Shown here: positions 1-64,000 of the stretch, piece by piece
Position numbering within the stretch: the stretch's first letter is position 1
Layout of the letters: every line of letters starts with the position of its first letter
From: Tomitella gaofuii
Lineage (GTDB): Bacteria > Actinomycetota > Actinomycetes > Mycobacteriales > Mycobacteriaceae
Direction of reading: 5' to 3'
DNA: 64,000 bases
Assembly: GCF_014126825.1 (NCBI RefSeq)
Contig: NZ_CP059900.1
Coordinates: 2,370,954 to 2,434,953, forward strand
Translations under genes and position numbers: made by a program
Notes under the pieces: model-generated
What the model was told of the DNA's origin: nothing
The model's database searches: none
The model's input: only the letters and a program-made list of their open reading frames with translations

Positions 1-2
1 AC

Positions 3-422
3 GCGGCCACCGAAGCCCTCGACCGGCTGGCGGACTCCGAGCTCGGCCACCGCTATCCGAGCACGGTCAAGACGTTCCGCGACGCGTGGGAACGGTTCGT
101 CCCGTTCCTGGCGTTCCCGCCGGAGTTGCGCAGGGTCATCTACACCACGAACAGCATCGAATCGTTGAACTACCAGCTCCGCAAGGTCACCAAGAACCGC
201 GGACACTTCCCCAACGACCAGGCGGTGATGAAGCTGCTCTGGCTCGCGATCGCGAACATCGAGGACAAGCGGGCCCGTCAGCGGGCAAAGGAACGCGGCC
301 TGCCCTCGGCCGAACGACGGGCCCCAGGACGCCTCGTCGAAGGCGCCGTCACCACGAACTGGAAACGTGCCCTCGCCCAGCTTTCCCTGATCTATCCCGA
401 ACGCATCAACCAGCACCTCTAA
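3..422 (+). CDS. IS256-family (Mutator-type) transposase, C-terminal part, cut by window start
   Basis: The frame is open from the window edge and codes for about 139 residues of the C-terminal part of a DDE transposase of the IS256/Mutator class. The stretch RRVIYTTNSIESLNYQLRK followed by the NRGHFPND region is the conserved C-terminal block of this family and carries its catalytic-glutamate region (the E of NSIESLN). The stop is TAA at 420-422. A probable terminal inverted repeat follows within 20-45 bases, so the element ends normally on this side. Whether the N-terminal half outside the window is intact cannot be seen. The assignment is confident; activity is unknown. Confidence 0.92.
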   Translation, partial: AATEALDRLADSELGHRYPSTVKTFRDAWERFVPFLAFPPELRRVIYTTNSIESLNYQLRKVTKNRGHFPNDQAVMKLLWLAIANIEDKRARQRAKERGLPSAERRAPGRLVEGAVTTNWKRALAQLSLIYPERINQHL

Positions 423-437
423 CTCGAACACCTGAAC

Positions 438-464
438 GACTTACACAAACATCTTGACAGGCTC
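438..464. repeat. Probable right terminal inverted repeat of the IS256-type element
   Basis: Just downstream of the transposase stop, the complement reads GAGCCTGTCAAGATGTTTGT followed by GTAAGTC. This resembles the ends of actinobacterial IS256-type elements. The partner end is outside the window, so the match cannot be confirmed, and the exact last base (about 464) is inferred from the family pattern. Confidence 0.6.
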
Positions 465-596
465 TCCGTCCTCGGGCCGCGGGGATCACGTTAGTGGATG
501 AGGCCGGGTGACGAGAACGACGACACCGCGTCCGCGCGAGGGCACGGCGCGATCCGATCGCCCCACTGCGCACCCGCCGTCTGGTGTAATCCCCGA

Positions 597-1511
597 ATGG
601 CCACTGTCGACCCCCACTACATCGCGGCATCGCTGCCCGCGTGCATGACAGCCATCGCACGGCACACCCCCGAGCCCGTCCGTGAACATTGGTGCGACGT
701 CGACGGCGTGCGCTACCCGGCCAAACAGGCCTATCAGGTCCTCACGGGACTCCCCCGCTCCCAGTTCACGTCGCACCAAGCACTTCGCCAGCTCAGGTCG
801 GTCGGATTCATCGCCAGCGAATACCGCCGCCGTGCCCCCGAGCAGAACCACGGCGACAGCGCACCGAGCGCCTTCACGATCCTGTCGGGGTATCTCGCCG
901 AACACGCGCTGACCGACCAGATCGGCGACGCGGAGGAGGCGCTTCTCGGCGCTGACGCGGAATCGACCAGGCAGATCGTCGAGGACTACCGGTTCAGCGA
1001 GGATCTCCTCGACGCCGCGCTCGAAGTCCGCACTCAGGTGGGACGCCTCAACGCCGTCATCCACGCCACCTGCATCGCCCGCGTACTGCCGCTCATCCTC
1101 GAGCCGGGCGAGACGATCTCCGCACGTCCTTCGCTGGCTGCAGGGAATGACCCGGGCCGGCCGTTCGATCTGGAGACCGACCGCCGGGTCGCCGAGTTCA
1201 AGATCTCCCAGTGGAAGGGCGCCGACGCGATGCGCAAGCGCGCAGCCTTTAAGGACCTGGTCCATCTTGCCCTCGACGAGTCCGGGCGTCGCCCCGAGCT
1301 CTACATCGTCGGCCCCGCGCCCGAGCGATTCCTGTCCGCCTCCGCTACTACAGCGGAATGGGCGCTCAACCGCGCGGGACCACGGATCAGGCAGCGGTTC
1401 CGCGAAGCCTATGGAGACCCGGCGGAGATGACCGTCGCGGATTTCCGGCGAGGGCCCGCGGCGCACGTCGCCATCGTCGACATGTCGTCACTGCTGCCGT
1501 CGCTGGCGTGA
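597..1511 (+). CDS. Hypothetical protein with a candidate PD-(D/E)XK nuclease motif
   Basis: A 304-aa protein. I chose the ATG at 597 because the reading before it looks non-coding; an in-frame upstream ATG at 498 would add 33 residues. I do not recognise the full-length family. Near residues 190-205 it has PFDLETDRRVAEFKIS, which fits the D...(D/E)xK pattern of PD-(D/E)XK nucleases: D in PFD, then EFK on the next strand. A later strand reads PELYIVGP. No signal peptide or membrane segment is visible. The gene sits between an IS end and a convergent helicase operon, a typical place for defence genes. The nuclease idea is an inference from one motif; it could equally be a non-catalytic relative. 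Confidence 0.55.
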   Translation: MATVDPHYIAASLPACMTAIARHTPEPVREHWCDVDGVRYPAKQAYQVLTGLPRSQFTSHQALRQLRSVGFIASEYRRRAPEQNHGDSAPSAFTILSGYLAEHALTDQIGDAEEALLGADAESTRQIVEDYRFSEDLLDAALEVRTQVGRLNAVIHATCIARVLPLILEPGETISARPSLAAGNDPGRPFDLETDRRVAEFKISQWKGADAMRKRAAFKDLVHLALDESGRRPELYIVGPAPERFLSASATTAEWALNRAGPRIRQRFREAYGDPAEMTVADFRRGPAAHVAIVDMSSLLPSLA

Positions 1512-1708
1512 CCGCGTCTGGACTGCCGCCCACGGGAGCTGACGCAGGTGACGGCAGCGTGGTTGTACGAAATCCGGGGCGATTCATTTTCCTGGAAACG
1601 GACGTCACCAAGGCCCGTGCCCAGGGGCCACCACAGACAAAATCTCATTGCAGATCAGGGCCAGGCAGAACTGCCTGACGTCGGCCCGGGCGGCGTGCCC
1701 GCCGTCTC

Positions 1709-2938
1709 TCAGCGCTTCGCGCGGCCTGTGCAATCCTCCAACGGCGTCATAGACCTATCGTGAACGCGCCACAGCGCCCAGCCGTCGCCGGGAGTCGGAG
1801 TTCCCGGTGCGATCCGCTCGATCACCGCCGCTGCCGCAGCCGTCGGGTCGGAGAACACGTACCCTTTCAGCTCACCTTTCGAGATGCGCACTCCACCGGT
1901 CGCGGGATCGAACACGGCGATGGTGCGGAAGCCGTCGTGGTCCAGAAAGACCCGCAACTGGTCCCCCACCGCCGCGCTTGCAGGCATCCCGACAGGTTGT
2001 GCCGAAGTGGGTCCCGACGACTCCGCCCTCGCCTTGACCGGTGACGGCGATGCGTGCGCCGACCGTGGCAGTTGCCTTGCAGTCGGTTTCGCGACGCGCC
2101 TGGTGGGCTTCGACGCGTTCGCAGCGGCGGCCTCGCGCGGCGGCTCCCACTTCAGTGTGTCCTTCAGCCGGCGGTAGCGCTTGTGTGTCAGCAACTTCCT
2201 GAGGCCGACGTCGAGCTCCGCATCCGAAGTCGATCGCCTCCGAGGGTCCTTCTGCGCTTTCTCGTAGCGCCGGACAAGCTTCCGGAGGGGATCGTGCCCT
2301 GTGGCCTTGTACGCGCGAGACCCGCCGATGGCTACGGTCGTAGTTCCGACGGTTTTCCAGGTGATGTCTCCGTCTGCGGTGCAGAGCTCGATGTTCCTCT
2401 CCAGTTCCGCCCTGTCCCCCGGGTCGGAGAGGTGCTCTGAGGCCAGGATGGCCTGTACGATCTCGTCCTTGGTCGCGATCAACTCTCGTGCACCGAGCGC
2501 CATACGCAGGGCGGCCTCGATCCGCCCTTCCTTCCAGACAGCACGTTCCTCAGGCTCTCGCACATCGAGCTCGCCCACTAGACGTATCGATCCGGAGAAT
2601 TGCTCGCGCTCCATGAGCTCGTTGATGAGAATGTCCTCATCATCACGCTCGAACAGCACCGCATCCATCGGCGCCGGAGAGGCACTATCGTCCGGCTCGG
2701 TTCCCTCGACCACGATCCGCACGAGGACGTGCTCGTCGCCGTCGACAACCGCGGCGGTCACTTCGGTCACATTGGCGAGACGCGCACGCCGCGGTGGACC
2801 GTGCCCGCCTGCTCCCGCATCGACGAGCCACTCACGCGCAATCCAGACGTGTTCGTCGTCGAGGATGATCTGGCCGTCGACCCCCCAGAACCACTGGACA
2901 TCCTCCCCAGCGCTTTCCGTACGCGAGTGCCTGCCCAC
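1709..2938 (-). CDS. Protein with C-terminal RAMA/DUF4357-like domain, third gene of helicase operon
   Basis: A 409-aa protein starting at GTG (2936-2938), only 3 bases after the stop of the upstream SF2 helicase gene, so translation is probably coupled. The first ~270 residues are not recognised. They are acidic at the start and then contain a basic stretch around residues 215-260. A Pro/Ala/Ser-rich linker (about 270-325) leads to an ~80-residue C-terminal domain. There, KGYVFSDPTAAAAAVIERIA and GWALWRV resemble the RAMA/DUF4357 module (shape: F-S-PSAAA...GW..W) found in proteins linked to restriction enzymes and DNA methylases. The role may be DNA-substrate recognition for the two helicases. 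The domain call rests on pattern recognition, not a search. Confidence 0.6.
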   Translation of the reverse strand: MGRHSRTESAGEDVQWFWGVDGQIILDDEHVWIAREWLVDAGAGGHGPPRRARLANVTEVTAAVVDGDEHVLVRIVVEGTEPDDSASPAPMDAVLFERDDEDILINELMEREQFSGSIRLVGELDVREPEERAVWKEGRIEAALRMALGARELIATKDEIVQAILASEHLSDPGDRAELERNIELCTADGDITWKTVGTTTVAIGGSRAYKATGHDPLRKLVRRYEKAQKDPRRRSTSDAELDVGLRKLLTHKRYRRLKDTLKWEPPREAAAANASKPTRRVAKPTARQLPRSAHASPSPVKARAESSGPTSAQPVGMPASAAVGDQLRVFLDHDGFRTIAVFDPATGGVRISKGELKGYVFSDPTAAAAAVIERIAPGTPTPGDGWALWRVHDRSMTPLEDCTGRAKR

Positions 2939-2941
2939 CGG

Positions 2942-4660
2942 TCACACCCCGCTCCCGCACAACGCCGCCAGCACCGGCGCAGTATCCGGCCCGCCCAGCC
3001 TGGTCAATGCCGTCGATTCATGCCACTGTACGTCGATCTCTCCGACGCGCAGGCGTTTTGCCACATCCATGGCCGACAGCGCTGTCCGTCCACCGACCCC
3101 GAACCGAAGCGCCATGATGCTCGCCTGGAGCGGTTCCAGCACGGACAAGCAGGCGAGCACCGTGTCCGCAGTCGCCACCTCACCGCTCGCCGCAGCTCGC
3201 GCGAACATTCCGGCCACGTCCACGGGCTCTTCCTCCGCACGCTCGGGAGGCGCCGGCGACGCGGGTTCCCCGGCGGGACCCCGGATGCTCTCGGTCGTAC
3301 TTCCCTTAGTGCGTCCCGATCCGCCGCCCGTGACCGCGGACGTCTCCTCGAGCTTCAGCCACTCGGCGAGGCGGGGCCCGGCTTCCTCCGCGGTGCACGT
3401 CACGATGTCGTCGGCGATCGCCATCAGCTCGCTAAGGAACACTTCGTGCGCTCCGCCCTCCGGGTCCTCCGTGCTGCCGCGCATGTACATGACCACGAAA
3501 GATGCGTGCCGCCCGTCCGCCTTGGGCCGGATGATGCGCCCCATGCGCTGGATCATCTGCCGCTTCGACTTGCTGCCCGCAAGAATGATCCCCACATCGG
3601 CCTCGGGGACGTCCACGCCCTCATCGAGCACCCGCGGGGCGACGAGCGTGGACAGCACGCCGTTCTTGAACGCATCGAGCAGCTCCGCACGCTCTCTGCG
3701 CTTCAGGTCGCTGGTGTACGGCGCCGCATTGACGTTCGCGTCCGTGAGGACGCCCGCCGCCGCATACGCCGACTCCTTGGTCTCGGAGAAGACGATGGTG
3801 CGGCCCGCCGCCGCAAGGACCTCTCCGATCGGTTCCAGCGCGTCGAGCTTGCCTTCGGAGTTGGCGAGCACGGCCCTGCGACGGCTGAAAGCATTGAGGT
3901 ACTTGCGCGCCGACCACGTCGCTTGCTCTGCGCCGCCGTCCTTGAACTCCTGCACGTCCTGCATGAACGAACCGAACGGCTCCGCCCGGCACCCGAACTG
4001 CGTAATGAGCTTGTGCCGTTCGGCCCGCGCCACTTCATCCCACTCGGAGTACTCCTCCTGCTCGTGCGCAAGGAAATCGACGCTGACGAGCATCACTCGC
4101 ACAGGTGCGAGGATCCCGTCCTGCCGTCCCCGTCGATAGTCGCAGCCGGGGATGACGTCCTCGAAGTACGGCCGCAGGTGCATCGCGACGCCCTCGTCCG
4201 GCCGCTCGAAGGTCGCGGTGAGCCCGAGGCGTTCGGTATAGGCGTCGTCAAGCACAGCTGCGAATCCGCCGGCACCATACCGGTGCACCTCGTCCGCGAT
4301 GACGAGGGTCTCGCCGGCGGGCCGCCGGAACGTCGGGGTGATCGCCGAGTTCACGATCGTTACCAGCACCTGCACCTGGGGGAAGGCGTCGTGGTGCCCC
4401 GCACCCCGTCGACCCACCGGGACCCCCGGAAGCGCCCTGCGGAACGCGTCGTGCCACTGCTCGAGAAGGTCCACACTCGGGACCACCACCAGCACCTTCA
4501 GACCGCGGCCCACGGCGTCCGCCGCGGCGGCGATCCCTAGCGTCGTCTTGCCGGTTCCGGTCACTGCCTCGATCACCGCACGCCGGCCGGCAACCTCCCA
4601 TTTGCTCAACGCATCCCGCTGCCATGCACGCAGCTCGATCCCTTGCAGCAATGCGCTCAT
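2942..4660 (-). CDS. SF2 (DEAD/DEAH-type) helicase with sigma-region-4-like C-terminal tail
   Basis: A 572-aa superfamily 2 helicase. I chose the ATG at 4660 because it forms an ATGA overlap with the stop of the upstream giant helicase gene; an ATG at 4672 is also in frame. Visible motifs are a Q-like LRAWQRDAL (residues 10-18), Walker A TGTGKTT (34-40), DEVH (123-126), LTAT (147-150) and motif VI QRMGRIIRP (about 368-377). This is the UvsW/XPB-like core architecture. The last ~60 residues (LRFGV, then MDVAKRLRV and WHESTALTRLG) look like the region-4 helix-turn-helix of a sigma factor, an unusual attachment suggesting DNA binding. It lies in an operon with the SF1 helicase upstream and the RAMA-like protein downstream. 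Confidence 0.88.
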   Translation of the reverse strand: MSALLQGIELRAWQRDALSKWEVAGRRAVIEAVTGTGKTTLGIAAAADAVGRGLKVLVVVPSVDLLEQWHDAFRRALPGVPVGRRGAGHHDAFPQVQVLVTIVNSAITPTFRRPAGETLVIADEVHRYGAGGFAAVLDDAYTERLGLTATFERPDEGVAMHLRPYFEDVIPGCDYRRGRQDGILAPVRVMLVSVDFLAHEQEEYSEWDEVARAERHKLITQFGCRAEPFGSFMQDVQEFKDGGAEQATWSARKYLNAFSRRRAVLANSEGKLDALEPIGEVLAAAGRTIVFSETKESAYAAAGVLTDANVNAAPYTSDLKRRERAELLDAFKNGVLSTLVAPRVLDEGVDVPEADVGIILAGSKSKRQMIQRMGRIIRPKADGRHASFVVMYMRGSTEDPEGGAHEVFLSELMAIADDIVTCTAEEAGPRLAEWLKLEETSAVTGGGSGRTKGSTTESIRGPAGEPASPAPPERAEEEPVDVAGMFARAAASGEVATADTVLACLSVLEPLQASIMALRFGVGGRTALSAMDVAKRLRVGEIDVQWHESTALTRLGGPDTAPVLAALCGSGV

Positions 4661-7600
4661 GCCCTCACCCACTCGAAGCCGGTGTCACTGTTCTTGGGCA
4701 CCAATGCACGTTCGCCGACCAGTGTGCCCAGCACTTCATACAGATTCCCCTGCCCCATACGGGTGATGGTCTTCGCCCGCGCCATCGTGAGCGGCGCGAT
4801 GTCCGCGGCCGTGAGCAAGAGCTCCCGTGCTGTCGCTGCGTCCGCCGGCGGCAGCGACGCGATCAGACGAGCAGGGTCGGGGATTTCCGGATCGACAGGC
4901 TCTTCCGGGGCGCCCGGGTGCTCGTCTCGTTCGGGCGCATCCACGGCGGATTCGGCTTCCGCCGGGCCGTCGAGCCGCTCGTCGTCACGCCGGTCGAGTT
5001 CTCCGGAGCGGAACAGCTTCTCGAGGATCTCCGTCGCGAGTCCGACATCGATGCCGATCCACCGGCAGATCTGCCGCGGCGTCACGTCCCCGGACTGTGC
5101 CAGGCGCAGAACCCGCTCCTCCAAGGCGGCGTCACTGAAAGGCAGGTCCGCAGGTTCGACTATCTCCCAGCCGCCGGACGACTCCGGCCCCGCGGAAGCC
5201 TCCGGGGGGATCGCAGGCTCGGCGACCGGGTCGTTCTCCGGGCCCGGAAGCACACCGGACGGGGCCTCCGGCTCCGGCGATTGCTCAGGGCCGGGCGCAC
5301 TGTCGGACTCTTCGTCGGCGCGCGCAAGCGCATCCCACTCAGTTGGCTCCCCCGACGGCTCGGCCAGCGTTGCCGCATCTTCCAGATCTGCAGCGTCGTC
5401 CAGCGTCGTTGACTCGACCGACGAAAGCTCCTCGGCACGTTCCGGAACATCGTGGTCACGTGCACTCGCACCGTGCGGCGTGCTGGTCTCGGCGTCCGGT
5501 GCCATCGGGCGGATGCCGAGGGCTTCGAGCCGGGACCGCAAGGCGCCGAGCACGGCGGCCGGGTCGATGACGTAGGCGAATTCACTGACGTGGAAGAGTT
5601 GCCACCCGCACCGGATCAGCTCGCGTTGCAGCGCGAGTTCGTTCGCGTAGTTCGCTCGACCAGACCAGGTGTCGTCGGCGCACACGACGCCGAGACGTGA
5701 CCGCGCGCCCTCCACGACCAGCGACAAGGTGTATCCGAGCGCGTCGACCTCCGGCGTCACCACGAAGCCGTCATCGACGAGCGAACGGTAGATCTCCTGC
5801 ACGAACAGCGCCCGGAACGGGTCGACGAGCTCGTCGCCGGGCACCTCGAGCCGCCGATCCGAAGTTTCCTCGACGCCTTCCGCGGTCCGGTAGCTGTATT
5901 CGAGCAGGCGCCGGCGCATGTCGTCGGGGTGGGTGAGCGCATCGCGGGAGACCGAATGGAACACCCACATCTGATCCTTCGCCCGCGATGCGGCGACGTT
6001 GTACCGCTGGACGTACTCCTCCCTGGTCAGCGCCGTGATGCGCCGACCGACGCCGGGCGCCGCGACCATAGACAGGAACATGACGTCGCGTTCGGAGCCT
6101 TGGAAGTCTGGTGCGTCGCCGCACCGAAGGTCGCGCCGCGTCCATTCCTCCGGCGCCACGTCCTCCAAGAGCAGCTTTTCGATGACCTTGGCCTGCGCCG
6201 TGCCCTGCAGCGAGATAACTCCCATAGACATGCCGTCGTAACGCGGGTCCTCGATGCACTCCACCACTGTCCGCGCGATCGCCTCGGCTTCGGCCCGGTT
6301 GACCTTGTTCGTCGTGCCCCGGGTGACGCCGTCCGGTACGTGCACGGGCACCACCGGCGGCAGCCGGTCCTGCCCGTACTGCCGCACCGGCACCAGCGAC
6401 ACCCCGTGCGGCGCGTAGGCGATCTCGTTGGAGAACCCGATGATCTCGGGCATGCACCGGCGGTGCTCAGTGAGCGTGATCCTTTTGCCGAAGAGCATGT
6501 TCGCCTCGTCGAACAGGCTCATGGTGGGCGTCTGCCAGGTGCTTCGGTACCGGTTGTTCGGGATGTACTGTCCGGCCAGATCGCGCAGCTGCTGCTGATT
6601 AGTACCCACGGCCGACGGCGAGACTTGCCGATCATCACCGATGACGACGATCTTCGGAGCAAGGTACTGGAGGAACACCGACTCGAGCCCTGCCTGGGAC
6701 GCCTCGTCCACCATCACCACATCGAACATGTCGGGTTCGATGCGTAACTGCTCGCTGATCCGGTAGATCGGCATGATCCACACCGGCACGGCGGGACGAC
6801 ACCGGTCCATGGTCCGCCGGATGTCCGCTCGCATCTGGGGCGCATAGGTTCCGGTGCCCTTGCCCAGCTTGCGGACGAGCGTCACATACTCGGACAGGTC
6901 CGCACGCGCCGTGCCCGTCAGACGCTCGGGGGACACGGCGTGCCGCCACGCCCTCTCGGCCGCCACGACCTCCACCGCGCGCCGGATCTTGTCGTCGAGC
7001 CGGTTCACCTTGGCCTGCATAGCGTTGACGTCGGCCGCCTCACGTGAGGAGATCCATGAGGCGGTGGCGCCCCAGCGCCACGCCTCCGGCAGGGCCGCCA
7101 GACGCTCGTCCCACACAGGATCGTGCGACGACGCGGCCACCGCCTCAGCAAGGTCGTGCGCCGCCTCGTCGAACCTCGACCGCAGCAGGTCCCGTCGGCC
7201 TGCCCGTCCGCGCGCGTCGTGCAGGTGTCGCAGCCGAGCGTGTTCCTCGGCGTAGGCGCGGGCATCGCGCTCCTCCACTGCCTCGAGCATCGCGTCGACG
7301 CACCGCCACTCGTCCGCGTCGGCACCTGATTCGACGACCGAACGCTGGTCGACCCGGGCAGCGAACTCTTCGATCGCCTCGATCGCAGAGGCGACCTCCT
7401 CGTCCGCCTCCACTGCCTCGACCATCCGCGCGTACCCGCGAACAGCATCGAGGTCGCTCCACTCGGGGCCGCGAATGCCCCACTGCATCAGGCGCGCGTT
7501 CTCCGCGGCCAGCAGCCTCCCCAGGTCGAGCACCTGCTCCATCTGCGAAGCCTCGGTCACGTGCCACTGCAGCCGCTCCTGCAGCGTGTCCTCCTCAGGG

Positions 7601-10005
7601 ATACTCACCGCCGCCGGCCAGCCCTTGTCCAGCGCGTCGAGCGTTGCCTCGGCGTCCGACTGCACCAGGAACAAGCGCAGCTGCTCCCGCGTCGTCGGCG
7701 GCAGCGAGTCCACCCGGACCTCGTCGAAGAGCCGCTGCGACTCCTTGATGACCTTCGAGGTGAACCTGCGGATCTTTGGTGACCCGTCGGCGGTCGTCTT
7801 GATCTCATTACCCGCGGCGAGATGCGCTTCAAGCGCGTTCGCGGCGGCGATGAGCGGGCCGCGGTCCGTCCCCGTCACGGTCACCTCGTGCAGCAGGCCC
7901 AACTCGTCGACCATCCCCTGACACCGGGTGATCAGCGCGTCGATATTCTTCGCCCGGGATTCCCAAATGCTCGCCCGCCCGGAGAGGACGTCGGCAACTG
8001 CCTCGCCGATCCAGGATTCCTGCTTGCGGCTCATCGCGTCGATGCGGTTGGCCGCTGCGTCCATGCGATCAAGCAAGAGCCGACGGTCCGCATCGACGAG
8101 TTCGCGCACTGCGGCGGCCGTCGGGTCGCTCAGGGCGTCCGCCATGTCCGCGCGCCGATCCACCGCGTCTGTTTCGCGTCGACACAGTTCGATGAGTTCA
8201 TCCGGCACGGGAAGCGATTCGATGTCGGCGATCGCGGGCGCGGCGCCGACGGCTCCTACTTCCAGTTCGGGATCGCGCAAGTACTCCAGCCACTCCACCG
8301 CTTCCGTGCCGGTGAGCGGCGCCTCCGCGTGGACTGGCATCGGCCCGTACTCGGCGATCCACCCGAGTTCCGGGCGTTCCACATCCAGCGCACGTGCGAT
8401 CTGCGCGTAGGTTCCGTCGTAGCCGCCGCGTTGACGCGCACGGACCTCGCGCTTGCGGGCGTCCACCAGGCCGGCCTGCACCTGGTTCCGTTGCTTCCCC
8501 AGACTCTCGATCTCTTCGAGCGCCCTGTCGATCACCCGTGCCGAGGCGGCCTCGTCGTACTCCGACGCGCGCATGGAAATACCGTCGACCGCCAGCTTGA
8601 GGTCGGACATCGCCCCGCGATCGCGCCCCACGACGGCCACACTGAGCGGCTTGATCGCGTCGGGGAGCTTCTGCCGGACCTCCTCGAGCGCGCGGTCGGT
8701 CTGCGCGGTCACGAGGACACGCTTGCCCTGGGCGAGCAGGTGCGACAGCAGCGCCGCCGCCGTATGAGTCTTGCCGGTTCCCGGCGGCCCCTGCACCAGC
8801 GTCTGCGGACGATCGTCGACGTTGCTGACGACGGCGAGCTGCCTCTCGTTGACGGGAAGCGGAAGGAAAGTCTCATCGCCCACACGGACCAGGGCGCCCG
8901 GGGTGTCGTCAGGCTCCGAGGAGCGGGACGCGTCGGGGTCGATGAGCGGCACGATGCCGGAGGGGACCGTGCCGGAATCCCGCACCTGCCCCGCGATCTC
9001 GTGGAATATGTCGACCAGGCCCTGCTTGCTGCGCTTCCGGAAGACCAGTGCCGGAGCGAAGGCGATCTGTGCGTACCGTGCAGCGGCAGGCGCATCGTCA
9101 GTGTCGCGGTAGGTGCCCGAGGTGTCGATGTTGTTCACGATCCGGCGGCACAGCTCACCCACCGCCGACGGATCCAGCAGACTCCCGCCGAAGTCCCGCA
9201 CGCTCTCACGCAACTGGTGGATCGCCGACGAATTCTGCACCACCCCCGGGTCGAGCATGTCCATCTCGAACGACACCGCGTCGACGCTTTCCGACTGCTG
9301 CACCCGAAGACAACCAGCAACATCGTCATAGTCCACCGACGCGGAGACAGTGAGCATGTGACGGCGCACCACGGGGTGGTCTTCCGGCTGCCACGCCAAC
9401 AGGCCCACCGCGAGGCACAGTTCGAACTCCTGCGCCCTCGTCGCGGCGGTGCGTCCCAGCGCGAACACGTCCTTGAACAACTCGCGGGCGGGCCGGTCGT
9501 GCCGTTCGCCTTCGGCCCACGAGTGCCACGTCTGGAGCCACGCGTCGAACTCCTCCGCGACCTCGGGGAAGTCTTCGAGCGAGGCCGTCTCGACGGTATT
9601 GTCCGCCGTCTCCGGCTGCTCACCGTGCGCGAGGCGGGCGGGAATCCTCGTGCGGAGACGGGGAGCCGAGTCAGGGTCGTCGCACGCGGTCTCGAGCCAC
9701 CTCGACACCGTCTCCGGCGGGGCGGGGGCCTCCGACTGTGGAACGCGTTCAATGGTGAGAAACGGTTGCTCCGCGGCGTCGTTGTGTTCGACGTCGACGC
9801 CGCTTCGGACCACGGCGGGGTGGTCGGGGAGTTTGTCGAACCATAGGACCGTCTGTCCGTCGCCTGAGTAGGAGTCCACGGAACGCACCGACTGTGTTTT
9901 CAGTTCCTGAACGCGACGAAGGTAGTCGAACAGGTTCACCGCCCGATCCGCACGGTCGTGTACCGTGTTCGCCCTGTTGACAGCCTCCGCACGCGGCTCG
10001 ACCAC
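4657..10005 (-). CDS. Giant SF1 (Upf1/DNA2-like) helicase with degenerate Vsr/DUF559-like domain
   Basis: About 1782 aa if GTG 10005 is used (AGAAGGG lies just upstream); ATG 10038 gives 1793 aa. The frame stays open upstream to 11013 but there overlaps relics on the other strand. Motifs are Walker A GPPGTGKTH (residues ~406-414), a ~680-residue insertion rich in helices, motif II VDEASQ (~1096-1101), GDDRQVSPSA, LTEHRRC, and the C-terminal QGSERD and NVAASRAKD motifs of AAA_12-type SF1 helicases. A Vsr/DUF559-like fold follows (~1405-1500), but the expected D and E residues are S and V. Then come an acidic linker and a winged-helix-like tail. It is the first gene of a three-gene operon with ATGA coupling. 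A defence role is inferred from context. Confidence 0.85.
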   Translation of the reverse strand: MVEPRAEAVNRANTVHDRADRAVNLFDYLRRVQELKTQSVRSVDSYSGDGQTVLWFDKLPDHPAVVRSGVDVEHNDAAEQPFLTIERVPQSEAPAPPETVSRWLETACDDPDSAPRLRTRIPARLAHGEQPETADNTVETASLEDFPEVAEEFDAWLQTWHSWAEGERHDRPARELFKDVFALGRTAATRAQEFELCLAVGLLAWQPEDHPVVRRHMLTVSASVDYDDVAGCLRVQQSESVDAVSFEMDMLDPGVVQNSSAIHQLRESVRDFGGSLLDPSAVGELCRRIVNNIDTSGTYRDTDDAPAAARYAQIAFAPALVFRKRSKQGLVDIFHEIAGQVRDSGTVPSGIVPLIDPDASRSSEPDDTPGALVRVGDETFLPLPVNERQLAVVSNVDDRPQTLVQGPPGTGKTHTAAALLSHLLAQGKRVLVTAQTDRALEEVRQKLPDAIKPLSVAVVGRDRGAMSDLKLAVDGISMRASEYDEAASARVIDRALEEIESLGKQRNQVQAGLVDARKREVRARQRGGYDGTYAQIARALDVERPELGWIAEYGPMPVHAEAPLTGTEAVEWLEYLRDPELEVGAVGAAPAIADIESLPVPDELIELCRRETDAVDRRADMADALSDPTAAAVRELVDADRRLLLDRMDAAANRIDAMSRKQESWIGEAVADVLSGRASIWESRAKNIDALITRCQGMVDELGLLHEVTVTGTDRGPLIAAANALEAHLAAGNEIKTTADGSPKIRRFTSKVIKESQRLFDEVRVDSLPPTTREQLRLFLVQSDAEATLDALDKGWPAAVSIPEEDTLQERLQWHVTEASQMEQVLDLGRLLAAENARLMQWGIRGPEWSDLDAVRGYARMVEAVEADEEVASAIEAIEEFAARVDQRSVVESGADADEWRCVDAMLEAVEERDARAYAEEHARLRHLHDARGRAGRRDLLRSRFDEAAHDLAEAVAASSHDPVWDERLAALPEAWRWGATASWISSREAADVNAMQAKVNRLDDKIRRAVEVVAAERAWRHAVSPERLTGTARADLSEYVTLVRKLGKGTGTYAPQMRADIRRTMDRCRPAVPVWIMPIYRISEQLRIEPDMFDVVMVDEASQAGLESVFLQYLAPKIVVIGDDRQVSPSAVGTNQQQLRDLAGQYIPNNRYRSTWQTPTMSLFDEANMLFGKRITLTEHRRCMPEIIGFSNEIAYAPHGVSLVPVRQYGQDRLPPVVPVHVPDGVTRGTTNKVNRAEAEAIARTVVECIEDPRYDGMSMGVISLQGTAQAKVIEKLLLEDVAPEEWTRRDLRCGDAPDFQGSERDVMFLSMVAAPGVGRRITALTREEYVQRYNVAASRAKDQMWVFHSVSRDALTHPDDMRRRLLEYSYRTAEGVEETSDRRLEVPGDELVDPFRALFVQEIYRSLVDDGFVVTPEVDALGYTLSLVVEGARSRLGVVCADDTWSGRANYANELALQRELIRCGWQLFHVSEFAYVIDPAAVLGALRSRLEALGIRPMAPDAETSTPHGASARDHDVPERAEELSSVESTTLDDAADLEDAATLAEPSGEPTEWDALARADEESDSAPGPEQSPEPEAPSGVLPGPENDPVAEPAIPPEASAGPESSGGWEIVEPADLPFSDAALEERVLRLAQSGDVTPRQICRWIGIDVGLATEILEKLFRSGELDRRDDERLDGPAEAESAVDAPERDEHPGAPEEPVDPEIPDPARLIASLPPADAATARELLLTAADIAPLTMARAKTITRMGQGNLYEVLGTLVGERALVPKNSDTGFEWVRA

Positions 10006-10174
10006 GTCACCCACCCTTCTGTGTCCGGTTTGCCACATCGTAGGGATGCGCCCCGACACGTTTACTCCCGGCCATGGCGTTGAACGGCCCCGTCGACGTG
10101 ATAGCGGTCTCGGAAAGCACCGGACTGGATAACGTGCATCAACACGGATCTGCAACCTGGCGCTCACGATGTGA

Positions 10175-10419
10175 TAGCAGGCCTTGCCCCCGGTTCTTGG
10201 ACACGCTGAATCCAGAGTCTGCTGGTGGAAGCGAGATGATCGAGAACCATGGCACGGAAGAACTCCTCGGATGAGTTCCGTCGGCAGGCGGTCGAGTTGT
10301 ATGAGTCGACGCCGGGCGCGACGATTCGCGGAGATCGCCGCCGTTCTCGGGGTCGTGCGCGGCTCGTTTACGAACTGGGCGGACAAGTACGGCTCCGGGC
10401 CCAAGGCCGCGGCGGACGG
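10175..10419 (+). pseudogene. IS3-family orfA fragment, frameshifted and truncated
   Basis: The reading MARKNSSDEFRRQAVELYES starts at ATG 10249 and continues as the helix-turn-helix EIAAVLGVVRGSFTNWADKYG in another frame, so there is a frameshift near 10325. Together these are the N-terminal half of an IS3-type OrfA (HTH_Tnp_1). The upstream bases (CCCCCGGTTCTTGGACACGC, about 10190-10209) look like the left end of such elements. Homology stops at about 10419, where sequence shared with the RES toxin gene begins. There is no OrfB. It is a dead remnant. Confidence 0.78.
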
Positions 10420-10964
10420 CAGTGCGATCGCCGGTAACCGTTTCTGTGGGAGTCCCCCGACCAGCCGGTCGCCAGGTGGAACGACGAGGAGGACGGCCCC
10501 GAGCAGTATCTGGCCGACACCCCGGATGGCGCCTGGGCCGAATTCCTGCGGCACGAGGAGATCACGGCCGAGGCCGACCTGGCCGGCGTCAGCTGTGCCA
10601 GGTGGGTCGTCGAGATCGGCGAGCCCGTGTTCGCGGAGCCGCAGCTGCCGCGCGAGGTCCTGGTGGGCGGGCCCGTTACCTACCCGGCCTGCCGCAACGA
10701 GGAACGGCGTGTCCGCCGCGAGCACGGCGCACACGCACTGCGTGCTCCGTCCGCCGCGTTGCTGCCGGGGTGCGCCGGGGTTACCGCGTCGAGCTGGGTC
10801 TCCACGTCGGCCCGGAGACGGACGGGCACGTCTTCGTGCTGTTCGGCGCCCGGCCCGACGCGTGCGGCTGGATGATCGTCGACGACGGGCGGCCGCCACG
10901 GTCACTGATCGGCACGGTGAGGCCGCTCGCGGGGTGACACCTGCGGCACGGGTGGCGGCTTCCG
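10417..10964 (+). repeat. Direct repeat copy 1 (RES toxin segment)
   Basis: Starts with CGGCAGTGCGATCGCCGGTA and runs about 30 bases past the toxin stop. It matches 13286-13834 in the same orientation, 2.9 kb away. Confidence 0.85.
10420..10937 (+). pseudogene. Decayed second copy of the RES-domain toxin gene
   Basis: Nearly base-for-base the same as the intact RES toxin gene at 13274-13807, roughly 90% identical by eye. In the equivalent frame, the codon that is TAT in the intact copy is TAA here (about 10435). Farther on, near 10779, a run of five G in the intact copy is four G, shifting the frame. The start codon and the antitoxin gene are absent, replaced by the IS3 fragment. Both lesions are read directly from the sequence, so it cannot make the full toxin. 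An orphan toxin copy is expected to decay once its antitoxin is lost. Confidence 0.9.
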
Positions 10965-11596
10965 CCCCCACCGCCACCGTTGACCTATCGTCGAATCCCG
11001 GCCTGAACACCACCCCGAGTGCCGAACGCGACTGGCACGGCCAGGGCGTCGCCTACACTGCCGCGCCGACCACGCAGCTCGGCCCCCGCGAGGACCTCGA
11101 CCGCGTCAACTCGCCATCCGTCCGCGCGACGATCACCGCAGCCGTGCGCGAGACCGTGGAGGCCGAGGGTCCCATCGAGCTCGACCGCCTGGCACGTAAC
11201 ATCGGCCGCCTGTTCGGGCTGGACCGCGTCCGCGCCAAACCCCGCGAGTTCATCACGGAATGCGTGCCCGCCGAACTCATACACCGTTCCCCACTCGGCG
11301 ACTTCGTGTGGCCGCGGGAGCTCGACCCTGCCCGGTGGCGCGGCTACCGCTCGAGCCTCCCCGGCGACGACAGGCCCATCGCCGACATCGCGCCTGAGGA
11401 GATCGTCAACGCCATGGCCGCGATGTGCCGCAGGCGCGCCCTCGACGACGAATCGCTCCTGCGGGAGACGATGGCGCAGTTCGGCATCGGACGCCTGGGC
11501 GGCAACGTGCGCGAACGGCTCGAGGCGTGCCTGGAACTCGGCGTGCGCAGCGGCAGGCTGATCCGATCTGGGGAAAGCGTGCGCGCGGGGGCGTAA
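10934..11596 (+). pseudogene. Orphan DUF3320 domain, C-terminal relic of a DUF4011-type helicase
   Basis: A frame of about 220 residues, if started at GTG 10934 where it overlaps the stop of the toxin relic. The recognisable part (residues ~60-215) has VEAEGPIELDRLARNIGRLF, GDFVWPRELDP, IADIAPEEIVNAM and a final RERLEACLELGVRSGRLI. This is the pattern of DUF3320, normally the C-terminal domain of very large DUF4011/AAA_11-type helicases. No helicase precedes it here; the preceding sequence belongs to the toxin repeat. I read it as the tail of a lost helicase gene. It may still be translated, but there is no clear RBS. Confidence 0.7.
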
Positions 11597-11603
11597 GGGC
11601 GGA

Positions 11604-11619
11604 AGCCGCTGGCCCCAGC
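11604..11619 (+). terminator. Hairpin after the DUF3320 fragment
   Basis: CCGCTG-GCCC-CAGCGG forms a perfect 6-bp stem with a 4-base loop, 8 bases after the stop at 11596. AACACCTTTTC follows, a weak T-rich tail. The rest of the gap up to 11908 holds no gene I can support. Confidence 0.5.
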
Positions 11620-11908
11620 GGTAACACCTTTTCGCGGCGCTAGGAATTGAGGAACGATTCGCGTCGTCACTGTACGGCGCTGTGACCTGGACTAATACCA
11701 TCGCTTCCACCACTGCACATCGCCTGCCTGCCCGTTCGGCCCTGCCTCCACCACGACAGTGACAACGGGATCGGTTCCTCGATTCATAGCTTCCGGAACC
11801 GGCACCCTGACGCACGCTTGAGCTGTGGATAACCCGGTTAAGTCGCGGGTCACACGCGGTATGGTGACCGCGAGCGGGGAGGCTCACCAGAACCGCACGG
11901 GGGAAAAC

Positions 11909-12658
11909 ATGACGGACGAGCTGGTCGTCACGCAGGAAGCGATCGACACCATCGAGGGGGCCTACGAGAGAGCGGCAGACGAGTTCCGCTGGCTCCCAAA
12001 CGGATTTGCACGAACCTACGGCCCCGAACCGTGGGGAACGCTGCCGTCGCTGCTCCAACTCCAACGCTTCTACGAAGACTCGGCCATGGGTGAACAAAAC
12101 TCGTGCGTCGCCCGCCTCGGCCAATACGCCGACGCTGCCGCCCGCTTCGCAGAATGGGTCCGAGCCGGCGGCGAGGCAGTTTTCCGCGCAGACTACGACA
12201 CCGGCAGCTATGACGGAAACGACGCCGACTTCGCAGTGCTGTCACGCCCCTCTCAGCCGGGGAACGGGTCGATAAATGGGTCCATCACCTCCTCGGCATC
12301 CAGGGCCCCGTCTCCAGCACCACAGTTGCCGGGCACTTCACCGAAGTCGAACTCGTCACCTCCGGACGCGCACGCCAGGATTGCCACGTCGTTGTCCGGG
12401 TCGATTACGGCTTCCTGGATATCCAAGGCGGCCCACTCGGAAAACTCGCCCCCTCCTACCCCCGCGACTGCGACGCCGTCCTCACCTTCGCCGACATCCT
12501 CACCCGCGAGGTCGACGTGCGCTGGCAGCCGACAGGGTGACATGCGACCGACAGAGACCAGCCGCGCAGGCGCGTCCCATCGAGGCAGGCCTCAGCAGGT
12601 CGCCGCGCACCTCTACCGAACCGGACTACAATCGGAAATTGGATGGTCTCCGTTGTGA
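11909..12658 (+). pseudogene. Small alpha-helical protein, paralogue of 37516-37854, running into an out-of-frame fusion
   Basis: The first ~107 codons (11909 to about 12230) match the small protein at 37516-37854: ELVVTQEAIDTI, GAYE.AA, PWGTLPS.LQLQ..YE and AAWVR-type blocks align without gaps. The ATG at 11909 follows a GGGGGAAAAC purine run. After about residue 107 the frame enters sequence that in frame +1 is the tail of a lipoprotein, so the remaining ~140 residues are low-complexity read-through. The stop of the small protein and the start and signal peptide of its lipoprotein partner are deleted. The family resembles small proteins paired with DUF3558 lipoproteins in mycolic-acid actinobacteria; its function is unknown. 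Confidence 0.75.
12250..12540 (+). pseudogene. C-terminal remnant of a DUF3558-like lipoprotein
   Basis: In this frame the sequence reads ERVDKWVHHLLGIQGPV, GRARQDCHVVVRVDYGFLDI, then YPRDCDAVLTFADILTREV and a stop at 12538-12540. The intact lipoprotein at 37851-38411 has HHLLGKSGPV, GRQRQDCHVVATVGYGYLEV and FPRDCDAAQTFTTMLLRHM in the same order. The signal peptide and first ~100 residues are missing, removed by the same deletion that fused the upstream gene. Both conserved cysteines of this part remain. Confidence 0.82.
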
Positions 12659-12674
12659 TCCCGGAAGGAGTCCG

Positions 12675-13277
12675 ATGTCCTCCGCGTTTCTGCTCAATGC
12701 GAGCGAGGCGCGCGTCGCGTACCTCGGGGTTCGCCTCGTCTCGGCCGCACGGCTGCTGGGGCTGGTCCCGAACGACGATGAACGTGGAGTAGACAACGAC
12801 CAGATCGTTGCCGCACTGGCGGCATTCTCCCGGCACGGCGTGGGCCGGGTGCCGTTCGCGCTGCAAGAGCAGTTCACCGCCGCAACCCTGTCGGTCCTGC
12901 TGGAAGAAGCCCTGGCGGCTATGGAGTCCTCGCCGATGCCCCACCTCGAATGGGGGCCGCTGTCGGAGCTTCTCGGAGAGGATCTACTGGCTCGCCTCGT
13001 CGGCGTATCGGCGACCTCGCTGCGCCGATACCGCACGGGCGAGCGGGCCACACCGGATGTGGTCGCCCGCCGACTTCACTTCGTAATGCTGATCACCACC
13101 GACCTCGCCGGCAGCTACAACGATTTCGGCATCCGCCGCTGGTACTCCCGTCCCCGCTCAGCCCTCGGCGGCGAGGCCCCCACCGCGGTGTTCTCGGGAG
13201 ACTGGGGTGAGGACGACGTCCGCGTCCGGCAGGTGCGCGACCTCGCACGCTCGCTTCTCGGCGCGGCCGCATCGTGA
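12675..13277 (+). CDS. Xre/MbcA/ParS-type antitoxin of a RES toxin
   Basis: A 200-aa protein; the start ATG 12675 has a strong GGAAGGAG site 5 bases upstream. Residues ~105-145 (LLARLVGVSATSLRRYRTGE) form the helix-turn-helix region. The C-terminal part (NDFGIRRWYSRPRSALGG, then RDLARSLLGA) has the shape of the MbcA/ParS toxin-binding domain seen in antitoxins of RES toxins. Its stop overlaps the toxin start as GTGA, as expected for a translationally coupled pair. These antitoxins usually repress their own promoter. Family assignment is by pattern and by the neighbouring RES gene. Confidence 0.82.
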   Translation: MSSAFLLNASEARVAYLGVRLVSAARLLGLVPNDDERGVDNDQIVAALAAFSRHGVGRVPFALQEQFTAATLSVLLEEALAAMESSPMPHLEWGPLSELLGEDLLARLVGVSATSLRRYRTGERATPDVVARRLHFVMLITTDLAGSYNDFGIRRWYSRPRSALGGEAPTAVFSGDWGEDDVRVRQVRDLARSLLGAAAS

Positions 13278-13807
13278 TCGCATTCCGGCAGTGCGATCGC
13301 CGGTATCCGTTTCTATGGGAGTCCCCCGACCAGCCGGCCGCCAGATGGAACGCCGAGGAGGACGGCCCCGTGCAGTATCTGGCCGACACCCCGGATGGCG
13401 CCTGGGCCGAATTCCTGCGGTACGAGGAGATCACGGACGAAGCCGACCTGGCCGGCGTCAGTCGCGGCATGTGGGCGGTCGAGATCGACGAGCCCGAGTT
13501 CGCGGAGCCGCAGCTTACGCGTGAAATCTTGGTGGGCGGGCCCGTCACCTACCCGGCCTGCCGAGACGAGGCACGGCGTGTCCGCCGCGAGCAGGGCGCA
13601 CACGCACTGCGTGCTCCGTCCGCCGCGTTGCTGCCGGGGTGCGCCGGGGGTTACCGCGTCGAGCTGGGTCTCCGCGTCGGCCCAGAGACGGACGGGCAGG
13701 TCTTCGTGCTGTTCGGCACCCGACCCGACGCGTGCGGCTGGATGATCGTCGACGACGGGCGCCCGCCCCGGTCACTGATTGGCACGGTGAGACCGCTCGC
13801 AGAGTGA
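13274..13807 (+). CDS. RES-domain toxin (NAD+-degrading type)
   Basis: A 177-aa protein; GTG 13274 overlaps the antitoxin stop. It shows the RES-family layout: an N-terminal arginine region (CDRRYPFLWE), ARWN, then the strand-helix block PVQYLADTPDGAWAEFLR with its conserved glutamate. RES toxins such as MbcT break down cellular NAD+ (phosphorolysis or hydrolysis) and are held inactive by the Xre-type partner encoded just upstream. The frame is intact, unlike the copy at 10420-10937. Chemistry and phosphate dependence cannot be read from sequence. Confidence 0.82.
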   Translation: MIAFRQCDRRYPFLWESPDQPAARWNAEEDGPVQYLADTPDGAWAEFLRYEEITDEADLAGVSRGMWAVEIDEPEFAEPQLTREILVGGPVTYPACRDEARRVRREQGAHALRAPSAALLPGCAGGYRVELGLRVGPETDGQVFVLFGTRPDACGWMIVDDGRPPRSLIGTVRPLAE

Positions 13808-13834
13808 CACGTGCGGTACCGGTGGCGAGCTCCG
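13286..13834 (+). repeat. Direct repeat copy 2 (intact RES toxin segment)
   Basis: Partner of the repeat at 10417-10964. Recombination between the two would remove the Xre antitoxin gene, the DUF3320 fragment and the small-protein/lipoprotein relic. Confidence 0.85.
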
Positions 13835-14042
13835 GAGCCGAGTACCGCGGCGACGCACGCCGCCCAGCCCACGTCCACCGGGGGTGCGCGCCACCCACAG
13901 ACGGCAACTGGGTCAACTGCACAGACCGCACCGCAGCTGCTTCGGCACTTCCCACATCGGGACCGCGCGACACACCACTCCACACGACTGCTACGACTAC
14001 AGTGACCGGCTTCACGGAGCCGCCGCACAGCCGAGGAGCCCC

Positions 14043-15731
14043 ATGGACACCGCCTCCCGCGTCACCGATCCCGCACCAGCGTCCGAGCCCGCGCACGGGG
14101 ACACCGCCGCCTGGTGGCGCACTGCCGCCATCTACCAGGTCTACATCCGCAGCTTCGCCGACGACAGCGGCGACGGCGTCGGCGACATCGCGGGCCTGCG
14201 GCGGCGGCTGCCCTACCTGGCGGAGCTCGGGGTCGACGCCGTGTGGATCAACCCCTGGTACCGCTCCCCCATGCACGACGCCGGCTACGACGTGGCCGAC
14301 TACCGCGACATCGACCCGCTCTTCGGCACCCTCGACGCGGCGCAGGACCTCATCGAGGCCGCGCACGCGCTCGGCATCCGGGTGATCCTGGACCTGGTGC
14401 CCAACCACGTCTCCCACGAGCACCCGTGGTTCCGCGAGGCGCTCGCCTCCCCGCCCGGGTCGCCGGCCCGTGACCGCTTCCACTTCCGCTCCGGCGACGC
14501 CGTCCCCAACGACTGGGTGAGCCCCTTCGGCGGCCCCGCCTGGACGCGCACGACGAACCCCGACGGCAGCCCCGGCCAGTGGTACCTGCACCTGTTCACC
14601 CCCGAGCAGCCGGACCTGAACTGGAACAACCCCGAGATCCGCGCGGAGTTCCTGCGCACGCTCCGTTTCTGGTTCGACCGGGGCGTCGACGGCTTCCGCA
14701 TCGACGTGGCGCACGCCCTGCACAAGGCCCCGGGCCTGCCCGACCTCGACGGCCTGCCTTACCCGGTGCCGCGCCCCGAGGACGGCTCGCCCGCGCCGGC
14801 GCACCCGTTCTTCGACCGCGACGAGGTGCACGCTATCTACCGCGAGTGGCGGGCCGTCGCCGACTCCTACGACCCGCCGCGGGTCTTCGTCGCCGAGGCG
14901 TGGGTGAACGACCCCGCACGCCTGGCCCGCTACGTCCGGCCCGACGAGCTGCACGGCGCCTTCAACTTCGACTTTCTCCTCGCCTCCTGGAAGCCCGACG
15001 TGCTGCGGGCCGTCATCGACCGCTCGCTCGATTCGCACGCCGGCGTCGGCGCCCTGCCCACCTGGGTGCTGTCCAACCACGACGGCATGCGGCACGTGTC
15101 CAAGCTCGCCCGCCCGCAGACCGACACGCGCGTCGCCTTCCTCAGCCAGGTGCGCGACGACCCCGCCGACCTCGCGCTCGGCGAGCGCCGCGCACGCGCC
15201 GCCGCGCTGCTCATGTTCGCCCTGCCCGGCGGGGTGTACATCTACCAGGGCGACGAGCTGGGGCTGCCCGAGGTGGAAGACCTGCCGGACGACGCGCTGC
15301 GCGACCCCATCTGGGAGCGCTCCGGCCACGCCGAGCGCGGGCGCGACGGGTGCCGGGTGCCGCTGCCGTGGTCCGGGGACCGCCCGCCCTACGGGTTCAG
15401 CCCCGCCGAGGCGAGCACGCCCCCGTGGCTCCCGCAGCCCGACGACTGGGCCCCGCGCACCGCCGCCGCCCAGGACGGGGATCCGGGCTCCATGCTCGAG
15501 CTCTACCGCGCGGCGCTGCGGCTCCGGCGCACGCTGCCCGCCGACGCACCTCTGACATGGCTGCCCGCCCCCGACGGCGTCCTGCACTTCTCCCGCGGCG
15601 ACGCGCTGCGCTGCCTGGTGAACCTCACCGGCGACGCCGTCGCCGCCCCCGCGGGCGAGGTCCTCCTGGCCAGCGGACCGCTGCGTGACGGCGGCACCGT
15701 ACCGCCGGACACGGCCGTGTGGGCGCGCTGA
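14043..15731 (+). CDS. GH13 alpha-glucosidase / alpha-amylase-family glycoside hydrolase
   Basis: A 562-aa cytoplasmic enzyme; ATG 14043 follows GAGGAG and no signal peptide is present. It opens with WWRTAAIYQVYIRSFAD, typical of oligo-1,6-glucosidase/alpha-glucosidase enzymes. The GH13 conserved regions are DLVPNH (region I), FRIDVAH with nucleophile D221, VFVAEAW with acid/base E285, and SNHD with D347. It probably hydrolyses short alpha-glucosides taken up by the cell. The next genes encode a solute-binding lipoprotein and a GH3 enzyme, so this is part of a sugar-use locus, though a hairpin separates it from the next gene. The exact linkage specificity is not deducible. Confidence 0.92.
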   Translation: MDTASRVTDPAPASEPAHGDTAAWWRTAAIYQVYIRSFADDSGDGVGDIAGLRRRLPYLAELGVDAVWINPWYRSPMHDAGYDVADYRDIDPLFGTLDAAQDLIEAAHALGIRVILDLVPNHVSHEHPWFREALASPPGSPARDRFHFRSGDAVPNDWVSPFGGPAWTRTTNPDGSPGQWYLHLFTPEQPDLNWNNPEIRAEFLRTLRFWFDRGVDGFRIDVAHALHKAPGLPDLDGLPYPVPRPEDGSPAPAHPFFDRDEVHAIYREWRAVADSYDPPRVFVAEAWVNDPARLARYVRPDELHGAFNFDFLLASWKPDVLRAVIDRSLDSHAGVGALPTWVLSNHDGMRHVSKLARPQTDTRVAFLSQVRDDPADLALGERRARAAALLMFALPGGVYIYQGDELGLPEVEDLPDDALRDPIWERSGHAERGRDGCRVPLPWSGDRPPYGFSPAEASTPPWLPQPDDWAPRTAAAQDGDPGSMLELYRAALRLRRTLPADAPLTWLPAPDGVLHFSRGDALRCLVNLTGDAVAAPAGEVLLASGPLRDGGTVPPDTAVWAR

Positions 15732-15752
15732 CCCGCCGGCGACCGCCACTTT

Positions 15753-15779
15753 CCGCAGTCCCGGTAATCGGGACAGCGG
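15753..15779 (+). terminator. Hairpin downstream of the GH13 gene
   Basis: CCGC-A-GTCCCG-GTAAT-CGGGAC-A-GCGG forms a 6-bp plus 4-bp stem with a single A-A mismatch and a 5-base loop. It begins 21 bases after the stop at 15731 and has no U-tract. Confidence 0.6.
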
Positions 15780-15817
15780 GGCATCACAGGCACCCCGCGC
15801 AACAGACTCGACACAGC

Positions 15818-15839
15818 ATATGTAACCCGCATCACATAT
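15818..15839. promoter_or_regulatory. Inverted repeat upstream of the binding-protein gene
   Basis: ATATGT-N10-ACATAT, perfect 6-bp arms, 23 bases before the start codon at 15863. It is AT-rich in a GC-rich genome and in promoter position, so it may be an operator for a sugar-responsive repressor. No regulator gene is adjacent. Confidence 0.4.
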
Positions 15840-15862
15840 CCGTCCGTTCCCGAAAGGCCGCA

Positions 15863-17482
15863 ATGCCCTCGACCACCCGCCGTTTCGCCGTCCTCGCCGC
15901 GGCGCTCGCCACCAGCGCGGCACTCATCGCCGGGTGCACGAGTACCGCCGACACCGGCTCGGCCGGCGGCGGCTCCGGCGGGGACGAGGCCACCGAATCC
16001 GTCACCGCGGCCGGCATCATCGGCGATCAGGCCGAGCCGGGCGACCCCGTCGACGGTGGGACGCTGAGCTTCGCCGGATACTCGATGCCGTCGAGCCTCG
16101 ACCCGGCGAAGACGCAGGCGGCCGGGTCCAACGGCGGCACCGAGATGGCAAGCGTCTACGACCTGCTCCTGCGGTACGACCCCGCCAAGGGCGAGTTCGT
16201 GCCGAACCTGGCTGAATCGCTCACGCAGAGCGACGACCACCTGACCTGGACGCTCGCCCTCCGCGACGGCGTCACCTTCAGCGACGGCACGCCCCTCGAC
16301 GCCGACGCCGTGGTCGCCAGCCTCACCCGCTACAACGACGCCGGCGGCGCCAACAGCGACCAGTTCCTACCTGCTGTCGCCGAGTTCTCTGCCACCGGCC
16401 CGCTCACCGTCGAGTTCCGGCTCAACGAGCCGTGGTCGGAGTTCCCGGCGCTGTTCGCCTTCGGCCACGGGATGATCCTCGCCCCCGCCGCCTACGCCGA
16501 CCCCGACAACTTCAAGCCCATCGGCGCCGGGCCGTTCACCGTGACCCACTTCGCCCCGTCCCAGTCGATCGACCTGGCGCCCCGCAAGGACTACTGGAAC
16601 GGCACGCCGCACCTGGACCAGCTCAAGTTCGTCAGCCTCTCCGGCGGCCAGCCCCGCATCCAGGCGATGGACACCGGCGGCATCCAGATGACCTTCCTGC
16701 GCTCACCGGAGTGGGTGGACGCGGCCAAGTCCCAGTACCCGGGCTACTACGAGCCGTTGAGCGTGGCGAGCGTCGGCCAGATCAACACCCGCCCGGGCCA
16801 CCCCGGCGCCGACGTGACCGTGCGCAAGGCGATGGCGCTGGCCATCGACCCGGACGTGATCAACCAGCGCGCGTTCGACGGCAAGGCGCTCGCCACCAGC
16901 AAGGTGTTCGCCAAGTGGTCAAAGTGGCACAACGACGTCCCCGCCACCGAGCACGACCCCGACCAGGCGCGCACCCTGCTCGAGCAGGCGAAGGCCGGCG
17001 GCTACGACGGGCACATCAGCTACGTGACGGTGAACAGCCCCACCTCGCAGGCCATCGCCACCGCCGTCGAGGCGATGCTCGAGAACGTGGGCTTCGACGT
17101 GGACGTGCAGTACACCGCGTCGGTGACCGACATGATCCAGCGGCTGTACGTCAACCACGACTTCGACCTCACCTACGGGTCCATGAGCATCTCGGACGCG
17201 GTGCCGAACCTGCGCCTGGCCGGGCTCAAGTCCACCGACCAGTCCGACGTGCTCGGCTACAAGAACCCCGAGATGGACGCCGCGCTCGACGCCGCGCACC
17301 AGGCCGTCACCGTCGAGGCGGAGAAGGCGGCGCTGAAACAGGTGGAGCAGATCATCCATGACGACGTCCCGATGATGCCGTGGGCGGCGGGCTCCAACTT
17401 CGTCGCCTGGGCGCCGAACGTGTACGGCACCGTCCCCAGCGCCGACGGCATGGTGCTGCTCGGCGGCACGTGGCTCAAGTGA
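15863..17482 (+). CDS. ABC transporter family-5 solute-binding lipoprotein
   Basis: A 539-aa exported lipoprotein. The ATG at 15863 follows GAAAGG. The signal peptide ends in the lipobox LIAGC with Cys25 as the lipidation site. The mature part has the family-5 (oligopeptide/oligosaccharide) pattern: GGTLSFAGYSM...LDPAKT, LTWTLALRDGVTFSDGTPLDADAV, GAGPFTV...KDYWNG and a C-terminal MPWAAGSNF. Next to GH13 and GH3 genes it likely binds an oligosaccharide. No permease or ATPase genes are in the window. It is closely similar to the second family-5 protein at 53302-54912. Its stop overlaps the next start as GTGA. Confidence 0.9.
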   Translation: MPSTTRRFAVLAAALATSAALIAGCTSTADTGSAGGGSGGDEATESVTAAGIIGDQAEPGDPVDGGTLSFAGYSMPSSLDPAKTQAAGSNGGTEMASVYDLLLRYDPAKGEFVPNLAESLTQSDDHLTWTLALRDGVTFSDGTPLDADAVVASLTRYNDAGGANSDQFLPAVAEFSATGPLTVEFRLNEPWSEFPALFAFGHGMILAPAAYADPDNFKPIGAGPFTVTHFAPSQSIDLAPRKDYWNGTPHLDQLKFVSLSGGQPRIQAMDTGGIQMTFLRSPEWVDAAKSQYPGYYEPLSVASVGQINTRPGHPGADVTVRKAMALAIDPDVINQRAFDGKALATSKVFAKWSKWHNDVPATEHDPDQARTLLEQAKAGGYDGHISYVTVNSPTSQAIATAVEAMLENVGFDVDVQYTASVTDMIQRLYVNHDFDLTYGSMSISDAVPNLRLAGLKSTDQSDVLGYKNPEMDAALDAAHQAVTVEAEKAALKQVEQIIHDDVPMMPWAAGSNFVAWAPNVYGTVPSADGMVLLGGTWLK

Positions 17483-20040
17483 CGCCGGAGCCGGGCGTGA
17501 CGCCAGGCGAGGAGCGGTTGCGCAGCCTGGTCGCGGCGCTGCCGCTGGAGCGGAAGGTGCGGCTGCTCACCGGCGGCGGCTTCTGGACGCTGCACGGCGA
17601 CGACGCGATCGGCCTGCGGCCCGTCGTGATGTCCGACGGGCCGTCCGGGGTGCGCGGCACCGCGTGGGGCACCGACGAGCCCTCCCCCGTGCTCCCCTCC
17701 GGCAGCGCGCTGGGCGCCACCTGGGATCCGGCGGTGGCCCGCGACTACGGCTCCGCACTCGGCGCGATCGCACGAGGCCGGGGCGTCGACATGCTGCTGG
17801 GCCCCACCGTGAACCTTCACCGCTCCCCCTACGGCGGGCGGCACTTCGAGGCGCTGTCGGAGGACCCGCTGCTCACCGGCGCCCTCGCCGCCGCGCACAT
17901 CGACGGCGTGCAGTCCCGCGGCGTGGCCACGTGCGTCAAGCACTACGTGGGCAACGACTACGAGGTGCAGCGCCACACCGCCAGCTCCGACATCGACGAC
18001 CGCGCCCTGCGCGAGGTGTATCTGGTGCCGTTCGAGAAGGCGGTGCGCGACGGCGGGGCCTGGACGGTGATGGCCGCCTACAACCGCGTGGGCGGCACCC
18101 CGATGACCGAGCATCCGCTGCTCGACGCCCCCTTGAAGGACGAGTGGGGATTCGACGGAGTGGTGGTGTCCGACTGGCTCGCCGCCCGCTCCACCGTCGC
18201 CTGCGGCAAGGCGTCGCTCGACCTGGTGATGCCCGCTGCGGCGAGCCCCTGGGGCGATGCGCTCGTCGCCGCCGTGCGGGCCGGCGACGTCCCCGAGGAG
18301 GCGGTGGACGCGAAGCTCCTGCGCGTGCTGCGGCTCGCCGGGCGCGTCGGGGCACTGGGAACCGAAGAACCGCCGGCCCCGGCGATGCCCCCTGCAGGCG
18401 AGGCCGCCGCCACTGGCACTGTCGTCGTCGCTGACGCTGACGCTGCCGCCACCGCCGCTGCCGACGCCGTGCGGTTCGCGGTGGAAGGCACGGTGCTGCT
18501 CCACAACCGCGGCCTGCTGCCGCTGGCCCCGACCCCCGATTCGGCGGCGGCCTCCGACTCCACGGTCACAGCCGGGCCCGCCTCGATCGCGGTGATCGGG
18601 CCCAACGCGGCGTCGGCCCGCATCCAGGGCGGCGGCAGCGCCACGGTGCTGCCGGATGTATCGGTCTCCCCGCTCGAGGGCATTCGCCGCCGATTCGGCG
18701 GGGCCCGCGTCGAATTCCGCCTGGGCGTCGAGCCGCACACCGGAATCTTCCCGTATCCGCCGGAGGCCGTCCGCGACCCCGTGACGGGCGACCGCGGCCT
18801 GCGCGTCACCCTCACCGGCGACGACGGCACGGCGCTTGCCGACGAGACCCGCGCGACGGCCGAACTCACCTGGCTGGGCACCCTCCCCCCGGGCGCCGCC
18901 ACGCTGACGGTGCGCGCGGTGGTCACGCCCGAGCGGACCGGGGAGACGGTGGTCGGCGTCGCGTGCGCGGGCGGCTTCCGCATGGACCTCGACGGCGAGC
19001 ACGCTCTGGAATCCGACGGACAGCATGCCCCGGACGACGCCCCGCCGCGCCGCCCCGAGCAGGACATCTTCGCGCCGCCCGTGCACACCGTCACCAGGGA
19101 GCTCACGGAGGGCGTGCCCTACGACCTCGTGGTGACGTGCGACCTGCGCACCGCGCCGATCCCCGGCGTGCACACGCTCACGCTCGGCTGGGCACCCTAC
19201 GAGGGCGGGGCCGAGCAGATGCTGGCCGACGCGGAACGTGCGGCGACCGCCGCCGAGGTGGCCGTCGTCGTGGTGGGCACGTCGTCGCGGACGGAGAGCG
19301 AGGGCTTCGACCGCACCACCCTGCGCCTGCCGGGGCGCCAGGACGAGCTGGTGCGCCGCGTGTGCTCCGCCAACCCGCGGACCGTGGTCGTCGTCAACTC
19401 GGGCGGCCCGGTGCTCATGCCGTGGCGCGACGAGGCCGGGGCGCTGCTGGTGAGCTGGTTCGGCGGCGGGCGCACGGGCGAGGCGCTGGCGCGGATCCTC
19501 GCGGGCGACGACGAGCCCGGCGGCCGCATGCCCACCACGTGGCCCGCCGAGGAAGCGCAGCTGATGGGTCCCGACGCCCCGGTGGACGGGCACGTCGCCT
19601 ACGACGAGTCGATCCACCTGGGGCACCGCGGCTGGCTGCGCGCCGGCCTGCGCCCCGCCTGCTGGTTCGGGCAGGGCCTCGGCTACACCCGATGGCGCAT
19701 CGGCGAGGTGGACGCGCCGCCGATCGTCACGGCGGGCACGGACTTCGCCGTGCAGTGCGCCGTCCGGAACGTCGGCGCACGCCCCGGCAAGCAGGTCGTG
19801 CAGGTGTACGCGTCACGTCCGCGCAGCGCCGTGGACCGCCCGCGCCGCTGGCTCGCCGGATTCACCCCGGTGCGGCTCGCCGCGGGCGAGGAGACGGTGG
19901 TGACGGTGCCCGTCTCCGCCCGCGCGCTCGCCGCCTGGCGTGGCGGTCAGTGGTGGTACGAGAACGGCGATGTCGAGATTCTGCTGGGCACCTCGGCCGT
20001 CGACATCATCGGCCGCGTCATGGTGACCGTGCGCGGATGA
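17479..20040 (+). CDS. GH3 beta-glycosidase with PA14-like insert
   Basis: An 853-aa cytoplasmic enzyme. I chose GTG 17479 because of its GTGA overlap with the binding-protein gene; the frame opens further upstream only inside that gene. The N-terminal TIM barrel has MSDGPSGVRG, KHYVGNDYE and the nucleophile motif VVVSDWL (Asp near residue 231). The second (alpha/beta) domain follows. Around residues 415-525 a PA14-like insert is seen (VVTPERTGETVVGV, then FRMDLDG). The C-terminus is fibronectin-III-like (VQCAVRNVGARPGKQVVQVY). Length and order match beta-glucosidase-type GH3 enzymes. The likely job is hydrolysis of the oligosaccharide brought in with the lipoprotein encoded upstream. Confidence 0.92.
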   Translation: MTPEPGVTPGEERLRSLVAALPLERKVRLLTGGGFWTLHGDDAIGLRPVVMSDGPSGVRGTAWGTDEPSPVLPSGSALGATWDPAVARDYGSALGAIARGRGVDMLLGPTVNLHRSPYGGRHFEALSEDPLLTGALAAAHIDGVQSRGVATCVKHYVGNDYEVQRHTASSDIDDRALREVYLVPFEKAVRDGGAWTVMAAYNRVGGTPMTEHPLLDAPLKDEWGFDGVVVSDWLAARSTVACGKASLDLVMPAAASPWGDALVAAVRAGDVPEEAVDAKLLRVLRLAGRVGALGTEEPPAPAMPPAGEAAATGTVVVADADAAATAAADAVRFAVEGTVLLHNRGLLPLAPTPDSAAASDSTVTAGPASIAVIGPNAASARIQGGGSATVLPDVSVSPLEGIRRRFGGARVEFRLGVEPHTGIFPYPPEAVRDPVTGDRGLRVTLTGDDGTALADETRATAELTWLGTLPPGAATLTVRAVVTPERTGETVVGVACAGGFRMDLDGEHALESDGQHAPDDAPPRRPEQDIFAPPVHTVTRELTEGVPYDLVVTCDLRTAPIPGVHTLTLGWAPYEGGAEQMLADAERAATAAEVAVVVVGTSSRTESEGFDRTTLRLPGRQDELVRRVCSANPRTVVVVNSGGPVLMPWRDEAGALLVSWFGGGRTGEALARILAGDDEPGGRMPTTWPAEEAQLMGPDAPVDGHVAYDESIHLGHRGWLRAGLRPACWFGQGLGYTRWRIGEVDAPPIVTAGTDFAVQCAVRNVGARPGKQVVQVYASRPRSAVDRPRRWLAGFTPVRLAAGEETVVTVPVSARALAAWRGGQWWYENGDVEILLGTSAVDIIGRVMVTVRG

Positions 20041-20050
20041 GGCCGCCGCG

Positions 20051-21135
20051 ATGAACGTCGGCGTCCTGGGTGCAGGCAGCGTGTTCGGCGCGTACCTGCG
20101 CGGGCTCCGCGACGTCGCCGGGCTGCCGGTGCTGCGGCTCGCGTCGCGCGACCCCGCTCGGGCCCGGGCAGCGGCACAGGCCGCGGGAGTGCCGCGTTGG
20201 GGCGGGGTCGACGACGTGTGCGCGGACGACGACGTCGAGCTCGTCGTGAACCTCACCCCGCCCCAGGCGCATGCCGGGACGACGCTCCGCTTGCTCGAGG
20301 CCGGCAAGCACGTGTTCGTGGAGAAGCCGTTCGCGCCCGACGTGGTCACCGCGCAGCGGATCATCGACGCCGCCACGTTCGCGAGCCGCCTGCTGGGGTG
20401 CGCGCCGGACGTCTTCCTGGGGCCGGCCGGTCAGACGGCTCGCGCCGCCCTCGACGCGGGCATGATCGGCAGGCCGTTCGCCGCGACATCGTTCGTCCGC
20501 TCGTCGCGGGTGGAGACGTGGCATCCGGACCCGGCCGGATACTTCGGGCCGCTCGGCGGGCCGGTGCTGGACTGGGGGCCGTACCACGTCGCGCTGCTGG
20601 TGAGCCTGCTCGGCCCGGTGCGCTCGGTGATGGCCGCAGGCCTGCGGGCGCGCGACGAGGTGGCCGTCTCGGCGCCCGGGCGGACCGGCGACGTGGTGCC
20701 GGTGGCCGTGGACACGCACGTGAGCGCCGTGCTCGAGCTCCCGGGACCGTGCCTGGTCACCGCCATGTACAGCTTCGACGTGTGGGAGACGACGCTGCCG
20801 CACCTGGAGATCTACGGCACCGAGGGGACGCTGCGCCTGCCCGATCCCACCCGCCTGCACGGGCCCGTGGAGTTCCGGGCACGCGGCGCCGACGCGTGGA
20901 CCGCGCTGCCTGCCGTCATGCCCGGCTCCTGCGGGGCGAGCTGCGGGAGTTCCGGGGGCTCGGGGTGGCGGAGATGGCCGGCCAGCTCGCCACCGGCGGG
21001 CCGCACCGCACGGACGCCGCGCTGGGGCTGCACGTGCTCGAGGTGCTCACCTCGCTCGGCGAGTGCACGATGGACTCGGGCAGCCGGAAGATCCACAGCA
21101 CCGTCGGCCGGCCCGCGGCGATGGAGCCGGAGTAG
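20051..21135 (+). pseudogene. Gfo/Idh/MocA-family oxidoreductase, frameshifted near 20925
   Basis: From ATG 20051 the frame gives an NAD(P)-binding start (NVGVLGAGSVFGAYLRGL), EKPFAPD with the family's Lys, and a C-terminal sheet domain up to about TALPAVMPG. Then the sensible reading moves to another frame: LLRGELREFRGLGVAEMAG...GLHVLEVLTSLGE, ending in TAG at 21133-21135. A strong hairpin starts exactly at that stop, showing it is the natural end. The combined length (~361 aa) is normal for the family. So either a one-base indel inactivated the gene or there is a sequencing error around 20920-20930. It lies 10 bases after the GH3 gene, in the same operon. Confidence 0.85.
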
Positions 21136-21158
21136 GTCCTGCGTTTCATCGCAGGACC
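21135..21158 (+). terminator. Strong hairpin ending the saccharide operon
   Basis: GGTCCTGCG-TTTCAT-CGCAGGACC: a perfect 9-bp stem with a 6-base loop, starting at the last base of the TAG stop of the oxidoreductase frame. No U-tract follows, which is common in high-GC actinobacteria. Confidence 0.8.
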
Positions 21159-21258
21159 GCGGTGCCGAGTGCACCTCCATGTTCACGCCGCCGGTTCCGG
21201 CACGCCGGGACGGAAGTGTGCCCTCGGCGATACCCTGTACATGGGGAAGGGAGTGACG

Positions 21259-21465
21259 ATGGCCGACCGCTACGTACGCGTCAGCGACTACCCCGAACTC
21301 GCCTACCTGTGCTGGCAGCGCGAGCGGGACGCGCGTATCACGGAAGCCGACGCGCTGGCGATCTACGAACGCAATTGGCGACACGTCGGACCCTTGACCG
21401 ACCGTGAGCGACGCTTCGTCCACCATCTCGTCGACGCGTACGGCAACGGTGTGCTCCTTGTATAG
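21259..21465 (+). CDS. Small hypothetical protein (68 aa)
   Basis: ATG 21259 is preceded by GGGGAAGGGAGTGACG, a good ribosome-binding site; an in-frame ATG at 21241 lies within that purine run. The protein (MADRYVRVSDYPELAYLCWQ, ending AYGNGVLLV) is charged and rich in aromatic residues. It has no membrane segment or cysteine pair and no family I recognise. The good RBS and coherent composition suggest a real gene. Between its end and 21808 (about 340 bases) I see no gene, repeat or RNA that I can support. Confidence 0.55.
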   Translation: MADRYVRVSDYPELAYLCWQRERDARITEADALAIYERNWRHVGPLTDRERRFVHHLVDAYGNGVLLV

Positions 21466-21808
21466 GCGCAGACACCACCAGCTGATCGCGCGTGTGCTCG
21501 AGAAGCTCGACGCGCGATTGCTGCGAACTCGACAGGCAGAAAGCCGCCGCTGGGCGACTCTCCCGCCCAGCCCAGGAATCGCGGAAGAATTTCAGCCGGT
21601 CAAGCGCGTCGCCCAGTCGCAGAACCTTGCCAGGTCGGCAACAGTTTGCGCAGCTCACGGACTCTACCGGTGCTGACCCGTTGCTTTCCTCAATCCTAGG
21701 CTCGAACATCAGCACACTGCCTTCAATTCACGTTCATCGCCAGGTCTCGCGCGTCACCATCGTCCACTGCGGTTCGCGTCCGCGCGGCGAATGTCATCGG
21801 GTCGGTCG

Positions 21809-22351
21809 TCACTTCGAGTAGTTCGCCACGAAGCCGCTGAACCTCCTGCGCACGAGCGCGTGCTTCTCCGGCAACAGCGCGCACCGCTCCCGAAGCACCG
21901 TGAGGTTCAACAGGTTCGCCTGGATAAGCGCGTCGACGAAGGCCAGGTCCTTCTCGCGCCTCGCACCGAGTTTCGCGACCGCGAGATCGTGGGGTTCCAA
22001 AAAGCGCGGGTCAGCAGGCTCAGCAACCCTCAGCGGCCAACTGATCAGACGGTCGCGCCAGCCAGGTGGCAGGTAGATCGCCGTGTCGATGTGCACACCT
22101 TCCGCGTACACCCCGTTGGTCTGATGGAACGCGGACAGCTCGCCGATGGCCCCTTTGACGTCATCGGCTTTGCTCCGATCGGCGTCGTCGAGGAACGCGA
22201 TGTCGGCCTCGATAGACGCAGTCGCCGTGGGCGGGAGGTCGGCCTCGTCAAAGGTCCCCAGGATGGACTGGGAACCGACGACAAGGACATCCCGATCGCC
22301 TGTGATCGTGCACGCGGCCCGAAGAAGATGGGCGAGCTCGTCACGTGTCAC
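21809..22351 (-). CDS. Nucleotidyltransferase-like protein (DUF6036/AbiEii-like), putative toxin
   Basis: A 180-aa protein. ATG 22351 overlaps the stop of the upstream HTH gene (ATGA). It begins with a helix, then RDVLVVGSQSILGTF and ASIEADIAFLDD, which fits the G-S...(D/E)xD arrangement of minimal nucleotidyltransferases, and later has FLEPHDLAVAKLGARREKD, a block typical of the DUF6036/AbiEii-like group. Pairing with a small HTH protein suggests a toxin-antitoxin module with the transferase as effector. Chemical target unknown. Confidence 0.68.
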   Translation of the reverse strand: MTRDELAHLLRAACTITGDRDVLVVGSQSILGTFDEADLPPTATASIEADIAFLDDADRSKADDVKGAIGELSAFHQTNGVYAEGVHIDTAIYLPPGWRDRLISWPLRVAEPADPRFLEPHDLAVAKLGARREKDLAFVDALIQANLLNLTVLRERCALLPEKHALVRRRFSGFVANYSK

Positions 22352-22848
22352 GCGGCCACGTGTCTGCGGTCCCAGTACTCACGGAACGAGCGCAACACCT
22401 GCCGGCGAACGGGATCGGCAAGCACGCCCGCGAACGGGCTGTTCTGCCGTAACTCCCTGGAGCGCTCATCGGTGCCCGTGAGCACGGCTGCGACGTCCTC
22501 GACCCCGCCGTCGATGAGATGTTCCCACTGCTGCAGGTAACGCGCAGCCATGCCGTCAGGACGCTGCCGCATCTTCCACACCCGGATGTTCTCTCGCGCT
22601 GTCTCGAGCATGCGGTCCGGCTCGGTCACCAGATGGGCCAGCAGCGCACGATGCAGCCACAGGCTCTTCGCCTGCTCACGAGTGAGCCGTGGCGCCAGCA
22701 GGTGGTCAATATCGCACCGTCGGATCCGACGATGTGTCCCCGTCGTCGTGCAGTTCAGCTCGCCGCGGTCACACAGATCAACGACATGCTGACGTGAGAC
22801 GCCGAGAATGCCCGCCGCCTCGCTCGTAGTCAGCCACCCATTACGCAC
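22348..22848 (-). CDS. MerR/excisionase-type HTH protein, putative antitoxin and regulator
   Basis: The N-terminus NGWLTTSEAAGILGVSRQHVVDLCDRGEL is an excisionase-like winged helix-turn-helix (residues 3-31), followed by THRRIRRCDIDHLL. The rest is helical. The frame is open back to ATG 22881, but a good promoter (TTGTGT-16-TATGAT, 22883-22856) ends 7 bases before GTG 22848. I therefore take that GTG as the start of a leaderless mRNA, giving 166 aa. Its stop overlaps the nucleotidyltransferase gene. It probably neutralises that protein and may bind its own promoter. Confidence 0.7.
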   Translation of the reverse strand: MRNGWLTTSEAAGILGVSRQHVVDLCDRGELNCTTTGTHRRIRRCDIDHLLAPRLTREQAKSLWLHRALLAHLVTEPDRMLETARENIRVWKMRQRPDGMAARYLQQWEHLIDGGVEDVAAVLTGTDERSRELRQNSPFAGVLADPVRRQVLRSFREYWDRRHVAA

Positions 22849-22855
22849 AGCACCC

Positions 22856-22883
22856 ATCATAGCGCTAAACACCATAAACACAA
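22856..22883 (-). promoter_or_regulatory. Promoter of the HTH/nucleotidyltransferase pair
   Basis: On the minus strand: -35 TTGTGT (22883-22878), 16-bp spacer, -10 TATGAT (22861-22856). The predicted transcription start falls at or next to GTG 22848, so the mRNA is leaderless. The spacer contains the repeated unit TGTTTA. The low GC of this short stretch stands out from its surroundings. Confidence 0.6.
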
Positions 22884-23054
22884 CGAATGGCGAAGAGTGG
22901 ATGGCCCAGCGCTACTCGTGGGCCGGCTGATCCTGCGGCGGGCCTGGACCCCAACGTCACGCTCCCATGGGCGGTCGCACGTTTCATGACAGGTCCGCGC
23001 GGTGGGTATACCCCCTTCGCAGTCGGACTCCGGTCCCCCCGTTCACGACGAGCG

Positions 23055-23082
23055 TTGACACTATTGTCAATCTGCGTAGTAT
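23055..23082 (+). promoter_or_regulatory. Promoter with overlapping TTGACA-N4-TGTCAA operator
   Basis: TTGACA (23055-23060), then CTAT and TGTCAA (23065-23070), is a perfect inverted repeat. Its left arm is also a consensus -35; a -10-like TAGTAT lies at 23077-23082 with a 16-bp spacer. A repressor dimer here would block RNA polymerase. The nearest regulator is the TetR protein at 28277, transcribed in the same direction two genes downstream. The carboxylase gene starts at 23167. Confidence 0.62.
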
Positions 23083-23166
23083 CCGTGATGACGCACACAT
23101 CGATACCGCACGTGCAGCGCCGGGCACACCGGAGCGCGAAGCGCGGTGAATCGGGAGGTACCTCGG

Positions 23167-26100
23167 ATGACGCTGAACCCTCGCGACCACGCCGCGGATG
23201 GCGCGGGTCCGCAGCCCACGGCGGGAATGCGGATTCTCGTCGCCAATCGCGGCGAGATCGCTGTGCGCATCATCCGCGCGATCCACGAACTCGGCGCCAC
23301 CGCCGTCGCCGTGCATCCCGACGACGACTCTGCATCGCTGCACGTGCGCCGGGCGGACGAGGCGGTCCGGCTTCCCGGGGCCGGCACGGCTGCATACCTG
23401 GACATCGACGCGGTCACCGGTGCGGCCGCCGACTCCCACTGCGATGCGCTGCACCCCGGCTACGGATTCCTCAGCGAGAATGCGGAATTCGCCCGGCGCT
23501 GCGCCGCTGCGGGAGTCACTTTCCTGGGGCCCGACGCCGACGTGCTCGCCATGCTCGGCGACAAGTCCCGCGCCCGCGCGCTCGCCGTCGACCACGGCGT
23601 CCCCGTCCTGCCCGGCACGGCCGGCCCCACGTCGCTCGAGGAGGTGCAGGAGTTCGCCACGGCGCACGGGCCGGTGATGATCAAGGCGGTCTCCGGCGGC
23701 GGCGGACGCGGCATGCGCGCCGTCACCGACCCGGCCGGGCTGGCCGACGCGTACGAACGCTGCGCGTCGGAGGCCCGCGCCGCCTTCGGCGACGACGCCC
23801 TCTACGTCGAACGCCTCGCGCTCGCGCCCCGGCACATCGAGATCCAGGTGGTCGGCGACGGCACCGGCGTGCAGCACCTCGGCGAACGCGACTGCAGCGT
23901 GCAGCGGCGCAATCAGAAGATCATCGAGATCGCACCCAGCCCGGCGCTCGGTCCCGAGTTGCGCGCTCGAATCATCGCCGACGCGCTGCGGCTCGCGTCG
24001 GCCCTCGACTATCGGGGATTGGGGACGTTCGAGTTCCTCGTCGACGGCGACGAGCACTACTTCATGGAGGCCAATCCGCGGCTGCAAGTCGAGCACACCG
24101 TCACCGAACAGATCTCCGGCGTCGACCTCGTCAGCACGCAGATCCGCGTGTGCACGGGCGCGAGCCTCGCCGCCGTGGGCCTGTCCGAGCCACCACCGCT
24201 GCACGGCTACGCCGTGCAGGCCCGCGTCAACTGCGAATCGCTCGACGAGACGGGCGCCCCGCTGCCCAGCAGCGGAACCATCACCGCGTTCGCGGTGCCA
24301 TCGGGGCCCAGTGTCCGCGTGGACACCTGCGGCTACACCGGATACCAGGTCAGCCCCCGCTACGACTCGCTGATCGCCAAGGTCATCGGCACGTCCGGCA
24401 CCTTCGCCGGTGCCGCCCGCCGCACGGCCGACGCGCTGGCCGAGTTCACCGTCGACGGCCCCGCCACCAACCTCGACCTGAATCACGCGATCCTCACAAA
24501 TGCGTCATTCCTGTCAGGCACATTCGATACGGGATTCATCGCCGAGAATGCCCCCGCACTGCTCGCCCACCGCCGCCCGCACGGCGACGGCGCCCCCGAC
24601 GAAGGCGCTGACGGGGCCGCTGACGCCGCGACCGCTTCGGACGAGTGGAACGCCCCGGCGGGCGCCCTCCGCATCGACGCGCCGATGGCCGGGGTGCTCG
24701 TCCGCCTCGGCGCCGCCGCCGGCGACATCGTCGGCGAGGGGACCGTGGTCGGCGTCGTCGAGGCCATGAAGATGGAGCATCCGGTGCGCGCCCCCGCTCC
24801 GCTCCGGATCGACGCGGTCCTGGCGGACGCGGGCGGGTTGGTCGAGGCCGGCCAGTGCCTGGCCTACGGAAGCCCCGCCGCGACGGCCACCGACACCCCA
24901 TCACGGCGCGACGACCGCTCCGAGGGCGAGGACAAGGACGACTGGTCGGCGGAGGTCGCCGAGATCGAACGTCGTCGCGCCGCCGCCCGTCAGATGGGCG
25001 GGCCGGACAAGGTCCGGCGGCAGCACGACTCGGGCCGGCGCACGGCGCGCGAACGCATCGACTCACTCGCCGACCCCGGCACGTTCCGCGAGATCGGAGC
25101 ACTCACCGCCTTCGTCGACTACGACGAGGACGGCACCGCCGTCGCGGTCCAGCCCGCAAACTTCGTGGCCGGCACCGCCGAGATCGACGGCCGCAAGACG
25201 GCCCTCGGCATCGACGACTTCACCGTCCGCGGCGGGGCCGGCGACGCGGCCATCCACGACAAGCAGATCTTCCTCGAGAGGTACGCGCGCGAGATGCGGC
25301 TGCCCATGGTCCGCCTGCTCGACGGCGCCAGCGGCGGCGGCAGCGTGAAGATGGTCCGCGACGCCGGCTTCAACTATGTGCCGGTCAATCCCGGGTGGGA
25401 CGCCGTCGTGGACCTGCTGTCGCTTGCTCCGGTGGTCTCGGTGGCCATGGGCCCGACCGTCGGACTCGGCGCGGCGCGCTTCGTCATGTCGCACCTGGCC
25501 GTCATGGTCGAGGGCACCAGTCAGCTGTTCACCGCCGGGCCGCCGGTCGTGTTCGGCGGGACGGGCGAAAAGCTCACCAAGGACGAACTCGGCGGTATCG
25601 CCGTGCATCGCCGCAACGGTTCTGTGGAACGCACTGCGTCAGACGAGGACGCGGCGATGGACACTGTCCGCCGGTTCCTCGGCTACCTGCCGCGCAACGT
25701 CTTCGAGCTGCCGCCGGTGCAGGAGCGGGTCGACCCGCCCGTCCGGCGCGCCGAGTCACTCCTCCGTGCGATCCCCCGGAGTAAGCGCACGGGATACGAC
25801 ATCGCCCCCATCCTGGACGCGGTGTTCGACGCCGGTTCGGTCTTCCCCTACGCCGAATACGGCGACAGCACCGTGACCGCGCTCGCGCGTCTCGACGGCC
25901 ATCCTGTGGGGGTGATCGGCACCGATCCGCGCCGGGGCGCGGCGATGTCGGTCGAGGGGGCCCAGGCCATCGGGCGGCTCGTGGACCTGTGCGAGACGTT
26001 CCACCTGCCGATCGTGAGCCTCACCGACCAGGCCGGCGTCAACATCGGATCGGCGGCCGAGTCACGCGCGTCCATCCGGGCGGGCGCCCGCGCGATCAGC

Positions 26101-26487
26101 GCCGTCTACCAGGCTCGCGTGCCGCAGGCGGAGGTGGTTCTCCGCCGCGTGTACGGCGTGGGCGGTGCAGGGATCGTCAACCGGCACCGCGCTTCCCGCA
26201 GCTGGGCGTGGCCGTCGGGAGACTGGGGATCCTTGCCCGCGCGCGGCGGGATCGAAGCCGCCTTCAAGGCCGAGATCGCCGCCAGCGGCGACCCCGAAGG
26301 TGCTGTCCGCCGCATCGGCGACGAGCTGGAACGGTACGCCTCGCCGCTGCGCACTGCAGAACACTTCGGCATCCAGGACCTCATCGATCCCCGCGACACG
26401 CGGCCACTGCTGTGCGACTGGGTGGCCGACGCCTACCGCGTGCTGCCGGAACTGCTCGGCCCTCCGTCGATGGGGATGCGGCCCTGA
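23167..26487 (+). CDS. Fused single-chain acyl-CoA carboxylase (BC-BCCP-CT)
   Basis: A 1106-aa multidomain enzyme that carboxylates an acyl-CoA using biotin, ATP and bicarbonate. Start ATG 23167 follows GGGAGG. Order: biotin carboxylase (residues ~20-460, MRILVANRGEIAVRIIRA, ATP-grasp glycine loop AVSGGGGRGMR, EANPRLQVEHTVTE), biotin carrier (~500-575, EAMKMEH with Lys535 as the biotin site), then carboxyltransferase alpha/beta halves (~590-1106, GGTGEKLTKDELGG and VYGVGGAGIVN). This matches the length and layout of actinobacterial long-chain acyl-CoA carboxylases that form homo-oligomers. It is followed by a CoA ligase and a TetR gene. The real acyl substrate cannot be decided here. Confidence 0.93.
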   Translation: MTLNPRDHAADGAGPQPTAGMRILVANRGEIAVRIIRAIHELGATAVAVHPDDDSASLHVRRADEAVRLPGAGTAAYLDIDAVTGAAADSHCDALHPGYGFLSENAEFARRCAAAGVTFLGPDADVLAMLGDKSRARALAVDHGVPVLPGTAGPTSLEEVQEFATAHGPVMIKAVSGGGGRGMRAVTDPAGLADAYERCASEARAAFGDDALYVERLALAPRHIEIQVVGDGTGVQHLGERDCSVQRRNQKIIEIAPSPALGPELRARIIADALRLASALDYRGLGTFEFLVDGDEHYFMEANPRLQVEHTVTEQISGVDLVSTQIRVCTGASLAAVGLSEPPPLHGYAVQARVNCESLDETGAPLPSSGTITAFAVPSGPSVRVDTCGYTGYQVSPRYDSLIAKVIGTSGTFAGAARRTADALAEFTVDGPATNLDLNHAILTNASFLSGTFDTGFIAENAPALLAHRRPHGDGAPDEGADGAADAATASDEWNAPAGALRIDAPMAGVLVRLGAAAGDIVGEGTVVGVVEAMKMEHPVRAPAPLRIDAVLADAGGLVEAGQCLAYGSPAATATDTPSRRDDRSEGEDKDDWSAEVAEIERRRAAARQMGGPDKVRRQHDSGRRTARERIDSLADPGTFREIGALTAFVDYDEDGTAVAVQPANFVAGTAEIDGRKTALGIDDFTVRGGAGDAAIHDKQIFLERYAREMRLPMVRLLDGASGGGSVKMVRDAGFNYVPVNPGWDAVVDLLSLAPVVSVAMGPTVGLGAARFVMSHLAVMVEGTSQLFTAGPPVVFGGTGEKLTKDELGGIAVHRRNGSVERTASDEDAAMDTVRRFLGYLPRNVFELPPVQERVDPPVRRAESLLRAIPRSKRTGYDIAPILDAVFDAGSVFPYAEYGDSTVTALARLDGHPVGVIGTDPRRGAAMSVEGAQAIGRLVDLCETFHLPIVSLTDQAGVNIGSAAESRASIRAGARAISAVYQARVPQAEVVLRRVYGVGGAGIVNRHRASRSWAWPSGDWGSLPARGGIEAAFKAEIAASGDPEGAVRRIGDELERYASPLRTAEHFGIQDLIDPRDTRPLLCDWVADAYRVLPELLGPPSMGMRP

Positions 26488-26545
26488 CCGGCAACCGCAC
26501 GACCACCAAAACGCATACTCCGCCCGCTATCGAAAGCGAAGAACA

Positions 26546-28267
26546 ATGGACGACACCGCACTGACGGAACTGCTGACGGCCGACGGCGAAACCGCAGTCG
26601 AACGGCTCGATCACTGGGCCGAAGTCGCCGGCGACAAGCCCTTCTTCTACTACGGCGAAGACGACCTGACGCTGACCTACGCCGAGTTCGGCCGCCGCAC
26701 CGACGCCATCGCCGGCAACCTGAAGCGCCTCGGTGTGCACAAGGGCGACCCGGTCAGCGTGTTCACCACCAACCCGCTCGCCGCCGCTCTGGCGATGTTC
26801 GGCGTCTGGAAGGCCGGGGCCGTCTACAGCCCGGTCAACTTCGCCTACACCGGACGCCTGCTGACCTATCAGCTCGACGACACCGCGCCCGCCATGGTGA
26901 TCACGGACGCGAAGCTCATCGGCGCGCTCAATGACGTCGCACCGGAGCTGGCGTCCGCTCCTCAGGTGTGCGTCTACGAGCCGGCCGAGGGCGCCCACGA
27001 TCACGTGCCCCACCGCCCGCCGACCGACGGCCGATTCACCGATGTCGCCTGGTCCCGACTCACCGCGGAGGCAGCGCGCCCGCAGGTGACGATCGCCGCA
27101 CACGACCCCGCGAACATCGTCTACACGTCCGGCACCACGGGACCGGCGAAGGGCGTCCTGCAGCCCCACCGCTGGATGAACCAGTACACCTTCGCATTCC
27201 GGCGGACGCTGACGCCCGACGATGTGGTGTACAACGATCTGCCGCTGTACCACGTGGGAGGGGCGGTCGAGAACGTCGTCCGCGCCGCCTGGGCGGGATG
27301 CACGGTGGCCGTGTGGGACCGGTTCAGCCCCAGCGAGTTCTGGCGGCGCATCGAGCGGTCGGGGGCCACCACCGCGATCCTCCTCGACGTGATGATCCCC
27401 TGGCTGGTCAAAGCCCCGGAGAGCCCGCGAGACCAGGACAACACGCTGAACAAGGTCTATATGCAGCCCTTTCCCGCCAACCATGCCGAGGTGGCCCGGC
27501 GATTCGGCTTCGACTTCGTGCTCGGCGGATTCGGCCAAACGGAGTCCGGCAATCCGCTGGCGGTGTACGTCGAGGAGTGCGCGCCCGGTGAAGGCACACC
27601 CGCCGACACGTACGTGGGCCTCGACCATGCGCAGATCACGGAGCGCGCCGGCGAGATCGGCGTACAGGTCCTCGGCCCTAGGGAGGCCGACCGGCGGGGA
27701 CTCATGGGGCTGCCCACGCCCCTGTTCGAGGTGGCGGTGCTCGACGACTCCGACAATCGTTGTGCACCTGGCAAGGTAGGCGAGCTCGCCTTCCGACCGA
27801 AGCTGCCTTCACTGCTGTTCACCGAATACCTCGGCAAGCCCGAAGCGACGGTGCGCGCATGGCGCAACCTGTGGTTCCACACCGGCGACTCGGCCGTCGA
27901 GACCGACGACGGCGCGTTCGCCTTCGTCGACAGGCTCGGCGACCGTATCCGTGTGCGCGGCGAGAACCTCTCGTCCTTCCAGGTCGAGGAGGTCATGAAC
28001 GGCCACGACGCGATCGCACTGGTGACGGCGTTTCCGATCCCCAGCGCCGAAGGTGACGAGGACGACATCGTCGTGTACGCGACCCCGGCGGAAGGCTCGT
28101 CGGTGACCGCGGAGGAGCTGCAGGAGTATGCGACGCGGAACATGCCCAAATACATGCGCCCGCGCCACATCCGAATCGTCGACGAGATCCCGAGGACGCC
28201 GACCAACAAGATCGAGAAGTACAAGCTCCGCGGGAGGATCCTCGGCGAGCTCGGCCGTGACGGATAA
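26546..28267 (+). CDS. AMP-dependent acyl-CoA ligase (CaiC-like)
   Basis: A 573-aa ANL-superfamily enzyme; ATG 26546 follows GAAAGCGAAGA. Motifs: P-loop-like YTSGTTGPAKGV (about residues 192-203), the A5 block GFGQTESG, the aspartate motif WFHTGDSA, hinge DRLGDRIRVRGENLSSFQVE and the A10 lysine region PTNKIEKYKLR. It resembles crotonobetaine/carnitine-CoA and related acid-CoA ligases more than long-chain fatty acyl ligases. It lies 58 bases after the carboxylase, so its product may be the carboxylase substrate. Cytosolic. Confidence 0.88.
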   Translation: MDDTALTELLTADGETAVERLDHWAEVAGDKPFFYYGEDDLTLTYAEFGRRTDAIAGNLKRLGVHKGDPVSVFTTNPLAAALAMFGVWKAGAVYSPVNFAYTGRLLTYQLDDTAPAMVITDAKLIGALNDVAPELASAPQVCVYEPAEGAHDHVPHRPPTDGRFTDVAWSRLTAEAARPQVTIAAHDPANIVYTSGTTGPAKGVLQPHRWMNQYTFAFRRTLTPDDVVYNDLPLYHVGGAVENVVRAAWAGCTVAVWDRFSPSEFWRRIERSGATTAILLDVMIPWLVKAPESPRDQDNTLNKVYMQPFPANHAEVARRFGFDFVLGGFGQTESGNPLAVYVEECAPGEGTPADTYVGLDHAQITERAGEIGVQVLGPREADRRGLMGLPTPLFEVAVLDDSDNRCAPGKVGELAFRPKLPSLLFTEYLGKPEATVRAWRNLWFHTGDSAVETDDGAFAFVDRLGDRIRVRGENLSSFQVEEVMNGHDAIALVTAFPIPSAEGDEDDIVVYATPAEGSSVTAEELQEYATRNMPKYMRPRHIRIVDEIPRTPTNKIEKYKLRGRILGELGRDG

Positions 28268-28276
28268 TCGCGGATC

Positions 28277-28933
28277 ATGGTGAGCGAACCAGGGAACGAC
28301 GATGCGGCGGCACCCGACTGGGCGGCGGCGCGGCAACGGCGCGCGACCGCGGACAACGTCACGCGGGGCGCGCTCCTGGAGGCCGCGGCCCGCGTGTTCG
28401 CCCGCAAGGGCTTCGCCGCCACGTCCGTCGGCGACGTCACCAACGAAGCCCGGGTGTCGAGGTCCGCGTTCTACGCCTACTTCCGTAGCAAGCACGAGAC
28501 CTTCCTCATGGTGGCGGGCCAGGTGAGGGACGATTTCCTGCACGCTCACGAGCTCCCCGGCAATCTCGATCCACGGGCGATGGGTCGGGCATCGATTGCG
28601 GCATTCCTGACCGCCCATGCGCAGTACTCGGCGCTGCTCACCGTCATCGAGCACGAGGCCGGAGCCGATTCCGAGATAGACGCGATCTGGCACGAGATGC
28701 AGAGGCGCCCGGCCCGGCGGATGGCCCGGTACGTCCGCGACCTCGCCGCGCAGGACCAGGCCGATCCCGTCGCCGAGCCCGAAATGCTCGCGGAGTCGAT
28801 GTTCGCCCTGTTCCGCCGCTTCGGCGCCGAGCTCGCCGTGGACACGATAGACGCCGCCGACCCGACGAGCCGATTCGCGCGACGAGTGGACGAACTCACC
28901 GCCGTCTACCTGCGCTTGATCGGCGCCGAGTAA
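28277..28933 (+). CDS. TetR-family transcriptional regulator
   Basis: A 218-aa protein 9 bases after the ligase stop. The N-terminal HTH is at residues ~29-75 (LLEAAARVFARKGFAATSVGDVT...SRSAFYAYFRSKHE), and the helical C-terminal domain presumably binds an acyl-CoA or acid. Being last in the carboxylase-ligase operon, it is the obvious candidate to bind the TTGACA-N4-TGTCAA palindrome at 23055, giving feedback control of its own operon. The length is slightly above the family norm because of an acidic N-terminal extension. Confidence 0.88.
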   Translation: MVSEPGNDDAAAPDWAAARQRRATADNVTRGALLEAAARVFARKGFAATSVGDVTNEARVSRSAFYAYFRSKHETFLMVAGQVRDDFLHAHELPGNLDPRAMGRASIAAFLTAHAQYSALLTVIEHEAGADSEIDAIWHEMQRRPARRMARYVRDLAAQDQADPVAEPEMLAESMFALFRRFGAELAVDTIDAADPTSRFARRVDELTAVYLRLIGAE

Positions 28934-29054
28934 GAAGAGCCGTCGGCGGCACGACCGCGCACATTGCCGTGGCGAACCCGCTTGCCGGCCCCTCGTACAG
29001 CCCGCGTAGGGCGACGACGCCCGTGCCACCCCCTCCGGCGATACGCTGCCGACC

Positions 29055-30539
29055 ATGACCTTCGATCCGCGTACACCCGTTCTCGTCGGCGGCGGCCAGG
29101 TGTCGGAGCACGACGGCGGCATCGAACCGGTGGATCTGATCGCCGAGGCCGCCCGGGCCGCTGCCGCCGAGGCCGGATCACCTCGGCTCCTCGAATCCCT
29201 CGATACGGTCTGGCTCTCGCGGATCCTCTCGTGGCCGTACCGCGACCCGGGCCTCCTCGTGGCGGACCGCATCGGAGCTGTCCCCCGCCACACCGGCTAC
29301 AGCGGCACCGCGGGGAGTGTTCCGCAGGTCCTTCTCGCGCGTGCCGCCGAAGACATCGCCGCCGGCCGCCGCGACGCCGTCCTGGTCGGCGGTGCCGAAT
29401 CCTGGCGCACCCTGATGAAGCTGCGCGCACAGGACCGCACACCCGAGTGGACGGTGCAGCCGGAAACCATCGAACCGGCCGAGAATCTGGTCCCGGACGT
29501 GCCGATGGGCGCCGAGGCCGAGAAACGCATCGGCTTCACCCGGCCCGCGCACATATACCCGCTGTTCGACGACGCGCTGCGCCTACGGCTCGGACGCACG
29601 CGCTCCGTGCACCGCGACGCGCTCGGACGGTTGTGGTCACGGATGAGCCGCGTGGCGGCCGAGAACCCGCATGCCTGGTCACGCGAAGCCCTGCCCGCGC
29701 AGCAGATCACGACGCCGAGCCCCGAGAACCGCATGATCGCCTCTCCGTATACCAAGCGGATGAACTCGAACAACATGGTCGACCAGGCGGCGGCTCTGCT
29801 GATGTGCTCGGCCGCGACCGCGGACGCGCTGGGTATCGCACGCGACCGATGGGTCTTCCCCCATGCAAGCGTCGACGGCCATGACACCTACGCGATCGCC
29901 GAACGGCCCGCGCTCGATCGCTGTCATGCGATACGTATCGGCGGACAACGGGCGCTGGAGCTCAGCGGCATCGGCCTCGACGACATCGCCTATGTGGACC
30001 TGTACTCCTGCTTCCCGTCGGCGGTCCAGATCGCCGCGCGCGAGCTCGGGCTGCCACTCGACGACCCCGCCCGCCCGCTGACCGTCACGGGCGGGCTGTC
30101 CTTCGCCGGCGGACCATGGTGCAACTACTCGGCGCACGCGGTCGCGAGCATTGCCGAGCGTCTCCGCGACAACCCCGGCAATTACGGACTGGTCACCGCG
30201 AACAGCGGTTACCTGACCAAACAGGCGATCGGGGTGTACAGCACCGAGCCGCCGGCGAGCGGATTCCGCCGTGCCGACGTGCAGGCCGAGATCGACCGTG
30301 TCCCGACAGTCCGGGCTCTCGACACCTACGCCGGACCCGCCACCGCGGAGGCGTCCACCGTCGTCTACGACCGGTCCGGCGAACCCGAACGCGCCTTCCT
30401 CGCCGCCCGCACTTCCGGAGGCGAGCGGGTGCTGGCCGTCTCTCAGGACGACGCCGACATCGACGCACTCGTGTCCTGCGAGGAGGCTTCGATGCCGGTC
30501 GACATCGACGCCGACGGCACGTTCCACGTGTCCGGGTAG
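29055..30539 (+). CDS. Thiolase-like protein (TLP1/SCPx-related) lacking the usual active-site Cys
   Basis: A 494-aa thiolase-fold protein, longer than ordinary thiolases (~390 aa) by a C-terminal domain of about 90 residues that looks beta-rich. Where thiolases have the nucleophilic CxS, this one reads YSGTAGSVPQ. The NEAF block is replaced by YSCFPSAVQIAARELG, and GGxIALGHP by GGPWCNYSAH. These changes are typical of TLP1-type thiolase-like proteins, whose reaction is poorly defined. It is separated by 121 bases from the TetR gene and has no RBS-rich leader. Likely role: acyl-CoA or sterol-CoA handling; function not assignable. Confidence 0.8.
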   Translation: MTFDPRTPVLVGGGQVSEHDGGIEPVDLIAEAARAAAAEAGSPRLLESLDTVWLSRILSWPYRDPGLLVADRIGAVPRHTGYSGTAGSVPQVLLARAAEDIAAGRRDAVLVGGAESWRTLMKLRAQDRTPEWTVQPETIEPAENLVPDVPMGAEAEKRIGFTRPAHIYPLFDDALRLRLGRTRSVHRDALGRLWSRMSRVAAENPHAWSREALPAQQITTPSPENRMIASPYTKRMNSNNMVDQAAALLMCSAATADALGIARDRWVFPHASVDGHDTYAIAERPALDRCHAIRIGGQRALELSGIGLDDIAYVDLYSCFPSAVQIAARELGLPLDDPARPLTVTGGLSFAGGPWCNYSAHAVASIAERLRDNPGNYGLVTANSGYLTKQAIGVYSTEPPASGFRRADVQAEIDRVPTVRALDTYAGPATAEASTVVYDRSGEPERAFLAARTSGGERVLAVSQDDADIDALVSCEEASMPVDIDADGTFHVSG

Positions 30540-30617
30540 CACAGGCGTGGCGGGCGCACCGGCCACCTCGCGCTGTGCACCGCCGGGTCGAACCGGCGAC
30601 GGGGCGCCTCCCCTCAC

Positions 30618-31214
30618 CTATGGCCGCGCGGTCACCATGGCGATGAGCCTGTCGATGTCCTCGACCTCCGGCGCCGGCAGGTTGCCGCGGGCGTGGATGA
30701 ACCCCACTCCCGCGTAGACCATCACCCCGGCCCGCAGGCGCGCGTCCTGCTCGTCGAAGCCGAGCTCGCGCATCGTCGCCTCGACGACGTCGAAGATCCG
30801 CCGGTCGAGCACGCGCACGGACTCGGCAACCTGTTCGTTGGTGCGCGCCCAGTCCCGGATCGCCCGCTCGACCGTCCAGGAGCCCTCCGCGAGCAGCATC
30901 CGCGACATCACTCCGAGGCGTTCGTCGACGGGGAGCGACTCCAGGTCGTCCAGGCCGCGCACGGCGTCGTTCTGGCGCCCGCACCAGTGATCGGCGGTCG
31001 CGGCCATCAGCGATCGCAGGTCGGCGAAGTGCCAGTAGAAGCTGCCCTTCGTCACGCCGAGCCGGGCGCACAACGTGGAGATCTTCACGGCGGCCACGCC
31101 GTCCTCTACGAGGAGCGCGAGCGCCGCCGTCGTCCAATCGTCGACGCCGAGGCGGCCTGACTGCGGAGCGGCCGCGTCAGCCTCCGGGCCACCCGTCCTA
31201 CTGTTCCGGCCCAC
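30618..31214 (-). CDS. TetR-family regulator of the multicopper oxidase cassette
   Basis: 198 aa from GTG 31214, chosen because GGAGGTGAG lies 5-10 bases upstream; the frame is open to 31286. The HTH region is WTTAALALLVEDGVAAVKIS...LGVTKGSFYWHF, with the family's YWHF helix end. It is divergent from the multicopper oxidase gene at 31494. A perfect 16-bp palindrome (31393-31408) sits between them and overlaps its own -10, so self-repression and control of the cassette are likely. Ligand unknown. Confidence 0.88.
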   Translation of the reverse strand: MGRNSRTGGPEADAAAPQSGRLGVDDWTTAALALLVEDGVAAVKISTLCARLGVTKGSFYWHFADLRSLMAATADHWCGRQNDAVRGLDDLESLPVDERLGVMSRMLLAEGSWTVERAIRDWARTNEQVAESVRVLDRRIFDVVEATMRELGFDEQDARLRAGVMVYAGVGFIHARGNLPAPEVEDIDRLIAMVTARP

Positions 31215-31392
31215 GACCTCACCTCCGGCTTCCGCGCACCCGAAACGCACGATACGCACCCGAGGACGTAAAGGACTGATGGACATGCCGACACCGCGTC
31301 GTCTCCGGCCCCGGGTGCCCGGCGGCCGGCTCCGTCGTCGTGGGGCATCCGTCGTGCGGCATCACCGATATCCGCACAACCTGGCCCCACAC

Positions 31393-31408
31393 CATACCGT
31401 ACGGTATG
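31393..31408. promoter_or_regulatory. Perfect palindromic operator CATACCGTACGGTATG
   Basis: A 16-bp perfect palindrome in the divergent gap between the TetR gene and the multicopper oxidase gene. On the minus strand it overlaps a -10-like TATGGT (31396-31391); on the plus strand, TATGTT (31405-31410). Size and symmetry fit a TetR dimer site. Confidence 0.72.
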
Positions 31409-31493
31409 TTTAGCTTTGAGATGCGGATCACACCGCGCGGCGATCGGATCACGCCCGATCCGCGGGTCCGATGCCGGAGAGGAGGACGCGCGC

Positions 31494-33350
31494 ATGATGC
31501 ACCCAGGCCGCCGCGACACCACCCGCAGCTCCGCGGCGCCGGCCGTCCGCCGCCGTGATCTTCTGCGCGGCACTGCGGCCCTGGGCCTCGCGGCGGGATT
31601 CGTCGGCCTCGCCGACGGCCGCACCCCGGCTTCTGCGGCGAACGCGTTCCACTACCCCGACGGCGTGCGCAGCCCGCTGCTCTTCCACAGCCCGCGTCTC
31701 GAGCCGTTCCGGGACGCGCTCCCGGTGCTCCCGACGCTGCGGGGCACGGCGCTCGACATGACCGCGTCGAACGGCCGCCACCGTTTCCACCGCGACCTGC
31801 CGCCCGCCCCCTCGTTCGGCTACAACGGCCGGTCGCATCTCGGCCCCACGATCGAGGCGGAATCCGGCACGCCGTCCACCCTCACGTTCCGCAACGCGCT
31901 GGGCCGCCACCCGTTCGCCGACGACATCGACGTGACCCTTTCGGGCGTGAAGAAGTCCTACGGCGACTTCCCGCCCACGTCGTTCCATTTGCACGGCAGC
32001 CCCACCGCGCCGGACAGCGACGGTCACCCGATGCGCCTGTCCTGGCCCGGCCAGGGCGACGTCCACCACTTCCCGAACAGCACCGAGGCCTGCCACCTCT
32101 GGTACCACGACCACGCCATGGGCATCACCCGGCTCAACGTCTACGCCGGGCTCGCGGGGATGCACCTGGTGCGCGACGCCTTCGACACCGGCCGCGCAGA
32201 CAACCCGCTGGGCCTGCCCGCCGGGGAGTTCGAGAACGTCCTGGTGCTCCAGGAGAAGATCCTCACCGACGACGGCGGCATGAACGCCCGCTCGACGTGG
32301 ATCGTGCCGGAGGGCAGCTGGGAGGGCGGCTCTGCCGGGGACGTCGGCGTGGTCAACGGCGTCGTCTGGCCGCGCATGCCCGTCGCCCGCGGCCTCTACC
32401 GCTTCCGCATCATCAACGCGGATTCGTTCAGCACCTGGAATCTGCACCTGTCCACCCGCGCGCGGTTCTGGGTGATCGGCAACGGCGGCGGCCTGCTCGA
32501 CGCCCCCGTGCCCACCACCGCGGTCCGGCTCGCCCCCGCCGAGCGCATCGACGTGCTCATCGACTTCTCCGGTCATTCCCCCGGCGACCTCATCGAGCTG
32601 CGCAACGACGAGGAGCCCGTCTTCCAGGCGGCGATCCTCGGCGAACGCGCCATGCCGTTGTTCTGCCGCTTCGAGGTGGGCGCGGCGCGCGGATTCACCG
32701 GGCCGGTGCCGCACACGCTGCGCGGCGGACGCCGGCAACCCGCGCTGCTGCCCCCACTCGCCGCGCCGTCACGCACACGTGACGTCACGGTGAGCCAGCC
32801 TTACGCCCTGCGCATGCCGCCCGCGATGATGACGCTGAACAATCTGCGCTGGTCGGACCCGCAGATCGAGACGCCCCGCCAGGGCACCATCGAGCAGTGG
32901 AACATCATCAACATCACCCCGGACCCGCACCCGATCCACCTGCACTTGGTGATGTTCCGGATCCTGGGCCGCACTCCGCTGCGCACCCTCGAATACCAGG
33001 CGGCGCATCCGCAACCGCCGCTCGGCGTCAAGTGGGCGCCGTCCGCGGAGCGGTTCCTCGCCGGCCCCATGGCGCCGCCCGCGGCGTGGGAGCGCGGGTG
33101 GAAGGACACGGTCCTGGTGCCCGGCGGCAGCGTCACGCGCATCATCGTGCGCTTCCCCACCGCCGAGGAGCTCGGTTTCGACCCGGACGCACCGTTCTCC
33201 GCCGCACCGTCGATGCCCGGCGCGCGTCCGTATCCGCCGGGCGCACCCGACCCGGACGACGCCGCCGAAATGCGCGGCTACGTCTGGCATTGCCACCTGC
33301 TCGACCACGAGGACCACGAAATGATGCTGCGCTACCGGACCCTCGCATGA
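31494..33350 (+). CDS. Tat-exported multicopper oxidase
   Basis: A 618-aa secreted oxidase; ATG 31494 follows GGAGGACGCG. The Tat signal is RRRDLLRGTAALGLAAGFVG (residues ~19-38). Copper ligands appear in the expected four groups: HLHGS, WYHDHA, HPIHLH and HCHLLDHED (type-1 Cys in HCH). It oxidises a substrate outside the membrane while reducing O2 to water. The two- or three-domain cupredoxin layout and length fit laccase/bilirubin-oxidase/PhsA-like enzymes. It is the first gene of a cassette with an MpaB-like oxygenase, a CrtC-like hydratase and a CrtI-like flavoprotein. Confidence 0.92.
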   Translation: MMHPGRRDTTRSSAAPAVRRRDLLRGTAALGLAAGFVGLADGRTPASAANAFHYPDGVRSPLLFHSPRLEPFRDALPVLPTLRGTALDMTASNGRHRFHRDLPPAPSFGYNGRSHLGPTIEAESGTPSTLTFRNALGRHPFADDIDVTLSGVKKSYGDFPPTSFHLHGSPTAPDSDGHPMRLSWPGQGDVHHFPNSTEACHLWYHDHAMGITRLNVYAGLAGMHLVRDAFDTGRADNPLGLPAGEFENVLVLQEKILTDDGGMNARSTWIVPEGSWEGGSAGDVGVVNGVVWPRMPVARGLYRFRIINADSFSTWNLHLSTRARFWVIGNGGGLLDAPVPTTAVRLAPAERIDVLIDFSGHSPGDLIELRNDEEPVFQAAILGERAMPLFCRFEVGAARGFTGPVPHTLRGGRRQPALLPPLAAPSRTRDVTVSQPYALRMPPAMMTLNNLRWSDPQIETPRQGTIEQWNIINITPDPHPIHLHLVMFRILGRTPLRTLEYQAAHPQPPLGVKWAPSAERFLAGPMAPPAAWERGWKDTVLVPGGSVTRIIVRFPTAEELGFDPDAPFSAAPSMPGARPYPPGAPDPDDAAEMRGYVWHCHLLDHEDHEMMLRYRTLA

Positions 33351-33397
33351 GCGCCGGCAGCCCCAGTGCAAGCCGCCGCCACTTCAAGGAGGACGCC

Positions 33398-34714
33398 ATG
33401 ACCGCACAGCCCGAGACCGACCGGCCTGCCCCCGTGGAGGCCGCGCGACCTTCCGGCGGCGACGCGCCACCGCAGGACAGGTGCCCCCGGCGCTTCCGCT
33501 ACTGGCACAACGCCGCCCGGCCGGGCGTGCGCAGGACCCGCGGCCTCATCCGAAACCTCACCGGCTTCGACATCTTCCCCACGCACGCCCAAGCCGTGGA
33601 TCTGTGCAACGACCTGTACGCGGGCGACCCGGTGGCCGAGCGCTTCGTCGCCGACGTCTTCGACGGACCCATCGGCCCCGCCGAGGGACGCAGGATGCTG
33701 CAGAAGGCCCTCGCCCACGGGATCGACGCCGTCGACGACGCGCCTGCATCGATGCGGGCGCTGTTCGCCGAGTTCGAGGACGTCCCCGCGTGGGTGGACC
33801 ACGACCTCGTCGAGCAGGGCGCGGCGATCTGGCGACGCTGGGGCACGATGCTGTTCTCCGTCGCGGGCGCGATCACCCTCGAGATCTACACCGAGGCCGC
33901 CGTCGCCACACCTCTGTCGCTCTCCGGCGGCTACGCCGGGGACAACGCCCTGCGGCGCTTCCTGGAGACCGGGCGGTTCTGGATCGACGTGTCCACCCCC
34001 GACGCGTTGTTCACCCCCGGATCCGACGGCCGCGCCACGGCGATGCTCGTGCGGGTGATGCACGTGGCGGTGCGTCGGCGCGTGGCCGAGCACCCTGAAT
34101 GGCGGGCCGACGACTGGGGCCTGCCCATCAGCCAGACGTACATGCTGCTCACGCTCATCGGCGGCAGCGTCGCACCCGCACTGGCCCTGTGGCCCCTGGG
34201 TTACCTCACCAGCGGAACAGAGATACGTGCGTTGCTGCATTTCCAGAAGTACATGGGCCACCTGCTGGGCGTGCAGCCGCGGTGGTTCCCCGAGACCATC
34301 GGCGATTGCCTCCGCGTGCTGGCGATGACGATCGCCTCCCGCTCCTACGACGCCGGAGCACACGGGGCCGAACTGGTCGAATCGTTCCCCCGGGCGTTCG
34401 GCCCACGCGACGAGCACCGCGGGCTGCAACGCCTCCGCGCCGCCTACAACGAGCGCATCTACGCCGCCTATTCCGCGCTGTTCATGGCGCCGCGCACTCG
34501 GGCGCGCTACGACATGCCGCGCGCCTTCCCCTGGGTCCTCATCCCCGTCGCACGCGCCCCTCTGGTGGCCGCCTCCGAGGTCGCGCGGCGCCTCGTCCCC
34601 GGCTACGCCCGCCTGCTCGAGGCCGTCATGGTCCGCCACCGGGCGAACTGGTTGGACGCGCAGATGGCCGGGCGCGAAGCCCAGTTCGACGCACAGAGCG
34701 CGCTGCGCCGCTGA
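33398..34714 (+). CDS. DUF2236 oxygenase (MpaB / latex-clearing-protein superfamily)
   Basis: 438 aa; ATG 33398 has an ideal AAGGAGG site. The central domain has the DUF2236 pattern: GIDAVDDAPASMRALFAEFEDVPAWVD, a hydrophobic helix (TMLFSVAGAITLEIY), then RVMHVAVRRRVAEHPEW with a candidate haem-ligating His and DWGLPISQTYMLLTL. Relatives are the b-type-haem rubber oxygenase Lcp and MpaB, which cleave polyprenyl chains oxidatively. No clear secretion signal is visible. Being 47 bases behind the multicopper oxidase gene suggests a shared pathway acting on an isoprenoid. Substrate unknown. Confidence 0.82.
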   Translation: MTAQPETDRPAPVEAARPSGGDAPPQDRCPRRFRYWHNAARPGVRRTRGLIRNLTGFDIFPTHAQAVDLCNDLYAGDPVAERFVADVFDGPIGPAEGRRMLQKALAHGIDAVDDAPASMRALFAEFEDVPAWVDHDLVEQGAAIWRRWGTMLFSVAGAITLEIYTEAAVATPLSLSGGYAGDNALRRFLETGRFWIDVSTPDALFTPGSDGRATAMLVRVMHVAVRRRVAEHPEWRADDWGLPISQTYMLLTLIGGSVAPALALWPLGYLTSGTEIRALLHFQKYMGHLLGVQPRWFPETIGDCLRVLAMTIASRSYDAGAHGAELVESFPRAFGPRDEHRGLQRLRAAYNERIYAAYSALFMAPRTRARYDMPRAFPWVLIPVARAPLVAASEVARRLVPGYARLLEAVMVRHRANWLDAQMAGREAQFDAQSALRR

Positions 34715-34754
34715 TGCATACGCGCTACTCCCCCGTCCCCGCAGAAGGAATGCC

Positions 34755-35861
34755 ATGACAGCACTGACCGCACTGGGCGCACGGCTCGGCGCCGGCCCGC
34801 GCACCGTCACCGAGGCCTGGCACGGGCCCGGCCGCCGCGACGGCGCCATCGCCCCGATCCCCGCGTCCGCCAACGGCGCCCACCCGTCGGACGCGCGCAC
34901 CGCCTTCGAGCACTGGTACTTCGACGCGCTGCTCGACGACGGGCACATCGTCGTCGCCATGCTCCAGGCCCGCGAACTCGTCACCCGCAGGCCCGGGGTG
35001 GAACTGCACGTCTACTCGCCCGACGGGCGCCGCCGCGAGGTCGTCACCCGCTACACCGACGCCGACATCGACGCGGATGCCGACCGGTGCCGGGTGCGCA
35101 TCGGGGCCAACACCGCCGAGGTCGAGTACCGCGACGGCGCGCCGCCGGTGCACCACCTGCGCGTGGCGGAAGGCGATCTCGCCTTCGACCTGCGCTTCGA
35201 CGGCGAACTGCCCGGATGGATGCCCGGCGACGGGCGCACCACCTACAGCCGCGACGGCCGCGATACCGGCGAGTTCTTCGCGTGGGTCGTCGGCGCGCCC
35301 CGTGCACGTGTCACCGGCACCGTGCGCATCGGCGATACGACCCTCACCGCCCACGGAACCGGATACCACGACCACAACTGGGGTGTCGGCGACATGAAAC
35401 GCGTCATCGACCGGTGGTACTGGGGGCGCCTCTACACCGAGGACTACACGCTGGTCTATGCGAACGTGCTCACGCAGAAGGCGTACGGCGCCCACTGGGC
35501 GACGCCGCTCATGCTGGGGCGCGACGGGGAGGTGATCCTCAGCTCCGGCGAGGTGACGCTGCGTCCCGGCCCGGAGCGCTTCGACGCGACCGCGAACCGG
35601 ACCTACCCGGAGACCTTGCGCATGACGGTGCCCGGCAGCGTGGACCTGCTGCTGGAAGTGCAGGAGATCGTGCACGCGCACGACTTCCTCGCCGACGTGC
35701 CGGTGGTGCGCACCGGGCCCGTCAAGGCCTTGGCCAACAGGGTCCTCGGACGGCCCGGCTACTTCCGCTTCCGCAGCCGCTACACGCTCACCGTCACCGA
35801 CGGCGACCGGGAGCACGTGCGCACCGGCACAACGCTGCACGAGATGGTGGCGCTGAAGTGA
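34755..35861 (+). CDS. CrtC/AttH-like lipocalin-fold hydratase or cyclase
   Basis: 368 aa; ATG 34755 follows AGAAGGA. The protein has the two-lobed lipocalin-like fold of hydroxyneurosporene synthase (CrtC): early FEHWYFDALLDDGHIV and the diagnostic GTGYHDHNWGVGD with DRWYWGRLY. Members hydrate carotenoid or terpene double bonds; fungal relatives act as Diels-Alder cyclases. There is no signal peptide. In this cassette it probably modifies a prenyl or polyene compound. Carotenoid 1,2-hydration itself is not proven because no carotenoid synthesis genes are nearby. Confidence 0.8.
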   Translation: MTALTALGARLGAGPRTVTEAWHGPGRRDGAIAPIPASANGAHPSDARTAFEHWYFDALLDDGHIVVAMLQARELVTRRPGVELHVYSPDGRRREVVTRYTDADIDADADRCRVRIGANTAEVEYRDGAPPVHHLRVAEGDLAFDLRFDGELPGWMPGDGRTTYSRDGRDTGEFFAWVVGAPRARVTGTVRIGDTTLTAHGTGYHDHNWGVGDMKRVIDRWYWGRLYTEDYTLVYANVLTQKAYGAHWATPLMLGRDGEVILSSGEVTLRPGPERFDATANRTYPETLRMTVPGSVDLLLEVQEIVHAHDFLADVPVVRTGPVKALANRVLGRPGYFRFRSRYTLTVTDGDREHVRTGTTLHEMVALK

Positions 35862-35972
35862 CGGCATCTGCAGTGACGGGATAGGGCGCCGCCGGGCCCG
35901 CGCGCAGTAACGTGAACCATCCCGGCCCGGTCCGGCCTCGGGGATGGCGCGTGGCGCAGAATAGGAGCCCGG

Positions 35973-37427
35973 ATGACAACGGCGGTAGTGGTCGGCAGCG
36001 GCCCCAACGGGCTGTCCGCGGCCGTCCGCCTTGCGCACGCAGGCCTCGACGTGACGGTGCTGGAAGCCGCCGATCGCCCGGGCGGCGGGACGCGCACCTC
36101 CGAACTGACGCTGCCCGGTGTGCTGCACGACGAGTGCTCGGGATTCCACCCGACGGGCGCGGCCTCGCCCTACTTCACCGCACTCGGCCTGGAACGGCAC
36201 GGGCTGCGGTGGCTGTGGCCGGAGATCGACCTGGCCCACCCGCTCGACGACGGCCGGGCCGCCCTGGCGACACGCGGGCTGCGGCACGCCAATTCACTCG
36301 GGACCGACGCGCAGCGGTGGCGGCGCATGTTCACCCCGCTCGCCGCACGATTCGACGACCTCGCCGCCGACGTCCTCCGCCCGATGGCGCACGTGCCGCG
36401 GCATCCGGTGACGTTGGGCCGGTTCGGGATCCAGGCGCTCGCCCCCGCCATGTGGCACACGCGGCGGTTCTCCGACGAGCCCGCAGGCGCACTGTTCGCG
36501 GGCGTCGCGGCGCACGCCTTCGGACGGCTGGACACTCCGCTGAGCAGTGCCGTCGGCCTGCTGCTCACCGCCGCCGCGCACGCCGTCGGCTGGCCGGTCG
36601 CGGAAGGCGGCTCCTCCGCGATCAGCCGGGCTCTCGCAACGGAGCTCGCGGCACACGGCGGGCGGGTGCGCACAGGAATCCGCGTGGAATCGCTCGACGG
36701 GCTGCGGGATCTCACCGGCGCCGCCCCGGACGTCGTCCTGCTCGACACGGCTCCGGCCGGGGCGCTCACCATCGCGGGCGACGCGCTGCCGGTCCGCGTG
36801 GGCCGCGCACTGCGGCGGTACTCGTACGGGCCCGCCGCGCACAAGGTGGACTTCGCGATCGAGGGCGACATCCCCTGGTCCAACCCCGACTGCGCCCGCG
36901 CCGGCACCGTCCACCTCGGCGGCAGTGCTCGGGAGATCGCGGACGTGGAGGCCGCCACTGCGCGTGGGCGGATGCCGCGGCGCCCATTCGTCCTGCTGGG
37001 GCAGCAATACGTGGCCGACCCCTCGCGATCGGGCAGCACGGAGTCGGGAGCCGCGATCAACCCTGTCTATGCCTACGCGCACGTGCCGCACGGCTATGAC
37101 GGCGGCGCAGGCGACGCCACCGAGGCGGTCATCGCCCAGATCGAGCGTTTCGCGCCCGGGTTCCGCGGGCGGATCCTGGCCACTTCGGTACGCGGCCCCG
37201 CAGACCTGGAGGCGCACAACAGCAACTACGTCGGCGGGGACATTGCGGCCGGGGCGCAAACGGCTGTGCAGACGGTGTTCCGCCCGCGGCCTGCCCTCCA
37301 CCCCTACGCGCTCGGGATCCCGGGGGTGTACCTGTGCTCGTCGGCCACTCCGCCCGGCGCCGGCGTGCACGGGATGAGCGGCTACCACGCGGCCGAGGCG
37401 GCGCTCGCCTGGCTGCGTCGCCGGTGA
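35973..37427 (+). CDS. CrtI-like NAD(P)/FAD-dependent oxidoreductase (desaturase-like)
   Basis: 484 aa, with an N-terminal Rossmann FAD motif VVVGSGPNGLSAAVRLAHAG, the GG-doublet region DRPGGGTRTSE, and a C-terminal FAD-binding end (GVYLCSSATPPGAGVHGMSG). This is the phytoene desaturase / carotenoid ketolase-isomerase type. It lies 111 bases behind the CrtC-like gene and is the last gene of the cassette. It could desaturate or isomerise the same isoprenoid substrate. Start ATG 35973 has an AATAGGAGC site. Confidence 0.86.
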   Translation: MTTAVVVGSGPNGLSAAVRLAHAGLDVTVLEAADRPGGGTRTSELTLPGVLHDECSGFHPTGAASPYFTALGLERHGLRWLWPEIDLAHPLDDGRAALATRGLRHANSLGTDAQRWRRMFTPLAARFDDLAADVLRPMAHVPRHPVTLGRFGIQALAPAMWHTRRFSDEPAGALFAGVAAHAFGRLDTPLSSAVGLLLTAAAHAVGWPVAEGGSSAISRALATELAAHGGRVRTGIRVESLDGLRDLTGAAPDVVLLDTAPAGALTIAGDALPVRVGRALRRYSYGPAAHKVDFAIEGDIPWSNPDCARAGTVHLGGSAREIADVEAATARGRMPRRPFVLLGQQYVADPSRSGSTESGAAINPVYAYAHVPHGYDGGAGDATEAVIAQIERFAPGFRGRILATSVRGPADLEAHNSNYVGGDIAAGAQTAVQTVFRPRPALHPYALGIPGVYLCSSATPPGAGVHGMSGYHAAEAALAWLRRR

Positions 37428-37515
37428 TCCGGACTCACCGCAGCGCAGAAAGAGCGGGACGGGGGACGCGACCGGCGTGTAACGTGACGCCCGGCACGCG
37501 CGGAACGGGGGGACG

Positions 37516-37854
37516 ATGACGCACGCCGACGGGGAACTCGTGGTCACACAAGAGGCCATCGACACCATTGCGGGGGCATACGAACAGGCGGCTGTGGAGC
37601 TGCGGGAGCTAGCATTCCGCTTCAAGCAAAACTACGGCCGAACTCCCTGGGGCACACTGCCGTCGATACTGCAGCTTCAGAAGCTGTACGAGGAGCTTGC
37701 GATCGGCGAGACCGACTCGGCGGTGATCAGGTTCCAGGAGTTCGCCGATGAAGCCGACGCACTCGCGGCGTGGGTCCGCGAGAGCGGCGCCGCCATCCTC
37801 GACGCGGACCATCACACTGCCGCCGCCATCGCGCAGTCCGGGCCGGAGCGATGA
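37516..37854 (+). CDS. Small alpha-helical protein paired with a DUF3558-like lipoprotein
   Basis: 112 aa; ATG 37516 follows GGGGGGACG. It is predicted helical throughout (VTQEAIDTIAGAYEQAA, then YEELAIGETDSAV, ADALAAWVR) with a central conserved PWGTLPSILQLQ. The size and helix-turn-helix shape recall WXG100-like partners, but no secretion signal YxxxD/E is clear. Its stop overlaps the lipoprotein start (ATGA). A second, broken copy of the same pair lies at 11909-12540, which shows the two genes form a unit. Function unknown. Confidence 0.78.
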   Translation: MTHADGELVVTQEAIDTIAGAYEQAAVELRELAFRFKQNYGRTPWGTLPSILQLQKLYEELAIGETDSAVIRFQEFADEADALAAWVRESGAAILDADHHTAAAIAQSGPER

Positions 37855-38411
37855 AGCGGATTGGAGCCGCAGCGGCCATGGTCCTGCTAAGCGGACTCGT
37901 GGCCGGGTGCTCCGCAGCCGAATCGGCGGATGCGCAGGCGCTGACTGCGAATGAGGACGCTTACCCAGAGCCCGGCTTCTTCGACCCATGCGACGATGAG
38001 ATGACCGCCTGGTTCGCCGAACGCGGATACCGGCACCCCGAGTACATTGAGCCCATCCTCGACGAGATCGGCAGCAACTGCAGCTACCGATCGAAGGCGG
38101 ATACATTCGCACTCATGTCCCGCGGGTCGACTCCGGGAGACGGGATCGACCGGAGACTCCACCACCTTCTGGGCAAATCTGGACCCGTCTTCCAGACCAC
38201 GCTCGCCGGCTACCCCATCGACATCGAGATCATCGCGTCTGGCCGGCAACGCCAGGACTGCCACGTAGTCGCCACCGTCGGATACGGCTATCTCGAAGTC
38301 ACTGGCGGCCCCCGCAGCCCATTGCCGGACTCCTTCCCCCGCGACTGCGACGCCGCGCAGACTTTCACCACGATGCTGCTGCGCCACATGGACCAAGTCT
38401 GGTCCGGGTGA
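37851..38411 (+). CDS. DUF3558-like lipoprotein
   Basis: 186 aa. ATG 37851 overlaps the previous stop. The signal peptide MKRIGAAAAMVLLSGLVAGC ends in the lipobox LVAGC (Cys20). The mature part has paired cysteines in the DUF3558 pattern: FFDPCDDEM...NCSYRS and QDCHVVATV...PRDCDAAQTF. It should sit on the outer face of the plasma membrane. Similar lipoproteins are numerous in mycolic-acid actinobacteria; their role is not known. It is intact, unlike the homologous tail at 12250-12540. Confidence 0.85.
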   Translation: MKRIGAAAAMVLLSGLVAGCSAAESADAQALTANEDAYPEPGFFDPCDDEMTAWFAERGYRHPEYIEPILDEIGSNCSYRSKADTFALMSRGSTPGDGIDRRLHHLLGKSGPVFQTTLAGYPIDIEIIASGRQRQDCHVVATVGYGYLEVTGGPRSPLPDSFPRDCDAAQTFTTMLLRHMDQVWSG

Positions 38412-38422
38412 CCGCCACGCCA

Positions 38423-39220
38423 TCACACCCCGAACCGCGGCCGCCTCTTCTGCATCGCCGCCGCGACACCCTCGGCGGCGTCGGCGCTGTCTAGCAGCTC
38501 GATCTGCCCTTCGCGCTCGCGGTCCAGCGCCGCGTCCAGCCGGTCCAGTGCGGTCGCCGCTAGGGCTTTCTTGGTCAGTCCCAGCGCCCTGCGCGGGCCG
38601 GCCGCCAGCCGCTCGGCTGCGTGCTCGACATACGCGCTGAGTTCCGCGTCGGGCACCGTCCGCGTCACCAGCCCGCAAGCGAAGGCCTCCGCCGCCGGCA
38701 GCCGTTCGCCCAGCATCGCCATCTCGGCCGCCCGCGCCCGGCCGATCGCACCGGTCACCAGGGCGCTGGCCCCGCCGTCGGGCATCAGTCCGATGGTGAT
38801 GAACGGCAGCAGGAAGTACGCGCTCTCCGCGGCGTAGATCAGGTCCGCCGCGCAGGCCAGGCCCACAGCGAAGCCAGCCGCGGGGCCGTTCACCGCGGCG
38901 ATCACCGGCACTGGCGCGGACACCACGGCGCGGATCAACGCATTCGCCGCGTCCATCATCGCCTTCGGGTCACCGTCGAGAGTGGACAGGTCGGCGCCGG
39001 TGCAGAAGGCACGGCCCTCCCCCGTGAGGACGACGACGCGCACCGTGGGGTCGCCGGTGCGCCGCAGCGCCGCGCTCAGCTCCGCAATCACGTCCGAGTC
39101 CAGGGCGTTGAGGCGTTCCGGACGGCACAGGGTGATCCGCAGGATCCCGTCCGCGCCCAGCTCGGATCGCACACCGCCCGGGCCGACGGGGAACTCCCGC
39201 CCCGGACGATCCCCCGTCAT
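38423..39220 (-). CDS. Enoyl-CoA hydratase/isomerase family protein
   Basis: 265 aa. ATG 39220 overlaps the stop of the upstream ligase gene (ATGA). Crotonase motifs: RPERLNALDSDVIAELSAAL, the oxyanion-hole segment GRAFCTGADLS, then AAVNGPAAGFAVGLACAADL and GLMPDGGAS. The Asp in MPDGGAS replaces one of the two catalytic Glu of hydratases, as in several isomerase-type or PaaG-like members. It acts on a CoA thioester made by the coupled ligase. Exact reaction uncertain. Confidence 0.88.
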   Translation of the reverse strand: MTGDRPGREFPVGPGGVRSELGADGILRITLCRPERLNALDSDVIAELSAALRRTGDPTVRVVVLTGEGRAFCTGADLSTLDGDPKAMMDAANALIRAVVSAPVPVIAAVNGPAAGFAVGLACAADLIYAAESAYFLLPFITIGLMPDGGASALVTGAIGRARAAEMAMLGERLPAAEAFACGLVTRTVPDAELSAYVEHAAERLAAGPRRALGLTKKALAATALDRLDAALDREREGQIELLDSADAAEGVAAAMQKRRPRFGV

Positions 39221-40773
39221 CGGTGCACCACCTGGCCCGAGCCCCACTGCGTGCGCAGCTCGCGTTTGAGGATCTTGCCGGTGGCCGTACGAGGCAGCGC
39301 GTCGATGAACACGACCTTGCGCGGACATTTGAAGTGCGCGAGCCGTTCTCGCACCCAGGCGATCAGTTCCGACTCCGCCACGGCGGCCCCCGGCTTGAGC
39401 ACTGCCACGGCGGTGACCGACTCGCCCCACTTGTCGTCGGGAGTGCCGATCACGGCGACCTCCGCGATCGCGTCATGCCGGTAGAGCACCTGCTCCACCT
39501 CGGCGGGGTAGACGTTCTCGCCGCCGGTGATGACCATGTCCTTCTTGCGGTCGACGATGTGGAAGTAGCCGTCCTCGTCCTCCCGTGCCAGATCACCGGA
39601 GAAGAACCACCCGTCCCGCAGCGCCGTGGCGGTGGCCTCCGGCTTCTGCCAGTAGCCGACGAAGATGCTCGGCCCACGCAACAGCAGTTCGCCCACCTCT
39701 CCCGCCGGCACGTCGCGCCCGTCCTCGTCGGCCACGCGCATCTGCACGTGCGTCACCGGCTTGCCGATGGAGCCGGCGTGGGCGATCACGTCGTCGGCTG
39801 ACAGCACCGAGGCGACCGGCGCCGTCTCCGTCAGCCCGAAGCCCTCGGTGAACACCATCCCCTGCGCACGCAGCTTCTCGATGAGCGTCACCGGGCAAGG
39901 TGCACCGCCGGAGATGGTGTAGCGCAACGACTCCAGACCTCGCCCGCTGATTCCCGCGCCGGCGATCGCCGCCCACATCGCGGGCACGCAGAACGCGACC
40001 GTCGGCCTGAACTGCTCCACCGCGTCGAGCCAGCCTGCGGGGGAGAACGATTCGACGATCACCGCACTCCCGCCCAGGTACATCAGCGGCAGCGTGAAGA
40101 TGCCGAACGCGCCGATGTGGAACATGGGCGCCGCCGTGAGCGAGACGTCTTGCGGGGTCAGCCCCAGGTCGACGCCCACGCTGTTGATCGCATTCCACAG
40201 GTGGTTGCCGTGGGTGAGCATGGTGCCCTTGGGAAAGCCGGTGGTCCCGGAGGTGTACATCAGCGACGCGACGCCATCGTGCGCCACGTCGACTTCGACG
40301 CGGGCCGGGTCGCCCGAGGCGACGAGCTCCTCGTAGGCAGAGGCGGTACCTGTGGATCGCGTGGCCGCCGAGGGGATCTCGATCAGCTCACGCACGTACG
40401 AGCCGTGCGCCGCCTCGCGGACGGTGCCGATCACCTGCTCGGATGCGAAGGCGACGCACGCGGCCGAGTCGTCGAGGATGTACCGGATCTCGGGGGCCGA
40501 CAGGCGGAAGTTGACCGGCACGGCGATCGCCCCGAGCTTCGCCGCCGCGAACGCCACCTCCAGCAGGTGCGGGCTGTTGAACAGGACGAACGCGACCCGA
40601 TCGCCCGGGCGCACACCCTTCGAGCGCAGCGCGTCGGCGAGCGCGTTCGTGCGCCGGTCCAGTTCCCCGTAGGGGTACCGGGCCCCCGTGTCGCCGTCGA
40701 TCAGCGCGACACGGTTCGGGGTGCGCCGCGCGTGGATCGTGAGCCAATTGCCGATTCCGTGGTCCATCAACAT
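39217..40773 (-). CDS. AMP-dependent acyl-CoA ligase (FadD type)
   Basis: 518 aa from ATG 40773 (ATG 40767 also possible); the frame extends upstream to 40923 through the promoter, so longer starts are unlikely. Motifs: MYTSGTTGFPKGTML, GFGLTETAP, FSGDLARED, DRKKDMVITGGENVYPAEVE and the terminal catalytic lysine PRTATGKILKRELR. The overall pattern is of a medium- or aromatic-acid CoA ligase. It forms a two-gene operon with the enoyl-CoA hydratase. Its promoter overlaps an inverted repeat (40858-40876) and is divergent from an APC permease. Confidence 0.9.
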   Translation of the reverse strand: MLMDHGIGNWLTIHARRTPNRVALIDGDTGARYPYGELDRRTNALADALRSKGVRPGDRVAFVLFNSPHLLEVAFAAAKLGAIAVPVNFRLSAPEIRYILDDSAACVAFASEQVIGTVREAAHGSYVRELIEIPSAATRSTGTASAYEELVASGDPARVEVDVAHDGVASLMYTSGTTGFPKGTMLTHGNHLWNAINSVGVDLGLTPQDVSLTAAPMFHIGAFGIFTLPLMYLGGSAVIVESFSPAGWLDAVEQFRPTVAFCVPAMWAAIAGAGISGRGLESLRYTISGGAPCPVTLIEKLRAQGMVFTEGFGLTETAPVASVLSADDVIAHAGSIGKPVTHVQMRVADEDGRDVPAGEVGELLLRGPSIFVGYWQKPEATATALRDGWFFSGDLAREDEDGYFHIVDRKKDMVITGGENVYPAEVEQVLYRHDAIAEVAVIGTPDDKWGESVTAVAVLKPGAAVAESELIAWVRERLAHFKCPRKVVFIDALPRTATGKILKRELRTQWGSGQVVHR

Positions 40774-40834
40774 CCCATCACCGAAGGTGCGCCCGACCCG
40801 CCGGCACACAGCGACCGGCGGCGTGATGCGGCCC

Positions 40835-40876
40835 ACAGTATGCACGGCCCGGAACGAAAGCAAGCGTGAGTGCTTG
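40835..40876 (-). promoter_or_regulatory. Ligase-operon promoter with overlapping CAAGC...GCTTG repeat
   Basis: Minus strand: -35 TTGCTT (40863-40858), 17-bp spacer, -10 TACTGT (40840-40835). The -35 lies inside CAAGC-GTGAGT-GCTTG (40861-40876). The half-site resembles that of the permease-side palindrome at 41003-41022, so one regulator may bind both. Confidence 0.5.
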
Positions 40877-41002
40877 TTTCGGGGTTGACGCCCCCGGGGC
40901 GACACAGGGGGCGCGGGCGACATCGGCGGCGCGGCGGCACACCCAGGACCGGGTATCGCCCCTCACCATTGCGCATCGGCGTGATCTGCCTTACAGTCTC
41001 AT

Positions 41003-41022
41003 ATGCAAGCAATTACTTGCAT
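41003..41022. promoter_or_regulatory. Palindrome ATGCAAG-N6-CTTGCAT upstream of the APC permease
   Basis: Perfect 7-bp arms around CAATTA, 55 bases before the permease start. It lies in a locally AT-rich stretch of the 303-base divergent gap. It has the size of a TetR operator; the TetR protein at 42567-43208 is the nearest candidate. Confidence 0.62.
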
Positions 41023-41076
41023 TGCTATTGCGGCAGCACACGCGGCGCACGGCGCCCCGATGAAGGGATCGAATCC

Positions 41077-42588
41077 ATGTCGCAACTCAAAAAGACCATC
41101 GGCCCGATGGCCCTGGTGGCGGTCGGCGCCGCCGGGATCATCGGCTCGAGCTTCCTCTACCTGACCAGCGACTTCTTCGCCGAGTTCGGACTGGGCGGCA
41201 CCGTGTTCGGCATGATCCTGGCGACAGTGTTCGCCGGGTGCGTGGCGCTCGCCATCAGCGAGCTCACTTCGTCATTCCCCCGGGCGGGCGGCGAGCTGGT
41301 CTTCAGCTACGTCGCGTTCAACCGCGGCACCGGGTTCATCGTCGGCTGGCTGCTCATCGGCATCTTCACCGGCATCGTCGCCTTCTACGTGACGGCCGCC
41401 GGATTCCTGGTGAGCACCGTGGCGCCGGGCATGAACTCGATACCGCTCTACAGCATCGGCGGCAAGACCGTGTTCCTGCCGGTGCTGGCGCTGGGCATCG
41501 TGCTCATGCTGTTCATGCTGGCGATCAACTGGTTCGGCGCCAGCCTGAGCTTCCGCCTGCAGCTGGTGCTGTTCCTCGCCATGGTCGTCATCGGCATCGT
41601 CGTCGTGGCCGTGGGCTTCGGAGCCGGATCCATCGACAACTTCTGGCCCATGTTCGACGCGTCCCTCGCCGACGGTTCTTCCCCGCTGTCGCAATCGGTG
41701 AGCTTCATCCTGCCGGCGCTCGGGTTCCTCACCGGGTTCAGCATCGTCGCCGTCATGGCCGAGGAGGCGGCGGTCCCGGCGGGGCGCATCGGCAAGATCG
41801 TGGTCGTCGCCGTGATGATCGCCGGCGCCTTCTACACCGTCATCTTCGCCGCGACCGGCTTCGTCCTGCCCTGGCAGGAGACGGCGGGGCTCGACAGCGG
41901 CACCATCGACGCATTCAAGGTGGCAGGGTTCCCCGTGATCTCCTGGGCGGCGTTCAGCATCGGCGTCATCGGCATCCTCACCACATTCATCGCCGTCTTC
42001 TCGTCCGTGTCGCGCCTGATCTTCTCGCTCGCCCGCGTGGGACTGCTGCCGCGGATCCTCTCGCGCGTCGACGAGAAGACGGGCGCCCCGCGGCCCGCAC
42101 TGATCTTCACCGCGCTGGTGGGCCTGGGGCTCGGGTGGATCGGGCCTGGCGGACTCGTCTGGTTCCTCGACATCGGCGGCGTCAACGTGTCGCTGGTGTG
42201 GATCTTCACCGTCGGCGCCTTCTATCGCATGCGGTACAAGTACCCCCACCTGGAGCGTCCGTACCGGGTGCGGTTCGTGTGGGTCCCGGCCATCGGGGCG
42301 ATCGTCGGCGCGGCGCTCATCGTCGTCAGCCTGATCCCCGGCACCGGAATGGAGCTGCGCTGGCCCGCCGAATACATCATGCTCGTCGCCTGGTGGGCGC
42401 TCGGCGCCGTGCTCTGGTTCGCCGCGCCGCGACGGCAGACCCCGGAGGAGAGCCTGCGCGGGCTGCTCGGCGACCACCACGACCTGCTGGCCGCCGCCGG
42501 GCGCGACCGTGCCCCGGTGCCGGCCGTTTCCGACGATTCCGGCCCCGACGCGGGGAACCGGCGCGATCAGCTGGTGGGCGAATCGTGA
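41077..42588 (+). CDS. APC-superfamily amino acid/amine/organic-acid permease
   Basis: A 503-aa integral membrane protein with about 12 hydrophobic segments; ATG 41077 follows TGAAGGGATCG. The first helix has the APC signature AVGAAGIIGSSFL, and helix 6 region LGFLTGFSIVAVMAEEAAVP carries the conserved acidic pair. It imports amino acids, amines or related solutes by proton or sodium symport. Its 3' end overlaps the convergent TetR gene by 22 bases. Divergence from the ligase/hydratase operon suggests it supplies the acid or amine degraded there. Confidence 0.88.
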   Translation: MSQLKKTIGPMALVAVGAAGIIGSSFLYLTSDFFAEFGLGGTVFGMILATVFAGCVALAISELTSSFPRAGGELVFSYVAFNRGTGFIVGWLLIGIFTGIVAFYVTAAGFLVSTVAPGMNSIPLYSIGGKTVFLPVLALGIVLMLFMLAINWFGASLSFRLQLVLFLAMVVIGIVVVAVGFGAGSIDNFWPMFDASLADGSSPLSQSVSFILPALGFLTGFSIVAVMAEEAAVPAGRIGKIVVVAVMIAGAFYTVIFAATGFVLPWQETAGLDSGTIDAFKVAGFPVISWAAFSIGVIGILTTFIAVFSSVSRLIFSLARVGLLPRILSRVDEKTGAPRPALIFTALVGLGLGWIGPGGLVWFLDIGGVNVSLVWIFTVGAFYRMRYKYPHLERPYRVRFVWVPAIGAIVGAALIVVSLIPGTGMELRWPAEYIMLVAWWALGAVLWFAAPRRQTPEESLRGLLGDHHDLLAAAGRDRAPVPAVSDDSGPDAGNRRDQLVGES

Positions 42589-43208
42589 AGATACGGTTCC
42601 AGATACCGCACGACGAGCAGCTTGAGCTCGTCGAGCATGCCGGAATCCGGCGGCTCGGCGGCGAAGGCGGCGTCGACGATCTCGGTGATGGTGCGCACCA
42701 CCACCGAACCGATCAGCCGGGCGCGTTCCTCGGTGAGCGCGGGATTGTGGGCACGCAGACCGCCGATGATCTTCTCGGTGGCGGACGCCGTCGACTCCTG
42801 GTCGATATGCCGCAGCTCCGTATCGCCCATGACGGCCTTGCGGATCGCCACTGCGGCACGCGTCTCCACGCGGAAGCGGGCGAGGCGGTCGATCACCTCC
42901 GCGAACCACTCGCGCCAGTCGGCGCCGGCCAGGTTCGGTGCCACCGCGGAGACGTAGGCGGCGCGCTCGTCCTCGAACCGCTGCGCCAGCTGCGCGACGA
43001 TCGCCGTCTTGTCCGGGAAGTACGCGTAGAGGGTGGACACGTTCACCCCTGCCGCCTTCGCCACCGCATTGGTGTTGACGGCGTCCATGCCTCCCGCAAC
43101 GAGGAGATCCGCGGTCGCATCCAGGATCGACGCCACGGTGCGCTTGGCGCGCTTCTGCGTGGGCACCCGCACCGGGGGCCGCTGCGCGGTGCCGGCCTCG
43201 CTGGTCAT
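42567..43208 (-). CDS. TetR-family transcriptional regulator
   Basis: 213 aa; ATG 43208 has a GGAGGGAGCGGC leader, a better start than upstream 43256. The HTH is SILDATADLLVAGGMDAVNT...AAGVNVSTLYAYFPDKTAIV (residues ~26-72), with the TLYAYF recognition helix. The ligand domain is helical with no recognised subtype. It is divergent from the CoA-transferase operon (80-base gap) and convergent with the permease, so it may regulate both sides. Confidence 0.88.
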   Translation of the reverse strand: MTSEAGTAQRPPVRVPTQKRAKRTVASILDATADLLVAGGMDAVNTNAVAKAAGVNVSTLYAYFPDKTAIVAQLAQRFEDERAAYVSAVAPNLAGADWREWFAEVIDRLARFRVETRAAVAIRKAVMGDTELRHIDQESTASATEKIIGGLRAHNPALTEERARLIGSVVVRTITEIVDAAFAAEPPDSGMLDELKLLVVRYLEPYLHDSPTS

Positions 43209-43288
43209 GCCGCTCCCTCCGCGCGTCCGTCCGTTCCGGGCCCAGCGTATCCACACGGATCGCCCGCGCGCACGGAAGGCGCGCGGCC

Positions 43289-44566
43289 ATGACGGGCGCG
43301 CTCGCCGGACTCGTCGTCGTGGACCTGTCCCAATACATCGCGGGCCCGTACGCGACGATGCTCATGGCGGACGCCGGCGCCACCGTCATCAAGGTGGAGC
43401 CGCCCCGCGGCGACGCCACCCGCATGCTGGAGCCGCAGGTGCCGCGGGCGGACGGCGACGGCACCGTGAGCGCGTTCTACCTGCGGATGAACCGCGGCAA
43501 GCGCAGCGTCGCCCTCGACCTCAAGACGGACGACGGCCGGGACGCGCTCGCCGGACTGCTCGCCCGCGCCGACGTGCTGGTGGAGAACTACCGGGCCGGG
43601 GTGCTCGACGGGCTCGGCTTCGGCGCGGAGGAGCTCCGGGCGCTCAACCCGCGGTTGGTGTACTGCTCGGTGAGCGGCTTCGGCCACACGCCGTCGCCGC
43701 AGCGGGACCGCCCGTCCTACAACACCGTCGCCGAGTACGAGACGGGCGTGTGGCATCCCGGCGGCCCCGGCGGCCTGCCCGGACCGGTGGGCCCGCCCGT
43801 CGGCGACATGGTGCCCGCCCTGCACGCCCTCGCAGGCCTGCTCATGGCGCTGTACCGCAGGTCGGTCACCGGCGAGGGCGCGCACGTGGACATCGCCATG
43901 CACGATTCGATGCTCTCCCTCAACGAGCTGCGCAGCAGCACCGCGGTGTTCACCGGCTCCGACCGGCACCCCGACGGCCGCGAATACTTCTGCCCCTACG
44001 GGGTGTTTGCGGTGCGTGACGGGCACATCAGCCTGGACGTGACCACCGACCGGCAATGGCGCGGCTTCTGCGCGGCGATCGGGCACCCCGGGCTCGCCGA
44101 TCGAGACGGCATGGACACCGGCCCGCGCCGCGCCGCCCAGTATGACGAGCACATCCGCGGGCCGCTGGAACACTGGCTCGCGGAGCGCACCCGCGACGAG
44201 GCGGCCGCGCGGTTCATCGCGCACGGGGTCCCCGTCGCCGTGCTGCGCACGTCCCGCGAGGCGCTGTTGTCCGCGCAGGCGGCCGCGCGCGGCATGCGCC
44301 TCAGCGTCGGCGAGGGCCCGGCCGTCGGGGGCTGCGAGGCCCCCGGGGACGGCGTCACCGTCACCGTCCCCGGATCACCGGTGCGCATCGGCGCGCTGCG
44401 GGCGCCCGCGGCCGATGCCCCGACCGCCCCGACTGGCTGCGGCACGGCCCCGCCGCTCGGCGCGGACGCCCGCACGGTCCTTACCCGCTACGCCGGCCTC
44501 GACCCCGACGCCGTCGACCGACTCTGCGCCGCCGGCGCAGCCGAAGGAGCACAGCAATGCCGTTGA
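43289..44566 (+). CDS. Class III CoA transferase (CaiB/BaiF family)
   Basis: 425 aa. The family start LAGLVVVDLSQYIAGPYATMLMADAGATVIKVE, the MNRGKRSVALDLK block and the catalytic-aspartate segment VGDMVPALHAL (Asp that forms the acyl anhydride) are all present. It transfers CoA between carboxylic acids. First gene of a tight operon with two hot-dog hydratases and a ligase; the next start lies 10 bases inside its 3' end. Likely provides the CoA ester of a carboxylic acid for hydration. Cytosolic. Confidence 0.92.
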   Translation: MTGALAGLVVVDLSQYIAGPYATMLMADAGATVIKVEPPRGDATRMLEPQVPRADGDGTVSAFYLRMNRGKRSVALDLKTDDGRDALAGLLARADVLVENYRAGVLDGLGFGAEELRALNPRLVYCSVSGFGHTPSPQRDRPSYNTVAEYETGVWHPGGPGGLPGPVGPPVGDMVPALHALAGLLMALYRRSVTGEGAHVDIAMHDSMLSLNELRSSTAVFTGSDRHPDGREYFCPYGVFAVRDGHISLDVTTDRQWRGFCAAIGHPGLADRDGMDTGPRRAAQYDEHIRGPLEHWLAERTRDEAAARFIAHGVPVAVLRTSREALLSAQAAARGMRLSVGEGPAVGGCEAPGDGVTVTVPGSPVRIGALRAPAADAPTAPTGCGTAPPLGADARTVLTRYAGLDPDAVDRLCAAGAAEGAQQCR

Positions 44567-45477
44567 CCAGCGAGATGGCGGGCCTGCGCGGGCCCGCTGC
44601 CACCGACACCGTGGAGGACCGGTGGGTGATGAACTACGCCGCCTCGACAGGCGACACCAACCCGGTGTACTTCGACAACCGCGGCGCCGCAGCGCTTCCC
44701 GCGCATCCCGCCTACCTGTCGCACCTCGAGTGGGATGCCATCGCCCTGCTGCACGAGAAGCACCTGGGCGCACTCACCCCCGAGGAGCGGGTGCGCGGCG
44801 TGCACTCGTTCAACGCCACCCGCCTGCACCGGGCGGTGCGCGCCGGCGACACGCTCTCGTCGTCGGCGCAGGTGGTGGGCGTGGAGAAGCGGCGGGCCGG
44901 CGGGCGCATGACGCTGCGCATCGACACAGTCGACGCCGCCGGCGCCCCGGTCGCCACCTCGCACACCACCACCGTGTTCCTCGGCGTCGACGCGCAGGGC
45001 GAGACCGCTTCCGCGCCGACGGCGCTCGACACCGGCGGTTCCGCCGCTGCGCCGGCCGCGCCCGTGCGCACCGAAGACATCACCATCGGGCCGCTCGCGC
45101 CCTACGTGTTCTCGGAGTGCGCGCGCGACTACGGCGTCATCCACACCGACATCCGCGTGGCCACCGAGGCCGGGTTCCCGGGCCTGATCCTGCACGGCAC
45201 CGGCACCATCGCGTACGCGCTGTCCGCGCTGACCAACGGCGAGGCGGGCGGCGACCCCACGCGCGTGCACGGGTTCCAGGCCCGGCTCACCGGAATGGTG
45301 CTGTGCCCATCGGTGATGACGCTGCGCGTGTTCGGCACGCAGGACGACGCCCCGCACGCCGATGCGGATTCTCCCGCCGCTTGCGATTCTCCCCGCACCA
45401 TCCGCTTCGACGTGCTCGCCGACACCGGCGAGCGGGCGATATCCGACGGGGTCCTGCTGCTGGGGGCAGGGCGATGA
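44557..45477 (+). CDS. Double hot-dog MaoC/FAS1-like dehydratase
   Basis: 306 aa; ATG 44557 follows AAGGAG. Two hot-dog repeats. The N-terminal one resembles the FAS1-type dehydratase N-domain (MNYAASTGDTNPVYFD). The C-terminal one carries the hydratase signature YGVIHTDIRVATEAGFPGLILHG with the His and the GLILHG turn. An Ala/Pro linker joins them near residues 150-170. It probably hydrates an enoyl-CoA or mesaconyl/itaconyl-type CoA ester. Its stop overlaps the next start (ATGA). Confidence 0.85.
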   Translation: MPLTSEMAGLRGPAATDTVEDRWVMNYAASTGDTNPVYFDNRGAAALPAHPAYLSHLEWDAIALLHEKHLGALTPEERVRGVHSFNATRLHRAVRAGDTLSSSAQVVGVEKRRAGGRMTLRIDTVDAAGAPVATSHTTTVFLGVDAQGETASAPTALDTGGSAAAPAAPVRTEDITIGPLAPYVFSECARDYGVIHTDIRVATEAGFPGLILHGTGTIAYALSALTNGEAGGDPTRVHGFQARLTGMVLCPSVMTLRVFGTQDDAPHADADSPAACDSPRTIRFDVLADTGERAISDGVLLLGAGR

Positions 45478-45938
45478 ACGCGGCCGGCGCCGGGCCGGTC
45501 CCCGGAACCGAGTACTTCGTCAGCGACTGGTTCACGCTCGACCGCGAGCACCTGGAGCAGTTCGCCTGGTCCACCTACCTCGATCCCGCGCACGTGGACC
45601 TGACCGTGAGCCGCAACAACCCGCTGGGCGCCGACCTGGTGGACGGGTTCTGGCAGCTCAGCGCGCTGCTGTACTTCCACTTCAAGTACGGCGTCCGCGG
45701 CGACGACGGCGAGTACGGCTTCAACTACGGGCTCGACCGCGTGCGCTTCCCCGCCCCGCTGACGCTGGGCCGGCGCATCCGCGTGCGCGCCGTCGTCGTC
45801 GACACCGCAAAGCGCCCCGACGGACTGCTCGTCACCACCCGCAACACCATGGAGATCGAAGGACAGGAGCGGCCGTGCATGGTCGCCGACCTGCTCCTGC
45901 TGCGCGTCTCCCCCGACACCGACGGAGAGGCCTCATGA
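45474..45938 (+). CDS. Single-domain MaoC-like hot-dog protein
   Basis: 154 aa. ATG 45474 overlaps the preceding stop and its own stop overlaps the next start. It has the hot-dog sequence DLTVSRNNPLGADLVDGFWQLSALLYFHF and then FNYGLDRVRFPAPLTLGRRIRVRA, as in MaoC-like acyl-CoA dehydratases of ~150 aa. The catalytic Asp/His pair is partly altered (N-N-P-L in place of the usual D-x-N-P-x-H), so it may work only with its larger neighbour as a heteromer, as known for split MaoC pairs in mycobacterial steroid degradation. Confidence 0.78.
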   Translation: MNAAGAGPVPGTEYFVSDWFTLDREHLEQFAWSTYLDPAHVDLTVSRNNPLGADLVDGFWQLSALLYFHFKYGVRGDDGEYGFNYGLDRVRFPAPLTLGRRIRVRAVVVDTAKRPDGLLVTTRNTMEIEGQERPCMVADLLLLRVSPDTDGEAS

Positions 45939-47551
45939 GCGTTCAGCGCTGCGGCACGGTTCCGCATTTCGACACCATCCCCGAGTATCTGCGCCACTGG
46001 GCCGCCGCCACGCCCGACGCGCCGGCCGTGGTGCACGACGGCACCGTCGCCACCTACGCCGAGCTCGCCCGCAGCGTCGACGACGTGGCCCGCGCGCTCC
46101 TCGCGGCGGGTGTGCGCACCGGCGACAGGGTGGCCGTACTCTCGCACCCCACGCCGCACTACTGGCTCACTTTCCTCGGATCGCTGTCCATCGGCGCGGT
46201 GTGGCTGGGGCTCAACCCCAAGTACCGGCTGCCCGAGCTGCAGTACAACGTGGGCGACAGCCGCCCGACGCTGCTGTTCGGCATCGACGCGTCCGGGAGT
46301 ACCGACCACCTGCCGGTGCTCCTCGCTCTCGCGGACGAGGCCGGGGTCGGCCGCCCGGTGATCCTCGGCGACGCGGCCCACGACGGCACCACCGCGTGGG
46401 CCGACTTCCTCGCGGCCGGCGCGGACGTCACGGACGGGGAACTCGCCGCCGCGCGGGGCGCCGTCACCGCGGACTCCCCCGGGCTCATCGTCTACACCTC
46501 CGGCAGCACCGGCCGGCCCAAGGGCGCGGTGCTGGGGCAGGGAGGGTTGGCCCGCAGCTTCGAGATCCAGGCGCTGCGCGCGCCCGTCGCCCCGATGCGG
46601 GTGGTGGCGAACCTGCCGATCAACCACATCGGCGGCGTCGGCGACCTGTGCTGCACGCCGCTCGTGCAGGGCGGCACCATCGTCTTCCAGGAGCAGTTCG
46701 ATGCGGGCGCCATGCTCGCGGCGGTGGAGGACCACGGCGTCAACGCGTTCCTGCAGGTGCCCACCACACTCAAGCTCCTCACCGAGCACCCCGCCTTCGC
46801 CACCACGGATCTCTCGGGCCTCAAGTACGTCAGCTGGGGCGGCGGGCCGCTGTCCCTCGCGGTCGTGCGCCGCTTCCGGGAGCTCGGCGTGCACCTGGGC
46901 ACCACCTACGGGATGACGGAGATCACCGGGTCCGTCTCCTACACCGCACCGGACGCCGGCGACGAGGAGCTCGCCGGCACGGTGGGCAAGCCCGTCGACG
47001 AGATCGACTTCCTGCTCGCCGACGCGCAGGGCCGCCCCGTGCCCGCGGGCGAGACCGGCGAGGTCCTGGTCCGCCATCCCGGGCTGCTGCTCGAGTACTT
47101 CGGCAATCCCGCGGCCACCGCCGAGGCCTTCACCGCGGACGGCTACTTCCGCACCGGCGACGTCGGATACCTGCGGCCCGACGGCAACCTGTGCCTGGTG
47201 GCCCGCACCAAGGAGATCTTCAAATCCGGCGGGTACAACACCTACCCGCGCGAGATCGAGCTGGTCCTCGAGGAACATCCCGCCGTGCGCCTGGCCGCCG
47301 TGGTGCCCGCGGCGCACCCGACGTTCCAGGAGGTGGGCGTCGCCTACCTCGAGACGGTGGACGCCGACGGGCACGGGACGCCCGTGGACCCAGACGAGCT
47401 CACCGACTGGTGCCGAGCGCGGCTGGCCAACTACAAGGTGCCCAAGCGGATCATCGCCGTGGACGCGCTGCCGCTGCTGCCGGTGGGCAAGGTCGACAAG
47501 ATGGCGCTGCGCCGGCGGGCCGCCGAGGAGGTGGCGCCGCAGTTCGCATGA
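45935..47551 (+). CDS. AMP-dependent acyl-CoA ligase
   Basis: 538 aa. ATG 45935 overlaps the previous stop. Motifs: VYTSGSTGRPKGAVL, TTYGMTEITG, FRTGDVGYLRPDG, TKEIFKSGGYNTYPREIE and the terminal lysine region LLPVGKVDKMALRR. Fourth and last gene of the CoA-transferase operon and presumably the entry enzyme or an alternative to the CoA transferase. It ends 8 bases from the convergent amidase stop. Confidence 0.9.
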   Translation: MSVQRCGTVPHFDTIPEYLRHWAAATPDAPAVVHDGTVATYAELARSVDDVARALLAAGVRTGDRVAVLSHPTPHYWLTFLGSLSIGAVWLGLNPKYRLPELQYNVGDSRPTLLFGIDASGSTDHLPVLLALADEAGVGRPVILGDAAHDGTTAWADFLAAGADVTDGELAAARGAVTADSPGLIVYTSGSTGRPKGAVLGQGGLARSFEIQALRAPVAPMRVVANLPINHIGGVGDLCCTPLVQGGTIVFQEQFDAGAMLAAVEDHGVNAFLQVPTTLKLLTEHPAFATTDLSGLKYVSWGGGPLSLAVVRRFRELGVHLGTTYGMTEITGSVSYTAPDAGDEELAGTVGKPVDEIDFLLADAQGRPVPAGETGEVLVRHPGLLLEYFGNPAATAEAFTADGYFRTGDVGYLRPDGNLCLVARTKEIFKSGGYNTYPREIELVLEEHPAVRLAAVVPAAHPTFQEVGVAYLETVDADGHGTPVDPDELTDWCRARLANYKVPKRIIAVDALPLLPVGKVDKMALRRRAAEEVAPQFA

Positions 47552-47559
47552 GTCCCCGG

Positions 47560-48996
47560 CTATCCCCGCCCCGCCGGCCCGTCCTGGATCCGCGCAAACG
47601 GCCGCGCCTCCTCCACCGCGTAGGCGATCTCGAGAAGCCGCGTCTCCGATCCCAGCGGGCCGGCGATCTGGATGCCGATCGGCGTGCCCTGCGAGCTGAT
47701 CGCAAACGGCAGCGAGACGGCCGGATCCCCGGTGGCGTTCTGCAGGGGCGTGAACCCCACCCAGGCCAGCAGCCGCTCCATCGCGGTCTCGAACGGCAGT
47801 GTGGGGTCGATGTGCCCGATCCGCGGAGTCAGATGGCTCACCGTCGGCGTGAGCACCAGGTCGTAGTCGGCGTAGAGCTCCCGCGAGCGGCGGGCGGAGG
47901 CGCGTAGCCGGGCGATCGCCGCGGGCAGCCGGTGGGCGTGGCGCAACGTGTATCCGGCGAACCCGCGGGTGAGCGACTCGGTGCGGCGCCAGTCGAACGA
48001 CCGGTCGAAGGTGCTCTTACCGGTGGCGTTCATGTAGAGGAACAGCAGCCCGTAGTAGGTCTTGAAGTCCTCTTCGAAGCTCGCCGGCACCGGCGCCGCG
48101 ATCTCCTCGACGCGGTGCCCCATCGACTCGAGCAGCCGCGCCGCCTCCCGCACCGAGGCGGCCGTCTCGACGTCGGTGGGCGTGAACGGCGACTCGACCA
48201 CCATCGCGACACGCAGCCGCATCTCGCCGGCGCGACTCACGTCGCCCACCGGCGGCAGGCTGTGCACGGGATGCAGGCGCTCGACCTCCCGCAGGTAGGC
48301 GGCGGAGTCGCGCACCGTGCGGGTGAGCACCCCGTCGGCCACCACCCTGACGGGCATGCGGCCGAACAGCGCGTCCTGCGGCACGCGCCCGCGGCTCGGC
48401 TTGAGCCCGACCAGCCCGCACGCGGCGGCGGGGATGCGGATCGACCCGCCGCCGTCGTTGCCGTGCGCGAAAGGCACCACGCCCGCCGCCACCAGCGCCG
48501 CCGACCCGGCCGACGACGCACCCGAGGAATAGTCGGTGCACCAGGGATTGCGCACGATCCTGCCCGGCGATTCGGCGCTGGCGGAGATCCCGAACTCGGA
48601 CAGCTGTGTCTTGCCCAGACACACCGGCCCGAGCCGGCGGAACGACGCGGCGAACTCCCCGTCCGCCGACGCCGGCTGTGCGCGGAACGCCGACGAACCC
48701 TCCTGCGTGGGCAGGCCCACCACGTCCACGTTGTCCTTGATGAACGTCGGCACGCCCGAAAAGAACCCGCCCGCAGGCGATGACGCGGCCCGCCGGGCAC
48801 GGTCGAAGTCGGCGCAGGCGATCGCACCCAGCGCCGGGTCGACGGACTCCGCCCGGCGGATCGCCGCCTCCACCGCCTCGGCCGCCGACGCCCGCCCGCC
48901 GCGGATCGCCTCGGCCACGCCGGTGGCATCGAGCTCCCCCAGCGCATCGTCGGCGAATGCATGGACGCGGTGGACGGGTGTCTGGGTATCGGTCAT
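47560..48996 (-). CDS. Amidase-signature family hydrolase
   Basis: 478 aa. The Ser-cisSer-Lys triad is visible: Lys87 in [12 protein letters not shown], the cis-Ser in [11 protein letters not shown] (residues 157-167) and the nucleophile Ser185 in [16 protein letters not shown]. It hydrolyses an amide or aryl-acyl amide. Cytosolic, no signal peptide. It is a single gene facing the CoA-transferase operon, with no partner for glutaminyl-tRNA transamidation, so a catabolic amidase is more likely than GatA. Confidence 0.9.
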
Positions 48997-49091
48997 GACG
49001 TCACGTTAGCGGAGACCAGGCGGCAGTGGACGCCCTACGCGCGGCGGCCGCCTGGCGAGGTCTGCGCCCCGGTCGACGGCCGGCGCCGGGG

Positions 49092-49122
49092 TTGACCTTC
49101 GAGCCGGTCGAAGCCTGACAAT
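49092..49122 (+). promoter_or_regulatory. MerR-type promoter with 19-bp spacer and central dyad
   Basis: -35 TTGACC (49092-49097) and -10 GACAAT (49117-49122) are 19 bp apart, the overlong spacing typical of MerR-controlled promoters. Between them lies the perfect dyad CTTCGA-GCCGG-TCGAAG (49097-49113). The predicted start of transcription is at the GTG at 49129, so the MerR mRNA appears leaderless. Confidence 0.8.
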
Positions 49123-49128
49123 GCTCGG

Positions 49129-50184
49129 GTGGATGAACGGGAGTTGATGCCGATCGGCGCGTTCGCGGAACTCGCAGGGCTGACCGCGAGCGCGTTGCGC
49201 TTCTACGACGATGCCGGCGTACTCGGTCCCGAGCGGGTCGACCCGCTGACGGGATACCGGTTCTACCACCGGTCGCAGCTGGCGCGGGCCACGCATCTGC
49301 GCCTGTTGCGCGAGATCCGGATGCCGCTGCGCACGATCGGGCGGCTGTTCGCCGGCAGTACCGCGGAGGCCGCGCGGCTCATCGACGAGCAGGCGGCCGC
49401 GGTCGCCGCGGAGGCCGCCGGGATCCAGCGGGCCGCGGCGACGCTCAAGGCCTCGCTCGGCCAGGCCTCCCGCATCACCCTGTGCGCACTTCCCGGCCCC
49501 GTTTTCGCGGCCGCCGTCGATCAGGTCCTGGCCACCACCATCGACGACCCCGCACACCCGGTGCTGGCCGGGGTACGCCTGGAAGCACGCCACGATGCCG
49601 TCTCGCTGACCGCGACCGACCGCTTCCGCCTCACCACGCGGACTCTCGTGCCCGGCGGGCCGTCGACCGCGTCGTGGGCGGGGACCCTGGCCGGAGACGA
49701 CCTCCGGGCCGCCGCATCGCGGCTCCGGCGCAGCCCCATCGTGACGATGGAGGCCGGCGAGCGGACCCTGAGCCTGCGCACGTCCGACCACGCCACGGCC
49801 GACTGCCGCCTGCTCACCGGGGAGTTTCCCGACCACAGACTCATGGTGGCGGCCCTGCCCCCGGTGACGCATCGCGTCACAACCGAGACGCGGCAGATAC
49901 ATGCCGCGCTGGCACAGGCACCGGAGCGGATCGGGCTCCGCTTGGTGGACGGCACCCCGAGCCTGCTGCTGCCCGGTGCCGTCCTGCCGCTCGACGCCAC
50001 CGCGACGGGCCCCGATCTCACGGTGTGGTTCGAGCTGACCACGCTGTACCCCGCGGTGAGCTGCGCACTCGGCGCCGACCTGATGCTCGACCTCCGCGGA
50101 GCCGACCAGCCGACCACCATCCGCTCGGCGGACGACGGCGATCTCACCGCTGTCGTCATGCCCTGCCGACCGAGCCCCACCTGA
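49129..50184 (+). CDS. MerR-family regulator fused to a DNA polymerase III beta-clamp-like domain
   Basis: 351 aa from GTG 49129, which is where the mRNA should begin. Residues 6-75 are a MerR winged HTH (LMPIGAFAELAGLTASALRFYDDAGVLGP, then YRFYHRSQLARATHLRLLRE). A helical linker (~75-112) carries the usual MerR dimer coil. From about residue 118 the protein resembles the sliding clamp: TLAGDDLRAAASRLR, GEFPDHRLM and the end TIRSADDGDLTAVVMPCRP. About 230 residues cover roughly two clamp folds, too short for a true DnaN. It is probably a ligand- or protein-sensing regulator that activates its own promoter. The unusual fusion recurs in some actinobacteria. Confidence 0.82.
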   Translation: MDERELMPIGAFAELAGLTASALRFYDDAGVLGPERVDPLTGYRFYHRSQLARATHLRLLREIRMPLRTIGRLFAGSTAEAARLIDEQAAAVAAEAAGIQRAAATLKASLGQASRITLCALPGPVFAAAVDQVLATTIDDPAHPVLAGVRLEARHDAVSLTATDRFRLTTRTLVPGGPSTASWAGTLAGDDLRAAASRLRRSPIVTMEAGERTLSLRTSDHATADCRLLTGEFPDHRLMVAALPPVTHRVTTETRQIHAALAQAPERIGLRLVDGTPSLLLPGAVLPLDATATGPDLTVWFELTTLYPAVSCALGADLMLDLRGADQPTTIRSADDGDLTAVVMPCRPSPT

Positions 50185-50213
50185 CCGACGACTACAAGGA
50201 CCAGACGCCTCTC

Positions 50214-50714
50214 ATGACCAACGCCGCCACAACCGACCCCACGATGCACGCGATCAGCAATGCCGTACTCCTCGGTCGCGAAGGCGACACCGAGTCGGCC
50301 CGACGCGGCCTGATCGCCGTCTGGGACCGCATCGGGCCCGCGGGCGACCCGTTCCACCGCTGCACACTCGCGCATTACCTGGCCGACCTGTACGGCGACG
50401 CCGCGGAATCGCTCATCTGGAACGTTCGTGCCCTCGATGCCGCCGACGCCCTCACCAACGACCGCGCCCGGCAACACCATCCCGGCCTGGAGGTCGCGGG
50501 GTTCTATCCAAGCCTGCACCTCAACATCGCCGACGACCTCCGCCGCCTGGGCACGTTCGCCGCCGCCAGCGAGCACATCGACAGAGCCAAGCGGCACACG
50601 CACGCACTGCCCGACGATGCCTACGGCACCCTCATCCGCACGGCCATCGCCGAGGTGCACCAGGCCATCGACAGCCGCGACACCGCCCGCCGCGCGTCGG
50701 CGCCCGGCGCCTAG
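50214..50714 (+). CDS. TPR-like helical protein downstream of the MerR fusion
   Basis: 166 aa; ATG 50214 follows ACAAGGACC, 29 bases after the MerR stop, so the two genes are probably co-transcribed. The sequence is a helical repeat (AISNAVLLGREGDTESARRGL, TLAHYLADLYGDAAESL, NIADDLRRLGTFAAASEHID) of tetratricopeptide type. Such proteins act as protein-binding scaffolds. Its last 4 bases overlap the convergent SGNH hydrolase gene. Function unknown beyond the pairing. Confidence 0.72.
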   Translation: MTNAATTDPTMHAISNAVLLGREGDTESARRGLIAVWDRIGPAGDPFHRCTLAHYLADLYGDAAESLIWNVRALDAADALTNDRARQHHPGLEVAGFYPSLHLNIADDLRRLGTFAAASEHIDRAKRHTHALPDDAYGTLIRTAIAEVHQAIDSRDTARRASAPGA

Positions 50715-51880
50715 CCCGCCTCGACGAACGGCCCGTATGCGCCGAAGGCATGCGCTCCGAACCGCTCGGCCATGAGCGCGTGCGCCTCGGGACCGGGGTG
50801 CAGGTTATCGGCCAGTGGGTGCCGCACTTCGTCCTCCGCGCCGAACAGCTCCAGCCCGTCGAGGTAGTGGATGTGCGGGTCGTCCCCACTGCGCTGCGCC
50901 ACGATCCGCTCCGTCTCCTCGCGGATGGTGCGCAGCGTGAGCTTGCCGGCGCGCGCCTCGGCCGGATTGCCCGTGGCCCGGTACCGCATGACCCCGTCGC
51001 CGAAATCGATCGCCGCGGGCCCGGGGGTGTCCTCGTGCATGGCGCAGTGAGGCGACGAGACGAGCAGCAGTGGCGTGTCCGGGTGCCCCTCGCGGATCGT
51101 GTCGAGGAACCCGTGCAGAAGCGGGGTGAACGCGCGCATCCGCATCACATCGGCGTTGACGAGGTTGATGCCCACCTCGAGGCTGATCAGATCGGCCGGC
51201 CGATCCCGCATCACGCGCGCCACGAACGGGTCGAGCATCGCGCTGCCGCTGAATCCGAGGTTGGTCACATCCAGCCCCGCATCGAGTGCCACACGCGCGA
51301 TCCAGGTGCCAGTGGGGCTGGCCGCGTTCGAGCCCTGACTGATCGAGCTGCCGTAGTTGAGCCACCGGCGGCCGCGCGAGGCGGCCAGGGGCGCCACCGG
51401 CCCGTCAGTGCGCAGCTCGCCGAGCTCGACCCGCTCATAGTGCGGCAGCCAGATCTCGACGTTCTTCTCCCCCGCAGGCAGCCCATCGACGCGAACAGTC
51501 TGCGTGGGCCCCTGCTCCGTCTCCACGGCCCCGGTGGCGGCGTCGACGAGCACCGCGGTGCCGCCCTCCGCCTCCACCTGCGCCATCAGCTCTCCGCCGA
51601 CCAGCAGGTCAAACCGCCCGGCGGGCCGCGGCGCCACGCCCCGGAACGCCATGTGGGTGCGGTGGGCGGTGAGCTCGATCCTGGTCGCCGTGGTGCGGAA
51701 CGCCAGGCGCACCCCGGCCGGCTGCGCCTGGGCGGAGAGCAGCTGCGGGTCCGCGCGCCGACGCGCCCACGCCGGCAGCCGGCACGGCACCACGCCGCGC
51801 TCCCCCTGCTCCGTGTCCAGTGCGCCGTGCAGCAGGTCGGCCGTGACGGGCGTGCGACGCAGTGGGGTCGACGAGTCCAT
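50711..51880 (-). CDS. SGNH/GDSL-family hydrolase
   Basis: 389 aa from ATG 51880 (GGGGGA just upstream); the frame is open further upstream to 51991 without coding features. The N-terminal half is a beta-sandwich (LAFRTTATRIELTAHRTHM...GRFDLLVGGELM). The C-terminal half is the esterase: WLNYGSSISQGSNA carries the nucleophile Ser of block I, GFSGSAMLDPF block II, EVGINLV block III and NLHPGPEAHALMAERF block V (His). It probably removes acyl or acetyl groups from a sugar or lipid. No signal peptide. Confidence 0.85.
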   Translation of the reverse strand: MDSSTPLRRTPVTADLLHGALDTEQGERGVVPCRLPAWARRRADPQLLSAQAQPAGVRLAFRTTATRIELTAHRTHMAFRGVAPRPAGRFDLLVGGELMAQVEAEGGTAVLVDAATGAVETEQGPTQTVRVDGLPAGEKNVEIWLPHYERVELGELRTDGPVAPLAASRGRRWLNYGSSISQGSNAASPTGTWIARVALDAGLDVTNLGFSGSAMLDPFVARVMRDRPADLISLEVGINLVNADVMRMRAFTPLLHGFLDTIREGHPDTPLLLVSSPHCAMHEDTPGPAAIDFGDGVMRYRATGNPAEARAGKLTLRTIREETERIVAQRSGDDPHIHYLDGLELFGAEDEVRHPLADNLHPGPEAHALMAERFGAHAFGAYGPFVEAG

Positions 51881-52056
51881 TCCCCCGATGGTAGTCGCCG
51901 TGCCCGTCGGCTCAGGCTGTACACGGCTCCCGCGCGCACGGCCGCAGCACAGCGATGGTCCGACACCGAGGGGCACGCGCCGCCACCACACGCACCCACA
52001 TCCGCACCAGGAGGAGCCGCACGGTCACGAGCCGCGCGAGGGTCACCGTCCACGCG

Positions 52057-53283
52057 ATGCCCGCCCCGGCCGACGACGTGGAGCGCGCCGACGATGTCGA
52101 GATCGTCATCCCCGTGCATGGCGGCGTCGACGAGTTCGCCCGGTGCCTCGCCTCGGTGGCGGACGAGGGGCTGCCCGTCACCGTCGTCGACGACGCCACC
52201 CCCGAACCCGACGCCGCGCGCCTCAAGAAACTATGCGCCGACCACGGTGCACGGCTGATCGTGCACGAGGTCAACGGCGGCCCGGGCACGGCCCGCAACA
52301 CTGGATTCGCCGCCACCACCGCGCCATTCGTAGCTTTCATCGGCTCCGACGTCGTGGCTACGCCGATGTGGGCGTCGCGCCTGCGGCGGATCTTCGACGA
52401 CTCCGTCGTGGGAACCGCCGGCCCGCGCGTGCGCCCCGACATGCAGGGCGGCTTGGGCATCGAGCGGTACGAGGAGACCCGCTCCGAGCTCGACATGGGC
52501 GCGCACCTCAACCGCGTCGTCTACCGCGTGTCGGTGGGATGGCTGCCCGCTGCGTCGGCGATGGTGCGCCGCGCCGCCGTCACCGACCCGCCGTTCGAGC
52601 CGGGCATGCGCATCGGCGAGGACGTCGACTTGCTCTGGCGCATGGACGAGGCCGGCTGGGACGTCCACTATGTCACCGACCTCGTCCACCACCACCGCAC
52701 CCGCATCTCGCTCGCCGAGTTAAGCGCGCGCCGTGCCGGGTATGGCTCGTCGGCCGCCCAGCTCAAGGCCCGGCATCCGGACCGGCTCATGCCGGCGCGG
52801 TCGTCCGCCTCGGGGCTCGCGCTCATGGCGGCGCTGGCGAGCCGGCGGCGCCCGATGCGCTGGGCGGGGCCAGCGATCGCCAGCTACGAGCTGGCTCGGC
52901 AACGCCGGCTGCTCGTTCCCTAAGTGCCGGGCACCGTCGTCGCCGAGATTACCGCGCTGACGCTGTGGACCGACGCCTTCTGAGTGGGCCACTTGCTGCG
53001 CCGCGACTGGTGGCCGGTGGGGCGGCAGTGCTGGCATCGACACCCCTGGCATCGACACCCCAGTCCCGCACGGCTCGCGTGGTGGCGGCGATGCTGGCCG
53101 AGCCGGTGCGCGACCACCTGTTCGGCACCACCCGGCTTGACCCGGTGCGCAGCCTGGCGCTGCGCGCTCGACGACGCCTCCTACGGCACGGGCGCCATCC
53201 GCAACGCGCTGCGCCTGCGGGTGTTGAACGTAACTGCGCCGCGGGTGACGTGGCCGGGGTGGCCGCGGCGGGACCGCGGCTGA
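52057..53283 (+). pseudogene. Decayed mycofactocin glycosyltransferase (MftF)-like gene
   Basis: ATG 52057 opens a 288-aa frame ending at TAA 52921-52923. It is a GT2 enzyme: DVEIVIPVHGG, TVVDDATPEP, GGPGTARNTGFA, and GEDVDLLWRMDEAGWDVHYV with YGSSAAQLKARHP, all matching MftF. The ~80-residue N-terminal part of MftF is missing. After the stop the homology goes on in other frames: LLRRDWWPV (frame from 52984), then the ARRVVAAML-like region and LDDASYGTGAIRNALRLR (up to ~53260), equal to the C-terminal MftF segment with LDD.AYG.G. So at least one stop and frame changes have broken it. No other mycofactocin genes are in the window. Confidence 0.75.
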
Positions 53284-53301
53284 CGGCCCCGCCGCGGCCG
53301 G

Positions 53302-54912
53302 TCAGCCCACCCACGCGGTGTCGAGCAGGATGATCCCGTCATTGCTCGGCACCGCGCCGTGCACGTCGGGTGCCCACGGCACGAAGTTCGGTCCGGTTGC
53401 CCACGGCACGAACGGGACGTCGTCGTGGATCTTCTGCGCGATCCGGGTGAACGCCGCCTGCTTGGCGTCGTCGCCCACCGCGTGCTGCGCGTCGGCGAGC
53501 AATCTGTCCATGCCGGCGTCCCGATAGCCGACGACGTTGTTGGGCGAACGGCTCTCCAGCGCCGCCGTCAGCCGCAGCTCTGCCACCGGGTCGGGGACGC
53601 TGTACGAGCCGTAGGCGATGTCGTAGTCGAAGTCCGCATACAGCCTCTTGACCAGGTCGGTGACGGTGGCGACGTAGTCCACCCGCACGTCGATCCCCAC
53701 GGCGCCCAGCATCGCCTGCATCGCCGTCGCCGTCGCCTGCGAGACCGGATCGTTGAGGCTCACGTAGGTCAATGTGGTGTCGGTGCCGCCAGCGGCCGCC
53801 TGCTGCACCAGCCGGCGCGCCTGCTCGGGGTCGTGCACCGGTGCGGCCGCATCGCCGTGCCACCGCGACCACTGCGGAAACACCTCTGCGGTGGCCAGCC
53901 CCGCACCGGCATAGGCCCGCTCCACAAGCGCGGAGGGGTCGAGCGCGGCTGCGATCGCCCTGCGGAGCGCCGGGTCGGCGCCCGGATGCCCGTCCCTGTT
54001 GTTGATCTGCAGCACGTCGTTGAGGCTGAGCGGCTCGTAGTAGCCGGGGAAGCTCCCGGTCGCGGCGCCGATGACCTCCGGATCGCGCAGGAAGGCCATG
54101 TCGATGTCGCCCGACCGCAGCGCGTCCGTCTTGGGCTTGTCGCCGGAGATGTCGACGAACCGCACCGTGTCGAGCGGCGGGCGCCCGCGCCAGTAGTCGT
54201 CGCGTGCGCTGACGGTGAGCGAGACGCCCGGGGTGAAATCGCGGACGGCGAACGGCCCGGCGCCGAGCGGCCGGAAGCCCGCCGGATCCGCATAGCCGGC
54301 GGGCGCGATGATCATCCCGTAGCCGAACGTGAACAGGGCCGGGAAGCCCGTCCACGGCGCCGACAGCCGGAAGACCACCTCGTCGTCGCCGGTGCGGTCC
54401 ATTCCCACCACCGTGCGGGTGAACTGATCGCTATTGGCGCCGTGTGCACGGGTGTACCGCCGGATGCTGCCGATCACCGCATCGGCGTCGAGCGCGCTGC
54501 CGTCCGAGAAGCGGACGCCGGGGCGCAGGCGCAACGTCCACGACAAGTGGTCGCCCGATTCGGTGAACGATTCGGCCAGCTGCGGCCGGTAGTCCCCCGC
54601 CGCGGCGTCGTAGCGCAGCAGCGTGTCGTAGACGGCGGCCAGCTCCGTGCTGCCCGTGGATCCGATGGGGCGCGACTTCGCCGGGTCCAGGTTGGCGCGC
54701 ATCGAGTACCCGGCGAAGGTCAGCGTTCCGCCCTGCACCGGCGATCCCGTGGCCGGGGTGGCGCCGATGACGCCCGCGACGGTGCGCAGCCCCTCGAGGC
54801 CCGGGCGCGCGTTGTCCCCTCCGCCGGACGAGGCGCACGCCGCGAGCAGCCCGCACACGCCGGCCGCGGCCGCGAGGCGCGCGGCGATGCGCCGCATCCC
54901 GCCGCGTTTCAC
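53302..54912 (-). CDS. ABC transporter family-5 solute-binding lipoprotein (second copy)
   Basis: 536 aa from GTG 54912, which overlaps the metallo-hydrolase stop (GTGA); ATG 54897 is an alternative. The lipobox LLAAC sets Cys26 as the lipid anchor. The mature protein closely parallels the one at 15863-17482: GGTLTFAGYSM..NLDPAKS, LSWTLRLRPGVRFSDGSALDADAV, GAGPF, DDYWRG and FVPWATGPNFVPWAPDVHG in the same places. Last gene of the long catabolic operon, it probably binds the compound that operon degrades or its conjugate. No permease genes are seen. Confidence 0.9.
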   Translation of the reverse strand: MKRGGMRRIAARLAAAAGVCGLLAACASSGGGDNARPGLEGLRTVAGVIGATPATGSPVQGGTLTFAGYSMRANLDPAKSRPIGSTGSTELAAVYDTLLRYDAAAGDYRPQLAESFTESGDHLSWTLRLRPGVRFSDGSALDADAVIGSIRRYTRAHGANSDQFTRTVVGMDRTGDDEVVFRLSAPWTGFPALFTFGYGMIIAPAGYADPAGFRPLGAGPFAVRDFTPGVSLTVSARDDYWRGRPPLDTVRFVDISGDKPKTDALRSGDIDMAFLRDPEVIGAATGSFPGYYEPLSLNDVLQINNRDGHPGADPALRRAIAAALDPSALVERAYAGAGLATAEVFPQWSRWHGDAAAPVHDPEQARRLVQQAAAGGTDTTLTYVSLNDPVSQATATAMQAMLGAVGIDVRVDYVATVTDLVKRLYADFDYDIAYGSYSVPDPVAELRLTAALESRSPNNVVGYRDAGMDRLLADAQHAVGDDAKQAAFTRIAQKIHDDVPFVPWATGPNFVPWAPDVHGAVPSNDGIILLDTAWVG

Positions 54913-56057
54913 GCGAGCACGATCCGCTGCAGGTCCTCGCCCACCTCGGCGCGGCCGAGGTACCCGGCCTGCGCCCAGGCGCGCCAGGTCGGCGAGTCGA
55001 TCGTACCGTGCGAGATGTCGCCGATGTGCGAGAGCACCAGGCGGCGTGCGGCGCACCGCTCGGCGATGGCGCCCACCTTCTGCACCTCGACATGCGATTC
55101 AAGCATGTGCGAGCGCATCGCCGGCGGCATGTTGCTGCCCTCGACGTTGATCGCCTCGTGCACCAGCAGGTCGGTGCCCTGCGCAAGCCGTGGGATGTTG
55201 TCGGTGTAGGTCGTGTCGCCGGAGAACACCACCGACCCGTAGTCCGTGTCGAAACGGAAGGCGAACGCCGGATAGCACACGCCGTGCGGCACGAGGATCG
55301 CGCTCACCTGCACCCGGTCGTCCTCATACACCACGAAGGGGTCCATGTCCGGGGCTGTGGCCTGGAAGTTTGCCCCCACTTCCGGGACGGCGATGTCGCG
55401 TGCATCCACCAGCGTCCGCACGTCCGCGACCCCGCTGTCGCGTAGGAAGATGTTTGAGGTGTAGGCGTAGGCATCGTGCAGGTCGCGCGTCATCTGCGCG
55501 GTCCCCGGCGTCGGATCGGAGCCGATCGTGGGCACCTGTGCCCCACCGAAGGCCGGCGGCAGCCCGCCCGCCGATCCGGGGCCGTACACCTTCACCGTCC
55601 GCGTGATGTGGTCGTCGAACCGGTTCGGCATGTTCCCGCCGAGCATGAAGAAGTTGTAATAGTCAGTGATGTGGTCCGCGTGCAGGTGGGTCAGGAAAAT
55701 CGCCTCGATTGCGTCGAGGCGCAGCCCGGACCGCACGTACTGGGTGCAGGACCCGCGCCCGCAGTCGACCACGTATACGCGGCCGTCGACCACCACCGCG
55801 CTAGCGATCCCCGACCTGTCGGGCAGGATCGGCGGGCCGGCCATCGTGCCCAGCAGCACCACGGAGAACCGGCCGTCGTCACCGGAGGGCGCGGTCCTGC
55901 CCAGCGAACCGAGCGAGGCCGATCCCACCGGCGCCGCCGCCGCGCCTCCCGCGCTCCACATCCCCAGGCCGAGTGCGGCGCCAGCCGCACCGGCCCGGCC
56001 CAGCAATGCCCGCCGCGACATCCCCTGCCGGGCACCGCCGCCACATCCACCGCACAT
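54909..56057 (-). CDS. Tat-exported metallo-beta-lactamase-fold hydrolase
   Basis: 382 aa; ATG 56057 has GGAGGAG 6 bases upstream (GTG 56063 also in frame). The N-terminus carries SRRALLGRAGAAGAALGLG, a Tat signal preceded by a Cys/Gly-rich stretch CGGCGGG. The MBL core has FLTHLHADHITD (zinc ligands HxHxDH), VFSGDTTYTDN and LSHIGDISHG. It resembles exported RNase Z/arylsulfatase-like MBL enzymes that hydrolyse esters or lactones outside the cell. Its stop overlaps the binding-lipoprotein start, which suggests extracellular cleavage followed by capture of the product. 84 bases separate it from the enoyl-CoA hydratase gene. Confidence 0.85.
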   Translation of the reverse strand: MCGGCGGGARQGMSRRALLGRAGAAGAALGLGMWSAGGAAAAPVGSASLGSLGRTAPSGDDGRFSVVLLGTMAGPPILPDRSGIASAVVVDGRVYVVDCGRGSCTQYVRSGLRLDAIEAIFLTHLHADHITDYYNFFMLGGNMPNRFDDHITRTVKVYGPGSAGGLPPAFGGAQVPTIGSDPTPGTAQMTRDLHDAYAYTSNIFLRDSGVADVRTLVDARDIAVPEVGANFQATAPDMDPFVVYEDDRVQVSAILVPHGVCYPAFAFRFDTDYGSVVFSGDTTYTDNIPRLAQGTDLLVHEAINVEGSNMPPAMRSHMLESHVEVQKVGAIAERCAARRLVLSHIGDISHGTIDSPTWRAWAQAGYLGRAEVGEDLQRIVLA

Positions 56058-56141
56058 GTCCACTCCTCCGTCGATCGTCTATCGGCCCACTCGTGCCCAG
56101 GCCGTATTCCTGGGTCCTGCCCCGGCGGCGCCGGCGCGGGC

Positions 56142-56918
56142 TCACCGTGTCGGCGGTGCGGGCCGCGCAGCGTGCGCCACTGCCACGCGCCGGTCAGTCT
56201 CCGCCGCCAGGTATTCCTCCAGCGGAAGCCGCTCCGCGTCGGCGAGATTGCGTTTCATGGCGGCCACCGCCGCCGGCGGCGCGGCGGCGATGCGTCGCGC
56301 CATCTCCGCCGCCGCGTCGTCGAGGCCCCCCGCCGGCACCACCGTGTCGACAAGCCCGGCCCGGTGCGCGTCCGCAGCGTCGACCTTGCCGGGGAACAGG
56401 AACAGCCCGCGTGCACGGCCGGCGCCCGCCAGTCGGGTGGCGAACCACATCGCGCCCAGCTCGCCGGGCATTCCGTGCGCGAGGAACCCGGTGTTGAACC
56501 GCGCCCGCTCGTCGACCACCCGCAGGTCGGCGGCCAGCGCCAGCGCGAGGCCGGCTCCGGCGCACCCTCCGTTGACGGCGGCGATCACCGGCTGCGGCAT
56601 CCGCCGCATTGTGCGGATCAGGCCGACCGCACGGTCGAGCTGTGCGCGCAGCGCCGCGCGGCCGGCCTCCCACGGCCGCGACTCTGCTCCGGCCCCGTCG
56701 GGCGTGCCGCCGACGTTGAAGAAGCGCCCAGATCCCGTGAGGATCACCGCGCGCACGAGCGGGTCCGCCTCCACTGCCTCCAGTGCCTCCCTGAGCTCGG
56801 CGACCTGACCGGCGGTGAAGGAGTTGCGTCGGTCGGGCCGGACGAACCGGATCACGGCGATACCGTCGCTGATGCGGGTCTCGACTTCGGCCGGCGCCTC
56901 GCCAGCGCCCGCGCTCAT
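56142..56918 (-). CDS. Enoyl-CoA hydratase/isomerase family protein
   Basis: 258 aa. ATG 56918 overlaps the SDR stop (ATGA). The crotonase pattern is RPDRRNSFTAGQVAELREAL, SGRFFNVGGTPD, AAVNGGCAGAGLALALAADL and GFLAHGMPGELGAMWFATRL. The first oxyanion-hole segment FFNVGG deviates from the common FCAGAD, and the Glu in PGELGA is near the usual acid position. It works with the SDR and thiolase of the same operon in beta-oxidation-like steps. Confidence 0.87.
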   Translation of the reverse strand: MSAGAGEAPAEVETRISDGIAVIRFVRPDRRNSFTAGQVAELREALEAVEADPLVRAVILTGSGRFFNVGGTPDGAGAESRPWEAGRAALRAQLDRAVGLIRTMRRMPQPVIAAVNGGCAGAGLALALAADLRVVDERARFNTGFLAHGMPGELGAMWFATRLAGAGRARGLFLFPGKVDAADAHRAGLVDTVVPAGGLDDAAAEMARRIAAAPPAAVAAMKRNLADAERLPLEEYLAAETDRRVAVAHAARPAPPTR

Positions 56919-57814
56919 GCAGTCCGGGCCGCCGCCGCGGCGGCGGCGATCTCGTCGAGCCGGTCGAGCATCGGCATACGATCTTGGCCGATCAGGTCGT
57001 CGAAGCACTCGGCGATGCCCTCGACGCTCCACGCCTTTTGCGCGTAGGCGGCCCTGATCTCGCGCGGCTGCGCCCACAGCGCGATCTTGCGGCCCGCCAC
57101 CGTGTACACCTGGCCGGTCACGTGCTGCGCCCGGTCCGAGAGCAGATGCACCACCATCGGCGTCACGTCCTCGGCGGACCCGATCGCGCCCACGTCGAAC
57201 GGGATCGACTCGGACATGCGGGTGCGGGCGACGGGGGCTACCGCGTTGGCCGTGACCCCGTACTTGTGCAGGCCGAGCGCCGCGCTGCGCACCAGCGACA
57301 CCACGCCGCCCTTGGCCGCGCTGTAGTTGGCCTGCGCGATACTGCCCGCGAACGCCCCCGACGCGAAGCCGATCAACCGGCCCGCCCGCTGACGCCGCAT
57401 CACTTCCGCCGCCGCCCGGAACACGGTGAACGTGCCCTTAAGGTGGGTTGCGACCACCGGGTCCCACTCCTCCTCGGACATGTTGAAAAGCATCCGTTCG
57501 CGCAGGATGCCCGCGGTGGCGACCACGCCGTCGATGCGCCCGAACCGCTCCACCGCGGTGTCGACGATCCGCCGGCCGCCGGCCATCGACGTCACGCTGT
57601 CGGCCACCGCCACCGCGGTCCCGCCGGCAGCCGTGATCTCTTCGACGACGGCGTCGGCCACCGCGCTGTCCGGGTCGGCCCCGTCCACCGCCACCCCGTA
57701 GTCGTTGATCACCACCGCGGCGCCCGCCTCCGCGCACGCCCGCGCCACTGCGCGGCCGATGCCGCCGCCGGCGCCGGTTACCGCGATCACTTTGCCTTCC
57801 AAAATCTCTGCCAT
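56915..57814 (-). CDS. SDR 3-hydroxyacyl-CoA dehydrogenase (HSD17B4-like)
   Basis: 299 aa; ATG 57814 is preceded by AAAGGCAAGAAC. Cofactor motif TGAGGGIGRAVA, NDYG after the second strand as in multifunctional-enzyme-2 dehydrogenases, NNAG-like TAGILRERMLFNMSEEEWD, and the Ser...Tyr-x3-Lys active site in GFASGAFAGSIAQANYSAAK. It oxidises 3-hydroxyacyl-CoA or a ring alcohol with NAD+. An extra C-terminal tail of ~45 residues is present. It sits between thiolase and hydratase genes in the operon. Confidence 0.9.
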   Translation of the reverse strand: MAEILEGKVIAVTGAGGGIGRAVARACAEAGAAVVINDYGVAVDGADPDSAVADAVVEEITAAGGTAVAVADSVTSMAGGRRIVDTAVERFGRIDGVVATAGILRERMLFNMSEEEWDPVVATHLKGTFTVFRAAAEVMRRQRAGRLIGFASGAFAGSIAQANYSAAKGGVVSLVRSAALGLHKYGVTANAVAPVARTRMSESIPFDVGAIGSAEDVTPMVVHLLSDRAQHVTGQVYTVAGRKIALWAQPREIRAAYAQKAWSVEGIAECFDDLIGQDRMPMLDRLDEIAAAAAAARTA

Positions 57815-57851
57815 TGTTCTTGCCTTTCGCACCGCCGTCCGGTGCACTGGG

Positions 57852-59000
57852 TCAATCGAGTCGTTCGATGATCGTGACGTTGGCCAGCCCGCCGCCCTCG
57901 CACATCGTCTGAAGCCCATAACGGCCACCGGTGCGCTCGAGTTCATGCAGCAGGGTCGTCATCAGTCGCCCGCCGGTTGCGCCGAGCGGATGCCCCAAAG
58001 CGATCGCGCCGCCGTTGACGTTCGTCCGCTCCGGGTCGATGCCGAGTTCGCGCTGCCAGGCCATGACCACGGGCGCGAACGCCTCGTTGGCCTCGAACAG
58101 GTCGATGTCGTCCACCGACAGCCCGGCGAGGTCGAGTGCCCGGCGGGTTGCGGGGATCGGCGCTGTGAGGATCATCGTCGGGTCGGCCCCGCGGCACGAC
58201 AGGTGCACGATCCGCGCGCGGGGGCGCAGCCCGTGCTCGCGTACGGCCCGTTCGGAGGCGATGAGCAGTGCTGATGCTCCGTCGCAGTTCTGGCTGGCCA
58301 CGGCGGCCGTGACCAGCCCGCGCTCGGTGAGCGCCCGCAGCCCGGCCATCTTCTCCAGGCTCGTGTCGGCGCGGGGGCAGGTGTCGACGGCCTCCGTGTC
58401 CATCGGCACGATCTCGCGTGCGAAGCGGCCCTCCGCGATGGCCGTGAGCGCCCGGCGGTGGCTCTCTAGGGCGAACCGTTCCATATCTTCGCGCGAGATC
58501 CCCCACTTCAGGGCGATCCGCTCGGCAGCGTCGAACTGCGAGAGCGGGCGCGGCCCGTACCGCTCACGCCACCCGCTCGAGCCTATGATCGGCTCTCCGT
58601 ATGCCTCGTCGACGTGCGCCGCGGCGGAAATCGGCACCGTGCTCATGTTCTGCACACCGCCTGCGACGACGAGATCGGCGGTGCCGGAGAGCACCGCCTG
58701 CGAGGCGAAGTGCACTGCCTGTTGCGACGAGCCGCACTGCCGGTCGATGGTCACCGCCGGCACCTCCTCGGACAGACCTGCCGCCAGCCACGCGGTGCGC
58801 GCGATGTTGAAGGCCTGCGAGCCGAGCGTGTCGAGGCAGCCGAAGATCACGTCGTCGATCAGCGCCGAATCCAGCGTCGACCGGCCGATCAGGCTGTGGA
58901 GCACGTGCGCACCCATGTCCGCGGGGTGGATGTCAGCCAGTCCGCCGCCACGCCGGGTGACCGGGGTGCGCAGGGCGTCGATGATGTAAGCGGCGTTCAT
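57852..59000 (-). CDS. Thiolase (acetyl-CoA acyltransferase)
   Basis: 382 aa. ATG 59000 shares its A with the P450 stop (TGATG). All catalytic blocks are present: nucleophile Cys89 in DRQCGSSQQAV, NEAFAPV, GGAIALGHPLGATGGR with its His, and the second Cys in MCEGGGLAN. It performs thiolytic cleavage of 3-oxoacyl-CoA. The canonical residues contrast with the thiolase-like protein at 29055. Middle of the nine-gene operon. Confidence 0.93.
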   Translation of the reverse strand: MNAAYIIDALRTPVTRRGGGLADIHPADMGAHVLHSLIGRSTLDSALIDDVIFGCLDTLGSQAFNIARTAWLAAGLSEEVPAVTIDRQCGSSQQAVHFASQAVLSGTADLVVAGGVQNMSTVPISAAAHVDEAYGEPIIGSSGWRERYGPRPLSQFDAAERIALKWGISREDMERFALESHRRALTAIAEGRFAREIVPMDTEAVDTCPRADTSLEKMAGLRALTERGLVTAAVASQNCDGASALLIASERAVREHGLRPRARIVHLSCRGADPTMILTAPIPATRRALDLAGLSVDDIDLFEANEAFAPVVMAWQRELGIDPERTNVNGGAIALGHPLGATGGRLMTTLLHELERTGGRYGLQTMCEGGGLANVTIIERLD

Positions 59001-60244
59001 CACGCATCGCCCCCTCTGCCGGCCGTGCGCACCGTGTAGGACACAGGCACCCCGTTGAAGCCCTGTACGAACTCGGCGTACTTGCGGGTGCAGCGATCCC
59101 GGTCGACCGTGTAGGAGTCGACGGCCGCGAAGAATTCCTCGAGCAGTACCGTGCCCAGCCGCAGGGCCACGCTTTCTCCCAGGCATTTGTACTGCCCGTG
59201 CCCGAACAGCAGGCTGCGTGCAGGCTCGCGGTGGATGTCATAGCGGTCGGCGTCGGGGTACTCGTCTTCGTCGCGGCCGGCCGAACCCCACATCATGATC
59301 ACCTGCTGGCCGGGCAGCAGCGTGCGGCCGCACACCTCGACCTCGTTGAGTACCTCGCGGCACAGAATGTCGGTGGGATGGTCGTACCGGATCGTCTCGA
59401 TGAACGCCGGCTGCAGCAGCGACGGATCGGCACGCACCGCATCAAGCTGATCGGGATGCTGCGCCAAGTTATAGAGGGTGGCGGCGACGCTGATTTCGGT
59501 CGTCTCGGAGCCGGTGATGATGAGGGTGTACAGGTCGCCCAGGATCTCCTCATCCGACAGCGGCTCGCCCTGCGCCCGCCCCTCGACGAGCCGGGCGAGG
59601 TCGCCGTGCGCGCCGTCCGGGTCCTTTCGCGCCGAATCCACCAGCTCCTGCAGATACGTGAACACCTCCGCGCCCGCGGCGGCGTTGGCCTCGGAGGTGC
59701 CCCGCTGCCCCGGCTCGCGGTGAAAGAACTGCTCGGCGCGGTGGCGGATCCGCTCCGCATCCTCGTCCGGCAGCCCCACCTTGTACCCCGCGTAGCGTGC
59801 GGCCACCCGGTTGGCGTAGTCGGCGAACACGTCCATGGTGCCGTCCCCCTGCGCAACCAGGGAGGCTATCGTCTCGCGCGCGAGCGTGCGCATGTATTCG
59901 GTGTCGCGCTCGGCGGCGGCGCGGTCGTAGCCGCTGTTGAGAATCCGGCGGATCGCGGTGTGCCGCCGCGGCGTCGCCTGGGTGAAGTTGGGGATGCCCG
60001 GTTCGCCGAGGAGCGACGAGATGGGTGCCATGCCGTGGTGCTCAGTGGTGAAGTTGCGTCCGTCGCGGGCGACCTGCCAGACGGCCTCGAAGCGGGCGAG
60101 CGCCCAGGCGTTGTATTGCGGAAGATAGTGCAGTGGCCCCGCCTTGCGCAGGGCCGCGTAGGCGGGCCGCGGGTCGACCATCGATTCCGGTGCATACGGG
60201 TCGTAGTCGACGCCCGCCGTGGCCTCCGATACCGCTGTGTCCAT
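59000..60244 (-). CDS. Cytochrome P450 monooxygenase
   Basis: A 414-aa soluble bacterial P450; ATG 60244 follows CGAGGACATC. I-helix oxygen-binding motif LIITGSETTE, K-helix FIETIRYD (ExxR) and the haem loop LLFGHGQYKCLGES with Cys354. Length and lack of a membrane anchor fit CYP classes that hydroxylate terpenoids, steroids or aromatics. No ferredoxin or reductase gene is adjacent. In the operon it would introduce oxygen ahead of ring cleavage by the extradiol dioxygenase or oxidation by the dehydrogenases. Confidence 0.93.
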   Translation of the reverse strand: MDTAVSEATAGVDYDPYAPESMVDPRPAYAALRKAGPLHYLPQYNAWALARFEAVWQVARDGRNFTTEHHGMAPISSLLGEPGIPNFTQATPRRHTAIRRILNSGYDRAAAERDTEYMRTLARETIASLVAQGDGTMDVFADYANRVAARYAGYKVGLPDEDAERIRHRAEQFFHREPGQRGTSEANAAAGAEVFTYLQELVDSARKDPDGAHGDLARLVEGRAQGEPLSDEEILGDLYTLIITGSETTEISVAATLYNLAQHPDQLDAVRADPSLLQPAFIETIRYDHPTDILCREVLNEVEVCGRTLLPGQQVIMMWGSAGRDEDEYPDADRYDIHREPARSLLFGHGQYKCLGESVALRLGTVLLEEFFAAVDSYTVDRDRCTRKYAEFVQGFNGVPVSYTVRTAGRGGDA

Positions 60245-60261
60245 GATGTCCTCGATCCGGG

Positions 60262-61206
60262 TCAATATCCAAGGGAGACGTCGACGACGTCTTCTAGCTG
60301 TCGGCCCGCCGCATAGCGGCGGTAGTTGCCGGTGAAGGAGTCGACGATCGACTCCCAGACGCCGCGTCCGCTCCACGACGAGTGCGGGCTGAACCGCACG
60401 CGCGGGTGCCGGTAATACCAGTGGCCCGCCGGCAGCGGTTCGGTTGGTGCCACGTCCAACGACGCCAACCCCAGTGCCCCGCTGTCGAGCGCGGCCTTGA
60501 GGTCGTCGTCGACGACAAGCCCCGAGCGCGCGACGTTGATCAGGTGCGCACCGGGCTTCATACGCCGCAGAAATCCGGCGTCGACGATGCCGGCCGTGTC
60601 GGCGGTGAGCGGTGCGGCGAGCACCACGTGGTCGGCGCCGTCGACGAGCTCGGCCGTGTCGCGGACGACCTGCACGCCCGCTACCGGGCTGGGCGCGCCA
60701 CTGCGCCGCAGCGCCCGCACGTGCGCCCCGAATGGCAGTGCACGCTCGGCCAGCGCAATCCCGGTCGCGCCCAGCCCGAGGATCGCGACCGTGGCGCCGT
60801 CGAGGCTGCCGAGCTCCGCCCCGCCCCACCGCTCAGGAGGTGCGGTCACCCAGCTCTGCGGCAGATTCTTCTCGGCCGTGAGGATCTGGGCCATCACCCA
60901 CTCGGCAATCGGCACCGAGGTGGCGCCGCGGCTCACGGTCAGCGGCCGTCCGTCCAGGATGCCCAGTGAGAATGTGTCGATCCCCGTGCCCACGGTGTGC
61001 ACCCACCGCACGCCGCGGGCCAGCACGGCGTCGAGATTGGGCGCGACCTGCGCCGGCGTGAGCAGCACCTCGCCGCCCGCTGCGGGGTCGATCGGCCCGT
61101 CCTGTGGTATCGGTGTCACCTCGACGTCGAGCCCCTCCGCCCGCATCGTCTCGCGGAAGCGTGGCAGGTCGCCGACGTGGCTGAGCACCCGGGGCGCGGC
61201 GGTCAC
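60262..61206 (-). CDS. D-2-hydroxyacid dehydrogenase family protein
   Basis: 314 aa. GTG 61206 overlaps the dioxygenase stop (GTGA); the frame continues upstream but through that gene. NAD-binding motif GATVAILGLGATGIALAERAL, substrate Arg in INVARSGLV, and the end block with His in FSPHSSWSGRG. It reduces a 2-oxoacid or oxidises a 2-hydroxyacid. In a meta-cleavage operon it may handle the hydroxy/oxo-acid released after C-C cleavage, an unusual companion. Confidence 0.87.
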   Translation of the reverse strand: MTAAPRVLSHVGDLPRFRETMRAEGLDVEVTPIPQDGPIDPAAGGEVLLTPAQVAPNLDAVLARGVRWVHTVGTGIDTFSLGILDGRPLTVSRGATSVPIAEWVMAQILTAEKNLPQSWVTAPPERWGGAELGSLDGATVAILGLGATGIALAERALPFGAHVRALRRSGAPSPVAGVQVVRDTAELVDGADHVVLAAPLTADTAGIVDAGFLRRMKPGAHLINVARSGLVVDDDLKAALDSGALGLASLDVAPTEPLPAGHWYYRHPRVRFSPHSSWSGRGVWESIVDSFTGNYRRYAAGRQLEDVVDVSLGY

Positions 61207-62099
61207 TGCCCCGCCACCGACTCGGCCAGCGATTCGCTGGTCAGCCCGTGATGCCCCCAGGAGTCGCCGCCGGTGAATTCGTTGGCCACCCAGGTGTCCT
61301 CGTCGATCAGCACCGGGTCGCAGCCGATCTCCACCTCGAATCCGGCGGGGCTGCGCATGTAGAACGACAGCATCCGATCGTTCTTGTGTCGTCCGAGCGA
61401 GGCCGTGATGTCCAGGCCCGCCGCCGTGGCGCGGTCGAAGGCCTCGCCCACCTGGTCGACGGTCTCCACCTCGAAGGCGATGTGGTGCGTGCCCGACACC
61501 GGGCCCACCGCGCTCAACGCGATGGTGTGGTGCCGGGGCGTGCAGTGCAGGAAGTGGATGGCCATGTCCGGGCCGAAGTTCATGAAGTCCGACGTGCGGA
61601 ACCCCAGCACGTCCTTGTAGAAAGCCAGCGCGCCCGGCAGATCGCGCACCATCAGCACCGCGTGCCCCAGCCCGCCGTCGGTGACGAACCGGTGCCCGCC
61701 CACCGGCGGCCGAAACGGGAAGTCGACGACCGGACCCCAGAAGATCTCCAGCCGGGTGCCCTCGGGGTCGTCGAACCACACCATCGCCTGCGCCCCGCGC
61801 TCGCGCAGCTCCTCGGGGGTGGCTGCGGTGAGCGCCACACCCGCCTCCACGAGCGATGTCACCACCTCGTCGAAGGCGGCCTCGCCCGGCACCTCGAAGC
61901 CGACGAAGCCGACGCCCGCGGTGGCGGCCTCCCGCACGGCGATCCGCCATTGGCGTTCGTCGGCCGTGAAGTACGAGGCGTCCGGGTCGCCCGCCGTGCG
62001 TGCGACGGGCTCGAGTCCCACGACCTCGGCCGCGAAGCGGTCCCACGCCTGCCGGTCGGGCACGTTCAGCCCGATGTAACCGATACCACGAAGGTTCAT
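61203..62099 (-). CDS. Type I extradiol ring-cleavage dioxygenase (VOC fold)
   Basis: 298 aa with two tandem VOC modules, the size of 2,3-dihydroxybiphenyl dioxygenase (BphC/HsaC class). The Fe(II) ligands are seen in the C-terminal module: His146 (GLGHAVLMV), His206 (THHIAFEV) and Glu257 (FEVEIG), spacing almost the same as in BphC (146/210/260). The acid-base His and Tyr region HTIALS and SFYM also match. It opens a catechol ring next to a hydroxyl (meta cleavage). Start ATG 62099, 18 bases after the aldolase stop. Confidence 0.88.
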   Translation of the reverse strand: MNLRGIGYIGLNVPDRQAWDRFAAEVVGLEPVARTAGDPDASYFTADERQWRIAVREAATAGVGFVGFEVPGEAAFDEVVTSLVEAGVALTAATPEELRERGAQAMVWFDDPEGTRLEIFWGPVVDFPFRPPVGGHRFVTDGGLGHAVLMVRDLPGALAFYKDVLGFRTSDFMNFGPDMAIHFLHCTPRHHTIALSAVGPVSGTHHIAFEVETVDQVGEAFDRATAAGLDITASLGRHKNDRMLSFYMRSPAGFEVEIGCDPVLIDEDTWVANEFTGGDSWGHHGLTSESLAESVAGQ

Positions 62100-62117
62100 C
62101 GTGTACTCCTTGCCAGG

Positions 62118-62948
62118 TCAGTCGAGCAGTTCGGGCTGCTCGCGTGTGATTTCGGTGAAGTAGCTCTGGAAGCCGAGCCAGCCGGCGTAGGGCGTGCCGG
62201 TCTGCCGGTTGGTATGCCGGGCCATTTCCGTGTCGAGCACGGAGTACGGCCAGCCGGTGGACTCGAGGCGCATCTGGGCCTGGCACATCTGCTCGAAGAG
62301 GATGAACCAGAAGACGGCCTCGTCGACGGTGCCGCCGACGGTCATGTGCCCGTGGTTCTCGTGGACCACCACGTTGATCCGCTCGGCATTGCCGGCGTGC
62401 TCGGCGAAGGCCGCACCCAGCGTGTCGCCGACTTCGGTGTCGAAAACGACCCCTTCGAAGCCACGCGCCAGGCGCTGCGACTCGAAGAACGCGCAGGCGT
62501 CCTGGCTGGTGGGCTCGACGAGCCGGCCGGTGGCCGACCACGGCCGGCCCCACGGCGAGTGCGAATGGCACGCGGCGTTGACGCCGGGGTTGTGCCGGTG
62601 GATGCGCGAGTGGATGGCGAAGGCGGCCGCGTTGACCATCCTGTCGCCCTCGATGACGGTGCCGTGCTCGTCAACCAGCAGCAGGTCGGACACCCGCATC
62701 GCACTGAACGGCACGGCCAGGGGGTTGACCCAAAAGCAGTCCGTGTGTTCCGGGTCGCGCACCGTGATGTGACCGGTGATGCCCGTGGTCAGGCCGAGGC
62801 GGGCCAGGATCCGGAAGGACGCGGCGAGCCTCTCCTGGCGATGGCGGCGTTCCTGCGACGGATCGGCGAACTCCGGCGGCGACAGGCGTTCCATCGTTTC
62901 TGCGACAGCGGACGACTCCTGCGTCGACATGGGTGGATGGCTGGACAT
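62118..62948 (-). CDS. Class II aldolase/adducin-family protein
   Basis: 276 aa; ATG 62948 follows GAGGGAGGGG. Zinc-binding histidines are seen in ACHSHSPWGR and VVHENHGHMTVG, with GLTTGITGHITVRDP at the start of the fold. Members are fuculose-phosphate-type aldolases, epimerases or decarboxylases. As first gene of the nine-gene operon it probably cleaves or decarboxylates an intermediate near the end of ring degradation. It begins downstream of a palindromic operator shared with the divergent VOC gene. Confidence 0.85.
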   Translation of the reverse strand: MSSHPPMSTQESSAVAETMERLSPPEFADPSQERRHRQERLAASFRILARLGLTTGITGHITVRDPEHTDCFWVNPLAVPFSAMRVSDLLLVDEHGTVIEGDRMVNAAAFAIHSRIHRHNPGVNAACHSHSPWGRPWSATGRLVEPTSQDACAFFESQRLARGFEGVVFDTEVGDTLGAAFAEHAGNAERINVVVHENHGHMTVGGTVDEAVFWFILFEQMCQAQMRLESTGWPYSVLDTEMARHTNRQTGTPYAGWLGFQSYFTEITREQPELLD

Positions 62949-62991
62949 GAAGCCCCTCCCTCGGTGGGTCGGATCGGCGGATTGACTGATA

Positions 62992-63020
62992 TTGAAACGC
63001 GACGTTTCGTAACGTAGCAT
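62992..63020. promoter_or_regulatory. Divergent promoter with GAAACG-N3-CGTTTC palindrome
   Basis: GAAACG (62994-62999), CGA, CGTTTC (63003-63008): a perfect inverted repeat between the two divergent operons. On the plus strand it overlaps TTGAAA (62992-62997), 17 bp before TAGCAT (63015-63020). A repressor here could control both directions; no regulator gene is adjacent in the window. Confidence 0.6.
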
Positions 63021-63098
63021 CAGGATGTGATCCGCACAACATCCGATTTCCACCGTGATCGGCGACGCACCGTCGGCGCCGCCGGCGAAGGGAGAACC

Positions 63099-63494
63099 AT
63101 GACCGTCCAGTCCGCCGAGGTCGGCATCGTCACCGCCGACGACGCACTGCCCGCCTTCTATCGGTGCGTCTTCGGTCTGACCGAACATCCGCCGAGGTCC
63201 TACCCCGCGGGCGTGGTCCACAGGCTCGGCCGCAGTGACGACGTGCTGGTCAAGATCATGGTTCCGGCCGCTCCCCCGACTCAGGCACCGCAGACGCCCG
63301 CGCAGTTCTGGGACCGCGCGGGCCTCGCCTACTGCACCCTGTGGGTCGACGCGCTCGACGACGTGGTGCGGCGCTGCGGCGACCACGGCGGCACCGTGGC
63401 GGCGGAGCCGGTCGAAATACGCCCCGGGGTGCGCACCGCACTGCTCCGCGACCCCGACGGCAACACCCTCGAGGTCATGGAGGGCGGCCGGTGA
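63099..63494 (+). CDS. Small VOC-family protein
   Basis: 131 aa; ATG 63099 follows GAAGGGAGAACC. A single vicinal-oxygen-chelate unit pair (VGIVTADDALPAFYRCVFGL, then LAYCTLWVDALDDVVRRCGDHGG and RDPDGNTLEVME). The Glu of NTLEVME is a metal-ligand position. It could be a lactoylglutathione-lyase-like isomerase or a small dioxygenase-like enzyme acting on the same pathway as the divergent operon. Its stop overlaps the next start (GTGA). Confidence 0.82.
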   Translation: MTVQSAEVGIVTADDALPAFYRCVFGLTEHPPRSYPAGVVHRLGRSDDVLVKIMVPAAPPTQAPQTPAQFWDRAGLAYCTLWVDALDDVVRRCGDHGGTVAAEPVEIRPGVRTALLRDPDGNTLEVMEGGR

Positions 63495-64000
63495 GTGCGC
63501 CGCCGGCCGCGACGTTCTGGGCGCTCGTCGAAAAGCGCGCCGCGGCGACGCCCGACGCGGTGCTCCTCGTCGACGACGACGGACACACCATGACGTGCGC
63601 GGGCTACCGCGAGGCGGTGCTCCGGGCCGCCGCCGGGCTGCACGCCGAGGGGGCGCGTCCCGGCAACACGCTCGCCTGGCAGCTGCCCTCGTGGATCGGG
63701 GCGATGGTGCTGATGGGCGCGTGCGCACGCCTCGGCGTGCCGCAGATGCCCGTGCTGCCGATCCACCGCGACAGGGAGCTCCGGCTGCTGCTCGGCGCCG
63801 CACAGGCACGCCTGTGGTGCCTGCCCTCCTCCTGGCGGGGCACCGACTACGCCGCTCTGGCCGACCGAGTGCGCGGCCGCGTCCCACGTGTGCGGACACT
63901 GTTCTGCGATCGCGCGCTGCCGCAGGGCGATCCTCGTACCCTGCCGCCGGCCCCCGGGTCGGCCGAGCACATGCGGTGGCTCTTCCCCACGTCCGGCACC
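63491..64000 (+). CDS. AMP-dependent acyl-CoA ligase, N-terminal part, cut by window end
   Basis: GTG 63491 overlaps the VOC stop. The visible 170 residues are the N-terminal ANL fold: FWALVEKRAAATPDAVLLVDDDG, AGLHAEGARPGNTLAWQLPS and GACARLGVPQMPVLP, ending at the start of the ATP-binding motif FPTSGT. It should activate the acid fed into the operon on the other side of the operator. The rest lies outside the window. Confidence 0.88.
   Translation, partial: MSAPPAATFWALVEKRAAATPDAVLLVDDDGHTMTCAGYREAVLRAAAGLHAEGARPGNTLAWQLPSWIGAMVLMGACARLGVPQMPVLPIHRDRELRLLLGAAQARLWCLPSSWRGTDYAALADRVRGRVPRVRTLFCDRALPQGDPRTLPPAPGSAEHMRWLFPTSGT

What the first reader, a model, noticed from the sequence alone, without database searches (positions are those of the whole stretch)
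1709..10005. Candidate undescribed defence operon: giant SF1 helicase + SF2 helicase + RAMA-domain protein
Three minus-strand genes are coupled (ATGA overlap, then a 3-base gap) and flanked by IS remnants, a nuclease-like gene and toxin-antitoxin modules. Two helicases from different superfamilies plus a RAMA/DUF4357-like domain, which elsewhere travels with restriction-modification, is a composition I cannot match to a named system such as DISARM, BREX, Zorya, Hachiman or Mokosh. The helicase motifs and spacing are seen; the defence role is inferred from context.
Basis: partly seen in the sequence, partly recalled or inferred. Interest (0 to 1): 0.82.

Follow-up and report, generated by a model that had tools for sequence, protein, structure and literature searches.

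The report
Chimeric two-helicase defence operon candidate
Three neighbouring bacterial genes encode two helicase-like proteins and a possible DNA-mark reader; relatives of the helicase pair are often found near virus-defence genes, and this copy joins the body of one helicase lineage to the tail of another, hinting at how such systems are put together.

Summary
Coupled minus-strand genes encode a UPF1-like SF1 helicase with a Vsr-type nuclease domain (4657-10005), an XPB/PbeA-like SF2 helicase (2942-4672) and a wHTH/RAMA-like protein (1709-2938, RAMA below cut-off). No named system is matched at a curated cut-off. The conserved core is the SF1-SF2 pair: 26 of 80 SF2 loci kept from a pattern scan of 84,980 species have it on one strand. 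The RAMA-like part is optional (10 of 26 evaluable loci) and fused to the SF2 in three Gordonia. Defence genes lie near many pairs; hand-picked control regions gave few, mostly generic, matches. Defence is inferred, not shown. Two further results: (1) the window SF1 looks like a natural chimera: residues 1-1560 follow a clade not operon-coupled to an SF2, about the last 160 are of the SF2-coupled type, like the SF2 itself, so the tail may be the coupling element; (2) all four conserved acidic positions of its nuclease domain are replaced, so this copy probably does not cut with it.

The parts
4657..10005 (-). SF1: UPF1-like SF1 helicase with a long insert between the helicase motifs, a Vsr/MTES_1575-type nuclease domain and a C-terminal tail
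   Evidence: Pfam; motifs kept; solved relatives UPF1/NAM7; start codon uncertain
5527..5805 (-). MTES_1575-type nuclease domain (SF1 residues 1401-1493); four conserved acidic positions E,D,E,D are V,S,V,A here
   Evidence: Pfam stretch; residues; coordinates computed from residue numbers
4660..5145 (-). SF1 C-terminal tail (about residues 1621-1782) of the SF2-coupled type; proposed coupling element
   Evidence: strongest over the last ~90 residues
2942..4672 (-). SF2: XPB/PbeA-like SF2 helicase, no HKD nuclease hit, weak sigma-70 region 4-like C-terminus (13.4 of 24.1 bits)
1709..2938 (-). Third protein: beta-rich N-terminus, wHTH, disordered linker, C-terminal RAMA-like domain (sub-threshold)
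597..1511 (+). Convergent PD-(D/E)XK-like gene (D-x8-E-x-K); a 54% identical gene lies beside the pair in Rhodococcoides kyotonense; membership in the system unproven
   Evidence: fold search negative

Best explanation
A chromosomal module against phage or other foreign DNA. The SF2 is an XPB-like dsDNA translocase; the RAMA-like/wHTH protein (separate, or fused to the SF2) reads or grips the DNA. The SF2 assembles with the SF1 through the SF1's C-terminal tail and feeds it opened DNA; the UPF1-like SF1 runs on the single strand. In most relatives its Vsr-type domain then cuts. In the window copy that domain looks dead, so it would block replication by unwinding or translocation alone, or with a nuclease in trans. 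Shown: gene coupling, the SF2-RAMA fusion, the mosaic SF1, the residue losses, defence genes nearby. Inferred: complex formation, DNA as substrate, order of events, defence.
For: Pair on one strand in 26 of 80 SF2 loci; 28 pairs in all, 26 of 28 called as overlapping. SF1 and SF2 trees share their main subclades by eye. SF2-RAMA fusion in Gordonia and, for a more distant SF2, on a Tsukamurella plasmid. A tail profile from 31 SF1s (28 of them SF2-coupled, window not included) gives the window tail 49.8 bits, or 60.6 with a longer version, while the profile of its body clade's tails finds nothing in it. Sliding profiles switch after residue 1560. Helicase parts of the window SF1 are about as similar to L053 as L053 is to L054, its nuclease and tail are not. 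SF2's best solved relatives are XPB/RAD25. Defence genes near pairs against controls.
Against: No phage or plasmid assay exists. The RAMA-like part is missing from 16 of 26 evaluable loci. The window nuclease site is lost. The tail match is strong over only about 80 residues, and the 1501-1620 linker fits neither profile. RAMA-bearing L102 gives no listed match to the window tail and L080 and L075 rank low. Three SF1s with SF2-coupled-type bodies but no SF2 in the 18-20 kb fetched (L056-L058) score 15.2, 51.1 and 29.5 bits with the tail profile, which includes them, so the tail is not exclusive to coupled genes. The tree program warned of long branches, the window SF1 among them. Against L097 the faster change of the window nuclease is less clear (40.6% against 46.2-50.0%). 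No complex was modelled.
Confidence: 0.55

Rival explanations
1. The window operon is a decaying relic: an SF1 body recombined into an SF2 operon, its nuclease died, and the island is degenerating among insertion sequences.
For: V,S,V,A in place of E,D,E,D; nuclease and tail less similar to L053 than expected; decayed RES copy and a ProA-type fragment next door; transposase genes on the left.
Against: Three long ORFs are open; SF1 helicase motifs are kept; the SF2 shares the invariant positions of its alignment, in which it is one of six rows; helicase segments 60-63% identical to L053.
Confidence: 0.2
2. Type IV-like, modification-dependent restriction: the RAMA-like domain recognises modified bases in incoming DNA and the helicases destroy or block it; no self-modification is needed.
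For: No methyltransferase among the nine proteins scanned between 126 and 13804; the genome's only strong N6_Mtase hit is about 550 kb away and no N6_N4 hit was found. A GmrSD protein with a RAMA domain over cut-off (62 bits) lies beside the pair in L078.
Against: RAMA score of the third protein is under cut-off and hhalign to GmrSD-RAMA ends gives 15% probability; 16 of 26 evaluable loci have no RAMA-like part.
Confidence: 0.2
3. Phosphorothioation-dependent restriction like PbeABCD.
For: Best SF2 models are PbeA (201 bits) and TIGR04095 (146 bits); in Rhodococcus ruber NBRC 15591 a DndC gene lies about 5 kb downstream of the SF2.
Against: TIGR04095 cut-off is 600 bits; DndC is missing from 38 of 40 genomes searched, the window's included; no PLD/HKD hit in the SF2.
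Confidence: 0.04
4. A DNA repair or recombination pair, not defence.
For: XPB-like and UPF1-like helicases include repair enzymes (roles recalled).
Against: Patchy: the pair is in 6 of 101 relatives' genomes, the window's included; variable flanks with defence genes.
Confidence: 0.08

Closest known systems
SF-I helicase + Vsr REase + two wHTH proteins (MTES_1575; PMC3710099, passages seen)
   Same: SF1 helicase followed by an MTES_1575-type Vsr nuclease; C-terminal wHTH there, wHTH-like tail here (by sequence only)
   Different: MTES_1575 also carries transglutaminase and HEPN domains; no SF2 or RAMA partner in the passages seen
ProA (NF058533), Hhe (NF042953), Mokosh MkoA/MkoC, PDC-S37
   Same: SF1 helicase core
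   Different: 128 of 1500 bits, 75.6 of 2000; Mokosh and PDC-S37 match only in part; that none of them is an SF1+SF2+RAMA-like operon is recalled, not tested
PbeA of PbeABCD (PMC10853773, passages seen)
   Same: SF2 helicase family
   Different: PbeA is an HKD nuclease fused to the SF2; here no HKD hit and no DndC in the genome; PbeBCD themselves were not searched for
CoCoNuT CnuH (PMC11090510, passages seen)
   Same: UPF1-like SF1 with a large helical insert; Type III-B CnuH is fused to a Vsr-like nuclease; inactivated nucleases whose role may be taken over are described there
   Different: CoCoNuTs have McrB and McrC partners; here the partner is an SF2
XPB/RAD25 helicases (PDB 2fwr, 6p4f, 5tnu)
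   Same: Best solved relatives of the SF2 profile
   Different: Repair proteins; no SF1 operon partner known to me (recalled)

Membership tests
ProA (NF058533) | score over 1500 bits | tested here: not met
   128 bits; three coupled relatives 168-181; a true ProA (1831 bits) lies beside an SF2 relative in L085
Hhe (NF042953) | score over 2000 bits | tested here: not met
   75.6 bits
PT restriction SF2 (TIGR04095) | score over 600 bits | tested here: not met
   146 bits; two relatives 138 and 145
PbeABCD / PT systems | PT modification gene DndC in the genome | tested here: not met
   no match in the own genome; 2 of 40 genomes have one
PbeA | HKD nuclease fused to the SF2 | tested here: not met
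   no PLD hit at E up to 1; helicase alignment starts near residue 14
RAMA (PF18755) | score over 35.2 bits | tested here: not met
   15.9-16 bits; GWxxW and AAA motifs match by eye only
REase_MTES_1575 (PF18741) | score over 38.2 bits | tested here: met
   53.3 bits
Active Vsr-type nuclease | conserved acidic positions kept | tested here: not met
   VSVA in the window, EDED in 28 of 41; that these are catalytic is recalled
Mokosh | full MkoA or MkoC architecture with partner | tested here: inconclusive
   partial helicase matches, 89.6 and 97.5 bits; partner not tested
Restriction-modification | operon-linked methyltransferase | tested here: not met
   none among nine proteins of 126-13804; nearest strong N6 hit about 550 kb off. 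The 20 kb left of the window and 14-64 kb were not scanned with Pfam
Anti-phage system | protection in an assay | not testable with these tools
   -

The most novel reading that the evidence does not exclude
An unnamed SF1-SF2 defence system whose SF1 C-terminal tail is a portable coupler: by recombination at a disordered linker, a foreign SF1 helicase body was put on the resident tail-SF2-RAMA-like unit, giving a working hybrid that no longer needs the SF1's own nuclease.
Probability: 0.35. Interest if true: 0.78.

Novelty: new variant of a known kind. Interest (0 to 1): 0.6.

Why it matters
How the parts of multi-helicase defence systems recognise each other is mostly unknown (recalled). A natural mosaic shows which segment travels with the partner and so names a testable coupling element. 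Repeated loss of acidic positions in this nuclease domain (the window; Nocardia E to Q or H; two Rhodococcoides) bears on whether helicases alone can defend.

Tried and rejected
PT dependence: DndC search negative in 38 of 40 genomes. Viral carriage: 6 weak SF2 relatives (25-34% identity) in viral contigs. Own methyltransferase: none linked. Fold searches: the third protein (mean pLDDT 64) ranked wHTH and PH-like chains first but nothing at E 0.001 or better; the 597-1511 protein nothing. Link of the 597-1511 gene to the system: present in 5 of 101 genomes, own included; of the other four, it lies beside the pair in G039, away from any in G044 and G072 (no SF1, SF2 or third-protein match in the 19-20 kb fetched), and only a 66-residue N-terminal match lies 12 kb off in G053; not claimed. 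L154 was dropped from that alignment as only its N-terminus matched. L058_10298 was put into the SF1 set by mistake and left out of trees and counts. L176 duplicated L166 and was dropped from the controls. Flank comparison: 11 of 22 complete loci, drawn at random; 11 control regions chosen by hand; proteins under 150 residues or cut at an end left out of both; for the flanks only 25 of 80 families are shown, so proteins with a hit cannot be counted, and most shown families have one member (DndB/C/D fit one locus, L064). My own gene caller misses genes (third gene of L047/L102, found; the L099 SF2). The tail profiles were built from the rows they score, so only the window's scores and each profile's scores on the other clade are independent. 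No formal test of tree congruence or recombination was run. Papers: the name ProA was not traced; one search returned Raman spectroscopy only.

Full report
OBSERVATION. The three minus-strand genes are there as described. The 1782-residue SF1 passes Pfam cut-offs for AAA_11, AAA_12 and REase_MTES_1575; the 576-residue SF2 for ResIII and Helicase_C; the 409-residue third protein reaches RAMA only weakly (15.9 against 35.2 bits). No NCBIfam model listed is passed: ProA 128 of 1500 bits, Hhe 75.6 of 2000, TIGR04095 146 of 600 (for the SF2 the best 25 of 56 are shown). In PADLOC, which gives no cut-offs here, the best are PDC-S37 (115 bits) for SF1, PbeA (201 bits) for SF2 and nothing for the third protein.

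SURROUNDINGS. The window starts at 2,370,954 of a single 4.35-Mb contig. Left of the trio are a Mutator-type transposase end and, outside the window, genes that read by eye as IS21 and IS30 types. GC is 0.66-0.69 over the trio against 0.71 for 24-64 kb. Right of it are a ProA-type C-terminal fragment (10805-11593, 95 bits), a decayed RES copy and a RES gene with an Xre-like neighbour.

CONSERVATION. In 101 relatives (own genome included) the SF1-SF2 pair occurs in 6: the window's, G019, G028, G039, G041, G053. A pattern scan of 84,980 species with the SF2 alignment gave 188 relatives, of which the best 80 were kept; some of these are the same organisms as the G-handles (for example L062 and G028). 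Of the 80, 26 carry SF1 and SF2 on one strand (Rhodococcus, Rhodococcoides, Gordonia, Williamsia, Speluncibacter), one (L065) is cut before SF1, six (Nocardia, Hoyosella) have the two genes facing each other (in L095 with two genes between), and 47 have no SF1 of these clades, three of them (L085, L108, L115) with only distant SF1 matches of 47-50 bits (L099's SF2). With a second pair in L074 and one more in G039 (L050) there are 28 pairs. 26 are called as overlapping, one has 14 bases between, and one (L102) was mis-started by my caller; in L047, the same genome, it can be read as a 4-base overlap from a GTG. No other gene family, as called, is shared by more than 8 of the 39 loci compared, apart from SF1 and SF2.

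THE THIRD PROTEIN. A profile of its C-terminal domain finds it as a separate downstream gene in L063, L064, L065, L066 and L102, in a longer upstream gene in L062 and L100, and fused to the SF2 in L075, L079 and L080: 10 of 26 evaluable loci (27 less L077, which ends inside the SF2; L072's upstream side is off the contig). Most of these rows were seeds of the profile; L075 (64 bits) was not, and L102 only through L047. Related fusions in more distant SF2s are in Williamsia L086, which has no SF1 nearby, and on a Tsukamurella plasmid. At phylum level the whole third-protein profile matched 2 of 396 genomes, own included. The model shows a beta-rich N-terminus, a wHTH, a disordered linker and a fairly confident C-terminal domain.

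DEFENCE CONTEXT. Near pairs or SF1s: BREX-type helicase, BrxC/D and PglZ (tested in L053; same clusters in L081 and L102, two of them in L068) and GmrSD (tested in L078; same cluster in L089, L100, L122); DpdE and DruE-like (L069), DRT UG5-nitrilase (L068), AbiU (L070), type IV enzyme (L075), HEC-05/PDC-S11 (L063), MzaC-like (L062); AIPR (L071); DndC (L064); an McrBC-family protein beside the uncoupled SF1 of L055. In a comparison of 11 of 22 complete loci with 11 hand-picked control regions, 72 flank proteins matched 80 PADLOC families at 1e-30 (25 shown, among them DndB/C/D, DpdE, DruE, DrmD, HEC-05, PDC-S11, MzaA, type IV; most with one member), and 79 control proteins matched 14 (ten GajB models with at most 4 members, the others RTasHel, SspA, DndA and mad3). 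That the control hits are housekeeping look-alikes is my inference.

THE MOSAIC SF1. The SF1 tree puts the window SF1 with L053-L055 and six Nocardia/Hoyosella SF1s (SH-aLRT 100), apart from the SF1s that are coupled to an SF2. None of those nine is coupled as far as seen: three have no SF2 of this family nearby (L054's contig ends 0.75 kb after its SF1) and six face one. The SF2 tree puts the window SF2 with L102 and L063-L067 (fork support 91), next to L062 and L100, its closest by identity being L100 at 62%. Both trees are short searches, and the program warned of long branches, the window SF1 included. Otherwise the main subclades agree by eye; the second pairs of L074 and G039 have a much more divergent SF2. 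Sliding profiles show the body-clade profile winning up to residue 1560, neither fitting 1501-1620 or 1561-1680, and the SF2-coupled profile winning from 1621 on (43.4 against -3.5 bits in the last segment); the control L053, left out of its own profile, shows no switch, and the last L102 segment scored was uninformative. A profile of the body clade's tails finds 9 of 9 of its own rows (254-310 bits) and nothing in the window; the other tail profile gives the window 49.8 bits and none of those nine a positive score in the 95-residue version, at most 5.1 bits in the longer one. The window tail's six best matches, L063, L062, L064, L079, L066 and L100, all have the RAMA-like part, but RAMA-bearing L080 and L075 rank low and L102 is not listed. 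So tail, SF2 and third gene look like one inherited block under a foreign SF1 body. Three uncoupled SF1s (L056-L058) score 15.2, 51.1 and 29.5 bits, so the tail is not unique to coupled genes.

THE NUCLEASE. At four conserved acidic positions 28 of 41 SF1s have E,D,E,D; the window has V,S,V,A and is the only one with all four changed. The other 12 differ at one or two: the first is A in six, the third Q or H in seven and A in one, the fourth Q in one. Two arginines near the end, R in 40 and 39 of 41, are H and S in the window. Against L053, the window's two helicase segments are 60% and 63% identical where L053 and L054 share 57% and 66%; the nuclease is 42.5% against 67.9% and the tail 19.7% against 41.6%. 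Against L097 the nuclease contrast is weaker: 40.6% for the window, 50.0% and 46.2% for L053 and L054. The domain seems to have lost constraint or changed role while the helicase has not. That these residues are catalytic is recalled knowledge of Vsr/PD-(D/E)XK enzymes.

MECHANISM. The SF2's best solved relatives are XPB/RAD25 proteins, dsDNA translocases by established knowledge; the SF1's are UPF1/NAM7, which run on single strands. A nuclease-bearing UPF1-like SF1 fed by an XPB-like SF2, with a DNA-reading third part attached to the SF2, is the simplest working model. It is inferred. No linked methyltransferase was seen among the proteins scanned and DndC is absent, so self-protection by a dedicated mark is unlikely; SspBCD was not searched.

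NOVELTY. The SF1 architecture was described in 2013 (PMC3710099, passages) and a UPF1-like/Vsr fusion in CoCoNuTs (PMC11090510, passages). PbeA and RAMA readers are described (PMC10853773 and PMC12839542, passages). My searches of the held library (listings, with passages of the papers named) showed no description of this SF1-SF2 pair or its mosaic form; most subscription journals are not held. I rate it a new variant of the known helicase-nuclease kind.

Noticed in passing
10805-11593 +: C-terminal remnant of a ProA-type SF1 (DUF3320; 95 bits to ProA), beside the trio
   Followed up: partly
10417-10964 and 13286-13834: RES toxin gene duplicated (two stretches 91% identical), left copy decayed
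   Followed up: partly
597-1511 +: PD-(D/E)XK-like gene of a rare family (5 of 101 genomes), 54% identical to one next to the pair in Rhodococcoides kyotonense
   Followed up: partly
L085:9734-17543: A true ProA (1831 bits) directly follows an SF2 of this family in Micromonospora trifolii
   Followed up: partly
L117:5164-11332: In an actinomycete MAG the SF2 ends a row of genes of which two are BrxC/D-like, perhaps another system using the same helicase
   Followed up: partly
L142, L145: On Rhodococcus and Tsukamurella plasmids a longer SF2 is divergent from a DUF262 gene; in Tsukamurella it is followed by a gene annotated as Vsr and has a RAMA-like end
   Followed up: partly
L062:13036-14442, L100:13051-14457: A gene beside the pair whose N-terminus resembles that of the RAMA-like protein; in L062 it is a sigma-70 family protein by Pfam
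   Followed up: no
L079:6769-10548: Dynamin-like 1259-residue gene overlapping the SF2-RAMA fusion gene in Gordonia rhizosphera
   Followed up: no
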